DNA of 64,000 nucleotides from an uncultured Alphaproteobacteria bacterium. GTDB lineage: Bacteria > Pseudomonadota > Alphaproteobacteria > Micropepsales > Micropepsaceae. The translations under genes were made by a program, and so were the position numbers. The stretch lies in assembly GCA_902826695.1 (NCBI GenBank), contig CADEFU010000002.1, forward strand, positions 124,001-188,000, in the 5' to 3' direction. Below are positions 1 to 64,000 of this stretch, piece by piece. The notes under the pieces were generated by a model that was not told the DNA's origin, searched no databases, and saw only the letters and a program-made list of their open reading frames with translations. How positions within the stretch are numbered: the stretch's first letter is position 1; every line of letters begins with the position of its first letter.

Positions 1-874
1 CGAAGACCAGGAAGGGCACCAAGATGGCCAAGGGATCGAGGCCGAAGCCCAAGATCGTGATCAGGCCGAACTGCCAGACGACCGACGTTGCCGAACAGAA
101 GACGGTGAGCCACGTCAGCTTCCAGTCGCGGCAATAGAAGTAGAGCGACAGGACTGTCAGGATGAACGCCAAGGCGAAGAACGGCGGCGCGGAGGTGATG
201 CCACCTTTCGCGATGTCGGAGATGTTCTTAGCAAAGCCGATGATGTGGACCTCAAGGCCGTCCTTCTCGAACTTCTTGCGGATCTTCTCTTCGAGTTGCG
301 TGCCGAGGTCGATGTAGTCGAGCTTCTGCTGTGTGCCGGGGTCATATTCGAGCAGTTCGGTGACGATCAGCGATGCTGTGAAGTCGTTCGAAACGAGGCG
401 GCCGACGAGATTGCCTTTAAGGACGTCGTTCTTGAGCTGTTTGATCGCGATGCCTTCCATCTCGTCCGGCGTGATCTTGCCGGGGATGACGTCGCGGGCC
501 GAGATGCCGTCTTCGGTGATTTCGAGAATACGGGTGTTCGGCGTCCAGAGGCTTGTGACCGTGCGGCGGTCGACGCCGGGCAGGTAGAAGATGTCTTGCG
601 TGATATCGTTCAGCGTTGTCAGGAATTGTTTGTTCCAGATGTCGCCTTTGGTATTGCGCAGTACGATGATGACGCGGTTCGCGCCGAACAGACGGTCTTG
701 ATAGTCGCGGAACGTTTCGATGTAGGGATGGTGCGAGGGAAGCCCTTTGAAGAAGCCCGCATCCATGCGCAGCTTCGAGGCCTCATAACCCATCCAGATC
801 GTGAAGATGGCAAGGCTCGCGAGCAGCAGTACGCGGCCGCGAAAAAAAAGCGCCTCAAGAAACGAGATAATCAC
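1..874 (-). CDS. RND/MMPL-family exporter, N-terminal part (cut by window edge)
   Basis: About 291 codons of a minus-strand gene that runs off the left edge. The translation starts at a GTG (872-874) preceded by a GGGGAAG ribosome site and reads MIISFLEALFFRGRVLLL, so it opens with a membrane segment. It then follows the next gene (1070-3808) almost residue for residue through the first periplasmic loop and into the first transmembrane bundle. Shared blocks include FGANRVIIV, LPGVDRRTVTSLW and ISARDVIPG. It is therefore a tandem paralogue of that exporter. Family knowledge: RND/MMPL proteins use the proton gradient to export lipids or hydrophobic compounds across the inner membrane. The substrate cannot be read here. 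A run of eight T's lies near the start codon. The C-terminal half is outside the window. Confidence 0.85.
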   Translation of the reverse strand, partial: MIISFLEALFFRGRVLLLASLAIFTIWMGYEASKLRMDAGFFKGLPSHHPYIETFRDYQDRLFGANRVIIVLRNTKGDIWNKQFLTTLNDITQDIFYLPGVDRRTVTSLWTPNTRILEITEDGISARDVIPGKITPDEMEGIAIKQLKNDVLKGNLVGRLVSNDFTASLIVTELLEYDPGTQQKLDYIDLGTQLEEKIRKKFEKDGLEVHIIGFAKNISDIAKGGITSAPPFFALAFILTVLSLYFYCRDWKLTWLTVFCSATSVVWQFGLITILGFGLDPLAILVPFLVF

Positions 875-1019
875 GAGCTTCCCCCGAACTCAGACACCGC
901 ACCGGCTTTTGGTGCACGGTCGAAACTGCCAAACGTCGTCGGTTTTGTCTTCGGGGCCGCCAAACATCAATCGATACTGTGTCGCGGTGGCGATGGATAT
1001 TTCACACAGCGTGTTTGGT

Positions 1020-1054
1020 AAAAAAAGGGGCCGCAGAATTGCGGCCCCTTTCCT
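1020..1054 (-). terminator. Intrinsic terminator after the complete RND exporter
   Basis: A 12-bp perfect hairpin, with GGGGCCGCA at 1027-1035 and TGCGGCCCC at 1040-1048 extended by AAA/TTT, encloses a GAAT loop. On the minus strand it is followed by a T run. It lies 16 nt past the stop of the 912-residue exporter and 145 nt before the start of the second copy. Transcription between the tandem genes should therefore be at least attenuated. Confidence 0.8.
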
Positions 1055-1069
1055 GACGCATGTGCGTGC

Positions 1070-3808
1070 TTAGTGCCAGTGACCTCCCGGTTCGGGACCG
1101 GGGTAAGGCAACTTCTTGCGCGGTATCAGCGTGTCGATCACGACGGCAATGCCCGGCAACGCGGTGAGCGCCATGACCATGTTCGTGAAGAACATGAAGG
1201 TCAGAAGGATGCCCATGTCGGCTTGGAACTTCAGCGGCGACCACGACCAGGTCGAGACGCCGAGCGCGAAGTTCAACGCGGTGAAGAACACGCCGTTGCC
1301 GGTCTCGAGGATCGTTTCCCTGTACGAGTCGGTGACGTTGTTGCCTTGGCTTAGGTGGTACTGCAGTCGATTGTATATGTAGTAGGCGTAGTCAACGCCG
1401 ACACCCACCACGAGCACGATCACCGGCAGCGTCGAGACCTTCAAGCCGATGTCGAGCACCAGCATGAAGTAGTAGCCGAAGAACGTCGAGAACAAGAGCG
1501 GCAACATACAGCCGACAGCCGCGCGCCAATCGAAGTAGGTGATGTAGGTCAGGAACAACACCATCGCATAAACGATCAGCGTCGAAGGTTGTTCGTACCA
1601 TTCGATTGTCTCGTTCACGGCTGCGGTCACGCCGGAGTTGCCGGACGCGAGTCGGATCGTGAATGAGTCGGGTACGCCGTCGAGCACGAACAGAGTCGCT
1701 TTGGCGAACTCAGGCTTGGCAATCAGCGCGGCCAGGTCAACTTTGGCCTTGCCGTCTGGGCCAGGCTTCACCTCAAGTGTGCCGGTCGCGCCCTCGACCG
1801 CTTTGCCGACGAGACCGAAGTATTCGATCTTGTCGGGCGGCGGCTCATAGCCCGTCACGGTGAAGGACTGCACCTGATCCTTAAGCTGCTCCGGCGACGT
1901 GTAGATGAGGCCTGTCGCCTGCTCGCGGGTCAACGTCCAGCTTGAGGTCGGCTTCGCCGGTTCGCGCCGCGGCTTGCCGTCCGACAAGAACTCCGGCGGC
2001 ATTACCCGGTCGCCGTTGTTGCGGCCGGCGGACAGGATCGGCGTGTAGCCGCGCTGGTCCATCCACTCTTTAACCGCGTCAATGACGTGATGGATCGTCT
2101 TCGCCTTGCCGTCGGTCAGGAAGACTTGGAGCGGCAACAGCGTGCAGTCGATGTCGATCAAGCCGGATGACGAGGGGATCGGGCCCACCGCCTGCACCAG
2201 CGCATACTGATTGCGCGGCAGTGCCTTCCATTTCAGGTTACCTTCGTTCCAGCCGGCGGCAATTTGCTTGGCTGTGAACGGGGTGCTTTGCACCTCGCGC
2301 ACGCCTTCGACGTTGCGCATGTACCAGCTGAACTCGTTCAGATAGTTCATCGACGCATAGTTCACGCACGCTTGCGGCGGCGTTTCGACGACGATCGTCA
2401 AGAGGTCGAGACCGACCGAGAACTTCTGGGAGATCGTCTTGGCGTCGACGTTGTAGCGTGCCTCCGGCTTCAGTTCCGGCGAGCCGGCGTGCAGGTCGCC
2501 GACGTGGCGATCCTTGCTGTACCAGACGGCCGCGCCGAACAGGCACAGGAAGATGAACGTCATCGGGAAGGCAACGGCCGGCGTGCCGAAGACGCCGAGC
2601 AGTTTCATGAACCCTAGGCGGGACGCGCGGGCGCGCGTGATGCGTTCGCGGTAGCCCTCATCGTAGGTGAAGTACGATGAGATCACCGGCAGCATGATCA
2701 GGTTCGAAATCAACTTCAGGGCCGTACCGATCGAGGCCGTGATCGCCAATTCCTGAATCTGCGGGATCGGCACGACATAGAGCGCAGCGAAACCGACGAC
2801 GGCGGTGATCAGCGAGAGCGAGCCCGGCACCAGCAAGCCGCGGAAGCTCGACCGGGCGGCAGCCTCTGGCGAGGTTCCGTATGAGAGCTCCGAGGTTATC
2901 ATGTTGAGCTGCTGGACGCCGTGACTGGTGCCGATGGCGAAGACCAAGAACGGCACGAGGATTGCCAGCGGATCGAGGCCGTAGCCCATGATCTCAAGCA
3001 GGCCGAACTGCCAGACGACGGTGGTCAGCGAGCAGCCGACGGTCAACCAGGTTAGCGGCCAGTTGCGGCAATAGAAATAGACCGCAAAGACGGTGAGCAA
3101 GAACGCGCCGCCGAAGAACATCGGTGTCGCCTCGAGGCCGCCTTTGGCGATGTCCGAAATGCTCTTGGCGAAGCCGATAATGCGGATCTTCAGATCGCCT
3201 TTTTCGAACTTGTTGCGAATCTTTTCCTCGAGCTGGGTCCCCAAGTCGATGTAGTCGAGCTTCTTTTGCGTGGCGGGGTCGTATTCGAGAAGCTCGGCGA
3301 CGACCAGCGAGGCGGTGAAGTCGTTCGAGACAAGGCGGCCTACAAGGTTGCCCTTCAGGACGTCGTTCTTCAGCTGCCTGATCGCGGGGCCTTCCATTGT
3401 ATCCGGGGTGATCCGCCCCGGAATAACGTCGCGCGCGGAGATCCCGTCTTCGGTGATTTCGAGGATGCGCGTATTCGGCGTCCAAAGGCTCGTCACTGTG
3501 CGGCGGTCAACGCCCGGCAGGTAGAAGATGTCCTGGGTGACGTCGTTCAGCGTTTTCAGGAACTGTTTGTTCCAGATATCGCCCTTCGTGTTCTCGACGA
3601 CGATGATGACGCGGTTCGCGCCGAACAATCGGTCTTGGTATTCGAGGAAGGTGTCGATGTACGGGTGGCCGACGGGCAGGCCCTTGTAGAAGCCCGCGTC
3701 CATACGCAGCTTTGTCGCTTCGTAACCGAGCACAATTGTGATCAGGGCGATAATCGCCAAGACCAACACGCGTCCGCGGAAGAAAATTGTTTCAAGAAAC
3801 CGGATCAT
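1070..3808 (-). CDS. RND superfamily (MMPL-type) exporter
   Basis: 912 residues, a normal length for a complete RND/MMPL permease. Residues about 13-32 form the first membrane helix, followed by a large periplasmic loop. A five-helix bundle spans roughly 230-390 and includes the GTSHGVQQLN segment. A second loop follows (about 430-720) and then a second bundle with VVGVGVDYAYY near residue 800. This is the two-fold repeated RND layout, located in the inner membrane and driven by protons. The ATG has a GGGGAGT ribosome site. The gene sits upstream of its own paralogue (1-874) on the same strand and ends at an intrinsic terminator. No membrane-fusion or outer-membrane partner is adjacent, which fits a lipid or sterol-type exporter better than a tripartite drug pump. 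The substrate is unknown. Confidence 0.88.
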   Translation of the reverse strand: MIRFLETIFFRGRVLVLAIIALITIVLGYEATKLRMDAGFYKGLPVGHPYIDTFLEYQDRLFGANRVIIVVENTKGDIWNKQFLKTLNDVTQDIFYLPGVDRRTVTSLWTPNTRILEITEDGISARDVIPGRITPDTMEGPAIRQLKNDVLKGNLVGRLVSNDFTASLVVAELLEYDPATQKKLDYIDLGTQLEEKIRNKFEKGDLKIRIIGFAKSISDIAKGGLEATPMFFGGAFLLTVFAVYFYCRNWPLTWLTVGCSLTTVVWQFGLLEIMGYGLDPLAILVPFLVFAIGTSHGVQQLNMITSELSYGTSPEAAARSSFRGLLVPGSLSLITAVVGFAALYVVPIPQIQELAITASIGTALKLISNLIMLPVISSYFTYDEGYRERITRARASRLGFMKLLGVFGTPAVAFPMTFIFLCLFGAAVWYSKDRHVGDLHAGSPELKPEARYNVDAKTISQKFSVGLDLLTIVVETPPQACVNYASMNYLNEFSWYMRNVEGVREVQSTPFTAKQIAAGWNEGNLKWKALPRNQYALVQAVGPIPSSSGLIDIDCTLLPLQVFLTDGKAKTIHHVIDAVKEWMDQRGYTPILSAGRNNGDRVMPPEFLSDGKPRREPAKPTSSWTLTREQATGLIYTSPEQLKDQVQSFTVTGYEPPPDKIEYFGLVGKAVEGATGTLEVKPGPDGKAKVDLAALIAKPEFAKATLFVLDGVPDSFTIRLASGNSGVTAAVNETIEWYEQPSTLIVYAMVLFLTYITYFDWRAAVGCMLPLLFSTFFGYYFMLVLDIGLKVSTLPVIVLVVGVGVDYAYYIYNRLQYHLSQGNNVTDSYRETILETGNGVFFTALNFALGVSTWSWSPLKFQADMGILLTFMFFTNMVMALTALPGIAVVIDTLIPRKKLPYPGPEPGGHWH

Positions 3809-4325
3809 GGACTCGTTTACTCCCCATGCGCCGGCGTGCGTGCGCCGGTGCTTTGGTTGGCTCGATGAAAATACGAAATTGAACTTGGCGACGACCGACG
3901 GGCCGCGCTCAGGGCGGATTCAGGCGCACTTCGACCACTCACTGCCCGTCCCTTTCCCCCACTAAGGCGCCCCGGCTTTGCAAACGCTCCCCAGCGACTG
4001 CAACCGGTGTTTGAGCGCGTCCCCCTTACGGGCGGACGTACTCGTGTCTTGGATTTGCTGTAACACATTCATGACATTGCGCGAACTGGCAGGTTGATCT
4101 GGTCTTCATTACGCAGTCCCCGTGTTGAGACTGCGCCGCACCTGCCGCCGTAACCACCCCTGCCGTTCTATCTATGGTTGCATGGAAGATAACGGAGGCG
4201 CCCTTAAAGTGACTCTAACAAGCGTGGCGTTAAGGAAATCGTGACGCTAGCGTCAGGTTTTAAGTTGACGCGTGTGTCATTTTTCCATATCTTGCGCGCT
4301 CGGCCGCCATTGATGGGAGTTTGCG
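3809..4325. other. 517-bp intergenic region between RND exporter and diiron gene
   Basis: Divergent promoter region. The half near 4200-4325 holds a recognisable sigma70-like promoter and paired TGAC/GTCA palindromes, listed separately. In the half near the RND gene I see only its ribosome site (3812-3825). An 83-codon minus-strand frame at 3817-4068 has no ribosome site and arginine/serine-rich out-of-frame composition, so I do not call it a gene. No tRNA or riboswitch was recognised. Confidence 0.6.
4242..4293 (+). promoter_or_regulatory. Promoter with twin palindromic operator-like sites
   Basis: TTGACG (4265-4270), a 17-nt spacer and TATCTT (4288-4293) form a good sigma70-type promoter 33 nt before the diiron gene's ATG. 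A perfect 14-bp palindrome, TGACGCTAGCGTCA, lies at 4242-4255. A second copy of the same pattern, TGACGCGTGTGTCA with matching outer TGAC/GTCA arms, lies at 4266-4279 over the -35 box and spacer. The centres are 24 bp apart. Inference: this is a dimeric-repressor operator, for example for a TetR-type protein. No candidate regulator is next to it. Confidence 0.6.
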
Positions 4326-5447
4326 ATGTCCGTTCAGCAGATTACGAAAGACGATGCGTACGACGCGCTCGACCCGAAGGACTTCCCTTCGATGATGCAG
4401 GTCGATCGCTACAACGCGCGCTCGACAGCCTTCGACAAGATTATTTCCGCGACCCACGACCACTTCTGGGACCCGCTCGACAAGAAGTACATCGACTACA
4501 GCGAGCCGTTCGACCTCGAGAACGAGGCAATTCTACCGGATGAGTTTTTTCCGATCTTCCAGACGAAGCTCGGCGAAAAGCTTACGCAAAAGCAGAAGAT
4601 CAAGTTCTCGAACGAGTCCGCGCGTTGGATTCTCTCGTCGATCCTGCACGGCGAGCAGGGCGCTCTGTCGCTCTCGGCCTCGCTCTGCCACATTCTGCGC
4701 GATCCGGGCGCACAGGAATACGCTGCGAACCAAGCGCGCGAAGAGGCGCGGCACGTGACGGGTTTCGCGCGTTATATCCAGGCACGCTGGGGTAAGCCGT
4801 TGCCGGTCGGGCCGACGTTGGGCTCGCTCTTGACCGAACTCGTTCTGGCGCCGGAGGTCTACAAAAAGATTGTCGGCATGCAGATGCTGGTCGAAGGTTT
4901 GGCGATGGGTGCGTTCGCGACGCTCTATACGCGTTCGCGCGATCCGTTGCTCGTGCGGCTGACGCAGCTCGTCATGACGGACGAGGCCTTCCATCACAAG
5001 TTCGGCAAGATCTGGGCCGATCGCACGATCCCGAAGCTGTCGAAGCAGGAACAAGAGATCGTGGAAGATTGGGCGGCTAGCTGCTTCCAGACGCTGCTGT
5101 TCAACTTGATCAACCCGCAACAGATGCGCGCGGTCTATGAACTCGTCGGGATCAATCCGGACGAGGCGCAACAGTCGCTTATGGAAGCCATCACGGACGA
5201 GCATCGCCGCGAGCGCATGCGCGAGGGCACGGACATTTTCCGCGTGCTGATCAAGACGCTTCTCAAAGCGGGGATCATCACGGATCGCACGAAGGCGTTC
5301 TATGCGATGTATGTCGACATGGAAGAGCTGAAGAACGAAGGCGATCAGATGGTCGGCGACGCTATCGCCGAAGAGGGAATCAAGTATCTTCAGACCGTGA
5401 ACTTCGGCACGCCCCACAAGGGCTCGGCGTTGCTCGCCGCCGAATAA
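4326..5447 (+). CDS. Ferritin-like diiron protein (AurF/aminobenzoate-oxygenase-like)
   Basis: 373 residues. Four metal-ligand positions in the four-helix-bundle order are visible: Glu110 (HGEQ), Glu140 and His143 (EEARH), Glu190 (LVEGLAMG), and Glu220 and His223 (DEAFHH). Two ExxH motifs about 80 residues apart, each preceded by a helix carrying a lone Glu, is the signature of non-haem diiron oxygenases, desaturases and AurF-type N-oxygenases. No signal peptide or membrane helix is seen, so it is probably cytoplasmic. The ATG has a GGGAG ribosome site. It is monocistronic, with its own promoter and a terminator at 5471. The RND exporters upstream suggest lipid or secondary metabolism, but the substrate cannot be inferred. 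Confidence 0.75.
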   Translation: MSVQQITKDDAYDALDPKDFPSMMQVDRYNARSTAFDKIISATHDHFWDPLDKKYIDYSEPFDLENEAILPDEFFPIFQTKLGEKLTQKQKIKFSNESARWILSSILHGEQGALSLSASLCHILRDPGAQEYAANQAREEARHVTGFARYIQARWGKPLPVGPTLGSLLTELVLAPEVYKKIVGMQMLVEGLAMGAFATLYTRSRDPLLVRLTQLVMTDEAFHHKFGKIWADRTIPKLSKQEQEIVEDWAASCFQTLLFNLINPQQMRAVYELVGINPDEAQQSLMEAITDEHRRERMREGTDIFRVLIKTLLKAGIITDRTKAFYAMYVDMEELKNEGDQMVGDAIAEEGIKYLQTVNFGTPHKGSALLAAE

Positions 5448-5470
5448 TATAGTCTCCATAGTAGGGTTTT

Positions 5471-5496
5471 AGGGCGGCCATCGTGGCCGCCCTTTT
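5471..5496 (+). terminator. Intrinsic terminator after the diiron gene
   Basis: A perfect 9-bp hairpin, GGGCGGCCA (5472-5480) and TGGCCGCCC (5484-5492) with a TCG loop, followed by TTTT. It lies 24 nt after the diiron stop codon. A frame of the next gene can be extended back through it, but the better start is at 5528. Confidence 0.85.
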
Positions 5497-5527
5497 CATT
5501 TGCGGACGTGGCCGGTATCCCTTGGCG

Positions 5528-5971
5528 ATGACAATCGAAACGCCCGGGGTGTTCGGAGTTACCAGCGACGTTGCGCGCGGCGTGAGCCGGATGTGGCTCG
5601 ATCGCGGGTTCTCGCCGTTGCAGGAGTTCACGCTGCCAAATGGGCGGCGGTTGGATGTCGCGGCGATTTCGGATGCGGGTGAAATTGCGGCGGTGGAGAT
5701 CAAGGTCAGCTTGGCCGACTTTCGCGCCGACGCGAAGTGGCCGGAGTACCTTGAGTATTGCGATCGATACTACTTCGCGGTGCCTGACGGATTTCCGGCT
5801 GAGGTGCTGCCGTCCGAGTTTGGGTTGATTGTGGCGGACCGGTTTGGGGCCGCGATCGTGCGTGAGGCGCCGCATGCGCCGGTTGTGGCCGCACGACGCA
5901 AGTCGCTGCTGATAAAGTTCGCGCGGACAGCCGCCGAACGCTTTGCGCGGGCGAGCGATCCGAACCGTTGA
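5528..5971 (+). CDS. mmcB: MmcB family DNA-repair protein
   Basis: 147 residues from the ATG at 5528. An earlier in-frame ATG at 5483 lies inside the terminator hairpin and is rejected. The protein matches the alphaproteobacterial MmcB family (formerly DUF1052), a small protein with a PD-(D/E)xK nuclease-like core. The visible core is the RRLDVAAI strand with its Asp, the VEIKVS strand (ExK) and the following SLADFRADAKWPEY helix. Known role in the family: MmcB acts with the ImuA/ImuB/DnaE2 mutagenic-repair set in Caulobacter. No imu genes are nearby. The stop is followed 32 nt later by hldE on the same strand. Confidence 0.85.
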   Translation: MTIETPGVFGVTSDVARGVSRMWLDRGFSPLQEFTLPNGRRLDVAAISDAGEIAAVEIKVSLADFRADAKWPEYLEYCDRYYFAVPDGFPAEVLPSEFGLIVADRFGAAIVREAPHAPVVAARRKSLLIKFARTAAERFARASDPNR

Positions 5972-6003
5972 TCGGCGGCGTTGGTCGTGGTCAAACAGCG
6001 CCG

Positions 6004-7464
6004 ATGAACGACCGGTCGTCACTTCATACGATTGTAGAACGAATGGCAGGCGTGAAGCTGGCCGTCGTGGGCGACGTGATGCTCGATCGTTTCGTCGGGG
6101 GCTCGGTCGAGCGGATCTCGCCGGAAGCACCGATTCCCGTGCTGAAGGTCGCGCGGGAGGTCAGCATGCTTGGCGGGGCGGGTAACGTCGCGCGCAATGC
6201 GACCGCTTTGGGCGCGCGCGTATCGCTGATCGCGGCTGTGGGCGACGATGAAGCCGGTAAAACCGTGTTGCAGCTGATCGGAGCGGAGGCTGGGCTCAGC
6301 GGCAATCTCGTCGTGTTGTCTGAGAGGCCGACAACGGTGAAGACGCGCTATGTCGCGCAGGGCCAACAGCTGTTGCGGGCCGATCGCGAGGACGCTTCGT
6401 CGTTTGACGGCGATGCCGAGCGGCGGTTGTTGCAGCTGGTCGAGGCCGAGGTGCGGGAGGCGGATGTCGTCGCGGTCTCGGACTATGCGAAAGGCGTCGT
6501 CAGCCGTGCGGTCGCCGCGCAAGCGGTCGCGTCCGCGCGTGCGCTTGGAAAGCCGGTCGTGGTGGACACCAAGACGTTGGATCCGTCGGCGTTTCGCGGT
6601 GCGAGCTTCATGACGCCGAATGCGCGCGAGCTTGCCGCGCTGAGCGGTGCGGCTGCGGGTAGCAATGCGGAGGTCGAGGCGGCGGCTGAGAAGCTCATGC
6701 GGGCGGCGGAGCTTGTCGGGGTTGTGGTTACGCGGTCGGAGCGTGGGATGACCGTCGTCGAACGCGGTAGTGCGGTGCATCTGGCAGCCGAGGCGCGGGA
6801 AGTGTTCGACGTGTCCGGGGCGGGCGATACGGTTCTTGCGGTGTTTGCGCTTGCGCTTGGTGCGGGTGCTTCGGCGCGCGACGCGGCGGCGCTTGCGAAT
6901 ACGGCGGCCGGGATTGCGGTGAGCAAGAGCGGAACTGCTGTTGTGCGGCCCGAAGAATTGTTGCGGGCGCTGCGTACGTCGGAGTTTGCGCGGACGCAGG
7001 CCAAGGTTCTTTCGTTGGACCAGGTGCTGGGCCAGATCGCGCGCTGGCGTGATGCGGGGCTCTCGGTCGGCTTTACGAACGGATGCTTCGATTTATTGCA
7101 TCCGGGACATGTGTCGCTGCTGGCGAAGGCGCGGGCCGAGTGCGATCGTCTGGTCGTCGGCTTGAATACCGATGCATCGGTGCGCAAGCTGAAAGGCGAA
7201 GACCGGCCGGTCAATCCGGAGATGGCGCGGGCGATCGTGCTCGCGGCGCTTGAGAGCGTCGATGCGATCGTTGCATTCGGCGAAGATACGCCGATCAAGT
7301 TGATCGAAGCGATCAAGCCCGATGTGCTGGTAAAGGGGGCCGACTACACGGCCGATAAGGTCGTGGGCGCCGATGTTGTGAAGGCCAACGGCGGGCGGCT
7401 TGTCTTGGTCGACCTCGTCCCTGGGCAAAGCACCACAGGTACGATCACCCGGATGACGCGCTGA
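6004..7464 (+). CDS. hldE: Bifunctional heptose 7-phosphate kinase / heptose 1-phosphate adenylyltransferase
   Basis: 486 residues from the ATG at 6004. An in-frame TTG at 5968 would overlap mmcB and is less likely. Domain 1 (about residues 15-325) is a PfkB/ribokinase kinase, with GDVMLDRFVGG, the GGAGNVARNA glycine block and the DVSGAGDTVLA catalytic motif. Domain 2 (about 345-486) is a nucleotidyltransferase, with GCFDLLHPGHVSLL carrying the HxGH motif. Together they make ADP-D-glycero-beta-D-manno-heptose for the lipopolysaccharide inner core, in the cytoplasm. The length is close to the usual 475 or so. The stop codon directly abuts the convergent regA-like gene, so no room is left for a terminator. 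Confidence 0.93.
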   Translation: MNDRSSLHTIVERMAGVKLAVVGDVMLDRFVGGSVERISPEAPIPVLKVAREVSMLGGAGNVARNATALGARVSLIAAVGDDEAGKTVLQLIGAEAGLSGNLVVLSERPTTVKTRYVAQGQQLLRADREDASSFDGDAERRLLQLVEAEVREADVVAVSDYAKGVVSRAVAAQAVASARALGKPVVVDTKTLDPSAFRGASFMTPNARELAALSGAAAGSNAEVEAAAEKLMRAAELVGVVVTRSERGMTVVERGSAVHLAAEAREVFDVSGAGDTVLAVFALALGAGASARDAAALANTAAGIAVSKSGTAVVRPEELLRALRTSEFARTQAKVLSLDQVLGQIARWRDAGLSVGFTNGCFDLLHPGHVSLLAKARAECDRLVVGLNTDASVRKLKGEDRPVNPEMARAIVLAALESVDAIVAFGEDTPIKLIEAIKPDVLVKGADYTADKVVGADVVKANGGRLVLVDLVPGQSTTGTITRMTR

Positions 7465-8016
7465 CTATTTCGGCGAACGCTTGGCCAAGATGCGCTGAAG
7501 CGTGCGGCGGTGCATGTTCAGGCGGCGCGCGGTTTCGGATACGTTTTGCCCGCAAAGCTCGTAGACGCGCTGGATGTGCTCCCAGCGCACGCGGTCGGCC
7601 GACATCGGGTTTTCCGGCGGGGCAGGCTTTGCGTTCGGGCGGGCGAGCAAGGCGTTCGCGACGTCGTCGGCATCGGCGGGCTTTGAGAGGTAGTCGATCG
7701 CGCCATGCTTCACGGCGGCGACGGCGGTCGCGATGTTGCCGTAGCCCGTGAGCATCACGACGCGCGCGTCTGGGCGCGTTTGGTGCAACACTTCGATGAC
7801 GTCGAGTCCGTTGCCCGATTGACCGAGGCGTAAATCCACGACGGCGAAGGCGGGCGGCGCTTTGCGGGCGATAGCGATCGCTTCGTCGGCGGTCTCGGCG
7901 GCCGTCACGATAAAGCCGCGTGCCTCCAAGGCGCGCGCGAGGCGCTGGCGGAACGGGGCGTCGTCATCGACGACCAGAAGCGATTTGTCCGGCAGACCGT
8001 CGGCGGAGAGGACCAC
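7465..8016 (-). CDS. regA: Redox response regulator, RegA/ActR/PrrA family
   Basis: 183 residues. The receiver domain (about 12-125) has acidic residues Asp17-19, phosphoacceptor Asp61 (VVDLRLG), Thr90 and Lys112. A proline-rich linker (PAPPEN) leads to a Fis-type helix-turn-helix at about 158-180 (NVSETARRLNMHRRTLQRI), which is nearly invariant in RegA/ActR/PrrA. The partner kinase gene lies 81 nt upstream on the same strand. Known role: global control of respiration, carbon and nitrogen fixation and photosynthesis genes in response to quinone-pool redox state. The sequence gives no sign of which subset applies here. The gene ends back to back with hldE. Confidence 0.93.
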   Translation of the reverse strand: MVLSADGLPDKSLLVVDDDAPFRQRLARALEARGFIVTAAETADEAIAIARKAPPAFAVVDLRLGQSGNGLDVIEVLHQTRPDARVVMLTGYGNIATAVAAVKHGAIDYLSKPADADDVANALLARPNAKPAPPENPMSADRVRWEHIQRVYELCGQNVSETARRLNMHRRTLQRILAKRSPK

Positions 8017-8097
8017 GGGAAATTCCTTTGAGGCTCAAGGTTCGTTTCGCGGGAATATACGGGCGAGCAGAACGCTTATCCAGTGTGCTGTTCGGTA

Positions 8098-9420
8098 TTA
8101 ACCTGTTGAAATTGCTACGCTCTCGACACTTCTGCGCGGAAAGCTGACGCGAACGATTGCGCCGCCCCCCTGCTTATTCCCGAAATTTACTGTGCCGCCG
8201 GTGCGTTCGATCAGCGTTTTGGCGATGAAGAAGCCAAGGCCCATGCCGGCATGGCCGTCAGCGTGTGCGTTGCCGGTCGATTGCTCTTCGCGTTCGGGCG
8301 GCATGCCGGCGCGCGAAGTGATGTAAGGCTCACCCAGGCGGGCCAGAATCTCGGCGTCGAAGCCACCGCCGTCATCGCTGATCGCTAGGTTGACCGTTTC
8401 GTCGTCCCATGACGCATCGATGTCCACTTTCGTCTGGGCGAAGTCGACCGCGTTCTCGATGAAGTTGCCGAGGCCGTGCACGATCTCGGGCGCGCGGCGG
8501 CAGGAGAGCGCGCCGGGGTTCGCGATGTTGACGTTGATGTCGATGCCAAAGCCTCGGTGTGGCTCGGCTATTTCGTCGAGAAGGGCGGGGAGGGGCAGGC
8601 GCTTGGCGATCGTGTCTTCGTCGGTGTCTTGTTGCGACAGCTTGGAGAGGATCTCCCGGCATCGTTCGGCTTGGCCGCGCAAGAGTTGCACGTCTTCGAG
8701 CCATCGGCTGTCGCGAGGCATGTCGCGCTCAAGCTCCCGGGCGACGACGGCAATGGTGCCGAGCGGGGTTCCCAATTCATGCGCCGCCGCTGCTGCGAGC
8801 GCGCCGAGGTCGGAGAGGCGTTGCTCGCGCGAGAGCGCGGCCTGGGCCGCCTGCAGCGCGGACTGCAAACGGCGGCCTTCGTCGGCTGTGCGCCAGGCAT
8901 AGATCAGGCAAAAACCGATGCCGAGCGCGAGGGCGATCCAGGTTCCGGCAATGTAGAGCGGCGGAAGTTGAAGAGGGTCTTTCGGATCCCAGGGGAGCGG
9001 CCAGTTGAAGAAGGTGATGAACGAGATGCTAAAAAAGGCGAGCACCGCGAGAACCAGCGTTGCGCCGAGGCTCAAGTTGCCGGCGGAGATCACGATCGGG
9101 GCAATGTAGAGAACGGTGAACGGATTCTCGATGCCGCCGGTAAGCGCCAGCATGGAGGTTAGCTGCAGGATGTCGAAAGCGAGGTGGGCCGCGGCTTCGC
9201 GCTCGCTCATGACGTGCGCAATGGGGTAACGGAAGAACAGCACTGTGTTGAGCGCCAAGGTCACGCCGACGACCATTAGGCATTGGCCGATGGGCATCTG
9301 ATACTTCAGGCCGAAGAAGACGATGAAGATGGCGACGAGCTGGCCGATCATGCCGAGGAAGCGCACGAGCAGCAGTGTGCGCAGGCGGATGTTCGTGCTG
9401 GGGCTTTCGATCCCGAGCAT
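8098..9420 (-). CDS. regB: Redox sensor histidine kinase, RegB/ActS/PrrB family
   Basis: About 440 residues. Six hydrophobic segments occupy the first 170 or so residues. The loop GGIENPFTVLY carries the family's quinone-binding GGxxNPF signature. The H-box is HELGTPLGTI, the RegB-type variant. Shortly after it, AERCREILSKLSQ holds the conserved redox-active cysteine known to form intermolecular disulfides in RegB. The ATPase domain includes NFIENAVDFA and DDGGGFD. The chosen ATG is at 9420; an in-frame TTG at 9438 is an alternative. The gene lies between the ankyrin gene and regA on the same strand and is probably co-transcribed with regA. Confidence 0.92.
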   Translation of the reverse strand: MLGIESPSTNIRLRTLLLVRFLGMIGQLVAIFIVFFGLKYQMPIGQCLMVVGVTLALNTVLFFRYPIAHVMSEREAAAHLAFDILQLTSMLALTGGIENPFTVLYIAPIVISAGNLSLGATLVLAVLAFFSISFITFFNWPLPWDPKDPLQLPPLYIAGTWIALALGIGFCLIYAWRTADEGRRLQSALQAAQAALSREQRLSDLGALAAAAAHELGTPLGTIAVVARELERDMPRDSRWLEDVQLLRGQAERCREILSKLSQQDTDEDTIAKRLPLPALLDEIAEPHRGFGIDINVNIANPGALSCRRAPEIVHGLGNFIENAVDFAQTKVDIDASWDDETVNLAISDDGGGFDAEILARLGEPYITSRAGMPPEREEQSTGNAHADGHAGMGLGFFIAKTLIERTGGTVNFGNKQGGGAIVRVSFPRRSVESVAISTG

Positions 9421-9497
9421 GAACAAGTCCAACGGCAATATCGAGGAATTGAAGCCGGCGGCGGTTGTGTGCGTGCCGGTGCGTTGCAGTTCGGCGG

Positions 9498-10082
9498 CTA
9501 TTGGGGGCTCGCTTTCTTCGTTTGGAACAGCGCTACGGTGTCCTTCCAGCCGGCGCGTTCGGCGATTTCGACGGCGGTCGTGCCTGCGGAATCTGTCTCA
9601 TCGCGGTTAGCTCCGCGGTCGAGCAGCAGTTTCACAACGTCGTTGTGCCGGCCGCGGGTCGCCTTGATGAGCGCAGTTTCGCGCAAAGCACCAGGCAAGT
9701 CGATTTCGGCTTTGTGATCAAGCAAGTACGTCACGATCGCTACATCGCCGTTCGCGGCGGCGACAGTTAGGGCTGACGTGCCTTCTTTCGGGTGGCGGTC
9801 GTCGGGGCGCGCGCCGTTCTCGATCAGAATCTTGACAATCTCAAGGTTGCGGCCAGCGGCTGCAATCACGATGAGAGGCGAGCCGTCTTCGGCGCGCGTA
9901 TGAACGGCGGCACCGTCGATGATCGCCTTGTTCGTGTCTGCGACCGAGCCTTCGCGTACCGCCTCAACGATAGGTTCGCCGCCGAAGATGTCCGGAAACT
10001 TGGCGCTTGCGACCGGCGCGGTTGCGGCCGCGATCACCGCTGCGAGCGCGATCGACCGAATGGTGCGGCGGAAACTCAGCAT
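9498..10082 (-). CDS. Periplasmic ankyrin-repeat protein
   Basis: 194 residues from the ATG at 10082; an upstream ATG at 10112 would add ten residues before the signal peptide. A cleavable signal peptide (MLSFRRTIRSIALAAVIAA, cleaved near APVASA-K) is followed by about five ankyrin repeats. Clear repeat units are GSPLIVIAAAGRNLEIVKIL, TSALTVAAANGDVAIVTYLL and ETALIKATRGRHNDVVKLLL. The protein is predicted to be periplasmic and protein-binding. It lies 77 nt upstream of the regB start on the same strand, so it may be the first gene of a three-gene unit with the redox pair. No ligand can be named. Confidence 0.8.
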   Translation of the reverse strand: MLSFRRTIRSIALAAVIAAATAPVASAKFPDIFGGEPIVEAVREGSVADTNKAIIDGAAVHTRAEDGSPLIVIAAAGRNLEIVKILIENGARPDDRHPKEGTSALTVAAANGDVAIVTYLLDHKAEIDLPGALRETALIKATRGRHNDVVKLLLDRGANRDETDSAGTTAVEIAERAGWKDTVALFQTKKASPQ

Positions 10083-10219
10083 GGACGCGAACCCCGTTTG
10101 AGGCGGGATCATAGCAATCCTGCCCGGTAAATTGAACTGGGCCTTTCAAAGGTTTAGCAGGCCTTAATCCCTTCTCAAGTAAGGAATCGGGCTCCAGCGA
10201 AAAGGATTGGCGGCCGCAG

Positions 10220-12157
10220 ATGAGCAAGGGTGGCAAACGGCGTTCGGCGCCGCGCACCTCGGGCCGGCGCGCCGAGGGGGAGCCGCCAAGCGTGCGGGGC
10301 CGTTGGCGTATCCTCTATTTTCTGACGATTGGCGGGGTTTGGTGCGCGGTCGGGGTTGCGGCGGTGCTGGCTTACTTCGCAGCCGATCTTCCATCCACCG
10401 ATGGGCTGTGGCGGCAGGAGCGGACGCATGCGGTGACACTGCTCGATGTGCACGGTCGCGTGATTGCCCGGCGTGGGATCGACTCCGGTCTGCCGGTCAC
10501 TTTGCAAGACTTGCCGGCGGAACTGCCGCGTGCGGTGTTGGCGAGCGAGGATCGGCGGTTCTACTCGCACTTTGGGCTCGACTTTTGGGGTCTTGGCCGC
10601 GCCGCGTGGGTGAACATGAACGCGGGGCGTGTGGTGCAGGGCGGCTCCACGATTACGCAGCAGCTTGCGAAAAACCTGTTCTTGAAACCTGAGCGCACGA
10701 TGGGGCGCAAAATTCAGGAAGCGTTGCTCGCCGTATATCTCGAGATGTCCTACTCGAAGGACGAAATTCTTACGCTCTATCTCAATCGGGTTTACTTCGG
10801 CGCCGGTGCCTATGGTGTCGATGCAGCGGCACGGCGTTACTTCAACAAGCCGGCATCGAAGTTGTCGTTGGTCGAGAGCGCGATCCTTGCGGGGCTGTTG
10901 AAGGCGCCGACGCGGTATTCACCGGTGAACGGGATAGAACTGGCGCAGCAGCGGGCAAGCGTCGTGTTGCTGTCGATGGTCGAGACGGGATCGATCAGTG
11001 CTGCCGAGCGCGAGGATGCGCTCAGGACGCGGCCAAAGCTCGCGACAAGTGCAGAGACGCAAGGCAATCAGTACTTCGTCGATTGGGTTATGGAACAGTT
11101 GCCGGGGCTGGTTGGGCGGCCGAAGGTCGATCTTGTGGTGCAGACCACGCTTGATCTTGAGTTGCAGCGGTTGGCGGAAGACGCGGTGCTGAAGACGTTG
11201 CGCGCGAAGGCGGCTGCGAACGTGCAGGGTGCGCTGATTTCGATGACGACCGACGGTGCGGTCAGGGCGATGGTCGGCGGCCGGTCCTATGTGAGTTCGG
11301 AATTCAATCGGGCGACCCAGGCCCGGCGTCAGCCGGGTTCGGCGTTCAAGCCGTTCGTGTTCGCGGCAGCGCTTGAGGCCGGTCGGACGCCGGCGACGAA
11401 GGTCGTGGACGCGCCGGTGACGTATCGCGGGTGGACGCCTGCGAACTTCTCCCAAACTTACGAAGGCGAGATGACGATGGCCGATGCGCTCGCGCGGTCG
11501 GTGAACACGGTGGCGGTGAAGCTTTGTCTTGAAGTGGGGCCGGAGACGGTCGCGCGCACGGCACGGCGGATGGGCGTGGTCTCGGACCTGGCGGCGGTGC
11601 CGTCACTGGCGCTCGGCACGTCGGAGGTGACGCTTGCGGAACTGACGAGCGCTTATGCGCCGTTCGCGACAGGCGGCCGTAAGGCGATTGCGCATGGTGT
11701 GAAGCGTGTGGCGACGATCGGCGGCGACGTGCTCTACACGCGGTCGGGCTCGGGCCTCGGCGATGCGATCAGCGCGGACGTGGCGGGCGCGATGAATCGG
11801 ATGCTGATCAAGTCCGTGCGCGAGGGGACGGGTCGGATGGCGGCGCTTCCCTCACGTCCGATGGCGGGCAAAACAGGGACGTCGCAGGATTTCAAAGATG
11901 CTTGGTTCGTCGGCTATACGCGCCAGCTCGTGGCCGGTGTGTGGACGGGGAACGATGCGAACCTGCCGATGGACAAGAGCATTCGCGGGGGGACGCTGCC
12001 GGCAGCGATTTGGAAGTCGTTCATGCAGAGCGCGACCGCGGGTCAGCCCGTGATGCCGCTGCCGGGGAGCGACGTCGTGGACGACATGCCGGAAGATGAC
12101 GGTTCGGCGTTCGACGATTTGCTCGCGGGGCTGTTCGAAGAAAACAAAACCGACTAG
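10220..12157 (+). CDS. Class A penicillin-binding protein (PBP1A-like transglycosylase/transpeptidase)
   Basis: 645 residues. A short basic cytoplasmic N-terminus is followed by one membrane helix (about 31-53). The glycosyltransferase family 51 domain has Glu110 in EDRRFYSHFG and GGSTITQQ at 141-148. The penicillin-binding transpeptidase domain has Ser374-x-x-Lys377 (GSAFK), SVN at 427-429 and KTGTS at 551-555. All catalytic motifs are intact. It polymerises and crosslinks peptidoglycan at the outer face of the inner membrane. The acidic C-terminal tail has no extra domain. The stop overlaps the convergent metallopeptidase stop by 4 nt (CTAG). Confidence 0.93.
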   Translation: MSKGGKRRSAPRTSGRRAEGEPPSVRGRWRILYFLTIGGVWCAVGVAAVLAYFAADLPSTDGLWRQERTHAVTLLDVHGRVIARRGIDSGLPVTLQDLPAELPRAVLASEDRRFYSHFGLDFWGLGRAAWVNMNAGRVVQGGSTITQQLAKNLFLKPERTMGRKIQEALLAVYLEMSYSKDEILTLYLNRVYFGAGAYGVDAAARRYFNKPASKLSLVESAILAGLLKAPTRYSPVNGIELAQQRASVVLLSMVETGSISAAEREDALRTRPKLATSAETQGNQYFVDWVMEQLPGLVGRPKVDLVVQTTLDLELQRLAEDAVLKTLRAKAAANVQGALISMTTDGAVRAMVGGRSYVSSEFNRATQARRQPGSAFKPFVFAAALEAGRTPATKVVDAPVTYRGWTPANFSQTYEGEMTMADALARSVNTVAVKLCLEVGPETVARTARRMGVVSDLAAVPSLALGTSEVTLAELTSAYAPFATGGRKAIAHGVKRVATIGGDVLYTRSGSGLGDAISADVAGAMNRMLIKSVREGTGRMAALPSRPMAGKTGTSQDFKDAWFVGYTRQLVAGVWTGNDANLPMDKSIRGGTLPAAIWKSFMQSATAGQPVMPLPGSDVVDDMPEDDGSAFDDLLAGLFEENKTD

Positions 12158-12888
12158 GCGGCGCGGCGACGCTTCGGCTTCTGCGCGGTGTAGCGGTGAA
12201 GTTCGGTGCCGTTTAGGCGAAGCCAGGCTTGCGCTTCTTGTGCCTCGCGCTCGCCAACGAGGCGGTCGACGAGGCGCCAAAAGCGTGTGCCGTGGTTCAT
12301 TTCGCGCAGATGGGCGACTTCGTGGGCAACCACGTAGTTCAGCACGTGGTTGGGCGCCATGATGAGGCGCCAGGAGAGCGAGATCGCGCCCGTCGTGGAG
12401 CAGGAGCCCCAGCGGCTGGCGGCGTCGCGGAAGGTGATGCGCGTTGCCTTCACGCCGAGTTCGGCGGTCAAGGCGGTCACGCGGCGGGTGATGTGTTTGC
12501 GCGCTTCGCGCTTGAGCCATTCTTCGACCCGGCGCGGGGCGTGTTCGCGCTGACCGGAGACGCGGATCGTCGGACGCGGCGCGTCGTTGTCGATCCACAC
12601 TGTGCCGCGTTCCGGGCTCAAGCGCAGAACGTACAAGCTGCCTTTGAAGAGAACTGTGTCGCCGGGTTCGAGGTAGACGGGCTCCGGCACTTTGGCGAGG
12701 CGGCCGGCGATCCAGTCGCCTTCTTGGCGGGCAAAGTCGAGGGCCTTGTGCACGGAACGTTCGGAAGGCGCGACGACGGCAACTTCGCCGGTCGAGGGGT
12801 GGACTTTGACGATGAGGCGACGCGCGCGCGGATTCAGGCGCACCTTCACGGCCACCGACCGGCCGGCGATCTTCAGCGTCTCATCCAT
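12154..12888 (-). CDS. YgjP-like M48-type metallopeptidase (DUF45)
   Basis: 244 residues from the ATG at 12888; a GTG at 12903 would add five residues. The zinc motif HEVAHLREMNHG holds HExxH and a third His five residues later, as in the YgjP/DUF45 family. The preceding RWGSCSTTGAISLSWRL block is also characteristic. There is no signal peptide, so it is cytoplasmic. The biological substrate of the family is poorly defined. The C-terminus is basic (KPKRRRAA). It is convergent with the PBP gene, sharing four nucleotides at the stops. Confidence 0.85.
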   Translation of the reverse strand: MDETLKIAGRSVAVKVRLNPRARRLIVKVHPSTGEVAVVAPSERSVHKALDFARQEGDWIAGRLAKVPEPVYLEPGDTVLFKGSLYVLRLSPERGTVWIDNDAPRPTIRVSGQREHAPRRVEEWLKREARKHITRRVTALTAELGVKATRITFRDAASRWGSCSTTGAISLSWRLIMAPNHVLNYVVAHEVAHLREMNHGTRFWRLVDRLVGEREAQEAQAWLRLNGTELHRYTAQKPKRRRAA

Positions 12889-12982
12889 CGTGCGTCTTTT
12901 CACTGCCTTCGACCCCGCACTCGAAAACCGCTACACTCAATTCCTCCAGCGACACTTCACCCATCAACCCAACAAACAGACC

Positions 12983-13408
12983 ATGACGGATCGACCGCGT
13001 TTCCACTTGGCCTTTCCCGTTCACGACCTGCACGGGGCGCGCGCCTTTTACGGCGGTGTGCTCGGTTGTCCGGAAGGTCGATCCAGTGACGAATGGGTCG
13101 ATTTCGACTTCTTCGGGCACCAGATCGTCGCCCATTTGACCCCCTCCCAACCCGCATTGGAAGGGCTAAACGAGGTTGATGGAAAAGAAGTTCCTGTGAG
13201 GCACTTCGGTGTCATCGTAACCCCTTCAAAATTCAAGGAAATCGCCGAAAACCTAAGGGTAGCGGGCGCACGATTTTTGATCGAGCCCGTGACCCGATTT
13301 CAGGGGCTTCCCGGGGAGCAATTAACGCTGTTCGTGGCCGACCCGTCTGGCAACGCGCTTGAATTCAAAGCCTTCGCCGACGACCGCATGGTCTTTGCAA
13401 AGGATTAA
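12983..13408 (+). CDS. VOC-family (glyoxalase/dioxygenase-fold) protein
   Basis: 141 residues from the ATG at 12983. The two beta-alpha-beta-beta-beta halves of the vicinal-oxygen-chelate fold are visible. The first has FHLAFPVHDLHGARAFYGGVLGC and the second RHFGVIVTPSKFKEIAENL, ending in FVADPSGNALEFKAF. Candidate metal ligands are His8, His68 and the Glu in ALEFK, the usual VOC pattern. It is cytoplasmic with unassigned substrate. It is a single gene between two minus-strand genes and converges on the HAD hydrolase 32 nt away. Confidence 0.85.
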   Translation: MTDRPRFHLAFPVHDLHGARAFYGGVLGCPEGRSSDEWVDFDFFGHQIVAHLTPSQPALEGLNEVDGKEVPVRHFGVIVTPSKFKEIAENLRVAGARFLIEPVTRFQGLPGEQLTLFVADPSGNALEFKAFADDRMVFAKD

Positions 13409-13440
13409 CGGGTGAGCCGTCTCTTAATACCACGTTAGGG

Positions 13441-14073
13441 TTAAGAAAGAGTTAGCCCGAGGTGCCCTTCAAGAGCAGCGATCGTGGGGGGCGCGCTTTC
13501 GACTTTTATCGTCGTCATACCCATCTCGCGTGCAGGCTTCAGATTGATGCCGAGGTCGTCGAGATAGATGCAGCGCTGCGGCTCGACGGCGAGTGCATCG
13601 GTCATCATGCGGTAGATGCGCGGGTCGGGCTTCCTGATGCCGACTTTCGAAGATTCGATGACGTGCTGAAACAGGCCCATCGCCTCGTCGACGGAGCGGT
13701 TGCTCCACATGCCGCCGTGCTTGTTGTCGGACTTTACGTTGTTCGTGATGCAACCGGTTTTGAAGCGTGCCGAGATGCGGCGGAGTGCTTCGAGCATCGA
13801 CGGGCGAATCGCGCCGGCCAAGCAGGCGATGACGTCGCGTCCGCCTAGTTCGAAGCCTTGTGCGCGGGCTTCTTCGGCGAATGCCGCATCGAAGGCATCA
13901 GGATTGATTTCGGCTCGTTCGAACTTCGCCCAGGCATTGTCGTGCGGGTTCGTGGCGTTGATCCGGCGGATCGAATCTTTAGGTAGGCCACGTGCGGCTT
14001 CGAGCTTGTTGAAGGCCTCGAACGGGCTTTCGGTGATGACGCCGCCGAAGTCGAAAATCACTGCCTGAAACAT
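13441..14073 (-). CDS. HAD-family hydrolase (subfamily IA, epoxide-hydrolase N-terminal type)
   Basis: 210 residues from the ATG at 14073; an upstream in-frame start at 14109 lacks a ribosome site. Motif I is FDFGGVI, motif II is CITNN, the motif III Lys is in GIRKPDPRIY, and motif IV is IYLDDLGINLKPA. This is the order and spacing of the HAD-IA phosphatases related to the N-domain of soluble epoxide hydrolase and YihX. A small-molecule phosphatase role is likely, with no specific substrate readable. It is divergent from sdhC across 116 nt. Confidence 0.85.
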   Translation of the reverse strand: MFQAVIFDFGGVITESPFEAFNKLEAARGLPKDSIRRINATNPHDNAWAKFERAEINPDAFDAAFAEEARAQGFELGGRDVIACLAGAIRPSMLEALRRISARFKTGCITNNVKSDNKHGGMWSNRSVDEAMGLFQHVIESSKVGIRKPDPRIYRMMTDALAVEPQRCIYLDDLGINLKPAREMGMTTIKVESAPPTIAALEGHLGLTLS

Positions 14074-14189
14074 TGCTTTTTCCGCTGTTCGTGAGCCTGG
14101 ACATAGCATCTTGCGGCCCTATGTCCCTTGTGAAAAGTTCCCCGCGGACGCCTATTCTCGCGCCCGTCGAGATCTTCAAGGAACTCTCC

Positions 14190-14591
14190 ATGCCTGAGTC
14201 CCGCGCGAAACGGCCGACTTCGCCGCATCTACAGATTTACAAATGGCCCGTCACGATGGGGACCTCGATCCTGCATCGTATCACGGGTGTGGGTTTGGGC
14301 GTGGGGACGCTGGTGCTCGCTTGGTGGCTTGTTGCGGCGTCGATGGGGCCGGATGCCTATGCGGTCTTTGAGACAACGGCGTTTCACTGGTTCGGGCGCA
14401 TCGTGCTGTTCGGGTTTACGCTCGCGCTTGTCTATCACGCGCTGAACGGGGTTCGGCACTTGGCGTGGGACTTTGGCTATGGGTTCAAGGTTGCGACCGC
14501 GAACATGACTGGGCTTTTGACTTACGGTGCGACGGTGATCGTCACGCTCGTGATTTGGATCGCGGCCTACGCATCCATGGGGGCGTTCTGA
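14190..14591 (+). CDS. sdhC: Succinate dehydrogenase cytochrome b556 subunit
   Basis: 133 residues from the ATG at 14190, which follows an AAGGAA ribosome site; an open frame extends upstream but lacks support. The family signature SPHLQIYKWPVTMGTSILHRITG is followed by three membrane helices. HALNGVRHL carries the His expected to ligate haem b. It is an inner-membrane anchor of complex II with the quinone site at the SdhC/SdhD interface. It is the first gene of sdhCDA, and the stop overlaps the sdhD ATG by one base (TGATG). Confidence 0.95.
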   Translation: MPESRAKRPTSPHLQIYKWPVTMGTSILHRITGVGLGVGTLVLAWWLVAASMGPDAYAVFETTAFHWFGRIVLFGFTLALVYHALNGVRHLAWDFGYGFKVATANMTGLLTYGATVIVTLVIWIAAYASMGAF

Positions 14592-14971
14592 TGACGATCC
14601 AAACGCCTCTTGGACGCGTGCGCGGACTTGGCTCGGCCAAAAGCGGGGTTGAACATTTTTGGCATCAACGCCTGACTGCCGCGGCGCTGGTGCCGCTGAC
14701 GTTGTGGTTCGTGTGGATCGTCGCGCGGTATGCCGGTGCGCCGCATGTCGATGTGGTCGCGGCGCTTGGTCATCCGATCAATGCGGCGTTGATGCTGCTC
14801 TTCGTGGTGGCCGGGCTCTACCACATGGCGCTGGGATTGCGCGTCGTGGTGGAGGACTACATCACGGCAAAAGGTTCGAAACTCGCACTGTTGTTTTTCG
14901 TCAACTTTGCTGCATTTGCGATTGCCATGGTTTGCGTGGTTGCCGTGCTGCGTATCGCTATTAGGTTCTAA
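14591..14971 (+). CDS. sdhD: Succinate dehydrogenase hydrophobic membrane anchor
   Basis: 126 residues with three membrane helices. The amphipathic N-terminus SAKSGVEHFWHQRLTA is the SdhD signature. LYHMALGLRVVVEDYI contains the second haem-ligand region and the quinone-site Asp-Tyr. Translation starts inside the sdhC stop (TGATG), so the two anchors are translationally coupled. sdhA follows after 3 nt. Confidence 0.94.
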   Translation: MTIQTPLGRVRGLGSAKSGVEHFWHQRLTAAALVPLTLWFVWIVARYAGAPHVDVVAALGHPINAALMLLFVVAGLYHMALGLRVVVEDYITAKGSKLALLFFVNFAAFAIAMVCVVAVLRIAIRF

Positions 14972-14974
14972 TCG

Positions 14975-16762
14975 ATGGCTTCTTATCCGATCACGGATCA
15001 TACCTATGACGTCGTCGTTGTCGGCGCGGGCGGTGCAGGCTTGCGCGCGACGCTTGAGGCGGCGCGGCTTGGCCTGAAAGTCGCCAACATCACCAAGGTG
15101 TTTCCAACGCGCAGCCACACGGTGGCGGCGCAGGGCGGCATCTCGGCGGCGCTCGGCAACATGGAGCCCGACGATTGGCGCTGGCATATGTACGACACCG
15201 TGAAGGGGTCGGACTGGCTCGGCGACCAGGATGCGATCGAGTATCTGTGCCGAAACGCGCCGGAAGCGGTTTACGAGCTTGAGCATTTCGGCGTGCCGTT
15301 CAGCCGTACCGAAGAAGGCAAGATTTATCAGCGCGCGTTCGGTGGCATGACGAAAGACTTCGGCAAGTCGTCGATCCAGCGCACGTGCGCGGCGGCCGAC
15401 CGCACCGGTCATGCGATGCTGCACACGCTCTATGGGCAGAGCCTGCGTTACGACGCGGAGTTCTTCATCGAGTACTTCGCGCTCGACCTGATCATGGAAG
15501 ACGGGCGCTGTCGCGGGTTGATGGCGTGGTGCTTGGACGACGGGTCGATCCATCGATTCCGCGCTCAAAAGGTTGTTTTGGCAACGGGCGGATACGGGCG
15601 CGCTTACTTCACCTGCACAGGCGCACACACACAGACCGGCGACGGCAGCGCGATGGTGCTGCGTGCCGGCTTGCCGCTGCAGGATATGGAGTTCGTGCAG
15701 TTCCACCCGACGGGTGTCTATGGCGCGGGCGTGCTGATCACTGAGGGCGTGCGCGGCGAGGGCGGCTATCTCACCAACGCGAACGGCGAGCGCTTTATGG
15801 AGCGCTATGCGCCGAGCGTGAAGGATCTGGCCTCGCGCGATGTGGTCAGCCGTGCGATGACGGTGGAGATTCGCGAAGGGCGCGGGGTGGGTCCGCACAA
15901 GGATCACATTCATCTGCACTTGAGCCACCTCGATCCGAAGATCATCCACGAGCGGCTGCCGGGCATCTCGGAATCGGCGCGCATCTTTGCGGGCGTGGAT
16001 GTCACGAAGGAGCCGATCCCGGTGCTGCCGACCGTGCACTACAACATGGGCGGTATCCCGACGAACTATCACGGTGAAGCGCTGACGCTGAAGGACGGCA
16101 ATCCCGACGCGGTCGTGCCCGGGTTGATGGCAATCGGCGAGGCGGCGTGCGTGTCGGTGCACGGAGCGAACCGGCTAGGCTCGAACTCGCTGATCGATCT
16201 TGTGGTGTTCGGCAAGGCGGCCGGTATGAAGTGCGCGGCCGACATCAAGCCCGGCGAGCGGCAGGCGGATTTGGCGAAGGGTGCTGGCGACAATGCGCTG
16301 GCGCGGCTTGACCGGTTCCGCAACGCGAAGGGCGGTACGCCGGTGTCGGAATTGCGCTTGCGTATGCAGCGGGCGATGCAAGCGTATTGTCCGGTGTTCC
16401 GCGCGGGGAGCGAGTTGAAGAAGGGGGTCGATGCTATTGCAGCCGTCTATCGCGACAGCGCCGGCATCGAGGTGAAGGATCGTTCGCTGATTTGGAACAC
16501 CGATCTCGCCGAGGCGCTCGAGTTCGACAATCTGATCGCGCAGGCCGCGGTCACCGTCGAAGGTGCCTATGCGCGCGAGGAAAGCCGCGGCGGGCATGCC
16601 CGCGAGGATTTCCCGAACCGCGACGATGAGAAGTGGATGAAGCACACGCTGTCCTGGTTCGACACCAAGACGGGCAAGGTCAGGCTCGATTCACGGCCGG
16701 TGCACACTTACACGCTCTCGAACGATGTCGAGTACATCGCGCCTAAGGCTCGCGTCTATTGA
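14975..16762 (+). CDS. sdhA: Succinate dehydrogenase flavoprotein subunit
   Basis: 595 residues, the normal length. The Rossmann motif [17 protein letters not shown] is near the N-terminus. His48 in [10 protein letters not shown] is the covalent FAD attachment site. [21 protein letters not shown] is the substrate/capping-domain block, and [10 protein letters not shown] and [12 protein letters not shown] are further conserved blocks. It oxidises succinate to fumarate on the cytoplasmic face of complex II. Its iron-sulfur partner sdhB is not next to it; it lies about 5 kb downstream after three unrelated genes. Confidence 0.97.
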
Positions 16763-17517
16763 AGGTTCTCGTCACCGGCGGGTCGGAAGGCATCGGCCTT
16801 GCGATAGCTGCCGAGGCGGTGAAGGCGGGCGCCGAGGTCGAGATTTGGGCGCGCCGCGAGGACAAGCTGCGTGCGGCCGAACAAGCGCTCGGCGTTAGCT
16901 GGCAAGCGGTGGATGTGAGCGATCCGGAGGCCGTGCGGGCTGCTGCAGCCCGCACGCAGGTGCCCGATCGGCTGTTTCATTGCGCAGGGTTTGCGGTTGC
17001 TCAGTTCATCGATCAAGTCGGTGACGACGATGTGACGGGCTTGATCCGCACCAACGTGGCCGGCCCCATCCAGGTGGTTCGTGCGTTTGCGCCAGCGATG
17101 CGCGAGCGCGGATCGGGTGCGATCGTGCTGACGTCCTCCGATCTCGGCTACATCGGGCTCTTTGGCTGGTCGGTTTATTCGGCGACGAAGCATGCGGTCG
17201 TTGGCTTTGCGTCCGCGCTTAGGAACGAGTTGAAGCCGTTCGGGGTCAGCGTGCAGGCGCTGTGTCCGCCCGCGACGCAAACGCCGGGCTATGACAAAGA
17301 GAACGTGACGAAGCCTGCCTCGGTTCGCAAAGCGGAAGAGGCGGGAGGGGTCATGGCTCCCGAGGCCGTCGCGCACTACGCGTGGGCTCGGTGCGGGCGC
17401 GGCGGGCTCCATCTCATTCCCAATCGCACGTCACGGTTGCTGTTTGCGCTTTCGCGGTTGTCGCCGGACTGGGCGCATTCGTTTGCTCGCGCGCCGGGGC
17501 CGGGACGGCCGCGTTAG
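16759..17517 (+). CDS. Short-chain dehydrogenase, 3-ketodihydrosphingosine-reductase-like
   Basis: 252 residues starting at a TTG that overlaps the sdhA TGA by 4 nt, so it is translationally coupled to sdhA. The Rossmann motif is [10 protein letters not shown], and the catalytic Ser, Tyr and Lys sit in LTSSDLGY and YSATK. The stretch [14 protein letters not shown] followed by VTKP resembles the CPPDTDTPGF-type signature of eukaryotic 3-ketodihydrosphingosine reductases more than ordinary fabG-type SDRs. Function in sphingoid or other long-chain base metabolism is inference only. No serine palmitoyltransferase is in the window. The C-terminus has a hydrophobic stretch ([10 protein letters not shown]). 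Confidence 0.7.
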
Positions 17518-17589
17518 TGGCTCCGGTCACATCCGGCTCATGTTATCGCCACAATCGCTGCGTTAGATGACGGCAAATCGAGGGTTCCT

Positions 17590-18954
17590 ATGGCCATTCT
17601 TCCCGACTCCGTTGCGCGCTCACCGGGGCTGAAGTTCTTGCTCGTGGCGCTGATCACGATTGCGATGTCGGTACCGTTGTTTTTCGTCTTCATCGCTTTG
17701 ATGGACCGCCAGGACTATGCGCGGACGGCTGAGAGCAACGTGGCACGCGGCTGGGGTGGGCCTCAGACAATCGGAGGGCCTGTGCTTGCAGTGCCCTACG
17801 TGGTGAGCGAGAGCACGCGCTCGGCGGAGGGTGCTGTGACCGTGACCGACGTGCGCCGGCTTGCGGTGTTCTTGCCAAAGTCGCTGACGGCGGAGGTCGG
17901 CTCGCAGACACAGGTGCGGTCCTATGGGATTTTCGACGTCAACGTTTACACGGCCGATGTCGTTCTGCAGGGCGTGTTCGAGCGGCCCAACTTTGCCGAC
18001 TTCGGCTTCACGCCGAAATCGATCGGGTGGGATCAGGCGCTGTTGCTTGTTTCGGTGAGCGACCTGCAAGGTTTGAGTGAAAACGTTGCCGTGTCGTGGG
18101 GCGCGCCTGCGGTGAGCGTGCCTTTCAGGCCGGGACTGGCGCCAGAGTTGGGCGTCAGTGCGCCGGGCATCAACGCGCGCGTCGCCGTCAATAAGGACCA
18201 AGGGGAGATCCCGTTTGACCTGACCATCAAGCTGCGGGGTACGCGGGAGCTGCAATTGTCGGCGGCAGGTGGCGAAACCTCCGTCACGGCAAAGGGCAAC
18301 TGGCCTCACCCGAGCTTTCAGGGGACGTTCTTGCCGGGGGATCGTACAGTCTCGGCGCAAGGGTTCACGGCGAGTTGGCGGGTGCCGCATCTCGCGCGGA
18401 ACTTGCCGCAAGCGATGCCGAATGCTGACTCGGTCTTTGTCGGGCTGATGGGCGCGACGTTTGGCGTATCGTTCGTCGAGCCGGTGAATTTCTACCTGCA
18501 GGTCGAGCGCGCATTGAAGTACGCGCTGCTCTTTATCGGGCTTGCGTTCTTGTCGTTCTTCTTGATCGAGACGCTTTCGGGCGCGCGCCTTCACGGCGTC
18601 CAGTATCTGCTGATCGGCGGGGCGCAGGTCGTGTTTTACCTGCTGCTGCTTTCGTTCGCGGAGCAGATCGGGTTCGACGCATCGTATCTGCTGGCTTCGG
18701 CGGCGACCGTGTTGCTGATCTCAGCCTATGCGTGGTCGGCACTCAAGAGTTCGTCGCAGGCGATGATCGTGTTCTCTGTGCTGTGCGTGCTCTACGCGTT
18801 GCTGTTCTTGCTGCTGAAGCAAGAGGACTATGCGCTCATCATTGGGGCGTCGGCGGCCTTTGCCGCGGTCGCGGTTACGATGTACGTGACGCGCAACGTC
18901 GACTGGTATCAGAGCGCCAAACCCACGGTTGGGTTTGGCATGGGGCGGGAGTAG
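17590..18954 (+). CDS. creD: CreD-family inner-membrane protein
   Basis: 454 residues. There is one N-terminal membrane helix (about 13-38), then the conserved block RGWGGPQTIGGPVLAVPY. A long periplasmic domain (about 60-310) follows, and then five or six tightly spaced C-terminal helices (about 315-440). This is the CreD architecture. In E. coli CreD belongs to the CreBC regulon and affects cell-envelope integrity; a biochemical activity is not known. No creBC genes are adjacent. Its stop abuts that of the convergent aminopeptidase with no gap. Confidence 0.88.
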   Translation: MAILPDSVARSPGLKFLLVALITIAMSVPLFFVFIALMDRQDYARTAESNVARGWGGPQTIGGPVLAVPYVVSESTRSAEGAVTVTDVRRLAVFLPKSLTAEVGSQTQVRSYGIFDVNVYTADVVLQGVFERPNFADFGFTPKSIGWDQALLLVSVSDLQGLSENVAVSWGAPAVSVPFRPGLAPELGVSAPGINARVAVNKDQGEIPFDLTIKLRGTRELQLSAAGGETSVTAKGNWPHPSFQGTFLPGDRTVSAQGFTASWRVPHLARNLPQAMPNADSVFVGLMGATFGVSFVEPVNFYLQVERALKYALLFIGLAFLSFFLIETLSGARLHGVQYLLIGGAQVVFYLLLLSFAEQIGFDASYLLASAATVLLISAYAWSALKSSSQAMIVFSVLCVLYALLFLLLKQEDYALIIGASAAFAAVAVTMYVTRNVDWYQSAKPTVGFGMGRE

Positions 18955-21639
18955 CTACGGCGCGCGAAGGGCGGCGGCGAGTTCGGCGCTCTTTGCTTTG
19001 CGCCAAGAAACGCAGCTGTCCACGGTTTCGAGAGCGTTTGCGTAGACGCGCGGAGCGCCTGCGATTTGGCCCAGCATGGGCTTCCAAAACCATTCGATCT
19101 CGGCGCGCGATTGGTCGCTGCAGAGACTTGCGGCAAAGCCGACGAGACGCGAGCGCGCGTCGCGCGGGATGGCGGCGCTGATGCGCTTGTAGTCGCGGCG
19201 CAGCCAAGCCCAGACGCCGGGACGGCGCTCCGGGTCGGCAAAGGCGTTGCGCAAATATGTGCCTTGTTCGCGCACGCCGAGGGCGCCGGAGATCATAAAC
19301 TCTTCGATCTCGACGTTTGCCGCCGGCTCGCGTGCAGCTGCAAGCGCGGTGATCGCCATGTTGCGGAACTGCGCGTCGGTCGAGCCTTTGATCGCGGCCA
19401 TTGCGTCACGGGCAATTGGGGCGCCGCCGGTGTGGATGGCGGCCCAGAGCGAGGCCTGGACGAGTTCGGGGGCGAGCGCCTCGGTGGGGCCGCCGCGTGC
19501 TATTGACCGCAGAAGCGATGCGCCTTTTGTGGCGAGTGGGGTCAGCGTGTTGGGATCGCGCGTGACGCTCACCAGCGTCTCGGCGAGTTCGCCGCGCAAT
19601 AGATTGAGGGCGTTCGTTTGGCGCTTTCTGGGCTCGAGGCCGATAGCGCCCAGCATCGGTGCGAACACACCACGCATCGATTGCTCGAAGCGAGGTAGGT
19701 CTGCTTTGCTGACGAGTTCGCCGCGCAGTTCGTTTAGGAAAGCGCGTGCGAGTGCGACGGTGTCCCACGTGCCCGTGGCGCCAACTGCCTTTAGGGCTTT
19801 CAGGTAGGTCTTTGCGTCGGCCTCGCCGTGGCGAAAGGCGGCGCGCAAGCTGTGCAGCATGGCCAGCCGTTCGCTCACCGATAGGCGAAGGCGAGAGGCG
19901 CCGTCGAGAAGCTTGTCCCAGTCCGAGGCCGGCATCGCGAAGCGGTAGTAGCCGGCGCCGTTCGCGTTCGGCATCAGGGCGGCACCGCAGGCGCGCGGAA
20001 GCGTTGTTCGTGCGATGGTGTCGTGCAACATCGTGCAGGTGCCGGTTCGCGCATTGTTGACGTCGCGCATGCAGACCGGGATCGACCACTTTCGCGCGTC
20101 GGCGGCACTTTTCGCACCGAAGGGTGTTTGTGAGAGCTCGACGATCAGGTCGCGGTCGCTACACGTTGATTTCATACGGACGAGCGGCACGCCGGGCTGG
20201 TTCAGGAACGACGTGAAGGCGGGCACGATTTCCGGCTTGCCGGAACCCTTGGCGAGCGATTCCATGAAGTCATGGACGTTGGCGCTGCCGTGCGGGAAGC
20301 GGCGCATGTGCGTTCGCACGCCCTCGCGGAACGCGTCTTCGCCAAGATAGGCTTCGAACATTGCGAGGACGCCGGCGCCCTTGTTGTAGGTCAAGCCGTC
20401 GAAGGCGTTGAAGATATCGTCGGTCGATTTGATCGGCTGGCGAATGGCGCGCGCGGTGGTGAGCGAGTCCCTGTCCATCACGTCGAGCGCATCGCGGATC
20501 GTTTCGCGGGCGAAGTCATGTGCGGGCCACACCGCGCCGGCGGCCTTGTTGCCCATCCAGGAGGCGAAGGCTTCGTTCAGCCAAATGTCGTCCCACCACT
20601 TCGCGGTGACGTAGTCGCCGAACCACATGTGCGCAATCTCGTGCGCGTGCAGAAGCGCGAAGTAGCGTTTCTGTTGGATAGGTGCGCGGTCGTCGAGCAG
20701 GATGCCGCGCTCGGTGTAGGTGATGGCGCCCGCGTTCTCCATGCCGCCCGCGGTGAAGTTCGGGGGCGCGATGAGGTCGAGTTTCGAGTAGGGGTAGGGT
20801 GTTGCGAAGTAGTCTTCGAGATAGCGCAGCAACGGCGGCGTCTCTGTGAGTGCGTAGCGGGCGCGGTCGCCCTTGCCTTTGACGGTCACGCCGCGCAGCG
20901 CGATGTTGCTCTGGCGCGTACGGAAGGCGGGCAGCACCGGACCTTCCTCAATGTCGTAGGGACCCACGATCAGCGCGACGAGGTAACTGGGGAGCGGCTT
21001 CGTCGTTGCGAACGTGGTCTTCTTGAGACCGCCAGCGACGGCTTCTTCCTTGATGGCGTGTGCGTTCGTGACAACGGCATCGGTTGCGCGGGCGGTGATC
21101 GCGATGTCGTAGCGGGTCTTGAAGCGCGGTTCGTCGAAGCCCGGGAAGGCGCGGCGGGCCGAAATTTCTTGGAACTGGGTCCAGGCGTATTTTTCGCCGC
21201 CGTCCGCCTGTGACGTGAGCGCGTCGGGGGTCGGTTCGAACGGCGTTGTGTAGGCGAAGCGCAGGGTCGCTTTGCCCTTGGGAAGGTCGTCCTCGAATAC
21301 GAGTTCGGCAACGCCGGTGTCATGAACCTGGGTGTAGGCTCCGGTGACTATGCTGCCGTCGGCGAGGCGGGCGGTGACGGGTTCGACTTTGAGTTCGCGG
21401 CCGTGGATGTGGAACCGGCGCGTCTTCTCCTTCACATCGATGTCGATTTCCACGATGCCGCCGAAGTCTTTCTTCGTCGGCTCGATCGTGAGGTCGAGGC
21501 GATAGTGCAGGGGTTCGACCGTCTCGGGGAGCTGGCCAAGCGGGACCGGTGGCACGACGTCTGCGCTGCGGTCTGAGGGGCCGCATGCGGCTAGAATCGT
21601 TAGCAGGCACGCCACGGCAAGACGTATGGTCAGATGCAT
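18955..21639 (-). CDS. M1-family aminopeptidase, predicted lipoprotein
   Basis: 894 residues. The signal peptide ends in a lipobox (LTILAAC, Cys19), so the enzyme should be lipid-anchored in the periplasm rather than cytoplasmic like PepN. The GGMEN exopeptidase motif is at 298-302 and the zinc site HEIAHMWFGD at 333-342, with the third ligand Glu356 in WLNEAF. A C-terminal ERAP1-like helical domain runs to the end. It releases N-terminal residues from peptides. It lies antisense between creD and sdhB, and its start is 140 nt from the sdhB start, divergently arranged. Confidence 0.93.
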   Translation of the reverse strand: MHLTIRLAVACLLTILAACGPSDRSADVVPPVPLGQLPETVEPLHYRLDLTIEPTKKDFGGIVEIDIDVKEKTRRFHIHGRELKVEPVTARLADGSIVTGAYTQVHDTGVAELVFEDDLPKGKATLRFAYTTPFEPTPDALTSQADGGEKYAWTQFQEISARRAFPGFDEPRFKTRYDIAITARATDAVVTNAHAIKEEAVAGGLKKTTFATTKPLPSYLVALIVGPYDIEEGPVLPAFRTRQSNIALRGVTVKGKGDRARYALTETPPLLRYLEDYFATPYPYSKLDLIAPPNFTAGGMENAGAITYTERGILLDDRAPIQQKRYFALLHAHEIAHMWFGDYVTAKWWDDIWLNEAFASWMGNKAAGAVWPAHDFARETIRDALDVMDRDSLTTARAIRQPIKSTDDIFNAFDGLTYNKGAGVLAMFEAYLGEDAFREGVRTHMRRFPHGSANVHDFMESLAKGSGKPEIVPAFTSFLNQPGVPLVRMKSTCSDRDLIVELSQTPFGAKSAADARKWSIPVCMRDVNNARTGTCTMLHDTIARTTLPRACGAALMPNANGAGYYRFAMPASDWDKLLDGASRLRLSVSERLAMLHSLRAAFRHGEADAKTYLKALKAVGATGTWDTVALARAFLNELRGELVSKADLPRFEQSMRGVFAPMLGAIGLEPRKRQTNALNLLRGELAETLVSVTRDPNTLTPLATKGASLLRSIARGGPTEALAPELVQASLWAAIHTGGAPIARDAMAAIKGSTDAQFRNMAITALAAAREPAANVEIEEFMISGALGVREQGTYLRNAFADPERRPGVWAWLRRDYKRISAAIPRDARSRLVGFAASLCSDQSRAEIEWFWKPMLGQIAGAPRVYANALETVDSCVSWRKAKSAELAAALRAP

Positions 21640-21779
21640 GCGGTGCTCTTGAAAACAGCCCAGACAGAGGGCGCGACAATAAGGGGTGAACAGGGGTTAG
21701 TGTAGCCGGTGGACGACCGGCCCCTTGCGCTATACATCCTCAAATCATCGTCATTTGTTACCTCTACCCAGGGTTCCAC

Positions 21780-22559
21780 ATGGTTCAGCTTTCGTTGCCG
21801 CAGAATAGCAAAGTTCGGCCGGGTAAGACCTGGCCCTCTTCCTCAACTGCGAAGCGGCCGAAAACGGTCAAGGTCTATCGCTGGAGCCCGGAAGATGGGG
21901 AAAACCCGCGGCTCGACACCTATGAGGTCGATCTCGATGCGTGTGGGCCGATGGTCTTGGACGCGCTGATCAAGATCAAGAATGAGATCGATCCGACGCT
22001 GACATTCCGCCGCTCGTGCCGCGAAGGCGTGTGCGGATCGTGCGCGATGAACATCGACGGGTCGAACACGCTGGCCTGCACGAAGGCGATCGACGACATC
22101 AAAGGTCCGATTGCGGTCTATCCGCTGCCGGCGATGCAAGTGATCAAAGACCTTGTGCCGGACATGACGCACTTCTATGCGCAGTACGCGTCGATCGAGC
22201 CGTGGCTCCAGACGAAGACGCCGACGCCGCAGAAGGAATGGAAGCAGTCGCCGGAAGACCGGGCGAAGCTCGACGGGCTTTACGAGTGCATTCTGTGCGC
22301 CTGCTGCTCGACGTCGTGCCCGAGCTATTGGTGGAATCAGGAGCGGTACTTGGGTCCCGCCATTTTGCTGCAATCGTATCGTTGGCTTGCCGACAGCCGT
22401 GACGAGGCGAAGGGCGAGCGGCTCGACAATCTTGAAGATCCGTTCCGGCTCTATCGCTGCCACACGATCATGAACTGCGCGTCGGCGTGTCCGAAGGGGT
22501 TGAACCCGGCGGAAGCGATCGGCGAGATCAAGCAGATGATGGTGAAGCGGTCGGTGTAG
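21780..22559 (+). CDS. sdhB: Succinate dehydrogenase iron-sulfur subunit
   Basis: 259 residues. The [2Fe-2S] cysteines are C80, C85, C88 and C100. The C-terminal ferredoxin part has [12 protein letters not shown] at 170-181, and the second cysteine set lies in [18 protein letters not shown], together supplying the [4Fe-4S] and [3Fe-4S] clusters. It transfers electrons from SdhA to the membrane quinone. It is unusual in being separated from sdhCDA by three genes (SDR, creD and the antisense M1 peptidase), so it must rely on its own promoter within the 140 nt before it. The stop overlaps the next gene's GTG by one base. Confidence 0.96.
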
Positions 22560-23692
22560 TGGCGGCCGCCCGCTACGAGATCGAGTATCGCGCGGCGCGG
22601 GCGCAGTTTGGTTTGCTGGCGCGCAAGGCCGGCGCTGTGGTCGAGCACTACGAGAATTCAGCCGCGCGCGGGCCCTATGGCGAGGCGCTGGTCACCGATG
22701 TCGCGTGGTTCGGGCCGAGAGATGCGCGGCGCGTGTTCTTGTGTTCATCGGGGATGCACGGGCTTGAGGGCTCGGCCGGGTCAGCGGCGCAGTGCGCGTG
22801 GATGGCGCGCGGGGTGACTCTGCCTGCGGGTGTTGCGGTCTGTTTGGTGCATGCGTTGAACGCGTGGGGCTTTGCCCATATTGCGCGCTGCACCGAGAAC
22901 AACGTCGATCTCAATCGCAACTTCATGGACTTCGGCAGGGCGCTGCCTGCCAATCCGCACTATCACCACATTCGCGATGTGATCCGGATGACGGATGTGG
23001 GGCCGCGCTCGATCGGCGAGTTGATGGCCAACCATCAGCGTTTGACGGCCGCGATTGGACCGGCGGCGCTCGCTTATGCGGTCAACGCGGGTCAGTACGC
23101 GGATGCGGAGGGTCTGGCCTATGGCGGGACCGGGCCTGAGTTCGGGCATTGGGTGGTGCGCGATCATGTGTTGCCGAAGCTTGCGCACGCGACGCATGCG
23201 GGGTTGATCGATTGGCATACGGGTGTCGGTGCCTATGGCGAGGTCGCGTTCCTGCCCACCCAGGGCGTGGGGACGGCGGCGTGGGATCGCGCTGCGGCGT
23301 GGTGGGGGCGCGAGCGCGTGGCGGGTTGGAAGCGTTCGTCGGTTGAAGCCGCGATCGAAGCCGATGAAGCTGAGAGCGGTTTGACTGTGCACAAAGATGG
23401 GCAGTTGCGGTTTGCGCTGGCGCGGATGCTGCCGCATGTGGAGGTCACGGGCGCGGTGATCGAGTTCGGCACGGAGAAGGAAGGCGACTTCGCGAAGCTT
23501 GCGCTGATGACGATGTATGAGCGCTGGCTGCGCTTCGTCGATCGCGGCGACCGGCATGCGCCGCAGCACAAGGCGCATCTCGAAACCGCGCTGTCGTGTT
23601 TCGCGCCGGACGACGCGCAATGGCGCGCGCTTGTACTCGGCGAAGGGCCGGTGCTGATCGATCGGGCGATCGCGGGACTCGCCGCTGCTTAG
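22559..23692 (+). CDS. DUF2817 M14-like zinc peptidase
   Basis: 377 residues from a GTG that shares one base with the sdhB TAG (TAGTG); a longer frame inside sdhB is rejected. The [12 protein letters not shown] block supplies the zinc His and Glu. [25 protein letters not shown] and [10 protein letters not shown] follow in the order seen in DUF2817/AstE-like M14 carboxypeptidases. There is no signal peptide. The substrate is unknown; coupling to sdhB may be positional only. It is convergent with bioB, with a 4-nt TTAG overlap. Confidence 0.83.
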
Positions 23693-24672
23693 ACGTCCAT
23701 CGGGCGGATGCCGAGTTTCGCCCAGAGCGCGTCGTCTTTTTCCTTCGCCGGGTTCTTCGTCGTTAGCAGTTTGGGGCCGATGAAGATCGAGTTGGCGCCG
23801 GCGAGGAAGCACAAGGACTGCGTTTCCTCGCTCATGTTTTCGCGGCCAGCGGACAGACGCACAACCGATGTCGGCATCATGATGCGGGCGGAGGCGATCG
23901 TGCGGATGAACTCGAAGCTTTCGATCGAGGCGCTCTCGCCCAACGGCGTGCCTTTGACTTTCATCAAGGCGTTGATGGGGACGGATTCCGGTGGCGTCGG
24001 CAGGTTTGCCAACGTGAGGAGCATGCCGATGCGGTCGTCTCGTTCCTCGCCCATGCCGATGATGCCGCCGCAGCAGACAGCCATGCCGGCTTCGCGCACA
24101 TTTTCAAGCGTATCAAGGCGGTCTTGCATCGTGCGGGTCGTGATGACTTTGCCGTAGTACTCAGGCCCGGTGTCGATGTTGTGGTTGTAGTAGTCGAGGC
24201 CGGCCTCGGCGAGGCGGCTCGCTTGGGTCTTCGTCAGCATGCCGAGCGTCATGCAGGTTTCCATGCCCATCGCTTTGACTTCGCTGATCATGTGCACCAG
24301 CGTGTCGATGTCGCGATCTTTGGGTTCGCGCCAGGCCGCGCCCATGCAGAAGCGCGAGGCGCCACCAGCTTTCGCGTGGGCGGCGGCGGTTTTGACTTCT
24401 TCGAGCGCCATGAGCTTCGAGGCTTTAAGGCCGGTTTCGAACTTGGCGGATTGACTGCAGTAGCCGCAATCTTCGGGGCAACCGCCGGTCTTTATCGAAA
24501 GCAGCGTCGACATCTGCACTTCGTTCGGATCGAAGTGCATGCGGTGCACGGTTTGCGCGCGGAAGATCAGGTCGGCGAAGGGAAGTTCGAACAGGGCGCG
24601 GGCGGCATCATAGGTCCAAGCTTGCTTTGCCTCAGAGGGTTTGGTGCGCCGATCGAGAGTTGTCGTGGTCAT
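23689..24672 (-). CDS. bioB: Biotin synthase
   Basis: 327 residues. The radical-SAM cluster motif [16 protein letters not shown] has C65, C69 and C72. Further family blocks include [35 protein letters not shown] and the Arg-containing AGRENM. It inserts sulfur into dethiobiotin using SAM and a sacrificial [2Fe-2S] cluster. No other bio genes (bioF, bioA, bioD) are in the window. The stop overlaps the convergent DUF2817 gene. Confidence 0.97.
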
Positions 24673-24750
24673 GGGCCCGTTCGTTCTTGGTTCGAAAGCG
24701 GGCGCAGCATAGGGGTGGGTGGCTTACGGTCAAGCCGCGCGTTCAAGCCC

Positions 24751-25236
24751 TTACGGCTTGATCAGGATTGGGGTGCCGATGCGCACGACGCGGTAAATCT
24801 CCTCGATTTCCGGGATTGTGACGGCGATGCAGCCTGCGGTCCAGTCGCGCATAACGCCAACAGATTGAAGCGTCGCAAGGGTTCCCGGCGTGCCGTGGAT
24901 CATGATCCAGCCCCCGGGGGAAACACCGCGTTTGGCGGCGGCGGCGCGATCCTTTTTATTCGGGTAAGAGATGCGGAGCGAGAGGTGGAAGCTCGAGTTC
25001 GGGTTCTTGCCGTCGATGATGTAGCGGCCTTCGGGCGTGCGGGAGTCGCCCTCTTGCTCCTTGTGGCCGACCGGGTTGCCGCCGAGACCGATGCGGTAGG
25101 TCTTGAACGGCTTCTTGCCGGCCCAAAGCGTCATCACGCGGCGGGACTTGTCCACCACGATCAGGTCAACGGGGGCGGCCGCAACCGGCGGTGCGACAAG
25201 GCCGACGAGGCAAAGGGCGAAGATGAACGAGCGCAT
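24751..25236 (-). CDS. Periplasmic L,D-transpeptidase (YkuD domain)
   Basis: 161 residues. The signal peptide is about residues 1-20 (VAPPVAAA). The YkuD catalytic motif IMIHGT (His114-Gly115) is followed by WTAGCIAV with nucleophile Cys136. It is a minimal one-domain enzyme with no LysM or SH3 domain. The family forms 3-3 peptidoglycan crosslinks or attaches proteins to peptidoglycan. The TAGCIAV form, lacking the usual Arg after GC, matches the compact YafK/ErfK-like branch. It is monocistronic. Confidence 0.88.
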   Translation of the reverse strand: MRSFIFALCLVGLVAPPVAAAPVDLIVVDKSRRVMTLWAGKKPFKTYRIGLGGNPVGHKEQEGDSRTPEGRYIIDGKNPNSSFHLSLRISYPNKKDRAAAAKRGVSPGGWIMIHGTPGTLATLQSVGVMRDWTAGCIAVTIPEIEEIYRVVRIGTPILIKP

Positions 25237-25368
25237 GGGCCGATGATTGGCCTCGGAAAATGGCGCACTCGTGGCAGGCGGGTGGCGGCAATTCGGCCGC
25301 AGTTGCTTTGCGCCAAAGTCGGGTCATGATTTCGTGGGAAGACTGGGGTGATGTTGGGAGTGTGTTTC

Positions 25369-26304
25369 ATGAAATTTTTGACACGACTGGCGGCGGCCTT
25401 CATCGCGGCATTGGTAGGGACAGGTGTTGCGCAGGCGGAGTATGCGCCGCCGGGCAGTTATCAACGGACTTGCAGCGACATCACGACGACGTGGAACGTG
25501 CTGTCGGCCACGTGCCGGACGCGCGACGGCAGCTGGAACTACACCACGCTGCGCAACTATCGCGATTGCGCGGGTGACATCGCGAACCGGAACGGTCGAC
25601 TTGAGTGCGCGTATCGCGATGACGATGATCGTCCGGATGACGACTACGGCGGCTGGCTGCCGCTAGGGAGCTATCGCAGTACCTGCCGCAACATCACGCG
25701 CGAAGGCGATACGCTGATGGCTGAGTGTCGCGACAACTATGGGCGTTGGCGGTACACGGAGCTTGCGGGCTATCGTTCGTGCCGGGACATCGTGAACGCA
25801 AACGGAATTTTGCAATGCCGACGCGATCACGATGATGGCGATTATCCGGACGACGACTATGACGGACGCTTGCCGGGCGGCAGTTGGCGCGAGACGTGTC
25901 AGCAGGGTCGCGTGCACGAGCAGGTGCTCCACGCGACCTGCCGCGACAACTTCGGCAGCTGGCGCCGGACGTCGCTCGACCTCCGATACTGCCGCGGTAA
26001 TGTTGCGAACGACAATGGGCGGCTTGTGTGTGGTCGTGGTGGCCCGGGCGGCTATGGGCGGATCACGATTTACCGGCATACGAACTATGCGGGCCGGTCG
26101 CGGACCTTCACGAGCGATATCGCCGATCTCAGCGGTTATGGGTTCAGCAATTTGACGTCGAGCGTTGTGGTTCAAGGCGGCGTCTGGCAGCTGTGCGACA
26201 AGCCGAACTATCGCGGGTACTGCATCATCCTCGATCGCTCGCAGGGTAATCTGTGGGCGTTCGGGTTCAACGACCGTACGGAATCTATTCGTCGCATACG
26301 GTAG
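25369..26304 (+). CDS. Secreted protein with three CVNH-type half-repeats and a beta/gamma-crystallin domain
   Basis: 311 residues from the ATG at 25369, 8 nt after GGGAG. The signal peptide is 1-23 (GVAQA-E). Three similar units of about 53 residues follow at 29-82, 99-152 and 170-222. Each begins GSY/W-x-x-T-C, continues with LxATCRxxxGSW or similar, and ends NGxLxC. Each has four cysteines (35/49/67/80; 106/120/138/150; 177/191/208/221). This matches the cyanovirin-N homology half-repeat. The first two units are each followed by an Asp-rich linker (84-95, 153-166). Residues 232-311 look like a beta/gamma-crystallin domain (ITIYRHTNYAGRSRTF...). A secreted glycan- and possibly calcium-binding role is inference. 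Confidence 0.75.
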   Translation: MKFLTRLAAAFIAALVGTGVAQAEYAPPGSYQRTCSDITTTWNVLSATCRTRDGSWNYTTLRNYRDCAGDIANRNGRLECAYRDDDDRPDDDYGGWLPLGSYRSTCRNITREGDTLMAECRDNYGRWRYTELAGYRSCRDIVNANGILQCRRDHDDGDYPDDDYDGRLPGGSWRETCQQGRVHEQVLHATCRDNFGSWRRTSLDLRYCRGNVANDNGRLVCGRGGPGGYGRITIYRHTNYAGRSRTFTSDIADLSGYGFSNLTSSVVVQGGVWQLCDKPNYRGYCIILDRSQGNLWAFGFNDRTESIRRIR

Positions 26305-26342
26305 TTGGGGCTCGCACGGGCTTATGCTCGTTGATAAGTTGC

Positions 26343-26375
26343 GAAGGCCGGGCGCGTTCCCGGCCTTCCTTCGTT
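26343..26375 (+). terminator. Probable terminator after the CVNH/crystallin gene
   Basis: A perfect 10-bp stem, GAAGGCCGGG (26343-26352) and CCCGGCCTTC (26359-26368), has a 6-nt loop and is followed by CTTCGTTTC. The tail is only moderately T-rich. It separates the secreted lectin-like gene from the dienelactone hydrolase gene. Confidence 0.6.
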
Positions 26376-26406
26376 TCAGACAGGCGTTTCAGACAGGATT
26401 TTGGCG

Positions 26407-27246
26407 ATGACCGACGTGACTTCCATCAGCCGCCGTGGGTTTGCGATGACGGGATTGGCCACGGGCTTTGCCTTGGCCGTGCAGCCGGTAGCGGCGACCG
26501 CGATTACAACGGATGCATCGGGACTTGAGGCCGGTGAGGTGAAGATCGCCGTCGCCGACGGGAACATGCCAGCCTATCGCGCGATGCCGGCGAAGGGCGC
26601 GAAACTCGGTACGATCCTTGTCGTGCACGAGATCTTCGGCGTGCATGAGTGGGTCAAGGATATCTGTCGCCGCTTTGCGAAGGCGGGGTATCTGGCGGTC
26701 GCACCCGATCTTTTTGCGCGCTACGGCGATGCCACAAAGGTGGCCGACTTTAAAACCTTGATCGACACCATTGTGCGCAAGGCAGGTGACGACACCGTGC
26801 TCGCCGATCTCGACGCGACGGCGAAGTGGGCGGATGGAAATGGTGGCGATGCGACGAAGCTTGCGGTCACGGGGTTCTGCTGGGGTGGGCGCGCGACGTG
26901 GATGTACGCGGCGCACAATCCAAGCGTCAAAGCGGGTGTGGCTTGGTATGGCTCGATGACGAAGCGGCCGACCGATGCCCGGCCGGTGCATCCGATCGAC
27001 GTCGCGGACAAGATCAAGGGGCGCGTGCTTGGCCTCTACGCGGAGCTCGACAAGGGCATTCCGGTTAGCGAAGTCGAAGAGATGCGGGCGAAGTTGAAGG
27101 CTGTCGGCGATACGAAGAGCGAGATCGTCGTCTATCCGGGTGCCGACCACGGTTTCTTGGCGGACTACCGGCCGCAGTACAACGAGGCTGCGGCGAAGCA
27201 AGCCTGGCCGCGGGCGCTCGATTGGTTCAAGGCGCACGGCGTTTGA
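26407..27246 (+). CDS. Tat-exported dienelactone hydrolase family protein
   Basis: 279 residues from the ATG at 26407. A twin-arginine signal (SISRRGFAM, Arg9-Arg10) with a hydrophobic stretch to about residue 32 predicts Tat export to the periplasm. The alpha/beta-hydrolase core has VVHEIFGVHEWVKD, the nucleophile Cys158 in GFCWGGR, Asp215 in YAELDKGIP and His248 in GADHGF. This is the Cys-Asp-His triad of dienelactone hydrolases. Its natural ester substrate is not evident, and no aromatic-degradation genes are adjacent. The MFS gene follows 18 nt later on the same strand. Confidence 0.87.
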   Translation: MTDVTSISRRGFAMTGLATGFALAVQPVAATAITTDASGLEAGEVKIAVADGNMPAYRAMPAKGAKLGTILVVHEIFGVHEWVKDICRRFAKAGYLAVAPDLFARYGDATKVADFKTLIDTIVRKAGDDTVLADLDATAKWADGNGGDATKLAVTGFCWGGRATWMYAAHNPSVKAGVAWYGSMTKRPTDARPVHPIDVADKIKGRVLGLYAELDKGIPVSEVEEMRAKLKAVGDTKSEIVVYPGADHGFLADYRPQYNEAAAKQAWPRALDWFKAHGV

Positions 27247-27264
27247 GGGGCTAACTGAAACGAC

Positions 27265-28626
27265 GTGAACGCTGAAGCTCGTGCCGAGGCCAAGTTCCAC
27301 GAGGAAGTGGCTGCCAATCTGACACGGAACTACGTCAGCCAGCTTGCGCACGGCATGCTGGCGATGACGGGGTTTCGGCTCGTCAACGCGCCGACGTTTG
27401 TGCCGGCGTATCTGTTTGCGCTGTCCGGGTCGAATTCGTTGGTCGGCATTGCACTCGCCATGCAGCATATCGGTTCGTTCGTCAGCAGCATTTTCGGCGC
27501 GGCGGCGGTCGAGCACCGGCGCAAGATCGTCGATCTCGGATTGCGCTACGGATGGGCGATGCGGCTCTCGGTGCTGGGCCTTGCGGTTGCCGGGTTCTTG
27601 AACCTGCCGCCGATGATCGAGTTCGCGTTGTTTGCGCTCTGCTTGGGGCTGCTCGGCGTCTTTTCCGGCATGCAGAACGTGCTGTGGAACGTGCTTTTGA
27701 CGAAGACGATCCCGGCCGACCGGCGCGGGATGATGCTGGGCCTGCGAAATTTCCTCGGCGGCTTGACGGCGGCGGCCGTCGCCCATGTGGGCGGCAAGTA
27801 CCTGGTCGAGCCGAACTTGCTCGGCAACGGCTATGCGAGCACGTTCCTGCTTGCGTTCGTGCTGACGGCGGCGGGGCTTTCGATGCTCTATCTCGTACGC
27901 GAACCGGAAGCGCCTACGGTGCGCGCTCCCTCCGGTGTGCGAGAGCGGCTTGGCGACGTTCCCGAGCTACTGCGCGACCGGGACTTTTCGATGTATTTCT
28001 GGGCGCAGGCATTGGCGACGCTCGGCATGCTCGCGATGCCGTTCTATGTGATCTTCGTCGGCAAGAGCTTGGGCTTGAGCCTGGCGACGGACGGCGTGAC
28101 GATCGGTGCTCTGGGGGCCGGCTTCTTGACGGCGCAGACGGTGGCTAGCCCGTTGTGGGGCTATCTTGCCGACCGGATGGGCTTCAAGGCTGTGTTCGTG
28201 CCGGCGCTGGTGCTTTGGGCGGCAGCGACGGGCGCCTTGTTGCTGTCGAACGATTTGATCTCGTTTCTGTTTTGCTTCGTCGCCATCGGGGCGGGGCATT
28301 CGGGATTCATGCTCGCCTCGCAGAACATGGTTCTCGAATTCGGCACGCGCTCCGATCTGCCCTTGCGTATTGCGATGGTTAACTCCGCGCAATCTCTGGT
28401 TCAGGCATTTGGCGCGATCGCGGGCGGTCAAATGGCGGACTCGCTCGGATTTGAAGTCGTGTTCGGCGCGGCCGTGCTTGCCAAGCTCGCAGCCGCGGGC
28501 ATGTTGTGGTTTTATGTGAGTGAGCCGCGCGAGACTCGGCGATCGCGGGGTGAGATCGCCGTGGACGCGGGCGAGGGGTTTGGAGATGTCATTGACGGGC
28601 GACGGGACCGCGAGCCCCCCCAGTAA
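27265..28626 (+). CDS. Major facilitator superfamily transporter
   Basis: 453 residues from a GTG. Twelve hydrophobic segments are separated by the usual central loop near residue 215. The first half has a DRRGMMLGLRNFLGG-like MFS loop (PADRRGMM), and LWGYLADRMGFKAVF in the second half is the classic loop 2/3-type motif. It is an inner-membrane transporter with unassigned substrate. It may be co-transcribed with the upstream hydrolase. Its last 41 nt overlap the start of phoR in another frame, so MFS and phoR are likely on one transcript. Confidence 0.85.
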   Translation: MNAEARAEAKFHEEVAANLTRNYVSQLAHGMLAMTGFRLVNAPTFVPAYLFALSGSNSLVGIALAMQHIGSFVSSIFGAAAVEHRRKIVDLGLRYGWAMRLSVLGLAVAGFLNLPPMIEFALFALCLGLLGVFSGMQNVLWNVLLTKTIPADRRGMMLGLRNFLGGLTAAAVAHVGGKYLVEPNLLGNGYASTFLLAFVLTAAGLSMLYLVREPEAPTVRAPSGVRERLGDVPELLRDRDFSMYFWAQALATLGMLAMPFYVIFVGKSLGLSLATDGVTIGALGAGFLTAQTVASPLWGYLADRMGFKAVFVPALVLWAAATGALLLSNDLISFLFCFVAIGAGHSGFMLASQNMVLEFGTRSDLPLRIAMVNSAQSLVQAFGAIAGGQMADSLGFEVVFGAAVLAKLAAAGMLWFYVSEPRETRRSRGEIAVDAGEGFGDVIDGRRDREPPQ

Positions 28627-30034
28627 TGCGGGAGCGGAGCGCGCGAAGACGGAGAGCGTGCGCGGCAAGGTGGCCGATCCGCGGGCTGTGACGCCGCTGA
28701 CGGTGCGAGCCGACGACATCAAGTGGATTTTGGCGGCAGCCGCGTTTGCGCTCGCGGTGCTCGGCGCGTGGTCCGGGGCTTGGGCGTTGGCAGCGTTTCT
28801 GGGACTTGGGATAGGGCTCATCGCCGTGGCGCGTCTTGGCTATGTGCGTAGCTTGCCAGAGCCGCAAGCACCGGTCGCGCCGGTCGTTGTGCAGCCGACG
28901 GTGGCGCCGATCAACGTCGCCGCCGCAGCCGCGCGCAGCGATTACACGCCCGGTGACCTGGTGCGTAGGCTGCCCGATCCGGCAATCCTGACGGATCACA
29001 GCGGGCGGATCATCTCGGCGAACGATGCTGTCGAAAAGCAGTTTGGCGTCGTCGAGTTGCGCAAGCACTTGGCAAGCGTCATTCGTGCGCCGCAGGTGTT
29101 GGGCGCACTGGATGCTGCGTTGGCTGGCAAGGGGGCGCAGCGGGTCGAGTTCTCCGTCGTGGGCGCGCAGGAGCAAAATTTCGAAGCATTTGTCGCCCCG
29201 GTCGAGGATGGCGATCGGATACTCAGGGCGACGCTGATTACCTTACGCGACATGACGAAGGCGCAGCGTGTGGAGCAAATGCGTGCCGACTTCGTTGCCA
29301 ATGCGAGCCACGAGTTGCGCACGCCTCTCGCGTCGCTGACCGGGTTTATCGACACGTTGCGGGGGCACGCCAAGGACGATCCCGAGGCGCAGGAGCGCTT
29401 CCTTGGGATCATGTCGGAGCAGGCGACGCGGATGCGGCGGTTGATCGACGATCTACTGTCGCTGTCCCGCATCGAGCTCAACGAGCATGTGCGTCCGGCC
29501 GGCAGCGTCAATCTGGGCGACGTTGTCGAGGAGGTGGCGAGTGCGCTCGCGCCGATGGCGCAAGCACAGAACATCCAACTCGAGATCGCCGAGCCGTCTT
29601 CACTGCCGAAAGTCGCCGGCGACCGGGATGAGTTGTTCCAAGTGGTCCAGAACTTGATCGACAACGCGATCAAGTATGGGCGGCCGCAGACGGCAATTAC
29701 GCTGGAGTTGGGTACGCGGCGTGCCAACCCGGGCGAGCCGGGGCCGTCGCCTGCTGTCTATCTGGCGGTCAAAGATCGCGGTGAAGGGATCGCGCGCGAG
29801 CACATTCCGCGGCTCACAGAGCGGTTCTATCGTGTCGACGTTCGGCGCAGCCGGGCGATCGGTGGGACGGGGCTGGGCCTTGCGATCGTCAAGCACATCG
29901 TGAACCGGCATCGCGGGCGGCTTGGCATCGACAGCAAAGTGAATGAAGGGTCCACTTTCACGATCTATTTGCCGCTCGCGACCGAGGTCGGCAACAATGA
30001 CGCGCCGCAACCGGGCTTGCTCACGGCGTCATAA
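28586..30034 (+). CDS. phoR: Phosphate-regulon sensor histidine kinase
   Basis: 482 residues from the ATG at 28586 with GAGG upstream. Two short membrane segments (about 46-62 and 66-85) lack a large periplasmic loop, as in PhoR. A PAS-like domain (about 125-225) is followed by the dimerisation H-box at His242 (ANASHELRTPLASLTGF). The ATPase blocks are NLIDNAIKYG, DRGEGI and GGTGLGLAIVKHIVNRH. Identity as PhoR rests on this architecture together with phoU and phoB immediately downstream. The expected pstSCAB transporter genes are absent between phoR and phoU. The start lies inside the MFS gene. Confidence 0.9.
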   Translation: MSLTGDGTASPPSNAGAERAKTESVRGKVADPRAVTPLTVRADDIKWILAAAAFALAVLGAWSGAWALAAFLGLGIGLIAVARLGYVRSLPEPQAPVAPVVVQPTVAPINVAAAAARSDYTPGDLVRRLPDPAILTDHSGRIISANDAVEKQFGVVELRKHLASVIRAPQVLGALDAALAGKGAQRVEFSVVGAQEQNFEAFVAPVEDGDRILRATLITLRDMTKAQRVEQMRADFVANASHELRTPLASLTGFIDTLRGHAKDDPEAQERFLGIMSEQATRMRRLIDDLLSLSRIELNEHVRPAGSVNLGDVVEEVASALAPMAQAQNIQLEIAEPSSLPKVAGDRDELFQVVQNLIDNAIKYGRPQTAITLELGTRRANPGEPGPSPAVYLAVKDRGEGIAREHIPRLTERFYRVDVRRSRAIGGTGLGLAIVKHIVNRHRGRLGIDSKVNEGSTFTIYLPLATEVGNNDAPQPGLLTAS

Positions 30035-30105
30035 TAGGTTCATGGAACTATCGCATTAGGGCGGCGGACCGGCAGCCGCAAGGTGTCGGTGGCAAAGGAT
30101 CAGTA

Positions 30106-30822
30106 ATGGCTGAGCACATCGTCAGGTCGTTTCAAGAACAACTCGAGGCCTTGAGCACCGGTATCGTACAGATGGGCGGGCTGTGCGAGGCGCAGCTCGC
30201 CAATGCGATCGACGCGGTGGTCAAGCGCGACCTACCGCGCGCAGAGCAGACGATCGCCTCGGACGTGAAGATCGATGCGCTGGAAACCGAGATCGAGCAG
30301 CAGGTGATCCGGCTGTTGGCAATGCGGCAGCCGTTGGCGCTCGATCTGCGCGAGACGCTGGCGGCGCTCAAAATATCGAACGACCTCGAACGGATTGGCG
30401 ACCTGGCAAAGAATGTCGCCAAGCGCACCTTGGTCATCGCGCGCGATGCGCCGGATCATAATCTCACCCAAGGGTTGGCCAGGATGGGGCGCCAAGCGTT
30501 GACGCAGGTTAAGGCCGTTTTGGACGCCTATACGCGCCGGGACGCCGATGCCGCATTGGCGGTTTGGAAACACGATGACGATATCGACGAGCTGTACAAC
30601 TCTTTGTTCCGCGAATTGCTGACCTACATGATGGAGGATCCGCGCAAGATCGGCCCTTCCACCCACTTGCTATTCATCGCGAAGAACTTCGAGCGGATCG
30701 GCGATCACGCGACCAATATCGCGGAAACAGTATGTTACGTGGTTTCGGGCCGCCGGATCGGCGAAGAGCGCCCAAAGAGCGATACGACAACTTCGGTTGC
30801 TGCGCGCGATGACAAGTCCTGA
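30106..30822 (+). CDS. phoU: Phosphate signalling protein PhoU
   Basis: 238 residues made of two three-helix repeats. The metal-binding signatures are DLERIGDLAKNVAKR in the first repeat and NFERIGDHATNIAE in the second, the E/DxxxD pattern of PhoU. It links Pst transport activity to PhoR and restrains PhoB signalling when phosphate is plentiful. It is cytoplasmic and peripheral. It starts 72 nt after phoR, and its end overlaps the start of phoB. Confidence 0.95.
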   Translation: MAEHIVRSFQEQLEALSTGIVQMGGLCEAQLANAIDAVVKRDLPRAEQTIASDVKIDALETEIEQQVIRLLAMRQPLALDLRETLAALKISNDLERIGDLAKNVAKRTLVIARDAPDHNLTQGLARMGRQALTQVKAVLDAYTRRDADAALAVWKHDDDIDELYNSLFRELLTYMMEDPRKIGPSTHLLFIAKNFERIGDHATNIAETVCYVVSGRRIGEERPKSDTTTSVAARDDKS

Positions 30823-31543
30823 TCCTTGGGGGCGGCCTAGCGGGCTGCGCAAGCCTCTTATTCTTGTGGCCGAAGACGACGCATCGCTGATGATGCTGTT
30901 GCGCTACAATTTGGACAAGGAAGGCTTTCGGGTCAGCGAGGCGCGCGACGGCGACGAGGCCTTGTTGCTGGCGGCGGAGGACGTGCCGGATCTTGTGCTG
31001 CTCGACTGGATGTTGCCCGGTGTTTCCGGGATCGAAGTCTGCAGACGTCTGCGTGCGCGGCCTGAAATCAAGAATGTGCCCATCATCTTGCTGACGGCGC
31101 GTGTGGACGAGACCGACCGCGTGCGCGGTCTCGACACCGGTGCGGACGACTACATCACGAAGCCTTTTTCGATGACGGAATTGCTCGCCCGTGTGCGGGC
31201 GGTGCTGCGCCGCGTTCGTCCGGCCTTGACCGAGAACGTGGTGACTTTCGGTGACGTGACGATTGATCGTGGCGCGCATCGGGTAAGGCGCGGGGCGCGA
31301 GAGGTGCACTTGGGGCCGACGGAGTACAAGCTCCTCGACCACTTCATCCAATTTCCCGGCCGGGTATTCAGCCGCGAGCAGCTGTTGGATGCGGTTTGGG
31401 GGTCGGGGGTCTCCGTGGATGCGCGCACCGTCGACGCGCACATCATGCGGCTTCGCAAGGCGCTGACGGAAGACGGCGAGGTCGATCCGATCCGCACGGT
31501 GCGCTCGGCGGGCTATGCGCTCGACGAGTCGCTGAAGGGCTAA
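30809..31543 (+). CDS. phoB: Phosphate-regulon response regulator PhoB (OmpR family)
   Basis: 244 residues from the ATG at 30809, overlapping the phoU end by 14 nt; a TTG at 30797 is a poorer start. The receiver domain has acidic EDD (22-24), phosphoacceptor Asp66 in LLDWMLPG, and the Thr of LLTAR and Lys of ITKPFS. The C-terminal winged helix carries LGPTEYKLLDHF and VDAHIMRLRKAL with RTVRSAGYAL, as in PhoB. The N-terminus is about 15 residues longer than in E. coli PhoB. It activates phosphate-starvation genes. Confidence 0.94.
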   Translation: MTSPDPWGRPSGLRKPLILVAEDDASLMMLLRYNLDKEGFRVSEARDGDEALLLAAEDVPDLVLLDWMLPGVSGIEVCRRLRARPEIKNVPIILLTARVDETDRVRGLDTGADDYITKPFSMTELLARVRAVLRRVRPALTENVVTFGDVTIDRGAHRVRRGAREVHLGPTEYKLLDHFIQFPGRVFSREQLLDAVWGSGVSVDARTVDAHIMRLRKALTEDGEVDPIRTVRSAGYALDESLKG

Positions 31544-31544
31544 A

Positions 31545-31575
31545 ACAAAGAGGCCCACCTTGCGGTGAGCCTCTC
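31545..31575 (-). terminator. Hairpin terminator between phoB and gcrA
   Basis: GAGGCCCACC (31550-31559) and GGTGAGCCTC (31564-31573) form a 10-nt stem with one C/A mismatch and a TTGC loop. On the minus strand the stem is followed by TTTGTTTT, so it best serves gcrA, whose stop is 27 nt away. It can also fold in the phoB transcript, where no T run follows. Confidence 0.65.
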
Positions 31576-31600
31576 GTCAGTTCCCCTCTAACTGGTCAGG

Positions 31601-32080
31601 TTAGGTGTTCGCCAGGTAACGGCGATAGTCCTTGTCGCGTTCCCGGTCGCGGCGGCTTTGCGAAGGTTGGAAAGCCTTCACGCTGTGCGCGTCGCAATAC
31701 GGTGAGCCATTCTTCGGCGCGTGGCCGCAGAAATGGAACTCTTCGCTTTTCGACGGGTCGCCGATCGGCCATTTGCACATACGATCGGAGATCGTAAGCA
31801 CAGTGGTCTTGCGGCCGTTTTCATCAACCACCGGGTCGCGCTCGATAATCGGGACTGGCGGCAGGGGTGCGATGCGGGGGCGCGCCACGCGGCGAACCTG
31901 CTGGATGCGGGGGCGCTCGGCGCGGGCGGGGGTCGCTCGGCCGGCAAGTCCAAGGCGATGCACTTTGCCGATTACGGCGTTTCGGGTGACCCCGCCGAGC
32001 TGGCGGGCGATCTGGCTTGCGCTAAGTCCTTCGGTCCAAAGTTGCTTCAGTTGTTCGACGCGTTCGTCCGTCCAGCCCAT
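31601..32080 (-). CDS. gcrA: GcrA cell-cycle regulator
   Basis: 159 residues. The N-terminal helix-turn-helix (about 1-45) reads MGWTDERVEQLKQLW, then SASQIARQLGGVTRNAVIGK, which is the GcrA signature. A proline/arginine-rich linker follows. The C-terminal sigma70-binding part has cysteines in RMCKWPIGDP, HFCGHAP and PYCDAHS. Known role in alphaproteobacteria: GcrA binds RNA polymerase sigma70 and promotes transcription from promoters carrying CcrM-methylated GANTC. One GAATC lies at 32216-32220 in its own upstream region, which may be chance. It is divergent from argD across 235 nt. Confidence 0.95.
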   Translation of the reverse strand: MGWTDERVEQLKQLWTEGLSASQIARQLGGVTRNAVIGKVHRLGLAGRATPARAERPRIQQVRRVARPRIAPLPPVPIIERDPVVDENGRKTTVLTISDRMCKWPIGDPSKSEEFHFCGHAPKNGSPYCDAHSVKAFQPSQSRRDRERDKDYRRYLANT

Positions 32081-32315
32081 TTATGTTCTCCCTCGCTGGG
32101 GGCGAGAATGGTTAAGGCGAGGTATAGTAGGGAGAACGAGTGGACCTACAAGTTCTAACGGCTGACACAACATGTAGTTACTGGGGATTTGTTGTCGCCG
32201 GGGCACATGGTTAACGAATCGCCCGCAATCGTTGACATCATACAGCACGCCAACCATTAGTGGCCCTTTCGCGGAAATCTTGGGCATTTCCGTGGGCTAA
32301 AGCTGAGGAAAAGCT

Positions 32316-33566
32316 GTGATTACGCCGATTTTGCCGACCTATGCGCGCGCGCCTGTCACCTTGGAGAGGGGAGAAGGCGCGTACGTCTATGCCAGCGATG
32401 GGCGACGTTTCCTCGATTTTGGATCGGGGATTGCGGTCAATGGGCTTGGGCATGCGCACCCGCACCTGGTTGCCGCGCTTACAGCCCAGGCGGGAAAGCT
32501 ATGGCACACCTCCAACCTCTACCAGGTGCCGGGGCAACAGAGGCTCGCTGAGCGGCTGGTTGCCAACACGTTCGCGGACACGGTGTTCTTCTGCAATTCG
32601 GGCGCGGAGGCGAACGAGTGTGCGATCAAGATGGCGCGCAAGTTTCACGCCCATCACGGCAACCCCGAGCGGTTTCGCGTTGTCACTTTTGAGGGGGCGT
32701 TCCATGGGCGGACGCTCGCGACCATCGCCGCCGGCGGTCAGAAAAAGCATCTCGACGGGTTCGGCCCGAAGGTTGACGGTTTCGATCAAGTGCCGTTCGG
32801 CGACGTTGATGCAGTGCGAAAGGCAATCGGGCCTGAGACTGCGGCTCTATTGATTGAGCCGGTGCAGGGTGAGGGCGGTGTGAGGCCGGTGCCTCCAGAA
32901 TTTCTGCGTGCGTTGCGCGCGCTCTGCGACGAGCATGGATTGCTGTTGATCCTCGACGAAGTCCAAACGGGTGTTGGACGCACGGGCAAGCTGTTTGCGC
33001 ACGAGTGGTCTGGCGTGACGCCCGACATCATGGCGATCGCGAAGGGCATCGGCGGCGGGTTCCCGATGGGCGCGTGTCTAGCGACCGAGCGCGCGGCAGT
33101 GGGCATGACGGCGGGGTCGCATGGTTCGACATTCGGCGGCAATCCGCTGGCGATGGCGGTGGGCAATGCCGTGCTCGATGTCGTGCTCGAGCCGGGCTTC
33201 TTGGAACACGTAAACAGAATCGCGAATTACTTGCGTCAGCAGCTTGCGATGGTCGTCGATCGCAATCGTGCGATTGTCGAGGATGTGCGCGGGCAAGGCT
33301 TGTTGCTCGGCATCAAGTGCAAGGTGGCGAACAACGAACTGATCGATGCGCTGCGCGATCGCGGCCTGTTGACGGTGGGGGCCGGTGACAACGTCGTGCG
33401 TATCTTGCCGCCGATGATAGCGACGGAAGAGCACGTTCGTGAGGCGATTGGGATCCTGAACGAGGCGTGTCAGGCGCTGGCGCACGTCCCGGCGAAGGAT
33501 GCCTCACTTCGCCAAGGCTCCGGGGGGCCAGGTTCGGCATCTTCGGCCCCCGTAGCTTTAGCGTAG
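32316..33566 (+). CDS. argD: Acetylornithine aminotransferase
   Basis: 416 residues from a GTG preceded by GAGG. It is a fold-type I PLP class III aminotransferase, with [19 protein letters not shown], the [11 protein letters not shown] block, [13 protein letters not shown] and the PLP lysine Lys243 in [14 protein letters not shown]. It makes N-acetylornithine in arginine synthesis, and members often also serve as succinyldiaminopimelate aminotransferases. The C-terminal tail of about 25 residues (rich in Gly, Ser and Ala) is longer than the core needs. argF starts 12 nt later. Confidence 0.94.
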
Positions 33567-33577
33567 AGGGCAGCGAA

Positions 33578-34519
33578 ATGAGCTTGAAGCACTTCTTGGA
33601 CCTCGATGCATTCGATGGGCCGACGCTGCGTAAGTTGATCGACGATGCGAAGCGCATGAAAGATGCGCGTAACGGGCGGCCGAAAGGGGCTCCCGACGAT
33701 GTGCTGCCCCTGAAGGGGCGCATGTTGGCGCTGGTGTTCGAGAAACCGTCGACACGCACGCGTATCTCGTTCGATGTCGGCATGCGCCAGCTCGGCGGGG
33801 AGTGCATGTTCCTCGATGGGCGCGACATGCAATTTGGGCACGGCGAGACCGTCGGCGATACGGCGCAAGTGCTGTCACGTTATGTGGACGGGATCGTGCT
33901 GCGCACGAAGCGGCATCAAAGTCTGTTGGATTTGGCGGCGAACGCGTCTGTCCCGGTGATCAACGGGCTGACGGACCGGACGCATCCGTGTCAGTTGATG
34001 GCCGATGTGTTGACGTTCGAGGAACATCGCGGGCCGATTGGCGGCAAGGTGGTGACGTGGTCGGGGGCGGGCAACAACGTTTGCGCGTCCTGGATTCATG
34101 CGGCGGTGAAGTTCGGGTTCGAGTTGCGCGTCGCTTGTCCGGCTGAGGCTGAGCCCGATCCGCGGGTAACCGCATGGGCGAAAGAGCAGGGCGGGAAGGT
34201 GCATCTCGTGCGCGATCCGTATGAAGCGGTATCGGGAACGAGTTGCGTCGTCAGCGATACGTGGGTGCAGATGTCGGAGAGCGATCTGCTTGGCGAGGGC
34301 GGGATGCGCTCGCGGCACAATGTGCTTGCGCGGTATCGCGTGGATGAGAAGTTGATGGCTGCGGCGGGGAAGGCCGCGATCTTCATGCATTGTCTGCCGG
34401 CGCATCGCGGCGAGGAAGTGACCGATGGTGTGCTCGACGGGCCGCAGTCGGTCGTGTTCGACGAAGCAGAGAACCGTCTGCATTCGCAAAAGGCGGTGTT
34501 GGCGTGGGCGATGTCGTGA
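33578..34519 (+). CDS. argF: Ornithine carbamoyltransferase
   Basis: 313 residues from the ATG at 33578 with an AGAGGG ribosome site. The carbamoyl-phosphate motif is STRTRISF, then GRDMQFGHGE, HPCQ for ornithine/carbamoyl binding, and FMHCLPAHRGEEV with the catalytic Cys. It converts ornithine to citrulline and is cytoplasmic. It is co-transcribed with argD. Its TGA overlaps the hslO GTG by 4 nt (GTGA), a typical alphaproteobacterial argD-argF-hslO arrangement. Confidence 0.96.
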   Translation: MSLKHFLDLDAFDGPTLRKLIDDAKRMKDARNGRPKGAPDDVLPLKGRMLALVFEKPSTRTRISFDVGMRQLGGECMFLDGRDMQFGHGETVGDTAQVLSRYVDGIVLRTKRHQSLLDLAANASVPVINGLTDRTHPCQLMADVLTFEEHRGPIGGKVVTWSGAGNNVCASWIHAAVKFGFELRVACPAEAEPDPRVTAWAKEQGGKVHLVRDPYEAVSGTSCVVSDTWVQMSESDLLGEGGMRSRHNVLARYRVDEKLMAAAGKAAIFMHCLPAHRGEEVTDGVLDGPQSVVFDEAENRLHSQKAVLAWAMS

Positions 34520-35442
34520 CGCCCGTGGCGGTAACGGGCGACTTCGTCCGCAGCTTCCAGATCGAAGGCATGAACGTGCGAGGGCGGATCGTGCATCTGA
34601 CAGATGCTGCGGATCGCGTGATTGCGGCGCACGGGTATCCGGATGCGGTGTCGGGCATTGTCGGCGAGGCGTTGGCGCTCGCCGCGCTGCTTGGCGCGTC
34701 ACTGAAGTTCGACGGGACGCTCACGGTCCAGACGCGCAGCAATGGGCCGGTCCGGATGATCGTGGCCGATTACATGACGCCCGGCGAGGTGCGTGCCTGC
34801 GCCACCTTTGACCGAGATGCGGTTGAGCGGTTGGGCGCGACGCCTTCGTTCGGCGATCTGGTCGGCGAGGGATCGATCGCGATCACGATCGATCAGGGCG
34901 AGGACATGGAGCGCTACCAGGGGATCGTTTCGCTGGAAGGCGAAGGTCTTGCCGATGCCGCCGCGCGATATTTCGAGCGCTCGGAGCAGATTCCCACGCA
35001 TATCAAGCTTGGCGTTGCGACGCTTGCCGCGCGCGGTGGCAACGGTGTGCGTCCGCATTGGCGGGCCGGCGCCATCATGATCCAGAATCTGGCGTCGCTG
35101 GGCGGACACAACGCGCCGGGCCCAGAGAACGCGGACGATTGGGTGCGGGCGTCGGTGTTGTTTGCGACCGTCGAGTCGCATGAGTTGGTCGATCCGCAAG
35201 TCGAGGCCGAGCGGTTGCTCTATCGGCTGTACCACGAAGACGGCGTGCGCGTGTTTGAGCGGCAACCACTTTCGTTCGGCTGTCGCTGCAGTGCCGATCG
35301 GGTGATGTCGGTGTTGGCGCAGTATCCGGCACATGAACTCAGCGAATTGGCCGAAGGCGACGGGTTGATCCACGCGACGTGCGAGTTCTGTTCGACGGAC
35401 TACAGCTTCAAACCCGGCGACGTTCAAGCGGCGCAGACGTGA
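34516..35442 (+). CDS. hslO: Redox-regulated chaperone Hsp33
   Basis: 308 residues from a GTG overlapping the argF stop. The substrate-binding N-domain has the conserved GEALALAALLGASLKFDG and the IQNLASLGG region. The redox switch at the C-terminus holds the four zinc cysteines as FGCRCS (CxC) and HATCEFCSTDY (CxxC). Known role: oxidation releases zinc and turns on holdase activity that protects unfolding proteins. The last 19 nt overlap the convergent argE gene. Confidence 0.95.
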   Translation: MTPVAVTGDFVRSFQIEGMNVRGRIVHLTDAADRVIAAHGYPDAVSGIVGEALALAALLGASLKFDGTLTVQTRSNGPVRMIVADYMTPGEVRACATFDRDAVERLGATPSFGDLVGEGSIAITIDQGEDMERYQGIVSLEGEGLADAAARYFERSEQIPTHIKLGVATLAARGGNGVRPHWRAGAIMIQNLASLGGHNAPGPENADDWVRASVLFATVESHELVDPQVEAERLLYRLYHEDGVRVFERQPLSFGCRCSADRVMSVLAQYPAHELSELAEGDGLIHATCEFCSTDYSFKPGDVQAAQT

Positions 35443-36608
35443 TCCATCAGGCGGCGCATGAAGGCGACGCACGCGTCGATCTGTGAGAGCTCGATGAACT
35501 CGTTCGGCTTATGCGCCTGCTGGATGTTACCAGGGCCGCAGACGACCGAGGGGATTCCCGCTTCCTGAAACAAGCCCGCTTCGGTGCCGTAGGCGACTGC
35601 TTCGGCGTGGTTGCGGCCGGTGAGTTGCTTCGCGAGAGCTTCGGCGGGACAGCCCTCGGTTGCGACAAGTGCCGGCACGTGGGCACGGACGGTGGTGACG
35701 ATATCGGCTTCGGGTGCGATGCGCTGCAGGCGCGGAAGCACCTTCTCCTTTGTGTGCGTGACGAAGCGTTCGACGATCGCGTCGCGGCTTGTGCCGGGGA
35801 GGTAGCGGAATTCCCATTGGAACGTGCAGTGGCGTGCGAGAATGTTCAGTGCGGTGCCGCCTTCGATCGTGGACGATTGGACCGTCGTGTAAGGCGGGTC
35901 GAAGCGGCCCGATGGATCGCCGGCTTTGCGCATCTCTTCGGCGATGTCGCTCAGGTGCATGATCAGTTCGGCCGCCACCATGACCGCATTCACCCCTTTG
36001 TCTGTTTGGCTCGAGTGCGCTTCGCGGCCGGTGACGGTAGTTCGGAATGAGCGGATGCCCTTGTGGGCGTTGACGACCTTCATGTCGGTCGGTTCGCCTA
36101 TGATCGCGAGTTTCGGCCGGGGCACGGCTTTGATGATCTCAGCGATCATTGGCCGGACGCCGAGGCAGCCGACTTCTTCGTCGTAGGAGAGCGCAATGTG
36201 GATTGGGGTTCTGACGCGGCGCTTCAGGAACTCGGGCATGAGCGCGAGCACGACGGCGGAAAACGATTTCATATCCGACGTGCCGCGGCCGTAGAGCTTG
36301 CCATCCTTCTCGACGACTTTGAAGGGATCGGTATCCCACGGTTGGCCGTCCACGGGAACGACGTCGGTGTGACCGGAGAGGATAATCCCGCCGGGTTCGT
36401 TTGGCCCGAGGGTGATCAGGAGGTTCGCTTTCGTGCCCTCGGCGTTTGGAATGCGGCGTGGCGAGAGCCCGTGCGCCTTCGCGTAGTCTTCGACGAACGA
36501 GATCAGATGCAGGTTCGAGTCGCGGCTTGTGGTGTCGAAAGCGATGAGGCGTTCGATCATTTCGCGGGGGGTGTAGGAGCGGGTCACGGGTGTCTCTGGC
36601 GGTTCCAT
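35424..36608 (-). CDS. argE: Acetylornithine deacetylase (M20 family)
   Basis: 394 residues. The dizinc M20 motifs are LSGHTDVVPVDGQPW, GRGTSDMKSF, the catalytic SYDEEVGCLG and IGEPTDM, with the dimerisation domain at about 185-295 (GREAHSSQTDKGVNA). The C-terminal metal His lies in QQAHKPNEFI. It removes the acetyl group from N-acetylornithine to give ornithine, the substrate of the neighbouring argF. It faces argD-argF-hslO and overlaps hslO by 19 nt. Confidence 0.92.
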   Translation of the reverse strand: MEPPETPVTRSYTPREMIERLIAFDTTSRDSNLHLISFVEDYAKAHGLSPRRIPNAEGTKANLLITLGPNEPGGIILSGHTDVVPVDGQPWDTDPFKVVEKDGKLYGRGTSDMKSFSAVVLALMPEFLKRRVRTPIHIALSYDEEVGCLGVRPMIAEIIKAVPRPKLAIIGEPTDMKVVNAHKGIRSFRTTVTGREAHSSQTDKGVNAVMVAAELIMHLSDIAEEMRKAGDPSGRFDPPYTTVQSSTIEGGTALNILARHCTFQWEFRYLPGTSRDAIVERFVTHTKEKVLPRLQRIAPEADIVTTVRAHVPALVATEGCPAEALAKQLTGRNHAEAVAYGTEAGLFQEAGIPSVVCGPGNIQQAHKPNEFIELSQIDACVAFMRRLMDHVCAA

Positions 36609-36685
36609 GCCCCGCCTCTATAGCCGTCATGGCCGGTCAAGCGAAGCGCGACCCGGCCCGTGACGGGTTTGCGCAGGAGATGGCG

Positions 36686-37324
36686 TCAGCCGTCCAGGCT
36701 TGAGGCCGGATTGCCGATAATGGTTAGGAACTCGCGACGGGTCATCGGGTCTTTGCGGAAAGCGCCCAGCATCGTCGAGGTCACCATGGTGACGCCCGGC
36801 TTATGGACGCCGCGGGTGGTCATGCATTGGTGCTGTGCCTCTATCACGACGGCGACACCTTTCGGGTCCAGCACCTTTTGGATGCAGTTCGCGATTTGCG
36901 CGTTCATCTTTTCCTGCACCTGCAGGCGACGGGCGTAGGCTTCCACCACACGCGCGAGTTTCGAGATGCCGACGACGCGGTTCGTGGGCAGGTAGGCGAC
37001 GTGCGCCTTGCCGATGATCGGGGCCAGATGGTGTTCGCAGTGCGACTCGAAGCGGATGTCGCGCAGGACGATCATCTCGTCGTAGCCTTCGACTTCTTCG
37101 AACGTGCGCTTCAAATAGTCTTCCGGGTCTACGCTGTACCCTGAGAACCAATCTTCGAACGCGCGGGCGACGCGTGCGGGCGTGTCGCGCAGGCCTTCGC
37201 GGCTCGGGTCGTCGCCGGCCCAGCGCAGCAGGGTCGAGACGGCGGCTTCGGCGTCTTCGCGCGTCGGGCGCGATTGCTCCACCAGCTTCGGTTTCGCGTT
37301 GTTTTTGCGGATCACGGACGCCAT
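36686..37324 (-). CDS. folE: GTP cyclohydrolase I
   Basis: 212 residues from an ATG with an AAGGAGC ribosome site. Family motifs are [22 protein letters not shown] (zinc Cys and catalytic His), [28 protein letters not shown] and the C-terminal CMTTRGV with the second zinc Cys. It converts GTP to 7,8-dihydroneopterin triphosphate at the start of folate synthesis. It is an apparent single gene on the minus strand; a 7-bp TAGCCGA/TCGGCTA inverted repeat lies upstream at 37444-37461. Confidence 0.96.
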
Positions 37325-37487
37325 TGAATCAGCTCCTTGAGGTCGTGGGATGGTACGCCAGCGACCAAGGGTTAGATCAAAGCACCCGGGGCTATGAATT
37401 CAATAGAGTACTGCGTGAAATTCTCGCGATTGCAGGGTTGACCTAGCCGATTTCTCGGCTAAGGCATTTCCACAGTGCATCGCGGGT

Positions 37488-37880
37488 TTAGTGGATGCGG
37501 CGCGCTTCGTGCGGACTGTCGAGCGGGAAGAGAGGGATGTCCACTTGGAACGCCTCGCCTTCCGACGTTTGCATCTGATACGCGCCAAGCATCATGCCTG
37601 AGGGCGTTTCGAGCGGCGTGCCGGACTTGTACTCGAACTTCTCGCCCGGGCGTAGGATCGGCTGCTGACCGACGACGCCGGCGCCTTTCACTTCGATCGT
37701 GCGGCCGTTCGCGTCGATGATGCGCCAATAGCGGGTGCGCAGCTGGACCGTCTCGCGGCCGCGGTTTTCGATCTGAACCGAGTAGGCCCAGAAGAAATGG
37801 TTGCTGTCGGGCGCCGATTGGTCGGCCAAGAAGGCCGGCTCAACTGATACCGTTATCTGCCGTGTGGTGCGTTCGAACAT
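37488..37880 (-). CDS. apaG: ApaG domain protein
   Basis: 130 residues from the ATG at 37880, which has a strong GGGGG ribosome site. Longer frames starting at 37946 or 37994 overlap osmC, exceed the family length and lack such a site. ApaG features are the beta-sandwich strands, HFFWAYSVQIENRG, LRTRYWRI, GEGVVG-type AGVVGQQPILRPGEKFEY and the terminal IPLFPLDSP. The family is linked to Co/Mg tolerance and diadenosine tetraphosphate levels in enterobacteria; its biochemical function is unclear. It is downstream of osmC and metZ, probably one operon. Confidence 0.9.
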   Translation of the reverse strand: MFERTTRQITVSVEPAFLADQSAPDSNHFFWAYSVQIENRGRETVQLRTRYWRIIDANGRTIEVKGAGVVGQQPILRPGEKFEYKSGTPLETPSGMMLGAYQMQTSEGEAFQVDIPLFPLDSPHEARRIH

Positions 37881-37942
37881 CTTGCCCCCGTTCAACGCCT
37901 GAGCCGGTGCCACATCGGCCAGCTCAATCCCCAGTTCCCGCT

Positions 37943-38392
37943 TCATTGGTTCTCTACCGTTACTGCCGACCTTACTGAGTTCGCAACAAAGCAATTCTCG
38001 TGCGCAGCGTGATGGAGGGCGGAAATCTCTTCGGAGGATGGTTGACGGTCGCCCGAAAACGTCACTTTGGGGCGCAGTGTGACCTTACTGACCCAGAATT
38101 TGCCATGCTCGTTGCGCTCCATGACCCCAAAAGCCTCGTCAACGTAGCTATCGACGGTGAACCGCTTGCGGGCGGCGACGGCCAAAAACGTCAGCATGTG
38201 GCAGGTGGATAGTGAAGCAACAAAGGCTTCCTCAGGGTTCACCTTGTCCGCTTCGCCCTTGAACTCAGGCGCGGCGGACCATGGCACGGTTTCGCCGCCG
38301 CCGAAGCGCACTTCGTGCGCGCGGTTGTATGTGTCGTAAGTGAAGTCGGCAGAAGTGCGCCGCCATGTCGTCGTTGCGCGATATTCGTGCAT
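37943..38392 (-). CDS. OsmC/Ohr-family peroxide reductase
   Basis: 149 residues. The redox pair is Cys64 in SLSTCHMLTFLAVA and a second Cys in HENCFVANS, the pattern of OsmC-family thiol peroxidases. The N-terminal half carries AAPEFKGEADKVNPEEAFVAS, whose Glu orients the reactive Cys. It is a cytoplasmic dimer by family. It begins 6 nt after the metZ stop, so it is co-transcribed with metZ and subject to the same leader control. This is an odd but plausible pairing of sulfur metabolism with peroxide defence. Confidence 0.9.
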   Translation of the reverse strand: MHEYRATTTWRRTSADFTYDTYNRAHEVRFGGGETVPWSAAPEFKGEADKVNPEEAFVASLSTCHMLTFLAVAARKRFTVDSYVDEAFGVMERNEHGKFWVSKVTLRPKVTFSGDRQPSSEEISALHHAAHENCFVANSVRSAVTVENQ

Positions 38393-38398
38393 TTTGCC

Positions 38399-39592
38399 TC
38401 ACAACATTTTCAAAGCCTGACGCAGATCGTCGGCAATGTCGGCGGGGTCTTCGAGGCCGACAGACAGGCGTAACATGCCGTCCGTGACACCTAGCTCCGC
38501 TCGCGCCTGCGGCGTCAAGCGAAAGTGGGTTGTGGTTGACGGATGTGTGATCAGAGATTTCGCGTCGCCCAAGTTGTTCGAGATGTCGATAAGGTTGAGC
38601 GCGTTGGCAAATTTGAATGCCTCAGCTTTTGCGCCGTCGATCTCGAACGTGACGAGCGAGCCGCCGAGTCCCATTTGGGCACGTGCGAGGGCCGCCTGCG
38701 GATGGTCTGGGCGGCCCGGGTAGATGACGCGTTTCACTTTGGGCTCACGCGCGAGCACATCGGCGACCGCAGCTGCATGTTCGCACATCGCGCGGACGCG
38801 CAGGTCGAGTGTCTCAAGCGATTTGAGCAGCACCCACGCGTTGAACGGGCTCAGGCTTGGGCCGGTGTTGCGGATAAAGGTTAGCAGGTGATCGGTGAGG
38901 AATTTTTTGTCGCAAAGGATCGCGCCGCCGAGGCAGCGGCCTTGGCCGTCGATGTGCTTGGTTGCCGAATAGACGACAATGTCGGCGCCGTATTCCATCG
39001 GGCGTTGGAGCACCGGGGTTGCGAAGACATTGTCAACGACGAGGCGGGCGCCGCCTTTGTGTGCGATCTCCGCGACGGCCTTGAGGTCGATGATTTCGAG
39101 CGTCGGGTTTGACGGGGTCTCGAGAAACAGGACCTTTGTTTGCGGCGTTACTGCCGCCCGCCAGGCGTCGAGGTTTGTGCCGTCGACAAGCGTTGAGGTG
39201 ATGCCGTAGCGCGGCAGCACATCTTCGATGACATAGCGGCAGCCGCCGAACATCGCGCGGGCGGCGACGACGTGGTCGCCTTGGCGAAGGTGGCAGAGCA
39301 AGGCCGTGCTTACGGCGGCCATGCCCGTGGCGGTGGCACGCGCGACCGGGGCGCCTTCGATGAGGGCGAGGCGCTCTTCGAAAGCGACCACTGTTGGGTT
39401 GCCGAAACGCGAGTAGACGTAGCCGTCGTCATCGCCTTTGAAGCGGGCTTCCGCTGTTTCGGGGCTGTCGTAGGCGAAGCCGGACGTCAGGTAGAGGGCT
39501 TCGGAGGTTTCGCCGTTTGGCGATCGTTTCAGACCGCCACGAACGAGGCGGGTTTTGAGGCCGTATTCACGGCCGGGACGTAGTTCTCCCAT
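38399..39592 (-). CDS. metZ: O-succinylhomoserine sulfhydrylase
   Basis: 397 residues from the ATG at 39592 with a GGAG ribosome site 8 nt before it; a GTG at 39610 directly follows a terminator T run and is unlikely. It is a Cys/Met-metabolism PLP enzyme, with YSRFGNPTV, GMAAVSTALL, ETPSNPTLEI and the PLP lysine in YSATKHIDGQGR (Lys212). Identity as MetZ rather than MetB or MetC rests on the overall sequence and on the SAM-II leader, which marks direct-sulfhydrylation methionine genes in alphaproteobacteria. It makes homocysteine from O-succinylhomoserine and sulfide. Confidence 0.9.
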   Translation of the reverse strand: MGELRPGREYGLKTRLVRGGLKRSPNGETSEALYLTSGFAYDSPETAEARFKGDDDGYVYSRFGNPTVVAFEERLALIEGAPVARATATGMAAVSTALLCHLRQGDHVVAARAMFGGCRYVIEDVLPRYGITSTLVDGTNLDAWRAAVTPQTKVLFLETPSNPTLEIIDLKAVAEIAHKGGARLVVDNVFATPVLQRPMEYGADIVVYSATKHIDGQGRCLGGAILCDKKFLTDHLLTFIRNTGPSLSPFNAWVLLKSLETLDLRVRAMCEHAAAVADVLAREPKVKRVIYPGRPDHPQAALARAQMGLGGSLVTFEIDGAKAEAFKFANALNLIDISNNLGDAKSLITHPSTTTHFRLTPQARAELGVTDGMLRLSVGLEDPADIADDLRQALKML

Positions 39593-39608
39593 CGCATGCA
39601 CTCCAGAC

Positions 39609-39635
39609 ACAAAAATCCCCGGACCAAGGGGATAA
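39609..39635 (-). terminator. Leader terminator just upstream of metZ
   Basis: ATCCCC (39615-39620) and GGGGAT (39628-39633) enclose a 7-nt loop. On the minus strand the stem is followed by five T's (39611-39615). It ends only about 17 nt before the metZ ATG and after the SAM-II aptamer, so it is placed to act as a premature terminator. A second hairpin (39643-39652 with 39662-39670) lies between aptamer and terminator and can pair alternatively with the terminator arm. Confidence 0.7.
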
Positions 39636-39667
39636 TCCCTAAGCCGGGGTCGGAGGTCACGCGACCC

Positions 39668-39724
39668 GGCCTTTTAGCTGTTTGTTTAACGTGGCCGCGA
39701 AGCTGACCGGCTCAAATCACCACG
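39668..39724 (-). ncRNA. SAM-II riboswitch aptamer in the metZ leader
   Basis: Read on the minus strand, the segment opens CGTGGTGATTTGAGCCGG and closes GCCACGTTAAACAA then GCTAAAAGGCC. This matches the SAM-II consensus: CGTGGTGATTTG, then CCACGTTAAA, then GCTAAAGG. The outer stem pairs 39720-39724 with 39690-39694. The loop GCC can pair with GGC of the 3' tail to give the expected pseudoknot. It lies 76 nt upstream of the metZ ATG, the usual target of this class in alphaproteobacteria. Known role: SAM binding reduces expression. Confidence 0.92.
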
Positions 39725-39731
39725 TGGGCGC

Positions 39732-39760
39732 AACTTATGCGGGACGGTTTTCCCGCGCAA
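39732..39760 (-). promoter_or_regulatory. Likely promoter for the metZ leader
   Basis: On the minus strand TTGCGC (39755-39760) and TAAGTT (39732-39737) are separated by exactly 17 nt. Initiation about 7 nt later would place the SAM-II aptamer at the very 5' end of the transcript. The -35 match is only partial, so this is a moderate prediction. Confidence 0.4.
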
Positions 39761-39821
39761 GGGTTGGGGACATTCCGCCGCGCCGCTTTGCGGCGCCAGG
39801 CTGGTGTCCTAAAAGCAAGCT

Positions 39822-40961
39822 ATGGCTCAACCTTCGACACTGTTTTCGCCGACCGACGACGGCGAACCGCAACGCGGACATTCGACCGGTATTCTGCCCG
39901 CCAGCCATCTGCGCGGGATGATCCAACGCGGGCGCATTCGGTCGCTGCGCGAGATTGAGGATGGGCAGATCCAGCCGGCGAGCTTGGATCTGCGGCTCGG
40001 TTCGACGGCGTGGCGCATTCGCGCAAGCTTCCTGCCCGGTCCCGATACCACGGTGAAGCAGCGCATCGATCAGTTGGCGTTGCATCAGATCGATCTCACG
40101 AAAGGCGCCGTGTTCGAGGCGGGGTGCGTTTACATCGTGCCTCTGCTTGAGAGCATCGCGCTGCCGTCGCGCATGTCCGGCGTTGCAAACCCGAAGAGTT
40201 CGACGGGGCGGCTTGATGTGTTCACGCGGCTGATCGCGGATCGCGCGAAGGAATTCGACCGGATCGAGCCCGGCTACGAAGGGCCGCTCTATGCGGAGGT
40301 GAGCCCGCGGTCTTTCTCGATTTTGGTGCGCGAGGGATCGCGGCTCAATCAGCTACGGCTTCGGCGCGGGTCGCCTGTGTTTAGCGACGCCGACCTGAAG
40401 AAGTTGCAGGACGAACAGGGCATCGTCGCGGGCGATGCCGACATCTCGAACGGTATCGCGCTTTCCGTCGATCTGAATGGCGACGGGTGGAACGGACTTG
40501 TCGGTTATCGCGCGAAGCGGCACGCGGGGTTGATCGACGTCGATAAGCCGGGCGCTCACGATCTTGCCGACTTTTGGGAGCCCATTCGCACGCGGCCCGA
40601 CGCGACGATGGTGCTCGATCCGAACGAGTTCTACATCCTTGCGTCGCGCGAGGCGGTTTCGATCCCGCCGGAGTATGCGGCGGAGATGGTGCCGTACAAT
40701 CCGCTCGTCGGCGAATTCCGTGTGCACTATGCGGGGTTCTTCGATCCGGGCTTCGGGTATTCGGGCGCAGGCGGTGCCGGTTCGCGCGCGGTGCTTGAGG
40801 TGCGCAGCCACGAGGTGCCGTTCATCCTGACGCACGGGCAGATCGTCGGCCGGCTTGTGTTCGAGCGGCTGACCGAGCCGCCCGAGCGCGTTTACGGACA
40901 GGGCCTTGGTTCGAACTACCAGGGGCAGGGGCTCAAGCTCTCCAAACACTTCCGGGTGTGA
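39822..40961 (+). CDS. dcd: 2'-deoxycytidine 5'-triphosphate deaminase, long two-domain form
   Basis: 379 residues, about twice the E. coli Dcd length. The N-terminal DCD-like domain (about 20-190) has QPASLDLRLGSTAW, PKSSTGRLDVFTRL and EVSPRSFSILVREGSRLNQLR. The C-terminal dUTPase-fold half (about 200-379) has ISNGIALSVDL and GGAGSRAVLEVRSHEVPFILTHGQ. This duplicated DCD_N-DCD layout is typical of alphaproteobacteria. It deaminates dCTP to dUTP for thymidylate supply. It is divergent from metZ across 229 nt. Confidence 0.9.
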   Translation: MAQPSTLFSPTDDGEPQRGHSTGILPASHLRGMIQRGRIRSLREIEDGQIQPASLDLRLGSTAWRIRASFLPGPDTTVKQRIDQLALHQIDLTKGAVFEAGCVYIVPLLESIALPSRMSGVANPKSSTGRLDVFTRLIADRAKEFDRIEPGYEGPLYAEVSPRSFSILVREGSRLNQLRLRRGSPVFSDADLKKLQDEQGIVAGDADISNGIALSVDLNGDGWNGLVGYRAKRHAGLIDVDKPGAHDLADFWEPIRTRPDATMVLDPNEFYILASREAVSIPPEYAAEMVPYNPLVGEFRVHYAGFFDPGFGYSGAGGAGSRAVLEVRSHEVPFILTHGQIVGRLVFERLTEPPERVYGQGLGSNYQGQGLKLSKHFRV

Positions 40962-40962
40962 G

Positions 40963-41385
40963 ATGCAGACCTATTGGCCGTTCGCGCTCGCGATTGCGGC
41001 GTATGTCGCCTACCAGACGTTCCTGAAGGCAGTCAGGCCCGAGGTGAACATCCTCGGGCTGTTGATGTTTGCTTATGCGGCCGCGTTTGCGACAGCGGGG
41101 CTCTTGTGGTGGCGCAATCAGGATTTGGGCGCGAACCGGATGGAGTGGGGCGATCTCAGCGTTGCGGCGGCGATCGGCGTGTCGATTGTCGGCATCGAGT
41201 TCGGGTTTGCGTACGCATTCCGCACGGGGTGGCCGCTTAACACGACGGGCGCGATCGTGAACGTTGCAGCGGCGCTGATCGTCGTGCCGATCGGGTATAT
41301 GCTCTTTGCCGAACACTTGAGCTGGACGAAGGGGCTTGGGCTCTTGCTGTGCTGCGCGGGGCTTGTGCTGATCGCGCGCCCTTAG
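40963..41385 (+). CDS. Small EamA/DMT-type membrane protein
   Basis: 140 residues from the ATG at 40963, 2 nt after the dcd stop. About four to five hydrophobic helices are present: FALAIAAYVAYQTF, NILGLLMFAYAAAFATAGLLWW, SVAAAIGVSIVGIEFGFAYAF, GAIVNVAAALIVVPIGYMLF and GLGLLLCCAGLVLIA. The last two resemble the end of an EamA domain. This is half the size of a two-domain DMT transporter, so it would have to work as a dimer. Substrate unknown. It is convergent with the radical SAM gene, with a TTAG stop overlap. Confidence 0.75.
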   Translation: MQTYWPFALAIAAYVAYQTFLKAVRPEVNILGLLMFAYAAAFATAGLLWWRNQDLGANRMEWGDLSVAAAIGVSIVGIEFGFAYAFRTGWPLNTTGAIVNVAAALIVVPIGYMLFAEHLSWTKGLGLLLCCAGLVLIARP

Positions 41386-42350
41386 GTCTTGCAGCTGCCG
41401 CCGCCGAGCACGCAAAACTTTGCGCAATGCGGGTGGTTGAGTTTCACCGGCGCCAATGCGTCTGCCAGTTCCTCGCCAAGTTCGAATTGCGGCTCATAGG
41501 GCAGGAGCGTGCACGCGACGACGGCAGGCGCGCTTGCGCCTTTGCGCTTCACGATCATGCGGCTTGAGGCGCACATCATATCGTTCGGGCTTTTGTTCAG
41601 GATGCTCCAGCAAGCGGTGGTGATCTCCGGCACGTCGATGCGGGCATCCATTTCCGGGAAGATAACGAGGGCCGCGTGATCTGCGGTATCGATCTTCAGG
41701 TTTTCGCGGGCGAAGAGTGCCGCGTAGCCTGCGCGCATGTCTTCGTCCTTGTCACCCCAGCGCAAGCGTCCGGCGATGCTGGTCGCGACGTTCCGGTCGC
41801 GCAGCCAGCGTAAGCCGGCCAGTGTTTCTTCGAACGAACCCGGTCCGCGTTCGTCCTCGTGCAAATCTTGGCGCCAGTGATCCAGGCTGACGCGCACAGA
41901 GAACTTCGTTCCGTAGCGCTTGGTGAGATCGGCGATTGCGGCGTGCACGCGTGGGCGCATCATCGGCTTCATCGCATTTGTCAGCACAAGCGCTTCGTAG
42001 CCGCGGGACAGCGTCGCTTCCAGGATTGGGCCCATATCGGGGTTCATGAACGGCTCACCGCCGGTGAAGCCGACGGTCTTTGGACGCTGCTGCAAGTGCT
42101 CGGCTTCATCGAGGTAGGCAGCGATTTCGCGTGCACTCAAATAGACGAGGCGGTCATTGGTGGGGGATGACTCGATGTAACAGTTCTTGCACTCGATGTT
42201 GCAGAGCGTTCCGGTGTTGAACCAGAGCGTGTCGAGGTGCTTTAGCGGGACGCTCGCGCGCTGTTCGCCCTTCGCGGTCGTGTTCGGGTCTTGGAACTTT
42301 TGCGGATCGAGCGGCTTAAAATCTTGAGGCGCGGGGATGCTTTGGTTCAT
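41382..42350 (-). CDS. Radical SAM protein with cysteine-rich C-terminus
   Basis: 322 residues. The SAM cluster motif CNIECKNCYIE has Cys50, Cys54 and Cys57. GFTGGEPFMNPDM is the SAM-binding GGEP block. More cysteines follow in the C-terminal third (TACWSIL, MMCASSRM, VACTLLPYE, HPHCAKFCVLGGGSCKT), suggesting an auxiliary SPASM/twitch-type Fe-S cluster. The last four cysteine-bearing residues are only a few positions from the C-terminus. The reaction is not identifiable. No peptide precursor or obvious partner is adjacent. It is a single gene on the minus strand. Confidence 0.82.
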   Translation of the reverse strand: MNQSIPAPQDFKPLDPQKFQDPNTTAKGEQRASVPLKHLDTLWFNTGTLCNIECKNCYIESSPTNDRLVYLSAREIAAYLDEAEHLQQRPKTVGFTGGEPFMNPDMGPILEATLSRGYEALVLTNAMKPMMRPRVHAAIADLTKRYGTKFSVRVSLDHWRQDLHEDERGPGSFEETLAGLRWLRDRNVATSIAGRLRWGDKDEDMRAGYAALFARENLKIDTADHAALVIFPEMDARIDVPEITTACWSILNKSPNDMMCASSRMIVKRKGASAPAVVACTLLPYEPQFELGEELADALAPVKLNHPHCAKFCVLGGGSCKT

Positions 42351-42521
42351 GCCCAGGACTTTAGCAGAGCGCTTACCACTTCTGGCAAGGGGCTCGCCAA
42401 TTGGGAGGCCTTGCGCAATTCGTTATCGCGCACGTTGCTTTTCGCCTCAAAGAACCGTGGTACTCGTAAGCCTAACGTCGAGCCGACGGCGCTCTCGAAC
42501 GACCGAGGTGAAGTGCAGCCC

Positions 42522-43790
42522 ATGAACATCGTTCAGACATTGCTCGGATTGTTCAATTCACCCCAGCTGTTGGAGACGATTGCGGGTCTGATGCGCGAGT
42601 CGACAAACACAGCGCAGAAAGGCATCGCGGCCGCCATCCCGGCAATACTTGGCGGACCTGTTTCGAAAGGCTCGACAGAAGCCGGTGCCGACGCGCTGAT
42701 CGGTATGATGCGCGAGCATAAGATCGACAGCGGAATGCTCGATCACTTGGGCACTCTGTTCGGCGGATCGGCAGGTGAGGCACAGGTCGACGCCGGGCGC
42801 AGCATGCTGAGTGAGATATTGGGCGGCAATCTGGATGCTGTGACAAAGCTGGTCGGCTCTGCGTCGGGTATGAGCAACGAGGGTGCGGGCAGGTTGATGT
42901 CGCTCGTCGCGCCAGCGGTGCTTGGCGGTGTTGCGAGGGCGGCGCCCTCCGGCGGCTTTACGGCCGCTGGGTTGATGGGGCTTCTGGCTAGTCAAAAGGA
43001 GCACTTTGCGAAGCTTGCGCCGCCGGGGCTCGGAAGTTTGCTTGGGATTGGCGGGCTTGGCGCGGCGGTGTCGTCGATCGCGCGCACGTCATCGTCTGCG
43101 GTGGTATCGGCGTCCGCGTCTGCCGGTTCGACCGTGCAAAGTGCCGGCGTTGCGGCCAGCGCGATGACGCAATCGGCTGGCGCGCGGGCGCTGTGGCCCT
43201 GGCTGGTGTTTCTAGGCGTGCTCTGTCTTGCATTCTTGCTTGGGCTTAGGTCGTGTTCGTCGCCGCAAGCGGAGCAGCCTGTTTCCGAGGAACCGATCGC
43301 GTCCGACACCGTCGAACCGGAAGCGGTTGTGCCTATGGAACCGGCGCCGGCGGAAATTACACTTCCTAGCGGCACTGTGCTGACAGTCCCTCCGGGGTCG
43401 GTCGGCGAGAACTTGTTCAACTTCCTGTCGGGAAGCGAGACGGGTTCGAAGACCTTCTTGTTCGACGGCCTTACGTTCGAAACGGGTAGCGCCACGCTCG
43501 ATGCGGACTCGCAGGCGACGATTGCAGCGATCGCGGAGATATTGAAGGAGTTCGGTGCGGCGACGGTGTCGGTGGACGGATACACGGACGATGTAGGGAA
43601 TCCGCGTGCGAACCATTTGCTCTCGCAGCAGCGTGCGCAGACCGTTCTTACGGCTCTGACGTCTGCCGGGGTTGCGGCAGAGCGCATGACGTCCGCCGGT
43701 CACGGCGCGGATAGGCCGGTTGCGGACAACAGCACGGAAGAAGGCCGGGCACAGAACCGGCGGACGGAGCTGACCGCGACGAAGAATTAG
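42522..43790 (+). CDS. DUF937-transmembrane-OmpA fusion protein
   Basis: 422 residues from the ATG at 42522. Residues about 1-160 match the DUF937 type (NSPQLLETIAGLM, then AIPAILGG, then LMSLVAPAVLGG). A Ser/Ala-rich linker (about 180-220) leads to one membrane helix (about 224-242). An acidic proline-rich spacer then precedes an OmpA-C domain (about 311-422) with the peptidoglycan-binding pattern TDDVGNPRANHLLSQQRA (Asp356 and Arg371). Predicted topology is a cytoplasmic DUF937 part with the OmpA domain in the periplasm. Role unknown; it could tie a cytoplasmic assembly to the cell wall. Confidence 0.85.
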   Translation: MNIVQTLLGLFNSPQLLETIAGLMRESTNTAQKGIAAAIPAILGGPVSKGSTEAGADALIGMMREHKIDSGMLDHLGTLFGGSAGEAQVDAGRSMLSEILGGNLDAVTKLVGSASGMSNEGAGRLMSLVAPAVLGGVARAAPSGGFTAAGLMGLLASQKEHFAKLAPPGLGSLLGIGGLGAAVSSIARTSSSAVVSASASAGSTVQSAGVAASAMTQSAGARALWPWLVFLGVLCLAFLLGLRSCSSPQAEQPVSEEPIASDTVEPEAVVPMEPAPAEITLPSGTVLTVPPGSVGENLFNFLSGSETGSKTFLFDGLTFETGSATLDADSQATIAAIAEILKEFGAATVSVDGYTDDVGNPRANHLLSQQRAQTVLTALTSAGVAAERMTSAGHGADRPVADNSTEEGRAQNRRTELTATKN

Positions 43791-43834
43791 CCACGGCGGT
43801 GCTGCGCAAGAGGGGCCGCCGATTGCCTTTCAGA

Positions 43835-44233
43835 TCACAGCGAGTCCGCCGGAAGCTTCAGCTCGGGCGGGATCTCAAAGTCCACGTGCACCTTGGCGAC
43901 GATGACTCTACCCGGCGGCCGGTAGCGCCACTGCTTGACGGCAGTGACTGCGGCATCCTCAAACCAGCCAGGCGGTTCCGCTTTGATCACTTTGACGCTT
44001 GTGACTTGGCCATCCGGTGCGATGACGATCTCCATCACCACGTAACCCTCAATGTCAGCTTCGTAAGCCGCGTCTGGGTACTTTGGGCCGGGCTTGTTTA
44101 CGGCAGTGTCGAGGATTTCTTTGTCGCTAAGGGCTGGCGGCGTCGGCGGCGTGTCGGTGTCGGCCATTGCGTGATTGGCGGTCGCGATGAGCGCTACCGT
44201 TGCGGCAAAGATTTGCGGCCATTTGGCAGCCAT
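43835..44233 (-). CDS. Periplasmic TonB C-terminal domain protein
   Basis: 132 residues. A signal peptide (about 1-24, ANHAMADT) precedes a single TonB C-terminal-like domain (about 38-125): PGPKYPDAAYEADIEGYVVMEIVIAPDGQVTSVKVI, then AVTAVKQWRYRPP. The uncleaved anchor and long Pro-rich spacer of true TonB are missing, so it cannot span the periplasm to energise receptors. It is better seen as a TonB-like periplasmic interaction domain. It is convergent with the DUF937-OmpA gene. Confidence 0.83.
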   Translation of the reverse strand: MAAKWPQIFAATVALIATANHAMADTDTPPTPPALSDKEILDTAVNKPGPKYPDAAYEADIEGYVVMEIVIAPDGQVTSVKVIKAEPPGWFEDAAVTAVKQWRYRPPGRVIVAKVHVDFEIPPELKLPADSL

Positions 44234-44301
44234 GACGTCGCTCCTAAGACCCTTCCCAGGGATACTGAGGGGATGCTATCAAAGCCTCGCATGTCGTGCA
44301 C

Positions 44302-44375
44302 GCGGGTGTAGCTCAATGGTAGAGCAGAAGCTTCCCAAGCTTACGACGAGGGTTCGATTCCCTTCACCCGCTCCA
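44302..44375 (+). tRNA. tRNA-Gly (anticodon CCC)
   Basis: The acceptor stem GCGGGTG (44302-44308) pairs with CACCCGC (44365-44371). The D arm is GCTCAATGGTAGAGC, the anticodon loop is TTCCCAA giving CCC, and the T arm GAGGGTTCGATTCCCTT has the invariant TTCGA. CCA is encoded (44373-44375). The anticodon stem has one mismatch at its outer end (G/A). The overall sequence resembles bacterial tRNA-Gly(CCC). Confidence 0.95.
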
Positions 44376-44413
44376 GCCTTCTGTGCGCGTTAACAAGGCT
44401 GAAGCTGACCGGT

Positions 44414-45475
44414 CTAGCCCACATCCGTGCCGATAGCGGCGGCCACGCTGCCGAATTGCTCGCGTTCCAAGAGGGTCAGCAGTTCGCGCTTTATGCGTGT
44501 GATCAAGCCAGGGCCTTCGTAGGTGAGGGCCGTGTAGAGTTGCACGAGGGTGGCACCGGCTTTGATCTTTGCTAAGGCGTCCGCTCCAGAGGAGACGCCG
44601 CCTACGCCGATCAATGTGAGCTTGCCTTGCGTGAGGCGGTGGATGGTTCGCAATACTGCGGTCGAGCGCACGAACAGCGGTGCGCCGGAGAGGCCGCCGC
44701 TTTCATTGGCGTTGCGGTTCTTCAGGCTCGAGGGGCGGGCGATCGTCGTGTTCGAGATGATGAGGCCGTCGAGGTTGAACGCGAGCGCAAGGTTGGCGAT
44801 GTCGGCGCAGGTGTGATCGTCGAGGTCGGGCGCGATCTTTACAAGCAGCGGAACTTTGCGCGGGAGTTTGGCCCGGGCTTCCCCCAATGCGGTGAGCAGC
44901 GCTTGCAGCTCAGATTTGTTTTGCAGGCCGCGCAGGCCGGGCGTGTTGGGCGAAGAGATGTTAACGGTGACATAGTTCGCGAGGGGGCCCAGTTCCTTTA
45001 GGCCAGTGACATAATCGGCAACACGATCGGCCGCGTCTTTGTTTGCGCCGATGTTGATACCGCGGATTCCTGGGCGCCCTTGCAGTCTCAACAGACGCTC
45101 GCGTGCTGCTTCAAGACCTTGGTTGTTGAACCCTAAGCGGTTGATAACTGCGCGATCTTCGCGCAATCGGAAGATGCGGGGCTTAGGATTTCCTTCTTGT
45201 GCGCGAGGTGTGACCGTGCCCGCCTCAACAAAACCAAAGCCAAATCCCAACATTGCTTCGGTTGCAGCTGCGTTCTTATCAAACCCTGCGGCTAGTCCGA
45301 TTGGGTTGGGGAAATCCAAACCGAGCGCTTGTACACTCAGACGTGGATCATCAGGCTCCGGTGTGAGTTGATCGAAGCGACTCAACACCTTGATCGTGAG
45401 TGTGTGCGCGAACTCCGGATCGAGGCGCGTGGCGAGCGGGAGCCCAAGGGTTGAAAGCGTGCGAAGGAGGATCAT
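44414..45475 (-). CDS. pyrD: Dihydroorotate dehydrogenase (quinone), class 2
   Basis: 353 residues. Family blocks are FPNPIGLAAGFDKNA, GFGFVEAGTVTP, RVINRLGFNNQGL-type AVINRLGFNNQGL, NISSPNTPGLRGLQ (with the catalytic Ser of class 2 enzymes), VKIAPDL and SNTT. The N-terminal hydrophobic helices mark the membrane-associated quinone-dependent class. It oxidises dihydroorotate to orotate in pyrimidine synthesis and feeds electrons to ubiquinone. It is a single gene divergent from the HTH-S24 regulator. Confidence 0.95.
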   Translation of the reverse strand: MILLRTLSTLGLPLATRLDPEFAHTLTIKVLSRFDQLTPEPDDPRLSVQALGLDFPNPIGLAAGFDKNAAATEAMLGFGFGFVEAGTVTPRAQEGNPKPRIFRLREDRAVINRLGFNNQGLEAARERLLRLQGRPGIRGINIGANKDAADRVADYVTGLKELGPLANYVTVNISSPNTPGLRGLQNKSELQALLTALGEARAKLPRKVPLLVKIAPDLDDHTCADIANLALAFNLDGLIISNTTIARPSSLKNRNANESGGLSGAPLFVRSTAVLRTIHRLTQGKLTLIGVGGVSSGADALAKIKAGATLVQLYTALTYEGPGLITRIKRELLTLLEREQFGSVAAAIGTDVG

Positions 45476-45572
45476 CGGTATGGGGTTTGAATCATCGACG
45501 GCGGCGCCGTTGTAAGCCCAAGCGCGGCGTTCGCAAAGATAGAGTTCCTCGAGAGTTCATTCGGTTACGGTG

Positions 45573-46202
45573 ATGTTGTCGCACAAGAAAATTTGGAGTG
45601 CCATTGACGCATTGGCTGCGCGCCGCGGGCATTCGGCTTCGGGCCTCGCCAAGGCTGCCGGGCTTGATCCGACCACTTTCAACAAGAGCAAGCGGTTAGG
45701 CCCGGAGGGGCGGCTTCGGTGGCCGTCGACGGAGAGCCTGTCGCGCATTCTGACGGCGACGGGAGCGACACTCGACGAGTTCGTCGAGCTAACGGCGCGC
45801 GGAAACGCGCGTGCGGCACAGCAGTCGTTGCCATTTCTGAAGCTGAAGGATGCCACGAAGAAGAAGGTGTTCGACGGCGAGGGGCGCCCTGTTTCCAAGG
45901 CGTGGGGGAAGATTGCGTTTCCTGACCTCGCCGATCCGGCGGCGTTTGCGCTTGAGATTACGAACGACGGGGCAGCGCCCTCGTTTCACATCGGGGATGT
46001 TGTCGTCGTTTCCCCGGCGGCGAAGGTGAAGCGCGGCAATTGCGTGGTGGTGAAAAGCAAGGATGGATGCTCGGTGTTGCGTTTTGTCAGGCAAAACGCA
46101 AAGCGCGTTGAGTTGAAGTCGCTCAATCCCGATTTGCCAGATCGCGTGGTCAATCGATCGGACGTGCACTGGATCGCCCGGATCGTTTGGGCGCGGTGCT
46201 AG
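45573..46202 (+). CDS. HTH transcriptional regulator with S24 (LexA/CI-type) C-domain
   Basis: 209 residues from the ATG at 45573; a GTG three bases earlier is possible. The N-terminal XRE-like helix-turn-helix (about 5-70) reads SASGLAKAAGLDPTTFNKSKR. The C-terminal S24 fold (about 115-205) has the candidate nucleophile Ser137 in APSFHIGD. Aligning CSVLRFVRQ with LexA's VTVKRLKK places Leu169 where the catalytic Lys should be. If that is right, the protein cannot self-cleave and is a stable repressor or sensor. There are no phage genes nearby, so it looks chromosomal. Targets are unknown. Confidence 0.82.
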   Translation: MLSHKKIWSAIDALAARRGHSASGLAKAAGLDPTTFNKSKRLGPEGRLRWPSTESLSRILTATGATLDEFVELTARGNARAAQQSLPFLKLKDATKKKVFDGEGRPVSKAWGKIAFPDLADPAAFALEITNDGAAPSFHIGDVVVVSPAAKVKRGNCVVVKSKDGCSVLRFVRQNAKRVELKSLNPDLPDRVVNRSDVHWIARIVWARC

Positions 46203-46206
46203 CGAC

Positions 46207-46980
46207 TCAAGGCGGATAGCCCTGGAACTTGCGGACCACGGTCCGGATCTCTTTGTTGGAACCGGTGTCGAGAAGCGCTGAGAGTTCGCGGGCGCGTTTG
46301 CGCGTAAACCGGTTTAGGGCGTCCGCGCGCAGGTCTTTTTCGCCGGCGGCTAGCGCTGCGGCGGCTTCAGCGCGAAAGTCATCCACATCGAGCGCGAGGA
46401 TCGTGAGCGCGAAGTGGAAGTGAAGCAGTAGATTTCTGGGATCGCTTGCGAGGGCGTCGCGAAAGTCTTTGAGGCCGCGGGTGCGGCCGGCCCCGTAGGT
46501 CACGTCGGCGAGAACGGGGCCTGCACGGTGGACGATCTCGAGGTTCCAGGCGCCGCGCGCAGCCAAGCCCCAAGCATTGTGCGGCGCGAGTTCAAGGGCT
46601 TTGTCGATCGCGGCGCGGCCCTTCTCCGGCAGTTGTTCCTCTTTGGCTTCCATCAACGGAATCAAGCGGCCGCGAAAGCCGAGCGCTAACGCGAACTGGA
46701 TATAGCCTTCCGCGCGTTTCGGGTCGCGGTCGATTGCGGTTTGCGCGATGACTTCGGCTGATTTTAGGCAAGGTTGGCAGAACGGACCGTCGCGCATAAT
46801 CGCGTCGGCGATGCGGGCGCGGGCAGCGAAGGCGAGTGCCTCGGCCGAACCGTCCGCCTCAGCGAACGTGGCGGCGTCGATGAATTTTCCGGCGTTGTAG
46901 GCGCTTTCCGCTTTTGGCGGAATGCCGGCGAGCGCGGCGCCCGCGAGCGCGATCCATAGGGCGGTGACGCACAACTTCAT
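46207..46980 (-). CDS. Periplasmic TPR-like protein
   Basis: 257 residues from the ATG at 46980. The signal peptide is about 1-18 (ALAGAALAG). The rest is helical with tetratricopeptide-like pairs: ESAYNAGKFIDAATFAE, AIDRDPKRAEGYIQFALALGFRG, ALELAPHNAWGLAARGAWNLEI and ALASDPRNLLLHFHFALTILAL. A CQPC motif near residue 68 may form a disulfide. The reading frame stays open much further upstream, antisense to nothing functional, but the signal peptide fixes the start. It follows lysK by 32 nt on the same strand. Function unknown. Confidence 0.75.
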   Translation of the reverse strand: MKLCVTALWIALAGAALAGIPPKAESAYNAGKFIDAATFAEADGSAEALAFAARARIADAIMRDGPFCQPCLKSAEVIAQTAIDRDPKRAEGYIQFALALGFRGRLIPLMEAKEEQLPEKGRAAIDKALELAPHNAWGLAARGAWNLEIVHRAGPVLADVTYGAGRTRGLKDFRDALASDPRNLLLHFHFALTILALDVDDFRAEAAAALAAGEKDLRADALNRFTRKRARELSALLDTGSNKEIRTVVRKFQGYPP

Positions 46981-47012
46981 CCGGCCGACACTACGCACGT
47001 TTGCGCGCCGTG

Positions 47013-48602
47013 TCAGGCCATGAATTTGCCGGCGAGACCGTCGCGAATGAGCTTTGCAGTGTTCGTCACACCGTACAGTGCCGCGAAAGAACCGAAGCGC
47101 GGGCCTTGGTCTTGGCCGAACAAAATTTCGTAGAGCGCCTTGAACCAATCGCGCAATGGGTCGAACTGGTGCTTCTTGCCGATCTCGTAAACCTGGAACT
47201 GCGCCGCTTCGCCGTCGGCGGCGTCGCCGAGCTTGTCGAAGGCGGCGGCCAGTTCTTCCATCGCAGCACGCTCCTTGTCGGTCGGCGCGCGATACTTCTT
47301 CTTTGGGTGGACGAAATCCTGGTAGTAGCGGATCGCATAGCCGACCAAGCGCTCGAGCGAAGGGTTGTCCTTTGGGTTCGCTTGCGGCGCGTATTGGCGA
47401 ATGAAGCCCCAGAGGATTTCCGGCGTCGAGGCGCTCGAGGCTGAGACGAGGTTGAGCAACAGCGCGAACGGGACGGGCCAGGGTTCCTGCGGCGGGTTGC
47501 CGGCATGGATGTGCCACACCGGGTTTTCGAAACGCTCGGCTTCAGTCTGGCTCTGATACTTGTCGAGGTGCGCAACGTAATCGTCGACCTCTTTCGGGAT
47601 GGCGTCGAAGTAGAGGCGCTTGGCGGTCCGCGGCTTGTTGTACATGAAGAGCGCAAGGCTTTCGGGCGCCGAATAGGTCAACCATTGCTCGACGGCGATG
47701 CCGTTGCCCTTCGTTTTCGAAATTTTCTCGCCGTTTTCGTCAAGGAACAATTCGAAGACGTAGTTGACCGGCGGCTCGGCACCGAGCGCCTTGCAGATTT
47801 TCGCGTAGAGCGGCTGGTTCGGCAGATGATCCTTGCCGAACATTTCGTAGTCGATGCCCAGGGCTGCCCAGCGCATGCCGAAATCGGGCTTCCACTGCAT
47901 TTTGGCGCGGCCGCCGGTGACGGTTTGCGTGATTTCTTCGCCGTCCTCGTCGTCGAAGGTGATCGTGCCGGCCGCCGCGTCATGGCGCTTAAGCGGCACG
48001 TAGAGGACGCGGCCGGTCTTGGGCGAGATCGGCAGGAACGGGCTATAGGTGCGACGGCGCTCTTCGCCCAGGGTGGGCAGCATGATCGCCATGATCTGGT
48101 CGTAGACCTGCAGCGCCTTGAGCAGCGTCGCGTCGAATTTTCCCGACTTGTAGGCATCGGTCGCGGACATGAATTCATATTCGAAGCCAAAGCCGTCCAA
48201 GAACGAGCGCAGCATGGCGTTGTTGTGATGCGCGAAGCTCTCGTACTTCTCAAACGGGTCGGGGACCGACGTCAGCGGCTTTTGCAGATGCTCGTGCAGC
48301 ATCGCCTGGTTCGGAAGATTTTCAGGAATCTTCCGCATGCCGTCCATGTCGTCGGAGAACGAGATCAGACGCGTCGGCTTGTCGGACAATTCCTGGAACG
48401 CGCGCCGCACCCAGCTTGTGCGCGCCACTTCGCCAAACGTGCCGATATGCGGCAGGCCCGACGGGCCGTAGCCGGTTTCGAACAGCACATAGGGTTTCGT
48501 CTTGCCCGCGGCCTCGTCGCGTTTCACGCGCTCAAGCAACTTGCGCGCTTCTTCGAAGGGCCAGGCCTTGGCGGCCATTGCTAGGTCACGGCGATTGGAC
48601 AT
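47013..48602 (-). CDS. lysK: Class I lysyl-tRNA synthetase
   Basis: 529 residues. The class I signatures are [12 protein letters not shown] (HIGH-type) and KISKTKGNG (KMSKS-type). This is the archaeal-type LysRS found in many alphaproteobacteria instead of class II LysS. It charges tRNA-Lys in the cytoplasm. No class II lysS is seen in the window. ATG at 48602; an internal ATG at 48578 is a possible alternative. It is divergent from the helicase operon across 73 nt. Confidence 0.95.
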
Positions 48603-48675
48603 GTGTGTTTTGCGTTCGCGGAAATTGAGGGCAAGCCATATGGGGCGCTAGGTTCAGCGTCAACGGCGGGGCATA

Positions 48676-51468
48676 GTGCTCTCCATGGAATCGACGGTTG
48701 CAAACCCGCTTGATGCGATCCCGGCGCTTGTCGCGACGTTCCGCCGCGCGCTGATCGCGCATGGCGACGGGCGGTTCGAAGCCCCAAGTGCGGATGCGGC
48801 GCTGACCCAAGCGTCCGTGACGCCGCATTTGACGGCGCATACAGGGCTTACGTTGCAGCGGCTTGGGCGTGGGCGGGCTGAGCCGCGGGCGATGCACTAC
48901 GACGTGCTGGAGCTTTTCGCGTTCGTGCGGCCGGCGCAGCCGATTGCGCCGAGTGTGACGGCGCTCGCGCGGGCGTTGAAGCTAGAGCATCCGGCGAGTT
49001 TGCCGGAGCAGGCGGTGGCGCTTCGGCGGGCGGCGGAGATGTTGCTCGATGAGGCGGCGGCGATACCCGGGCGGCCGATGGCAGCGCGGGTTGCGGCGGC
49101 TATGGGGCTGTCGCGCTGGGCATGGGCGCCGCTGTTGTTGGCGCGAATGGATCCGGAGGGCCGGGCGAAGGCATCGCCTCGGATGGATACGTGGCGCGAG
49201 TTGCCGGAGTGGGACGACGCGCCGCCTCAGGGTCAGCCCGGGAGCATGCCGATCTCGCCGGAGGAGGCGCGCGCGCACTTGAGCGCGATCGTGGGGTCGG
49301 GGGCCGAGACGCGCAAGACACAGTCGGACTACGCGGCGCTTGCGGCGCAGGCGTTCCGGCCGCGGTCGCAGGAAGGGGAGCCTTGCGTTGTGTTGGCGGA
49401 GGCGGGAACAGGGTTGGGTAAGACCGCCGGCTACCTCGCGCCGGCGACGCTGTGGGCCGAACGGAACGATGGCACCGTTTGGATTTCGACTTACACCAAA
49501 AATCTGCAGCGCCAGATCGCGCAGGAGTTGGTGCGCGTTTATCCGGATGAGGCCGAGCGCGCGGAAAAGGTCACCGTGCGCAAGGGGCGTGAGAACTACG
49601 TCTGCTTGCTGAACTTCGAAGAGGCTGCCGAGCGGCTGCCGGTGTTGGTCGAGCGCGAGACGGTTGCGATTGGGTTGGTTGCGCGGTGGCTGACGGCGAC
49701 GAAGAACGGTGACCTGCAGGGCGGTGATTTTCCGGCGTGGGCGTGGCCGCATCCAGGGTTCTCGAACGCGCTGACCGACCGGCATGGCGAGTGCATCTAT
49801 GCGGCTTGTCCGCATTACCGGCGCTGCTTCTTGGAGCGGACGGTGCGCAAGACGCGGTCGAGTCGCGTCGTGGTCGCCAATCATGCGCTGACCATGGTGG
49901 AGGCTGCGCGCAACGCGGCGCTGGCAGATCTCGATCCGGAAGAGCGTTCCGTGCCGCCCCTCAGGTATGTGTTCGACGAGGGGCACCACATCTTCGACGC
50001 GGCGGACAGCTTCTTTGCGATCCATATCACCGGGTGGGAGGGCGCGGAGTTGCGGCGTTGGCTGCGCGGAGCCGAGGGGCGGAGTGCGCGGCGTGGGCGC
50101 GGCTTGGTCGAGCGATTGACGCCAGTGTTCGAGGCGGAGCCGCAAGAGATCGATCGGCTGCAAGAGGTGGCGCAGTTGGCGCTGGCGTTGCCGGGGGATG
50201 GCTGGCTCAGCCGAGTCGCGAACGAGGCGCCGCGCGGGCAGATGGAGCGGTTCCTAAGCGCAGTGCGTACACAAGTGCGTGCGCGGTCGGAGGATGTTGG
50301 GTCGCCCTACGGGCTTGAATGCGAGGTGGCGCCGGCGACGCCGTTGCTGCTCGACACGGCACGAGATTTGACCGAAGCGCTGAAAGCACTGGTGCATCCG
50401 TTGAACGAGATCGCGAAGACGTTGCGCGAGATGTTGCGTGCGGATGGCGGGGATCAGATTGGGCAGCATCGCCTGCGTGCGGAGGCAGCTCTGCGCGGGA
50501 TCGAGCGGCGGGCGAAGTTGTTGCTCCCCAACTGGGTGTTGGCGTTGAGCGGGGTGGGGGAGATTCCGCCGGCCGGCTACGTCGATTGGTTGGGTGTTCA
50601 GCGCTTCGATGGTCGTGACACGGACATCGGCTTCTACCGGCACTCGATAGATCCCACCGTGGCGTTTGCGGCAGAGGTGTTGGAGCCGTCGCATGGGGCG
50701 TTCATCACGTCGGCGACGTTGCGCGATCGGCCGCCTGAGGAAGAAGAAGGCGCTGATGGGTGGCGATCGGCGGAGGTTCGCACGGGAGCCGGTCACTTGG
50801 TGACGCCGCCGATGCGGGCGGCGTTCGCGTCACCGTTCGACTATGCGCGACAGACGCGGGTGCTGGTCGTTCGCGATCTCAATCGGGATATGGACTTGCT
50901 CGCCAGCGCCTACCGCGACTTGTTTGTGGCGGCCGGCGGCGGAGCTCTTGGGCTGTTCACGTCGATCCGGTCGTTAAAGCATGTGTATCAGTCGATTGCA
51001 GGTCCGTTGAGCGCACAGGGGTTGCCGCTATATGCGCAGCATATGGACGGGCTCGATACCGGGTCGCTCGTCGATTTGTTCCGCGAAGACGAGGATTCGA
51101 GTTTGCTCGGAACTGACGCATTGCGCGACGGCGTCGATGTGCCGGGGCGGTCGCTTCGGCTTGTCGTTTTCGAGCGGGTGCCTTGGCCGCGGCCGGACAT
51201 TTTGCACAAAGCGCGGCGCGGGGCATTTGGCAAAGGCTATGACGATCAATTGACGCGCCTTCGGCTTGCGCAAGGGTTTGGGCGCTTGATCCGGCGTGCG
51301 TCCGATCGCGGCGTGTTCGTGTTGCTGGATGCGCGCACGCCGAGCAGGTTGCTCTCAGGGCTGCCGCCGGGCGTGGAAGTTGAGCGCGTGGGAATCGCAG
51401 ACGCCATTGCTGCTGTTAAGGACTTTCTCCACGCCCCCGGGCTTGCCGACCCGCGGCCGCGCCAATAA
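48676..51468 (+). CDS. DinG/XPD-like ATP-dependent helicase
   Basis: 930 residues from a GTG at 48676 close behind GGCGGGG; an ATG at 48685 is an alternative. Walker A is EAGTGLGKT (242-250) and Walker B is DEGHH (434-438). Four cysteines (310, 373, 378, 384) lie where the DinG/XPD [4Fe-4S] cluster sits. Later helicase motifs include ATLRD, DGVDVPGRSLRLVVFERVPWP and RLAQGFGRLIRR. The family unwinds DNA 5'-3' and clears R-loops or damaged structures. An N-terminal extension of about 200 residues has no recognised domain. It is the first gene of a five-gene plus-strand unit. Confidence 0.9.
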   Translation: MLSMESTVANPLDAIPALVATFRRALIAHGDGRFEAPSADAALTQASVTPHLTAHTGLTLQRLGRGRAEPRAMHYDVLELFAFVRPAQPIAPSVTALARALKLEHPASLPEQAVALRRAAEMLLDEAAAIPGRPMAARVAAAMGLSRWAWAPLLLARMDPEGRAKASPRMDTWRELPEWDDAPPQGQPGSMPISPEEARAHLSAIVGSGAETRKTQSDYAALAAQAFRPRSQEGEPCVVLAEAGTGLGKTAGYLAPATLWAERNDGTVWISTYTKNLQRQIAQELVRVYPDEAERAEKVTVRKGRENYVCLLNFEEAAERLPVLVERETVAIGLVARWLTATKNGDLQGGDFPAWAWPHPGFSNALTDRHGECIYAACPHYRRCFLERTVRKTRSSRVVVANHALTMVEAARNAALADLDPEERSVPPLRYVFDEGHHIFDAADSFFAIHITGWEGAELRRWLRGAEGRSARRGRGLVERLTPVFEAEPQEIDRLQEVAQLALALPGDGWLSRVANEAPRGQMERFLSAVRTQVRARSEDVGSPYGLECEVAPATPLLLDTARDLTEALKALVHPLNEIAKTLREMLRADGGDQIGQHRLRAEAALRGIERRAKLLLPNWVLALSGVGEIPPAGYVDWLGVQRFDGRDTDIGFYRHSIDPTVAFAAEVLEPSHGAFITSATLRDRPPEEEEGADGWRSAEVRTGAGHLVTPPMRAAFASPFDYARQTRVLVVRDLNRDMDLLASAYRDLFVAAGGGALGLFTSIRSLKHVYQSIAGPLSAQGLPLYAQHMDGLDTGSLVDLFREDEDSSLLGTDALRDGVDVPGRSLRLVVFERVPWPRPDILHKARRGAFGKGYDDQLTRLRLAQGFGRLIRRASDRGVFVLLDARTPSRLLSGLPPGVEVERVGIADAIAAVKDFLHAPGLADPRPRQ

Positions 51469-51501
51469 GGTCGGCCGCGAATTTCGAGGTAAGGGGCTTT
51501 A

Positions 51502-51921
51502 ATGACGGCGACGCTCAATCCGCATTCGGCGTTGATCTATGTGATGGTCGTGGTGTCGGCGGCCGATGCGCGCATGAGCGACGCGGAGCTGCACGCGATC
51601 GGCGACTCGGTGCGCCTGTTGCCTGCGTTTCGCGGGTTCAAAGACGACAAGATCATTCCGGTCGCGCGCGAGTGTGCGGCGATCCTGCAGGAGCGGGAGG
51701 GGCTCGATGCGATCATCGGCCTTGTGCGCGAGGCGCTGCCGCCTGCCTTGCGCGAGACCGCTTATGCGCTTGCGTTGGACGTCGCGTTGGCCGAAGCACC
51801 TGTGCTGCCTGAGGAAAACCGGGTGCTGCAACTGTTGCGCACAGGGCTTGAGATCGATCGGTTGGCGGCGGCGGCGCTCGAGAAGGCCGCAATCGTGCGG
51901 CACGCTAAGATTCCGGTCTGA
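51502..51921 (+). CDS. TerB-family protein
   Basis: 139 residues, all helical. The N-terminal ALIYVMVVVSAADARMSDAELHAI block, with its Asp residues, is the TerB tellurite-resistance/metal-binding signature, repeated in the second half (ETAYALALDVALAEAPVLPEENRVL). It is cytoplasmic or membrane-associated; family members bind metals. Without terC, terD or terE partners a tellurite role cannot be claimed. It starts 33 nt after the helicase, and its stop overlaps the desaturase ATG by one base (TGATG). Confidence 0.85.
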   Translation: MTATLNPHSALIYVMVVVSAADARMSDAELHAIGDSVRLLPAFRGFKDDKIIPVARECAAILQEREGLDAIIGLVREALPPALRETAYALALDVALAEAPVLPEENRVLQLLRTGLEIDRLAAAALEKAAIVRHAKIPV

Positions 51922-52730
51922 TGAGCAGCTCCGAAGAGGCGCTTCTTCGGCTCTCGATATTCGTCGGTGTGTTCGCCTTGCTGGCGGTGGCCGAGTCGTT
52001 GTGGCCGCGGCGGGACCTTGTATTCGGCCGCGTGCGGTGGCTGGCCAATGTCGGCTTGAGCGTGCTCAATACGGCGTTGTTGCGGCTGTCGTTTTTCGTG
52101 GTGCCCGGCCTTACGGTGCTTGCGGCGCATTATGTCGAGGGGTTGAGTTGGGGGCTGTTGCCTGCGGCGGGCGTAGCGGGGATTGCCGCGGCTGTGTTCG
52201 GGTTCGTCGTTCTCGATCTGGCGATCTATGGGCAGCATATCGCTTTCCATCATGTGCCGGCGTTCTGGCGGCTGCACCGGGTGCATCACGCGGATCCGGA
52301 CTTCGATGTGTCGACCGCGATCCGGTTTCACCCGATTGAGATCTTGCTCAGTCAGCTTTGGAAGATTGCGGTCGTGATCGTCGTTGGGGTTCCGGCGGCG
52401 GCGGTGTTGGCGTTCGAGATAGCGCTGAACGCCACGTCGATGTTCTCGCATGCGAATCTGCGGTTGCCGCGGCCGGTTGATGCGGCGTTGAGGCTTTTGG
52501 TCGTGACGCCAGATATGCACCGGGTGCATCACTCGATCGAAGTGGCGGAGACGAATTCGAATTTTGGGTTCAATCTTTCGCTTTGGGATCGCGTGTTCGG
52601 GACGTATCTTGCGCGCCCAAAGGGTGAGCAGGTTTCGATGCCGATCGGACTTTCGTCTTATCGCGGTGCGGAGGCGACGCGGTTGTTGTGGTTGTTGCGG
52701 CTTCCATTTGCGCGAGGACCCATCGCATGA
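51921..52730 (+). CDS. Sterol desaturase/fatty acid hydroxylase family protein
   Basis: 269 residues with four or so membrane helices. The iron-binding histidine clusters of the family are present: HHVPAFWRLHRVHHAD, HANLRL and MHRVHHSIE. It is a membrane diiron oxygenase that would hydroxylate or desaturate a lipid. Its substrate is unknown, since bacterial members act on sterols, hopanoids, carotenoids or fatty acids. Its start overlaps TerB and its stop overlaps the SixA-like gene by 4 nt, so it is tightly coupled in the operon. Confidence 0.87.
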   Translation: MSSSEEALLRLSIFVGVFALLAVAESLWPRRDLVFGRVRWLANVGLSVLNTALLRLSFFVVPGLTVLAAHYVEGLSWGLLPAAGVAGIAAAVFGFVVLDLAIYGQHIAFHHVPAFWRLHRVHHADPDFDVSTAIRFHPIEILLSQLWKIAVVIVVGVPAAAVLAFEIALNATSMFSHANLRLPRPVDAALRLLVVTPDMHRVHHSIEVAETNSNFGFNLSLWDRVFGTYLARPKGEQVSMPIGLSSYRGAEATRLLWLLRLPFARGPIA

Positions 52731-53248
52731 AGACGCTCTATATTTTGCGGCATGCGAAGTCGGATCAGGGTGATGGGTCGATGCGCGACCATGACCGGCC
52801 GCTGAACACGCGGGGACGCGAGGCTGCGCCGAAGATGGGCGCCTATCTGAAGGCGAAGGGATACAAGCCCGATCTGGTCTTGTGTTCGACGGCGCGGCGG
52901 ACGATCGAGACGTGCGATTTGATACGACCGTCGCTTGGCGACATTACGGTTGCGTTCGAGGCGGGGCTTTATCTGGCCGAGGCGCGCAGCATCATCGATC
53001 GGCTGCGGCGCTTGGACGATGGTGTCGGCGCGGCGATGGTCATTGGGCACAATCCGGGGCTGGAACAGCTTGCGGCTGGGCTCAGCGCTTCGCCGAAGAC
53101 CGAGGACGAAGAGCGTTTGCACCGGCGCATGCGCGAGAAGTTTTCGACATGTGCGCTGGCGGTGATCAAGTTTCCGGTCAAGACGTGGCGCGACGTGAAA
53201 CTGGGTGCGGGTGTGCTCGGCGACTTCATACGGCCGCGCGATCTTTAG
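52727..53248 (+). CDS. SixA-like histidine phosphatase
   Basis: 173 residues from the ATG in an ATGA overlap with the upstream stop. The phosphoglycerate-mutase fold has the LRHAKS catalytic motif (His8), DHDRPLNTRGREAA, STARRTIETCDLI and the second catalytic His in VIGHNPGLEQLA. This is the pattern of SixA phosphohistidine phosphatases. SixA acts on phosphotransfer proteins (NPr in E. coli); a substrate here is not evident. It is cytoplasmic. Confidence 0.87.
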   Translation: MKTLYILRHAKSDQGDGSMRDHDRPLNTRGREAAPKMGAYLKAKGYKPDLVLCSTARRTIETCDLIRPSLGDITVAFEAGLYLAEARSIIDRLRRLDDGVGAAMVIGHNPGLEQLAAGLSASPKTEDEERLHRRMREKFSTCALAVIKFPVKTWRDVKLGAGVLGDFIRPRDL

Positions 53249-53258
53249 GAGAGACTTC

Positions 53259-54062
53259 GTGGACGAAAGAATGACCGCGCTGGTAACCGGCGCGTCGGCC
53301 GGGATCGGCAAGGCGTTCGCCGATGTGTTTGGGAAGTATGGGTTCAATCTCATTTTGACGGCGCGGCGGGCGGACCGGCTTGAGGCAATCGCGACGGAGT
53401 TGAGTGCGAAGCATCGCGTGCAGGCACATACCGTTGCAGCCGACCTTGCCGATCCGGCGGCCGTGGCGCGGTTGGTCGGAGAGATCAAAGCGCGCGGACT
53501 TCGCGTCGATGCGCTGATCAACAACGCGGGTTTCGGCGTGCCGGGGGCCTATGCGAGTACGCCATGGGAGAAGCAGCGCGATTTTCTTCAGGTGCTGGTG
53601 ACGGCGCCGTGCGAACTCGCGCACCGTTTGTTGCCGGATATGATCGCGCGCAAACGCGGCTATGTGATCAATGTGGCGTCGCTTGCGGGTATTCTGCCGG
53701 GCACCGCCGGGGCGACACTCTATGGCGCGTCGAAGAGTTTCATGATCCAGTTTTCGCGCTCGCTTCACTTGGAGACCGAGAAGCACGGAATTCACGTGAC
53801 GGCAGTTTGTCCGGGGTTCACCTATAGCGAATTCCACGACGTCACCGGCACGCGCGAGCAGGTGTCGAAGATGCCGAAGTATATGTGGATGACGGCCGAG
53901 CAAGTGGCCGAAGAAGGCTATCAGGCCATGATGCGCAAGAAGGCGGTGCACGTGAACGGCACGGTGAACAAAGGCTTTGCGCTGTTGGCCAAGTATCTGC
54001 CGGACCAGTTGGGGCTCGCGATCATGCGCGCGCGGTCCAAGGACATTCGCGACGTTAAGTAG
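53259..54062 (+). CDS. Short-chain dehydrogenase/reductase
   Basis: 267 residues from a GTG at 53259, which has AGGAG at ideal spacing; the ATG at 53271 is 12 nt further. NAD(P)-binding TGASAGIG, the NNAG motif, Ser in VASLAG and YGASK (Tyr-x-x-x-Lys) make a complete SDR active site. The later block VCPGFTYSEFHDVTG resembles DltE/YdfG-like SDRs. Substrate unknown. It is the last gene of the helicase-TerB-desaturase-phosphatase unit, 10 nt downstream of the phosphatase. The gene and a lipid-modifying oxygenase together hint at lipid metabolism. Confidence 0.87.
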   Translation: MDERMTALVTGASAGIGKAFADVFGKYGFNLILTARRADRLEAIATELSAKHRVQAHTVAADLADPAAVARLVGEIKARGLRVDALINNAGFGVPGAYASTPWEKQRDFLQVLVTAPCELAHRLLPDMIARKRGYVINVASLAGILPGTAGATLYGASKSFMIQFSRSLHLETEKHGIHVTAVCPGFTYSEFHDVTGTREQVSKMPKYMWMTAEQVAEEGYQAMMRKKAVHVNGTVNKGFALLAKYLPDQLGLAIMRARSKDIRDVK

Positions 54063-54139
54063 ATTTTGTCGCGGCCTGCCGTGGCGGCGCGATCAGGCGA
54101 TCTTGCGCGCGGCGCAACTGACGCAACAGCAATGATGCT

Positions 54140-54721
54140 CTAGAGCGGCGGTTCGCCTTCGGCGGAGCGGCCGACGCGCTGCTTCGTGCGGGCGAGCTCC
54201 AGGTTCGGCCAGCCGTAGCCGATCTCGCGAAACGTCTTGCCCCACATTGGGTGTTCACGCTCGGCTGCAACCGTGCCGCCCATGGCTTCGTAGAAGAAGC
54301 GCGACGGGTTGTCGGCGAGCGCCCAAATGATCATGCCGTTGTAACCGCCCTTCGAGAATAGACGGAAGACAGAGGACAGCAACGCTTCACCGATGCCTTG
54401 ACCGGTCCAGCCGGGGGCGACGTAAAGCGTGTAGACTTCGCCCTCGAACGGCAGCGATTTTTCGCGTGTTGGGCCGGCGCTCACGATGCCGTAGATGTTC
54501 GACTTCGTGTCGGAGGCGACAAGTACGGGGTTGCGAAGGTTCGCGCTTTTGATCGTGCGGGTCCAGGTGCCGGCTTGGTCGGCCTTCGACATTCGCAACA
54601 GACCGGCGTCGGGCAGGATGCCGGCGTAGGTGTCGCGCCAGGAATCGACGTAAACGCTGGCAATGTCGGCCGCGTCGGTGGGCCGCGCCATGCGGATGCC
54701 GATGCGGACTGTCTCTTCCAT
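54140..54721 (-). CDS. GNAT-family N-acetyltransferase
   Basis: 193 residues from the ATG at 54721; an ATG at 54760 with GAGGGG close by would add 13. The GNAT fold is visible: N-terminal RIGIRMARPTDAADIASVYVDSWRDTYAGIL, then EVYTLYVAPGWTGQGIGEALL with the acetyl-CoA loop Q/RxxGxG/A as TGQGIGEA, then ALADNPSRFFYEAMGG. Substrate not predictable. It lies downstream of the VWA gene on the same strand, about 115 nt apart. Confidence 0.85.
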   Translation of the reverse strand: MEETVRIGIRMARPTDAADIASVYVDSWRDTYAGILPDAGLLRMSKADQAGTWTRTIKSANLRNPVLVASDTKSNIYGIVSAGPTREKSLPFEGEVYTLYVAPGWTGQGIGEALLSSVFRLFSKGGYNGMIIWALADNPSRFFYEAMGGTVAAEREHPMWGKTFREIGYGWPNLELARTKQRVGRSAEGEPPL

Positions 54722-54835
54722 TGCCACAACGCCTTCGCAAAGAAACGAGGGATGAAGCATTTCACCCCTCGTGTCACAGTGCAACCCTGCTTCGCTATAG
54801 CTTCGCAGGGCGCGGCCCGGCGTGGCGGGCTCGCT

Positions 54836-56437
54836 TTAGTAGGCGCCCATCGCGTCCATTGTTGCAGCGCCCGCGACGCCGTCGGAGTTCAGGTTCTTCG
54901 ACCGCTGATAGGCTTCGACCGCTTGTTTCACGTCGGCGTCGTACTTGCCGTCGACCGGTCCCTTGTAGACTCCCGCGTCTTTGAGGGCTTGCTGCAAGCG
55001 CTCAACCTCGATGCCTTTGTCGCCTTCTTGCAGCGAGTAGCCAGAGCGCTTGCCGCCTTTGGCTTGATACAGGCGCTGCTTGGAGGCTTTGAGGTAGGTT
55101 TTTTGCGCGTTTGCGTCGGCTGCGGCCCGGCTCATCTGCGTGTTCTCGACGTTGACCGCCTCGATCTTGCGGCGGATACGTTCGTCATTCAGCGTCGCGT
55201 TCTTTTCCTCGAGTTCCTTGGCGAGGGCGGTCATGTTCTTTTTCGCTTCGTCATGACGGCCGGCTTGGACGAGCTTTACCTGCTCTTCCTGGATCCGGTC
55301 GCTCTCGGCGAGAGCGGCTTGCGCTGATGCATCTTTGTTGCGTGCGCGGTTGACAGCGGCCTTGTCGGTCGTTGCGTTGACGGCAAGTTGCTGGCTGAAG
55401 CTCTTCGCTTCGCCGCCTTTCACGGTTTTGTAGTTCACGGTCACTTGGCCGAGATCGACTTGGCCAGACGACGGTGCGGCGACCTCCATGCGCAGCAGCA
55501 CGGAGCGCTTTTCACCGCCGAAGACGTCTTCCAACCCGCGCTTGGTTTCGCGCTTGCCTTTGGCGTCGTCGTAGCCGACGACCTCAACATTGCGAATGAC
55601 GGCCGTCCCGGAGAAGCGGATTTCCACGTCGCGGGCGACCGTGTCGAACAGAGAGCCGAGTTCTTCTTGGAACACGCGGGCCATCTGGGTCGGGTGTTCG
55701 ATGAAGTAGTAGCGGCCGCCGCCGTTCTCAGCGACGGCTTGCATCAGGTCTTCGTCGTAGTCGCGGCCGAGGCCCATGGCGGAGACGCGCACGCCGTCAT
55801 GTTTGGCGCCGCGCACGTAGCGGGAGATTTCCCCGCGGTCGGTGATGCCGACATTGGCCAGGCCGTCGGACATCAGGATGACACGGGTGATCGTGCCGTC
55901 ACCGCGGGCCGGGCCGTCAAGCGCGCTCTTGGCCTCGTCGACGCCGCGCATCATCCCGCCGGTTAGATTTGTCGAGCCGCGCGGATCTAAGCGGTCAATC
56001 ATGGCTTTGATCTCGCCCGTATTGCCGACGCGCCGCGCAGGCCACATCAGGGTGATCTGGTCGTCGTATTCGACGATCGAGATCGTGTCTCGGTTTCCCA
56101 AGCGGTCCACCGCGAGTTTTGCGGCCCGGCGGAGGTATTCGATCTTGCCCTCGTCTGCCATCGAACCCGAGCGGTCGAGCACGAGTGACAGATTTAGGGG
56201 CGGGCGTACTTTCGTTGCGCCGGGTTCCTCATCAAGGCCTTCGAAGTTGACGACGGCATAGACGACAGTCGTCCCGCCGCCGAGCACTGTCGGCTGATCG
56301 AGTTGGACGCCGGTGCGCAGCGGATCTTTCGCACTTGCAGGAAGTGCAGCGGCTGTGAGCATCGCCACACTGCACAAGGCGCCAGTGGCAGCGCGTCGGA
56401 ATACGTGAGCTAAATCAACAGGAATTCGATCCGGCAT
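54836..56437 (-). CDS. Secreted VWA-domain protein with C-terminal peptidoglycan-binding domain
   Basis: 533 residues. The signal peptide is about 1-36 (ALPASA-K). The von Willebrand A domain (about 80-265) has an intact MIDAS, DRSGSM (Asp88, Ser90, Ser92) with Thr in GSTNLTGGM and Asp in LMSDGLANVG. A beta domain and a long charged helical region (about 380-460, Glu/Lys/Ala-rich, coiled-coil-like) follow. Residues about 465-533 form a PG_binding_1 domain (LQEGDKGIEVERLQQALKDAG, then YDADVKQAVEAYQ). It is predicted to be periplasmic and wall-bound with a metal-dependent partner site. The ribosome site is GGGAGAG. It is divergent from prkA. Confidence 0.87.
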   Translation of the reverse strand: MPDRIPVDLAHVFRRAATGALCSVAMLTAAALPASAKDPLRTGVQLDQPTVLGGGTTVVYAVVNFEGLDEEPGATKVRPPLNLSLVLDRSGSMADEGKIEYLRRAAKLAVDRLGNRDTISIVEYDDQITLMWPARRVGNTGEIKAMIDRLDPRGSTNLTGGMMRGVDEAKSALDGPARGDGTITRVILMSDGLANVGITDRGEISRYVRGAKHDGVRVSAMGLGRDYDEDLMQAVAENGGGRYYFIEHPTQMARVFQEELGSLFDTVARDVEIRFSGTAVIRNVEVVGYDDAKGKRETKRGLEDVFGGEKRSVLLRMEVAAPSSGQVDLGQVTVNYKTVKGGEAKSFSQQLAVNATTDKAAVNRARNKDASAQAALAESDRIQEEQVKLVQAGRHDEAKKNMTALAKELEEKNATLNDERIRRKIEAVNVENTQMSRAAADANAQKTYLKASKQRLYQAKGGKRSGYSLQEGDKGIEVERLQQALKDAGVYKGPVDGKYDADVKQAVEAYQRSKNLNSDGVAGAATMDAMGAY

Positions 56438-56871
56438 GAAACTACTCTCCCTTAAGGGGTGTTTGCGGAATTTACCGCTGCGGGGCGGGTTAGCGGCCCA
56501 ACGTGATCAAGGAACCCAGTGACCTTGAAGCGGCACGAACATAAATCGCTTGCTGTGGCGCAAAGCGGCCCGGAATGCGGCGGGATTGCGACGTTTGATG
56601 CGGCCAATCGGACACGGCGAGTCGCAACGATGTTGCGTACAGGAGAAAACCCTGGGCTGTGGTTGCCCAAGCTGTACACTTGTTCATTGGCAAATCACTC
56701 GTGCGCGAAAACCGTTGAATAATGCGGGGTTTACGTTTGCTTTAGAGGATCGCGTCACTATTTTTCCAAATTGTAATGTTGGGCTTTTGTCCAACGCCGT
56801 CTCGACGCCACCGCAGACGTTTGGGCGGAAGTGCAGTTAAGGTGCGAAACAGCGAGATAGGCGTTTAGCTC
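56438..56871. other. 434-bp intergenic region upstream of prkA
   Basis: Divergent control region between the VWA gene and prkA. It is less GC-rich than its surroundings, especially 56730-56800. Small frames inside it (for example 56519-56722) have no ribosome site or recognisable sequence. A short inverted repeat, GTTGG then CCAAC around a GCTTTTGT loop, lies near 56782-56800. I tried to fit sigma70 and EcfG-type (GGAAC...GTT) promoters to it and found no convincing match. Confidence 0.5.
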
Positions 56872-58818
56872 ATGAGCAACTCCCTGGATGTCTTCGACGC
56901 GTTCTCCCGTGCCTATGCGCGCGAGAAGTTCGAATCGATGTCTTTGCGCGACTACCTGCTTGCAGCCCGCGACAATCCGATGATGTACGCGACGCCGGCG
57001 GAACGCATGATCGCTGCGATCGGCGAACCGGAACTTGTCGATACATCGCGGGATTCAAGGCTCTCGCGGATGTTCTTCAACCGCACGATCAAGATGTATC
57101 GCGCGTTTGATGGCTTCTTCGGGATGGAAGATACGATCGAGCGTATCGTGGGCTACTTCAAGCACGCGGCGCAGGGTTTGGAAGAGCGGCGGCAGATCCT
57201 TTATCTGCTGGGGCCCGTTGGTGGCGGTAAGTCGTCCTTGGCCGAGCGGCTTAAAGATTTGATGGAAGCAAAGCCCATCTACGTGCTCAAGGCCGGGGAC
57301 ATGATCAGCCCGGTGTTCGAGTCGCCGCTGGGGCTCTTCCGGACGCCGGAACTGGCCGATCTGCTGCAGGACCGCTATGGGATCGACAAGCACCGGCTGA
57401 CCGGGATCATGAGCCCGTGGGCGGTGAAGCGGCTTGACGAGTTCAACGGCGATATTTCGAAGTTCGAGGTGGCAAAGCTAATGCCCTCGAAGCTGCGTCA
57501 GATCGCGGTCGCGAAAACCGAACCGGGCGACGAGAACAACCAGGATATCTCGGCGCTGACGGGCAAGGTCGATATTCGCAAGCTTGAGCGTTTCAGCCAA
57601 AACGACGCCGACGCTTACTCGTTCTCCGGCGGTTTGTGCCATGCGAACCAGGGCCTGCTCGAGTTCGTCGAAATGTTCAAGGCGCCGATCAAGGTGCTGC
57701 ACCCGCTGCTGACGGCGACGCAGGAAGGAAACTATATCGGCACTGAAACGCTCGGACCGATCCCGTTTCAGGGCATCATCCTCGCGCACTCGAACGAATC
57801 CGAATGGACGCAGTTCAAGGCGAACAAGAGTAACGAAGCGTTCCTTGACCGTATCTGCGTGGTGACGGTGCCGTACTGCCTGCGCGTGAGCGAGGAAGTG
57901 GCGATTTACAAGAAGCTTCTCAAGGGTTCGGAGCTCGGCAACTCGCCATGCGCGCCCGAGACGCTTGAGATGCTGGCGAAGTTCTGCGTGTTGACGCGGT
58001 TGAAGGAACACGAGAACTCGAACTTGTTCTCGAAGCTGCGCGTTTATGACGGCGAGAAACTGAAGGATACCGATCCGAAGGCGAAGACGCTGCAGGAGTA
58101 CAAGGACGCGGCCGGCGTTGACGAAGGAATGAACGGGATATCGACGCGCTTTGCGTACAAAGTGTTGTCGGAGACGTTCAACTACGACACGAACGAAGTG
58201 ACCGCCGATCCGGTGCACCTCATGTATGTGCTTGAGCAGGCGCTCAAGCGCGAGCAGTACGCGGAGGATACGGAGAAGCGGTATCTGGAATTCATCAAGG
58301 CCGATCTGGCGCCGCGCTATGCGGAGTTCATCGGTAAGGAAATCCAGAAGGCCTATCTCGAGTCCTATAGCGAGTACGGGCAGAATTTGTTCGATCGCTA
58401 CATCTCGTATGCCGATTCGTGGATCGAAGATCAGGACTTCAAGGATACCGACACCGGTCAGATGCTCGACCGCAACAGCTTGGACAACGAGCTGTCGAAG
58501 ATCGAAAAGCCGGCCGGCATCGCCAATCCGAAGGACTTCCGCAACGAGGTCGTCAAGTTCGCGCTGCGTCATCGGGCGGCGAACGACGGCAAGAACCCGG
58601 CGTGGACGTCGTACGAGAAGATCCGCAACGTCATCGAGAAGCGGATGTTCAGCCAGGTCGAGGACTTGCTGCCGGTGATTTCGTTCGAGTCCAAGAAGGA
58701 CTCCGATACGCAGTCCAAGCACAACGAATTCGTCAAGCGTATGCTCGCGCGGCACTACACTGCTCGGCAGGTTCGCCGGTTGGTCGAGTGGTATATGCGC
58801 GTGAACAAAGCGGGGTAG
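56872..58818 (+). CDS. prkA: PrkA-family serine protein kinase (YeaG)
   Basis: 648 residues, standard length. The N-terminal AAA+ domain has Walker A GPVGGGKSS (114-122) and conserved blocks such as YVLKAGDMISPVFESPLGLF and VEMFKAPIKVLHPLLTATQEGNY. The C-terminal PrkA kinase-like domain follows (about 390-640). Known role in enterobacteria and Bacillus: stress and sporulation kinase acting with YeaH and SpoVR/YcgB. It is cytoplasmic. It is the first gene of a four-gene unit with yeaH 31 nt downstream. Confidence 0.95.
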   Translation: MSNSLDVFDAFSRAYAREKFESMSLRDYLLAARDNPMMYATPAERMIAAIGEPELVDTSRDSRLSRMFFNRTIKMYRAFDGFFGMEDTIERIVGYFKHAAQGLEERRQILYLLGPVGGGKSSLAERLKDLMEAKPIYVLKAGDMISPVFESPLGLFRTPELADLLQDRYGIDKHRLTGIMSPWAVKRLDEFNGDISKFEVAKLMPSKLRQIAVAKTEPGDENNQDISALTGKVDIRKLERFSQNDADAYSFSGGLCHANQGLLEFVEMFKAPIKVLHPLLTATQEGNYIGTETLGPIPFQGIILAHSNESEWTQFKANKSNEAFLDRICVVTVPYCLRVSEEVAIYKKLLKGSELGNSPCAPETLEMLAKFCVLTRLKEHENSNLFSKLRVYDGEKLKDTDPKAKTLQEYKDAAGVDEGMNGISTRFAYKVLSETFNYDTNEVTADPVHLMYVLEQALKREQYAEDTEKRYLEFIKADLAPRYAEFIGKEIQKAYLESYSEYGQNLFDRYISYADSWIEDQDFKDTDTGQMLDRNSLDNELSKIEKPAGIANPKDFRNEVVKFALRHRAANDGKNPAWTSYEKIRNVIEKRMFSQVEDLLPVISFESKKDSDTQSKHNEFVKRMLARHYTARQVRRLVEWYMRVNKAG

Positions 58819-58849
58819 GGCGCCGTTGCGCTCTCCCCGGCGGTAGCTC

Positions 58850-60178
58850 ATGACGAACTTCATCGACCGTCGCCTCAATCCGAAAGGCAAGAGCCTTGCC
58901 AACCGGCAGCGCTTTATCCGCCGTGCGCGAGGCGAGATCAAAGAGGCGGTGCAGAAGTCGCTGAAGGACCGCACCGTGTCGGACTTCGCGAAGGATCAGA
59001 AAATCTCGATCCCGACGAAGAGCACGAAGGAGCCGCGTTTCCGGCATGATCCAACGGTGGGCGGCGAGCATGAGCGTGTGCTGCCCGGCAACAAGGACTT
59101 CATCGAAGGCGATCAGATCAAGAAACCGCGCCAGGGCGAGGGCCAGGGCCGCGGCAAGGACGCGGCGCAGGGCGGGGAGGCCGAGGACGATTTCTCGTTC
59201 ACGCTGAGCCAGGATGAGATTCTCGACATCTTCTTTGAGGATCTGGAGCTTCCGAACCTCGTCAAAACGTCGCTGAAAGAGGTCAAGGTTCTGTCGTGGC
59301 GGCGCGCAGGGCTGCGCACGTCCGGTTCGCCGAACCAGGTCAACCTCGTGCGCACGATGCGCAACTCGTTCGGGCGCCGTCTTGCGATGCGCCGGCCGAA
59401 GGAAGACGAGATCGAGGTTTTGCGCGAGAAGCTGTTGATGCTTCGCCGCGACGCAGGGTCGGACACCGACCCTGAGAAGAAACAACACATCCTCGAACTC
59501 GAAGAAGAAATCGCGAAGATGGAGTACCGGCGCAAGTGGGTGCCGTTCCTCGATCCGGTCGATGTGCGGTTCAACGCTTTCGTGCATGAGCCGGTGCCGA
59601 CGAGCCGGGCGGTGATGTTCTGTCTGATGGACGTGTCGGGTTCGATGGGCGAGCGGGAGAAGGATCTCGCGAAGCGCTTTTTCATGCTGCTGCATCTGTT
59701 CTTGAAGCGCCGGTATGAACGGCTCGACATCGTGTTCATCCGCCATACGCACGATGCGCAGGAAGTGGACGAACATACGTTCTTCTACTCAAGGCAATCG
59801 GGCGGCACGATCGTCTCCACAGCGCTTGAGGAGATGCAGAAGATCGTGCACGAGCGCTATGCGACCGGCGAATGGAACATTTATGCGGCGCAGGCATCGG
59901 ACGGTTACACGCAGACTGGCGATGCGTCGCGCTGCGTGGATCTGCTCAATCAAGAGCTGATGCCGATGTGCCAGTACTACGCCTATATCGAGATTCTGGA
60001 CGAGCGCGAGATGGAAGTGTTCTCGAGCGAGGAGTCGGGGGCGGAGTTGTGGCGCGCCTATCGCACGGTGGCGAAGGACTGGAAAAACTTCGCGACCAAG
60101 CGCATCGCGAAACCGCAAGACATTTTCCCGGTGTTCCGCGAACTCTTCGCCAAGGATGGCGCGGAGGCGAAAGCGTGA
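58850..60178 (+). CDS. yeaH: YeaH/YhbH family protein (DUF444)
   Basis: 442 residues. The basic N-terminus FIDRRLNPKGKSLANRQRFIRRARGEI and the charged linker rich in Gly, Gln and Asp/Glu (about 80-115) are typical. A VWA-like domain carries the MIDAS sequence DVSGSMGE (Asp261, Ser263, Ser265), followed by RHTHDAQEVDEHTFFYSRQSGGT. It is a partner of PrkA in stress response; biochemical role unclear. Its stop overlaps the next gene's GTG by 3 nt, so the hydrolase is translationally coupled. Confidence 0.94.
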   Translation: MTNFIDRRLNPKGKSLANRQRFIRRARGEIKEAVQKSLKDRTVSDFAKDQKISIPTKSTKEPRFRHDPTVGGEHERVLPGNKDFIEGDQIKKPRQGEGQGRGKDAAQGGEAEDDFSFTLSQDEILDIFFEDLELPNLVKTSLKEVKVLSWRRAGLRTSGSPNQVNLVRTMRNSFGRRLAMRRPKEDEIEVLREKLLMLRRDAGSDTDPEKKQHILELEEEIAKMEYRRKWVPFLDPVDVRFNAFVHEPVPTSRAVMFCLMDVSGSMGEREKDLAKRFFMLLHLFLKRRYERLDIVFIRHTHDAQEVDEHTFFYSRQSGGTIVSTALEEMQKIVHERYATGEWNIYAAQASDGYTQTGDASRCVDLLNQELMPMCQYYAYIEILDEREMEVFSSEESGAELWRAYRTVAKDWKNFATKRIAKPQDIFPVFRELFAKDGAEAKA

Positions 60179-61146
60179 ATATCGCGGGCGCACGCGTTTG
60201 GGGCCGGTTCTTGACCTGGCTCGATCACCAAGATGCGCCGGAAGCGTATGCGCGGTTGAAGCGGGCGCCATACGGGTTCGAGGCGACTGGGCGTCTGGCG
60301 CCGTTCTTTTCCAAGGGTCGGTTGGACACGGAGCGGGCCGAGGCTGCATTTGCGCGGGTTGCCCATCGCATCCGTGCTTCGCGGATCTTGTTCGTGCCGG
60401 CGGTATTGAGCGGGATCGCATTGAAGGCGAGCCGGCTTCGCCTTGTCGAGTATCTGACCCATCAGGTGCGGCAACTCAAAGACGACGGGTTTGACGCCGA
60501 AATTGCCGACATCGACACGGGCGCTAGTGTTGCCGCGAATGGTGCGCGGCTGGCGGAGATTCTGGCGCGGCATCACTGCCCGACCTGGATCGTGACTCAT
60601 TCCAAGGGCGGGCTCGATACGCTGGAGGCGCTGGTCGCGCATCCGGATGTGCGCCGGTTCGTGGATGGGTGGATCGCTTTTCAAGCGCCGTTTCAGGGCT
60701 CCCCGATTGCGGACGTTGCCTGCACTGCGCCGAAAGCGCGGCGGATAGAAACGGCGGCGCTGAAATTGCTTGGGGCCGACCCGCATGCGATCTTCGATCT
60801 GACCACCACGGCGCGGGTACGCTATCTCGACCAAAACGCCAGCGAGATCGCGCAGCTGGTGGCCGAGATTCCTGTCATGTGCGTCGGTACCGCAGCCCGG
60901 AAGGGGCTCATGCCCGCGTGGCCTACGGTCAAGTGGATGGAAGATCGCGGCTTGCGCAATGACGGGCTCGTGCCGGTGGCGTCCACGATCCTGGCCGGGG
61001 CGCACTATGTTCTGTTGGACGGCATGGGGCATGGGGATGTTGCGACGAACCACGTGTTTTCCAGGCGCAAGTACGAGCAAATCGATTTGCTGAAAGCGCT
61101 GTTCGCGCTCATGTTGGAGCGGCAAGCGAGTCGAGTTGCAGCATGA
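60175..61146 (+). CDS. Alpha/beta-hydrolase-like protein inside the prkA-yeaH-spoVR operon
   Basis: 323 residues from a GTG overlapping the yeaH stop (GTGA); the frame extends far back into yeaH but that part is rejected. A strand ending WIVTHSKGGLDTLEAL holds the nucleophile elbow with Ser143 (T-H-S-K-G). NDGLVPVAS (Asp263) resembles the acid/metal loop of bacterial lipases, and His286 in GMGHGDV is the likely catalytic His. No signal peptide is seen. It resembles triacylglycerol-lipase-like esterases in layout only. Its ATGA overlap with spoVR means all four genes are coupled. Function unknown; a role in the PrkA/SpoVR pathway is inference from position. Confidence 0.75.
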   Translation: MNIAGARVWGRFLTWLDHQDAPEAYARLKRAPYGFEATGRLAPFFSKGRLDTERAEAAFARVAHRIRASRILFVPAVLSGIALKASRLRLVEYLTHQVRQLKDDGFDAEIADIDTGASVAANGARLAEILARHHCPTWIVTHSKGGLDTLEALVAHPDVRRFVDGWIAFQAPFQGSPIADVACTAPKARRIETAALKLLGADPHAIFDLTTTARVRYLDQNASEIAQLVAEIPVMCVGTAARKGLMPAWPTVKWMEDRGLRNDGLVPVASTILAGAHYVLLDGMGHGDVATNHVFSRRKYEQIDLLKALFALMLERQASRVAA

Positions 61147-62636
61147 GCGAGCTACTGTTCACGGGCGGCGAGTGGGATTTTGCGCTGCTGAAGCGCGTGT
61201 TCGCGGCGATCGAAGACGTCGGGCTCAACGACTTGAAGCTCGACGTTTATCCGAACCAGATCGAGATCATCGCCTCAGAGCAGATGCTTGATGCGTATTC
61301 CGCGCACGGCATGCCGTTGATGTACCACCATTGGTCGTTCGGCAAGATCTTCGCGCGCGAAGAGACGATGTACCAAAAAGGCTACTCGGGGCTCGCTTAC
61401 GAGATCGTCATCAACTCGAACCCGTGCATAGCCTATCTCATGGAAGAGAATACCATGACGATGCAGGCGTTGGTCATGGCGCATGCGTGCTTCGGACACA
61501 ATCACTTCTTCAAGAACAACTATCTGTTCCGGCAGTGGACGAATGCGGAGGCGATCCTCGACTATCTAGCGTTTGCGAAGAAATACATCGCCGCGTGCGA
61601 GGAGAAGTATGGGGTTGAGCAGGTAGAGGCCGTGCTCGACTCAGCGCATGCGATTATGGAACAGGGCGTGTTCCGTTATCGCCGGCCGCCGCGCCCGTCG
61701 CAGGCGCAGCGTGAGGAGCGGCTGCGCAAGCGGCAGAAATACGAAGAAGAGAGCTTCAACGATCTGTGGCGAACGCTGCCGGGAACAGCGCGCGATATGA
61801 GCGCGGATTTGGCGGCGGTGGACGAAGGCGAGGTTGTCGGGTCGCAGGCGGCAATGAACCTGCCGGAAGAGAATTTGATCTACTTCCTCGAGAAGCATTC
61901 GCCGGTGATGAAGAACTGGCAGCGCGAGATTCTGCGCATCGTGCGCAACGTTGCGCAGTACTTCTACCCGCAGATGCAGACGAAGGTGATGAACGAAGGC
62001 TGCGCCACATTCGTACATCACTACATCATGAACGCGCTCTACGACCGCGGGCAGATCAGCGAAGGGTCGATCCTTGAGTTCCTGCATTCGCATTCGAGCG
62101 TGGTGATGCAGCCGGGGTTCGACGACTCGCGCTACTACGGGATCAATCCGTACGCGCTTGGGTTTGCGATGATGTCGGACATCAAGCGCATGTCGGAGGA
62201 TCCGACGCCGGAGGATCGCGATTGGTTCCCGGATGTCGCGGGCAAGGGCAATTGGCGCGACGTGCTAAAGCATGCGTGGGCGAATTATCGCGACGAAAGC
62301 TTCATTCAGCAGTTCTTGAGCCCAAAGGTGATGCGGGATCTGAAGTTGTTTGCGGTGCGCGATAAAACGGAAGATCCGGTTTATACGGTGGCGGCGATCC
62401 ACAACGAGGCCGGTTACCGCAAGCTGCGGACGTCATTGGCGCGGCTCTACGATCTGGCCACGCATCAGCCGGACATTCAGGTTGTCGGCGCAAATCTCGC
62501 GGGCGATCGGACGCTGACGTTGCGTCACAACCGTCACCGCGGCATTCCGCTGGCGCAGAATACGAAGGACGCGGTGCTCAAGCACATCCGTAGGCTTTGG
62601 GGCTACAATGTAGTGCTTGAGGAACCCGAAGGTTAG
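61143..62636 (+). CDS. spoVR: SpoVR family protein (YcgB)
   Basis: 497 residues. Conserved family blocks are GLNDLKLDVYPNQIEIIASEQMLDAYS, MPLMYHHWSFGK, INSNPCIAYLMEENTMTMQ, ACFGHNHFFKNNYLF and MNEGCATFVHHYIMN, then HNRHRGIPL near the end. It is cytoplasmic, and the molecular function of the family is unknown. In Bacillus it affects cortex formation; in other bacteria it is expressed with PrkA and YeaH under stress. The start overlaps the hydrolase stop (ATGA). The stop shares TTAG with a convergent small gene. Confidence 0.94.
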   Translation: MSELLFTGGEWDFALLKRVFAAIEDVGLNDLKLDVYPNQIEIIASEQMLDAYSAHGMPLMYHHWSFGKIFAREETMYQKGYSGLAYEIVINSNPCIAYLMEENTMTMQALVMAHACFGHNHFFKNNYLFRQWTNAEAILDYLAFAKKYIAACEEKYGVEQVEAVLDSAHAIMEQGVFRYRRPPRPSQAQREERLRKRQKYEEESFNDLWRTLPGTARDMSADLAAVDEGEVVGSQAAMNLPEENLIYFLEKHSPVMKNWQREILRIVRNVAQYFYPQMQTKVMNEGCATFVHHYIMNALYDRGQISEGSILEFLHSHSSVVMQPGFDDSRYYGINPYALGFAMMSDIKRMSEDPTPEDRDWFPDVAGKGNWRDVLKHAWANYRDESFIQQFLSPKVMRDLKLFAVRDKTEDPVYTVAAIHNEAGYRKLRTSLARLYDLATHQPDIQVVGANLAGDRTLTLRHNRHRGIPLAQNTKDAVLKHIRRLWGYNVVLEEPEG

Positions 62637-62785
62637 CGTTCGCCGTTCGGCGTCACCACAATCTTGTAGACGTATTCGGGCGTCGTCAGACCGGTGGTCT
62701 GTTGAACGTAGTATTCAAGCCCGACAACGATCACGATTCCCGCGAGCAGGGACCACGCAATCCAATCGCGATAGTAAGTGCGCAT
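62633..62785 (-). CDS. 50-residue single-helix membrane protein
   Basis: From the ATG at 62785, preceded by a perfect AAGGAG at 7-8 nt; a longer frame to 62854 lacks any such site. The sequence has a short charged N-terminus (MRTYYRDW), one membrane helix (about 9-26, IAWSLLAGIVIVVGLEYYV) and a polar tail ending TPNGER. Probably an inner-membrane microprotein. I recognise no family. It converges on spoVR with a 4-nt overlap at the stops. Confidence 0.65.
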   Translation of the reverse strand: MRTYYRDWIAWSLLAGIVIVVGLEYYVQQTTGLTTPEYVYKIVVTPNGER

Positions 62786-62921
62786 AGTGGTTTCTCCTTG
62801 AGTGCGAGTGCATCGGTACGCAAACCAAAGTCGAGAAACCCGATGTGTGAGCATCCTACGCTTGCTGCGGGTTTGCGCAAGCGCGACAGACGCTAGCGCT
62901 TCGCAGGTGCAATGCGATGCT

Positions 62922-63365
62922 TCAAACTTCGCGCGGCCGGATCAGAAAATGGCCGTGCAGCGCGGCGATAGGGCGGGTGTGCTCGTCCTGCCATGCCTCT
63001 GCGCGCACGTTGCATACACGCCGGCCGTGTTTCGTCACGATCGCGCGAGCGTACGTGTCCACCGGTTTGCCGGAGCGCAGGTAGTCGATGCCGATGTCCA
63101 CGGGCTTCGGCAGGTCCTCGGTTTCGACCTCGAGCATCAGCTGGATGACTGCGGTCACTTCAAGAAACGCTCCTACGACGCCGCCGTGCAACGCAGGGAG
63201 AACGGGATTGCCAATCAGCTTCTGGCTGAAGCGTAAGATGGTGGTGAGCTCAGTGCCTTTGCGGTCAGTCTCGATGCCGAGGAATTTGCAGTAGGGGATC
63301 GCGTCCACCAATTGCTGCAGATCCGGCTTCTTGCCTTCGGCGGTGGCGCGGCGGATGACGTCCAT
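62922..63365 (-). CDS. PaaI-type hotdog thioesterase (second of tandem pair)
   Basis: 147 residues from the ATG at 63365, which overlaps the upstream thioesterase stop by one base (TGATG). The hotdog signature HGGVVGAFLEVTAVIQL (active-site His-Gly-Gly region with acidic residue) is followed by DIGIDYLRSG and the C-terminal strands. It hydrolyses acyl-CoA thioesters by family. It is paralogous to the gene at 63365-63835 and co-translated with it; the pair may form a heteromer or act on different acyl chains. Confidence 0.87.
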   Translation of the reverse strand: MDVIRRATAEGKKPDLQQLVDAIPYCKFLGIETDRKGTELTTILRFSQKLIGNPVLPALHGGVVGAFLEVTAVIQLMLEVETEDLPKPVDIGIDYLRSGKPVDTYARAIVTKHGRRVCNVRAEAWQDEHTRPIAALHGHFLIRPREV

Positions 63366-63835
63366 CACTTGCCTCCGGCGGCAACATTAGCGCCGCGTTG
63401 ACTCTTCGTGCCGAGCATGAAGGCGGCGGCGCACGTTGCGATCGGGTCGTTGCGGTCGCTGTGATAAGCGACGCCGCGCGCGAAGGCGATATTCTTCGTC
63501 ACCTTGTAGCACTCGGCGAAGGCAAAGATGTCTTCACCTGGGGTTGCCGACTTCATGTAGTCGATGCGTAAGTCGAGGGTTGCGATCTGCCCTTGAAGCC
63601 GCGTCATCGAGCCGACGGCGACGCCACAGGCGTTGTCGAGCAGTGCCGTGATGACGCCGCCGTGGATCACGCGCGTGTCGGGATTGCCAATCAGGTGTTC
63701 GGCGTAGGGCACTTTGCAGATGACCTCGCCCAGCTTGATCTCGACGATCGCGAGCTGAAGGGCTGCTGCATGCGGGACGCCGGCCAGGACGAAGCCTGCC
63801 TTGTGATCGGGGACAGTCGGGGGCAAATCGCTCAT
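63365..63835 (-). CDS. PaaI-type hotdog thioesterase (first of tandem pair)
   Basis: 156 residues. The motif VIHGGVITALLDNACGVAV carries the HGG and the catalytic Asp (LLDNACG) typical of PaaI enzymes. ATLDLRIDYMKSATPGED follows, as in the family. Likely an acyl-CoA thioesterase in the cytoplasm. It is first in a two-gene minus-strand unit with the neighbouring paralogue. There is a palindrome upstream at 63888-63905. Confidence 0.88.
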   Translation of the reverse strand: MSDLPPTVPDHKAGFVLAGVPHAAALQLAIVEIKLGEVICKVPYAEHLIGNPDTRVIHGGVITALLDNACGVAVGSMTRLQGQIATLDLRIDYMKSATPGEDIFAFAECYKVTKNIAFARGVAYHSDRNDPIATCAAAFMLGTKSQRGANVAAGGK

Positions 63836-63887
63836 GGGTGCGAGTGGATGCCCCGGCGCGCGTGTCTGTCAACCTCGCTTGACGATA

Positions 63888-63905
63888 GTTGGCGCGTTCG
63901 CCAAC
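63888..63905. promoter_or_regulatory. Palindrome in the divergent region at the right edge
   Basis: GTTGGCG (63888-63894) and CGCCAAC (63899-63905) form a perfect 7-bp inverted repeat with a CGTT centre, just downstream of a TTGACG (63879-63884). It lies 53 nt from the thioesterase start and 37 nt before a possible plus-strand start. It may be an operator; no -10 box fits well. Confidence 0.35.
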
Positions 63906-63941
63906 CTCGTCAGGTTCCCTAACGATGAAGGCGGTGGCGCT

Positions 63942-64000
63942 GTGACGATCGTGCGGTTTCCCCTCGACAGGCTTGAGCAGGAAGCGTTCGAGGCAGGGGC
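63942..64000 (+). CDS. Possible start of a gene cut by the right edge
   Basis: From a GTG at 63942 the frame reads MTIVRFPLDRLEQEAFEAG and is open to the window end. A GAAGG lies 10 nt before it. Only 19 residues are visible, so identity cannot be judged, and it could be a chance frame. Confidence 0.3.
   Translation, partial: MTIVRFPLDRLEQEAFEAG

Follow-up and report, generated by a model that had tools for sequence, protein, structure and literature searches.

Cyanovirin-N is both a model protein for domain swapping and a scaffold for antiviral lectins. Its sugar site A is formed by residues 1-38 together with residues 90-101 and its site B by residues 39-89 (PMC4926178), so that each sugar-binding domain comprises most of one half of the protein plus the C-terminal hairpin of the other half. 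For beta/gamma-crystallins that bind calcium, the consensus is a pair of N/D-N/D-x-x-S/T-S motifs (PMC3551895). A gene that joins these two families lies in the window (the whole 64,000-nucleotide stretch of alphaproteobacterial DNA that was analysed), and we read its CVNH units as self-closed beads that have been fused recurrently to a crystallin domain.

The gene occupies positions 25369-26304 of the forward strand, as do all features given here, and encodes 311 amino acids followed by a stop codon; the assignment draws on the open reading frame, Pfam and NCBIfam matches and orthologs. The product begins with a signal peptide (aa 1-23, 25369-25437; MKFLTRLAAAFIAALVGTGVAQA), read by eye from the translation rather than by a dedicated predictor, which ends in A-Q-A before E24, at the same position as in the loci L062 and L063. 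Three CVNH units, delimited by iterated HMM searches and by eye, carry four cysteines apiece: unit 1 (54 residues, aa 27-80, 25447-25608; Cys 35, 49, 67 and 80), which was also modelled alone with AF2, unit 2 (53 residues, aa 98-150, 25660-25818; Cys 106, 120, 138 and 150) and unit 3 (53 residues, aa 169-221, 25873-26031; Cys 177, 191, 208 and 221). They are separated by two fast-changing, Asp-rich linkers of 17 residues (aa 81-97, 25609-25659) and 18 residues (aa 151-168, 25819-25872). The chain closes with a beta/gamma-crystallin domain assigned by Pfam (aa 231-310, 26059-26298), whose calcium motifs, SNLTSS and NDRTES, read as degenerate. The layout given in the original prediction (signal peptide, three four-cysteine units, two Asp-rich linkers and a crystallin-like domain) is confirmed by the reading frame, HMM and Pfam results, and its claim of secretion is supported by the N-terminal signal peptide.

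Profile searches also bore out the proposed identity of both domain types. The Pfam CVNH model (PF08881) matches the protein at 2.2e-17, with 64.1 bits against a cut-off of 24.5, and every unit shows, for its first cysteine pair, the spacing of 14 that the first half of cyanovirin-N has in the profile alignment. The Crystall model (PF00030) is covered in full (positions 1-82 of 82) by aa 231-310, at 5.2e-16 and 59 versus 25 bits. A reading as peptidase inhibitor I36 (PF03995) was dropped at 20.1 bits, below the cut-off of 21.1. The NCBIfam mannose-binding lectin model NF052356 is matched in three stretches and passed marginally, with 82 bits against an equivalog cut-off of 80; this model is 103 positions, or two units, long, and on it two relatives with a single unit reach no more than 27-29 bits. 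Automatic annotation would call the 311-residue protein a CVNH protein or a mannose-binding lectin, which qualifies the earlier suggestion of an undescribed secreted lectin: the name is already given, whereas the literature searched, which covered few subscription papers, holds nothing on point about CVNH-crystallin fusions or lone CVNH repeats.

A survey of domain order in other genomes, suggested in the original prediction, found that the arrangement of three units plus crystallin recurs within the genus, in at least eight genomes with the window's included. Orthologs in seven other genomes of the genus match over nearly the whole length at 47-77% identity, and because they keep the same order the combination is not a chance one. 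In one more genome the variant L017 carries a long insert behind unit 1, and genome G006 lacks unit 3 only, having kept units 1 and 2 and the crystallin domain. A further protein of the genus (L165, on contig 118 of G009) has five units in the order unit-crystallin-unit-unit-unit-unit, set apart by long Pro-rich spacers. Compared across species, the units group mostly by their position in the chain, so the three-plus-one arrangement is old and stable within the genus. Comparison with the nearest ortholog gives a dN/dS of 0.13 for the whole protein and of 0.06 for the crystallin domain, its most conserved part; both values are rough, since dS is near or above saturation. The linkers change fastest.

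The setting is equally constant. At L062, L063 and in the window, the gene is flanked by a divergent L,D-transpeptidase gene on one side and a dienelactone-hydrolase gene on the other (neighbours recognised by domain search in the window and read from translations at the other two loci). Its place in the chromosome is fixed, its neighbours are ordinary and there is no hint of mobility, and it is the one CVNH gene found in its genome. Elsewhere in the window are a gcrA gene, in keeping with the class Alphaproteobacteria, and, at 22487-23692, a gene for a DUF2817 protein (1.9e-80) whose listed GTG start overlaps the 3' end of the iron-sulfur protein gene at 21780-22559; its real start may be further in.

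CVNH is uncommon in the class (9 of 385 genomes by the Pfam model, 12 of 289 by the unit profile), and its four-cysteine units come 1, 2, 3, 4, 5 or 12 to a protein among the relatives. The fetched loci gave 48 proteins with one unit, 21 with two, 20 with three, two with four and three with twelve, counts that include a few incomplete or redundant entries (such as the second frame of L035) and that, in a sample leaning to few genera, are not counts of independent events. Proteins with one unit are spread over several genera that belong to different families, and so are proteins with three. In other genera there are three-unit proteins that lack the crystallin domain (L014-L016, L104, L155 and L157), and many unit proteins carry none. 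Linker lengths vary widely, and acidic linkers are a feature of the window's genus that is replaced by Gly- or Pro-rich sequence in other genera. The twelve-unit proteins (L162, L163 and L164, from genomes G020, G015 and G023) are secreted-type open frames of more than 1100 residues with long Pro/Glu/Thr-rich repeat tails. Among plasmid and phage records only lone crystallin matches and one three-unit protein were found, the latter on plasmid p_3 of Rhizobium lusitanum 629 (L160:1968-2771; WP_183686486.1, "CVNH domain-containing protein"), with four cysteines in each unit, short linkers and no crystallin domain; in viral contigs, a search with the family alignment confirmed no match.

The original prediction had treated three half-repeats as an anomaly that called for dimerisation or for a repeat that folds alone. 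The first of these is not supported by relatives with 1, 2, 3, 4, 5 or 12 units: since the number varies so freely, the "unpaired half" probably needs no special explanation, and the variation suggests that each unit folds by itself.

Single units deserve attention in this regard. They are not fragments, for in the alphaproteobacterial family of genome G157, which is not the window's family, the unit is present in 107 of 199 genomes and is the sole match in 79 of those 107. A typical single-unit protein consists of a signal-like N-terminal segment, the unit, a Gly/Pro-rich linker and a crystallin domain; the open frames at L140-L142 (109-113 residues) hold little besides a secretion-type N-terminus and one unit. 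Other settings were noted: in L106-L109 (family f39) a single unit precedes about 100 conserved C-terminal residues with no Pfam name, and in L147-L149 one precedes repeated, probably helical segments. On single-unit proteins the Pfam CVNH model, itself two units long, gave 23.1, 21.7 and 14.9 bits, under the cut-off of 24.5, with one protein passing at 27.5. Among single-unit loci such as L140, L082 and L147, some proteins thus fall below the curated PF08881 cut-off, which may lead public annotation to underestimate their numbers and may be why single units have been little noted. When the class was searched with a two-cysteine half-unit profile, no lone two-cysteine halves were found, only four-cysteine proteins and one weak 26-position match containing stop codons. 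(The architecture table labels L124 and L158 as two-cysteine single units, each of which has a cysteine beyond the profile match; L116 is mixed.)

What distinguishes the four-cysteine unit is its hinge. The profile alignment shows three residues of the four-cysteine units to be missing from cyanovirin-N, exactly between the last strand of the sheet and the hairpin. Measured from the second cysteine to the hairpin asparagine, this hinge is 22-25 residues long in 166 of the 168 four-cysteine units scored, compared with 20 residues in cyanovirin-N and 18-19 in all eight two-cysteine units, which come from few proteins (L033, L052, L123 and L127, each with two units). That set omits units mislabelled as two-cysteine in the measurement, namely five four-cysteine units in which the pattern ended early (L104, L107-L109 and L128), and one L116 unit with 24 residues that was also labelled two-cysteine. 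The hinge is thus 3-5 residues longer in four-cysteine than in paired two-cysteine units, and the two extra cysteines flank the hairpin. In domain swapping, a longer and clamped hinge is expected to favour the closed monomer; by this general principle, the long clamped hinge probably makes a closed unit possible.

Structure prediction is in keeping with closure. Modelled alone from nine unit sequences, unit 1 reached a mean pLDDT of 93.2 and a pTM of 0.73, all five models exceeding 90, although closing could have been forced on a unit that was given nothing to exchange with. The model consists of a three-stranded sheet, a short helix and a hairpin. Foldseek aligned it to cyanovirin-N chains in an ungapped match with a TMq of about 0.60 and an rmsd of 9.5 Å, and it gave better fits when the alignment ran across both halves (106 columns and TMq 0.73 for LKAMG, 102 columns and TMq 0.71 for TbCVNH), the rmsd of these gapped matches being still 5.4-5.7 Å. 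The better fit of the two-half alignments is what would be seen if the hairpin were folded back on its own sheet. These alignment statistics, as distinct from coordinates, suggest that the sheet fits one cyanovirin half, with the hairpin in the place that the hairpin of the other half takes there. The unit is also matched by predicted structures of "cyanovirin-N domain" proteins from giant viruses (55-61 columns, 1.4-1.8 Å), so the same shape arises in predictions made elsewhere; the BFVD entries M1NMB1, A0A167RJ09 and A0A6N1NUT9 (moumouvirus, Powai lake megavirus and tupanvirus) contain it. The full-length model, built from three sequences, is of low confidence (pLDDT 58.7; about 64-90 in most unit blocks and about 29-45 in the crystallin part) and is not intertwined. 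Compared with the PDB, it matched cyanovirins locally and superposed on none (TMt at most 0.37), though partner units were present. Together the single-unit relatives, the single-unit model and its Foldseek fit lend support to the "repeat that folds alone" of the original prediction.

In the mechanism proposed here, the C-terminal beta-hairpin of each unit would pack on that unit's own three-stranded sheet, with no exchange with a neighbour. Closure would be enabled, probably, by the 3-5 additional hinge residues, and a putative additional disulfide, which in unit 1 would be Cys67-Cys80 next to the canonical Cys35-Cys49, would clamp the hinge. We are inclined, somewhat hesitantly, to regard the four-cysteine unit as a natural, unswapped, single-chain cyanovirin domain of about 54 residues with a complete sugar site, and cyanovirin-N-type lectins as its two-copy version, swapped within the molecule, in which the hinge is shorter and the hairpin disulfide absent, whichever way evolution ran. 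Under one alternative, two neighbouring units (1 and 2, or 2 and 3) would intertwine as a classical CVNH domain and the unit left over would pair with its counterpart in another chain, so that the dimer would contain three CVNH domains. Every solved CVNH lectin found is indeed a two-half protein, cyanovirin-N makes swapped dimers (PMC4926178), and halves can pair across a long insertion, as in MoCVNH-LysM, which keeps its CVNH domain around the inserted LysM (PMC4392113). Such pairing is nevertheless unlikely, given the relatives with one and five units, the G006 protein that has lost no unit but the third, the longer four-cysteine hinge and models that are not intertwined, the full-length one with low confidence.

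If each unit is closed, it would join its sheet to the N-x-N-G hairpin loop and so make one cyanovirin sugar site per unit, and the protein would be up to trivalent, its sites spaced by flexible linkers. The N-x-[ND]-G loop, which belongs to the sugar site in cyanovirin-N, is kept in most units, and its asparagine is invariant in all three units across the genus alignment. Of the mannose (Man-alpha-1,2-Man) binding that marks CVNH lectins, this conserved asparagine is the one sign in the sequence, and the units are putative sugar binders. Calcium binding is more doubtful. Each of the two crystallin motifs misses the consensus by one position, a pattern common to the genus; in most single-unit relatives, by contrast, both motifs are complete (e.g., NDQISS and NDRISS). 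This weakens the idea that the crystallin domain binds calcium. The same role for the acidic linkers is weakened by their Gly- or Pro-rich replacements in other genera, and it was dropped, since no DxDxDG-type motif was seen by eye and the composition is not conserved across genera.

An improbable alternative is that the units are no longer lectins and serve as a disulfide-rich spacer presenting the crystallin domain, for instance as a protein of the envelope or matrix or as a protease inhibitor. The argument for sugar binding comes from sequence, conservation relative to the nearest ortholog is strongest in the crystallin domain (dN/dS 0.06), and there is weak similarity to Inhibitor_I36; the I36 score, however, is under its cut-off, the sugar-site asparagine does not vary in any of the three units across the genus, and crystallin is absent from many unit proteins. 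A ring exchange of hairpins (1 to 2, 2 to 3 and 3 to 1) as a closed three-fold cyanovirin swap is very improbable: three-unit proteins do recur across several genera and their units cluster by position, but the same type of unit occurs in other numbers, models well in isolation and is joined by linkers of greatly varying length.

The protein with self-closed units is therefore best described as, quite probably, a secreted multivalent lectin-type protein in which three such CVNH units are followed by a crystallin module. The C-terminal domain would be compact and probably calcium-independent, and may stabilise, pair or anchor the chain; outside the cell, the whole might bind a polysaccharide of its own cell or of a neighbour. 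Natural one-unit versions, if they are what they seem, would reveal what the swap does, offer a sugar-binding module reduced to about 54 residues and allow hinge length to be tested as the determinant of swapping within a single natural family. That CVNH and crystallin are linked recurrently is also a lead to the role of bacterial crystallins.

With the cyanovirin-N/CVNH lectins (PF08881; PDB 3EZM, 2JZK, 2KJL, 2Y1S and 5K79) the 311-residue protein shares the profile, the spacing of the first disulfide and the N-x-D/N-G hairpin loop. Those lectins consist of two halves that swap a hairpin over a short hinge, whereas the family described here comes in any number of units, with 3-5 additional residues in the hinge, a second cysteine pair flanking the hairpin and a fold predicted to be self-closed. 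MoCVNH-LysM of Magnaporthe oryzae (a type III CVNH protein; PDB 2L9Y) likewise combines CVNH with another domain and has a long insertion between halves, but there the insertion is enclosed by a single CVNH domain made from two repeats (PMC4392113), in contrast to three units with a crystallin domain at the C-terminus. Like the microbial beta/gamma-crystallins clostrillin, vibrillin and protein S, the 311-residue protein is bacterial and matches the entire crystallin profile; it differs from them in that both calcium motifs are one position off and the domain is fused to CVNH.
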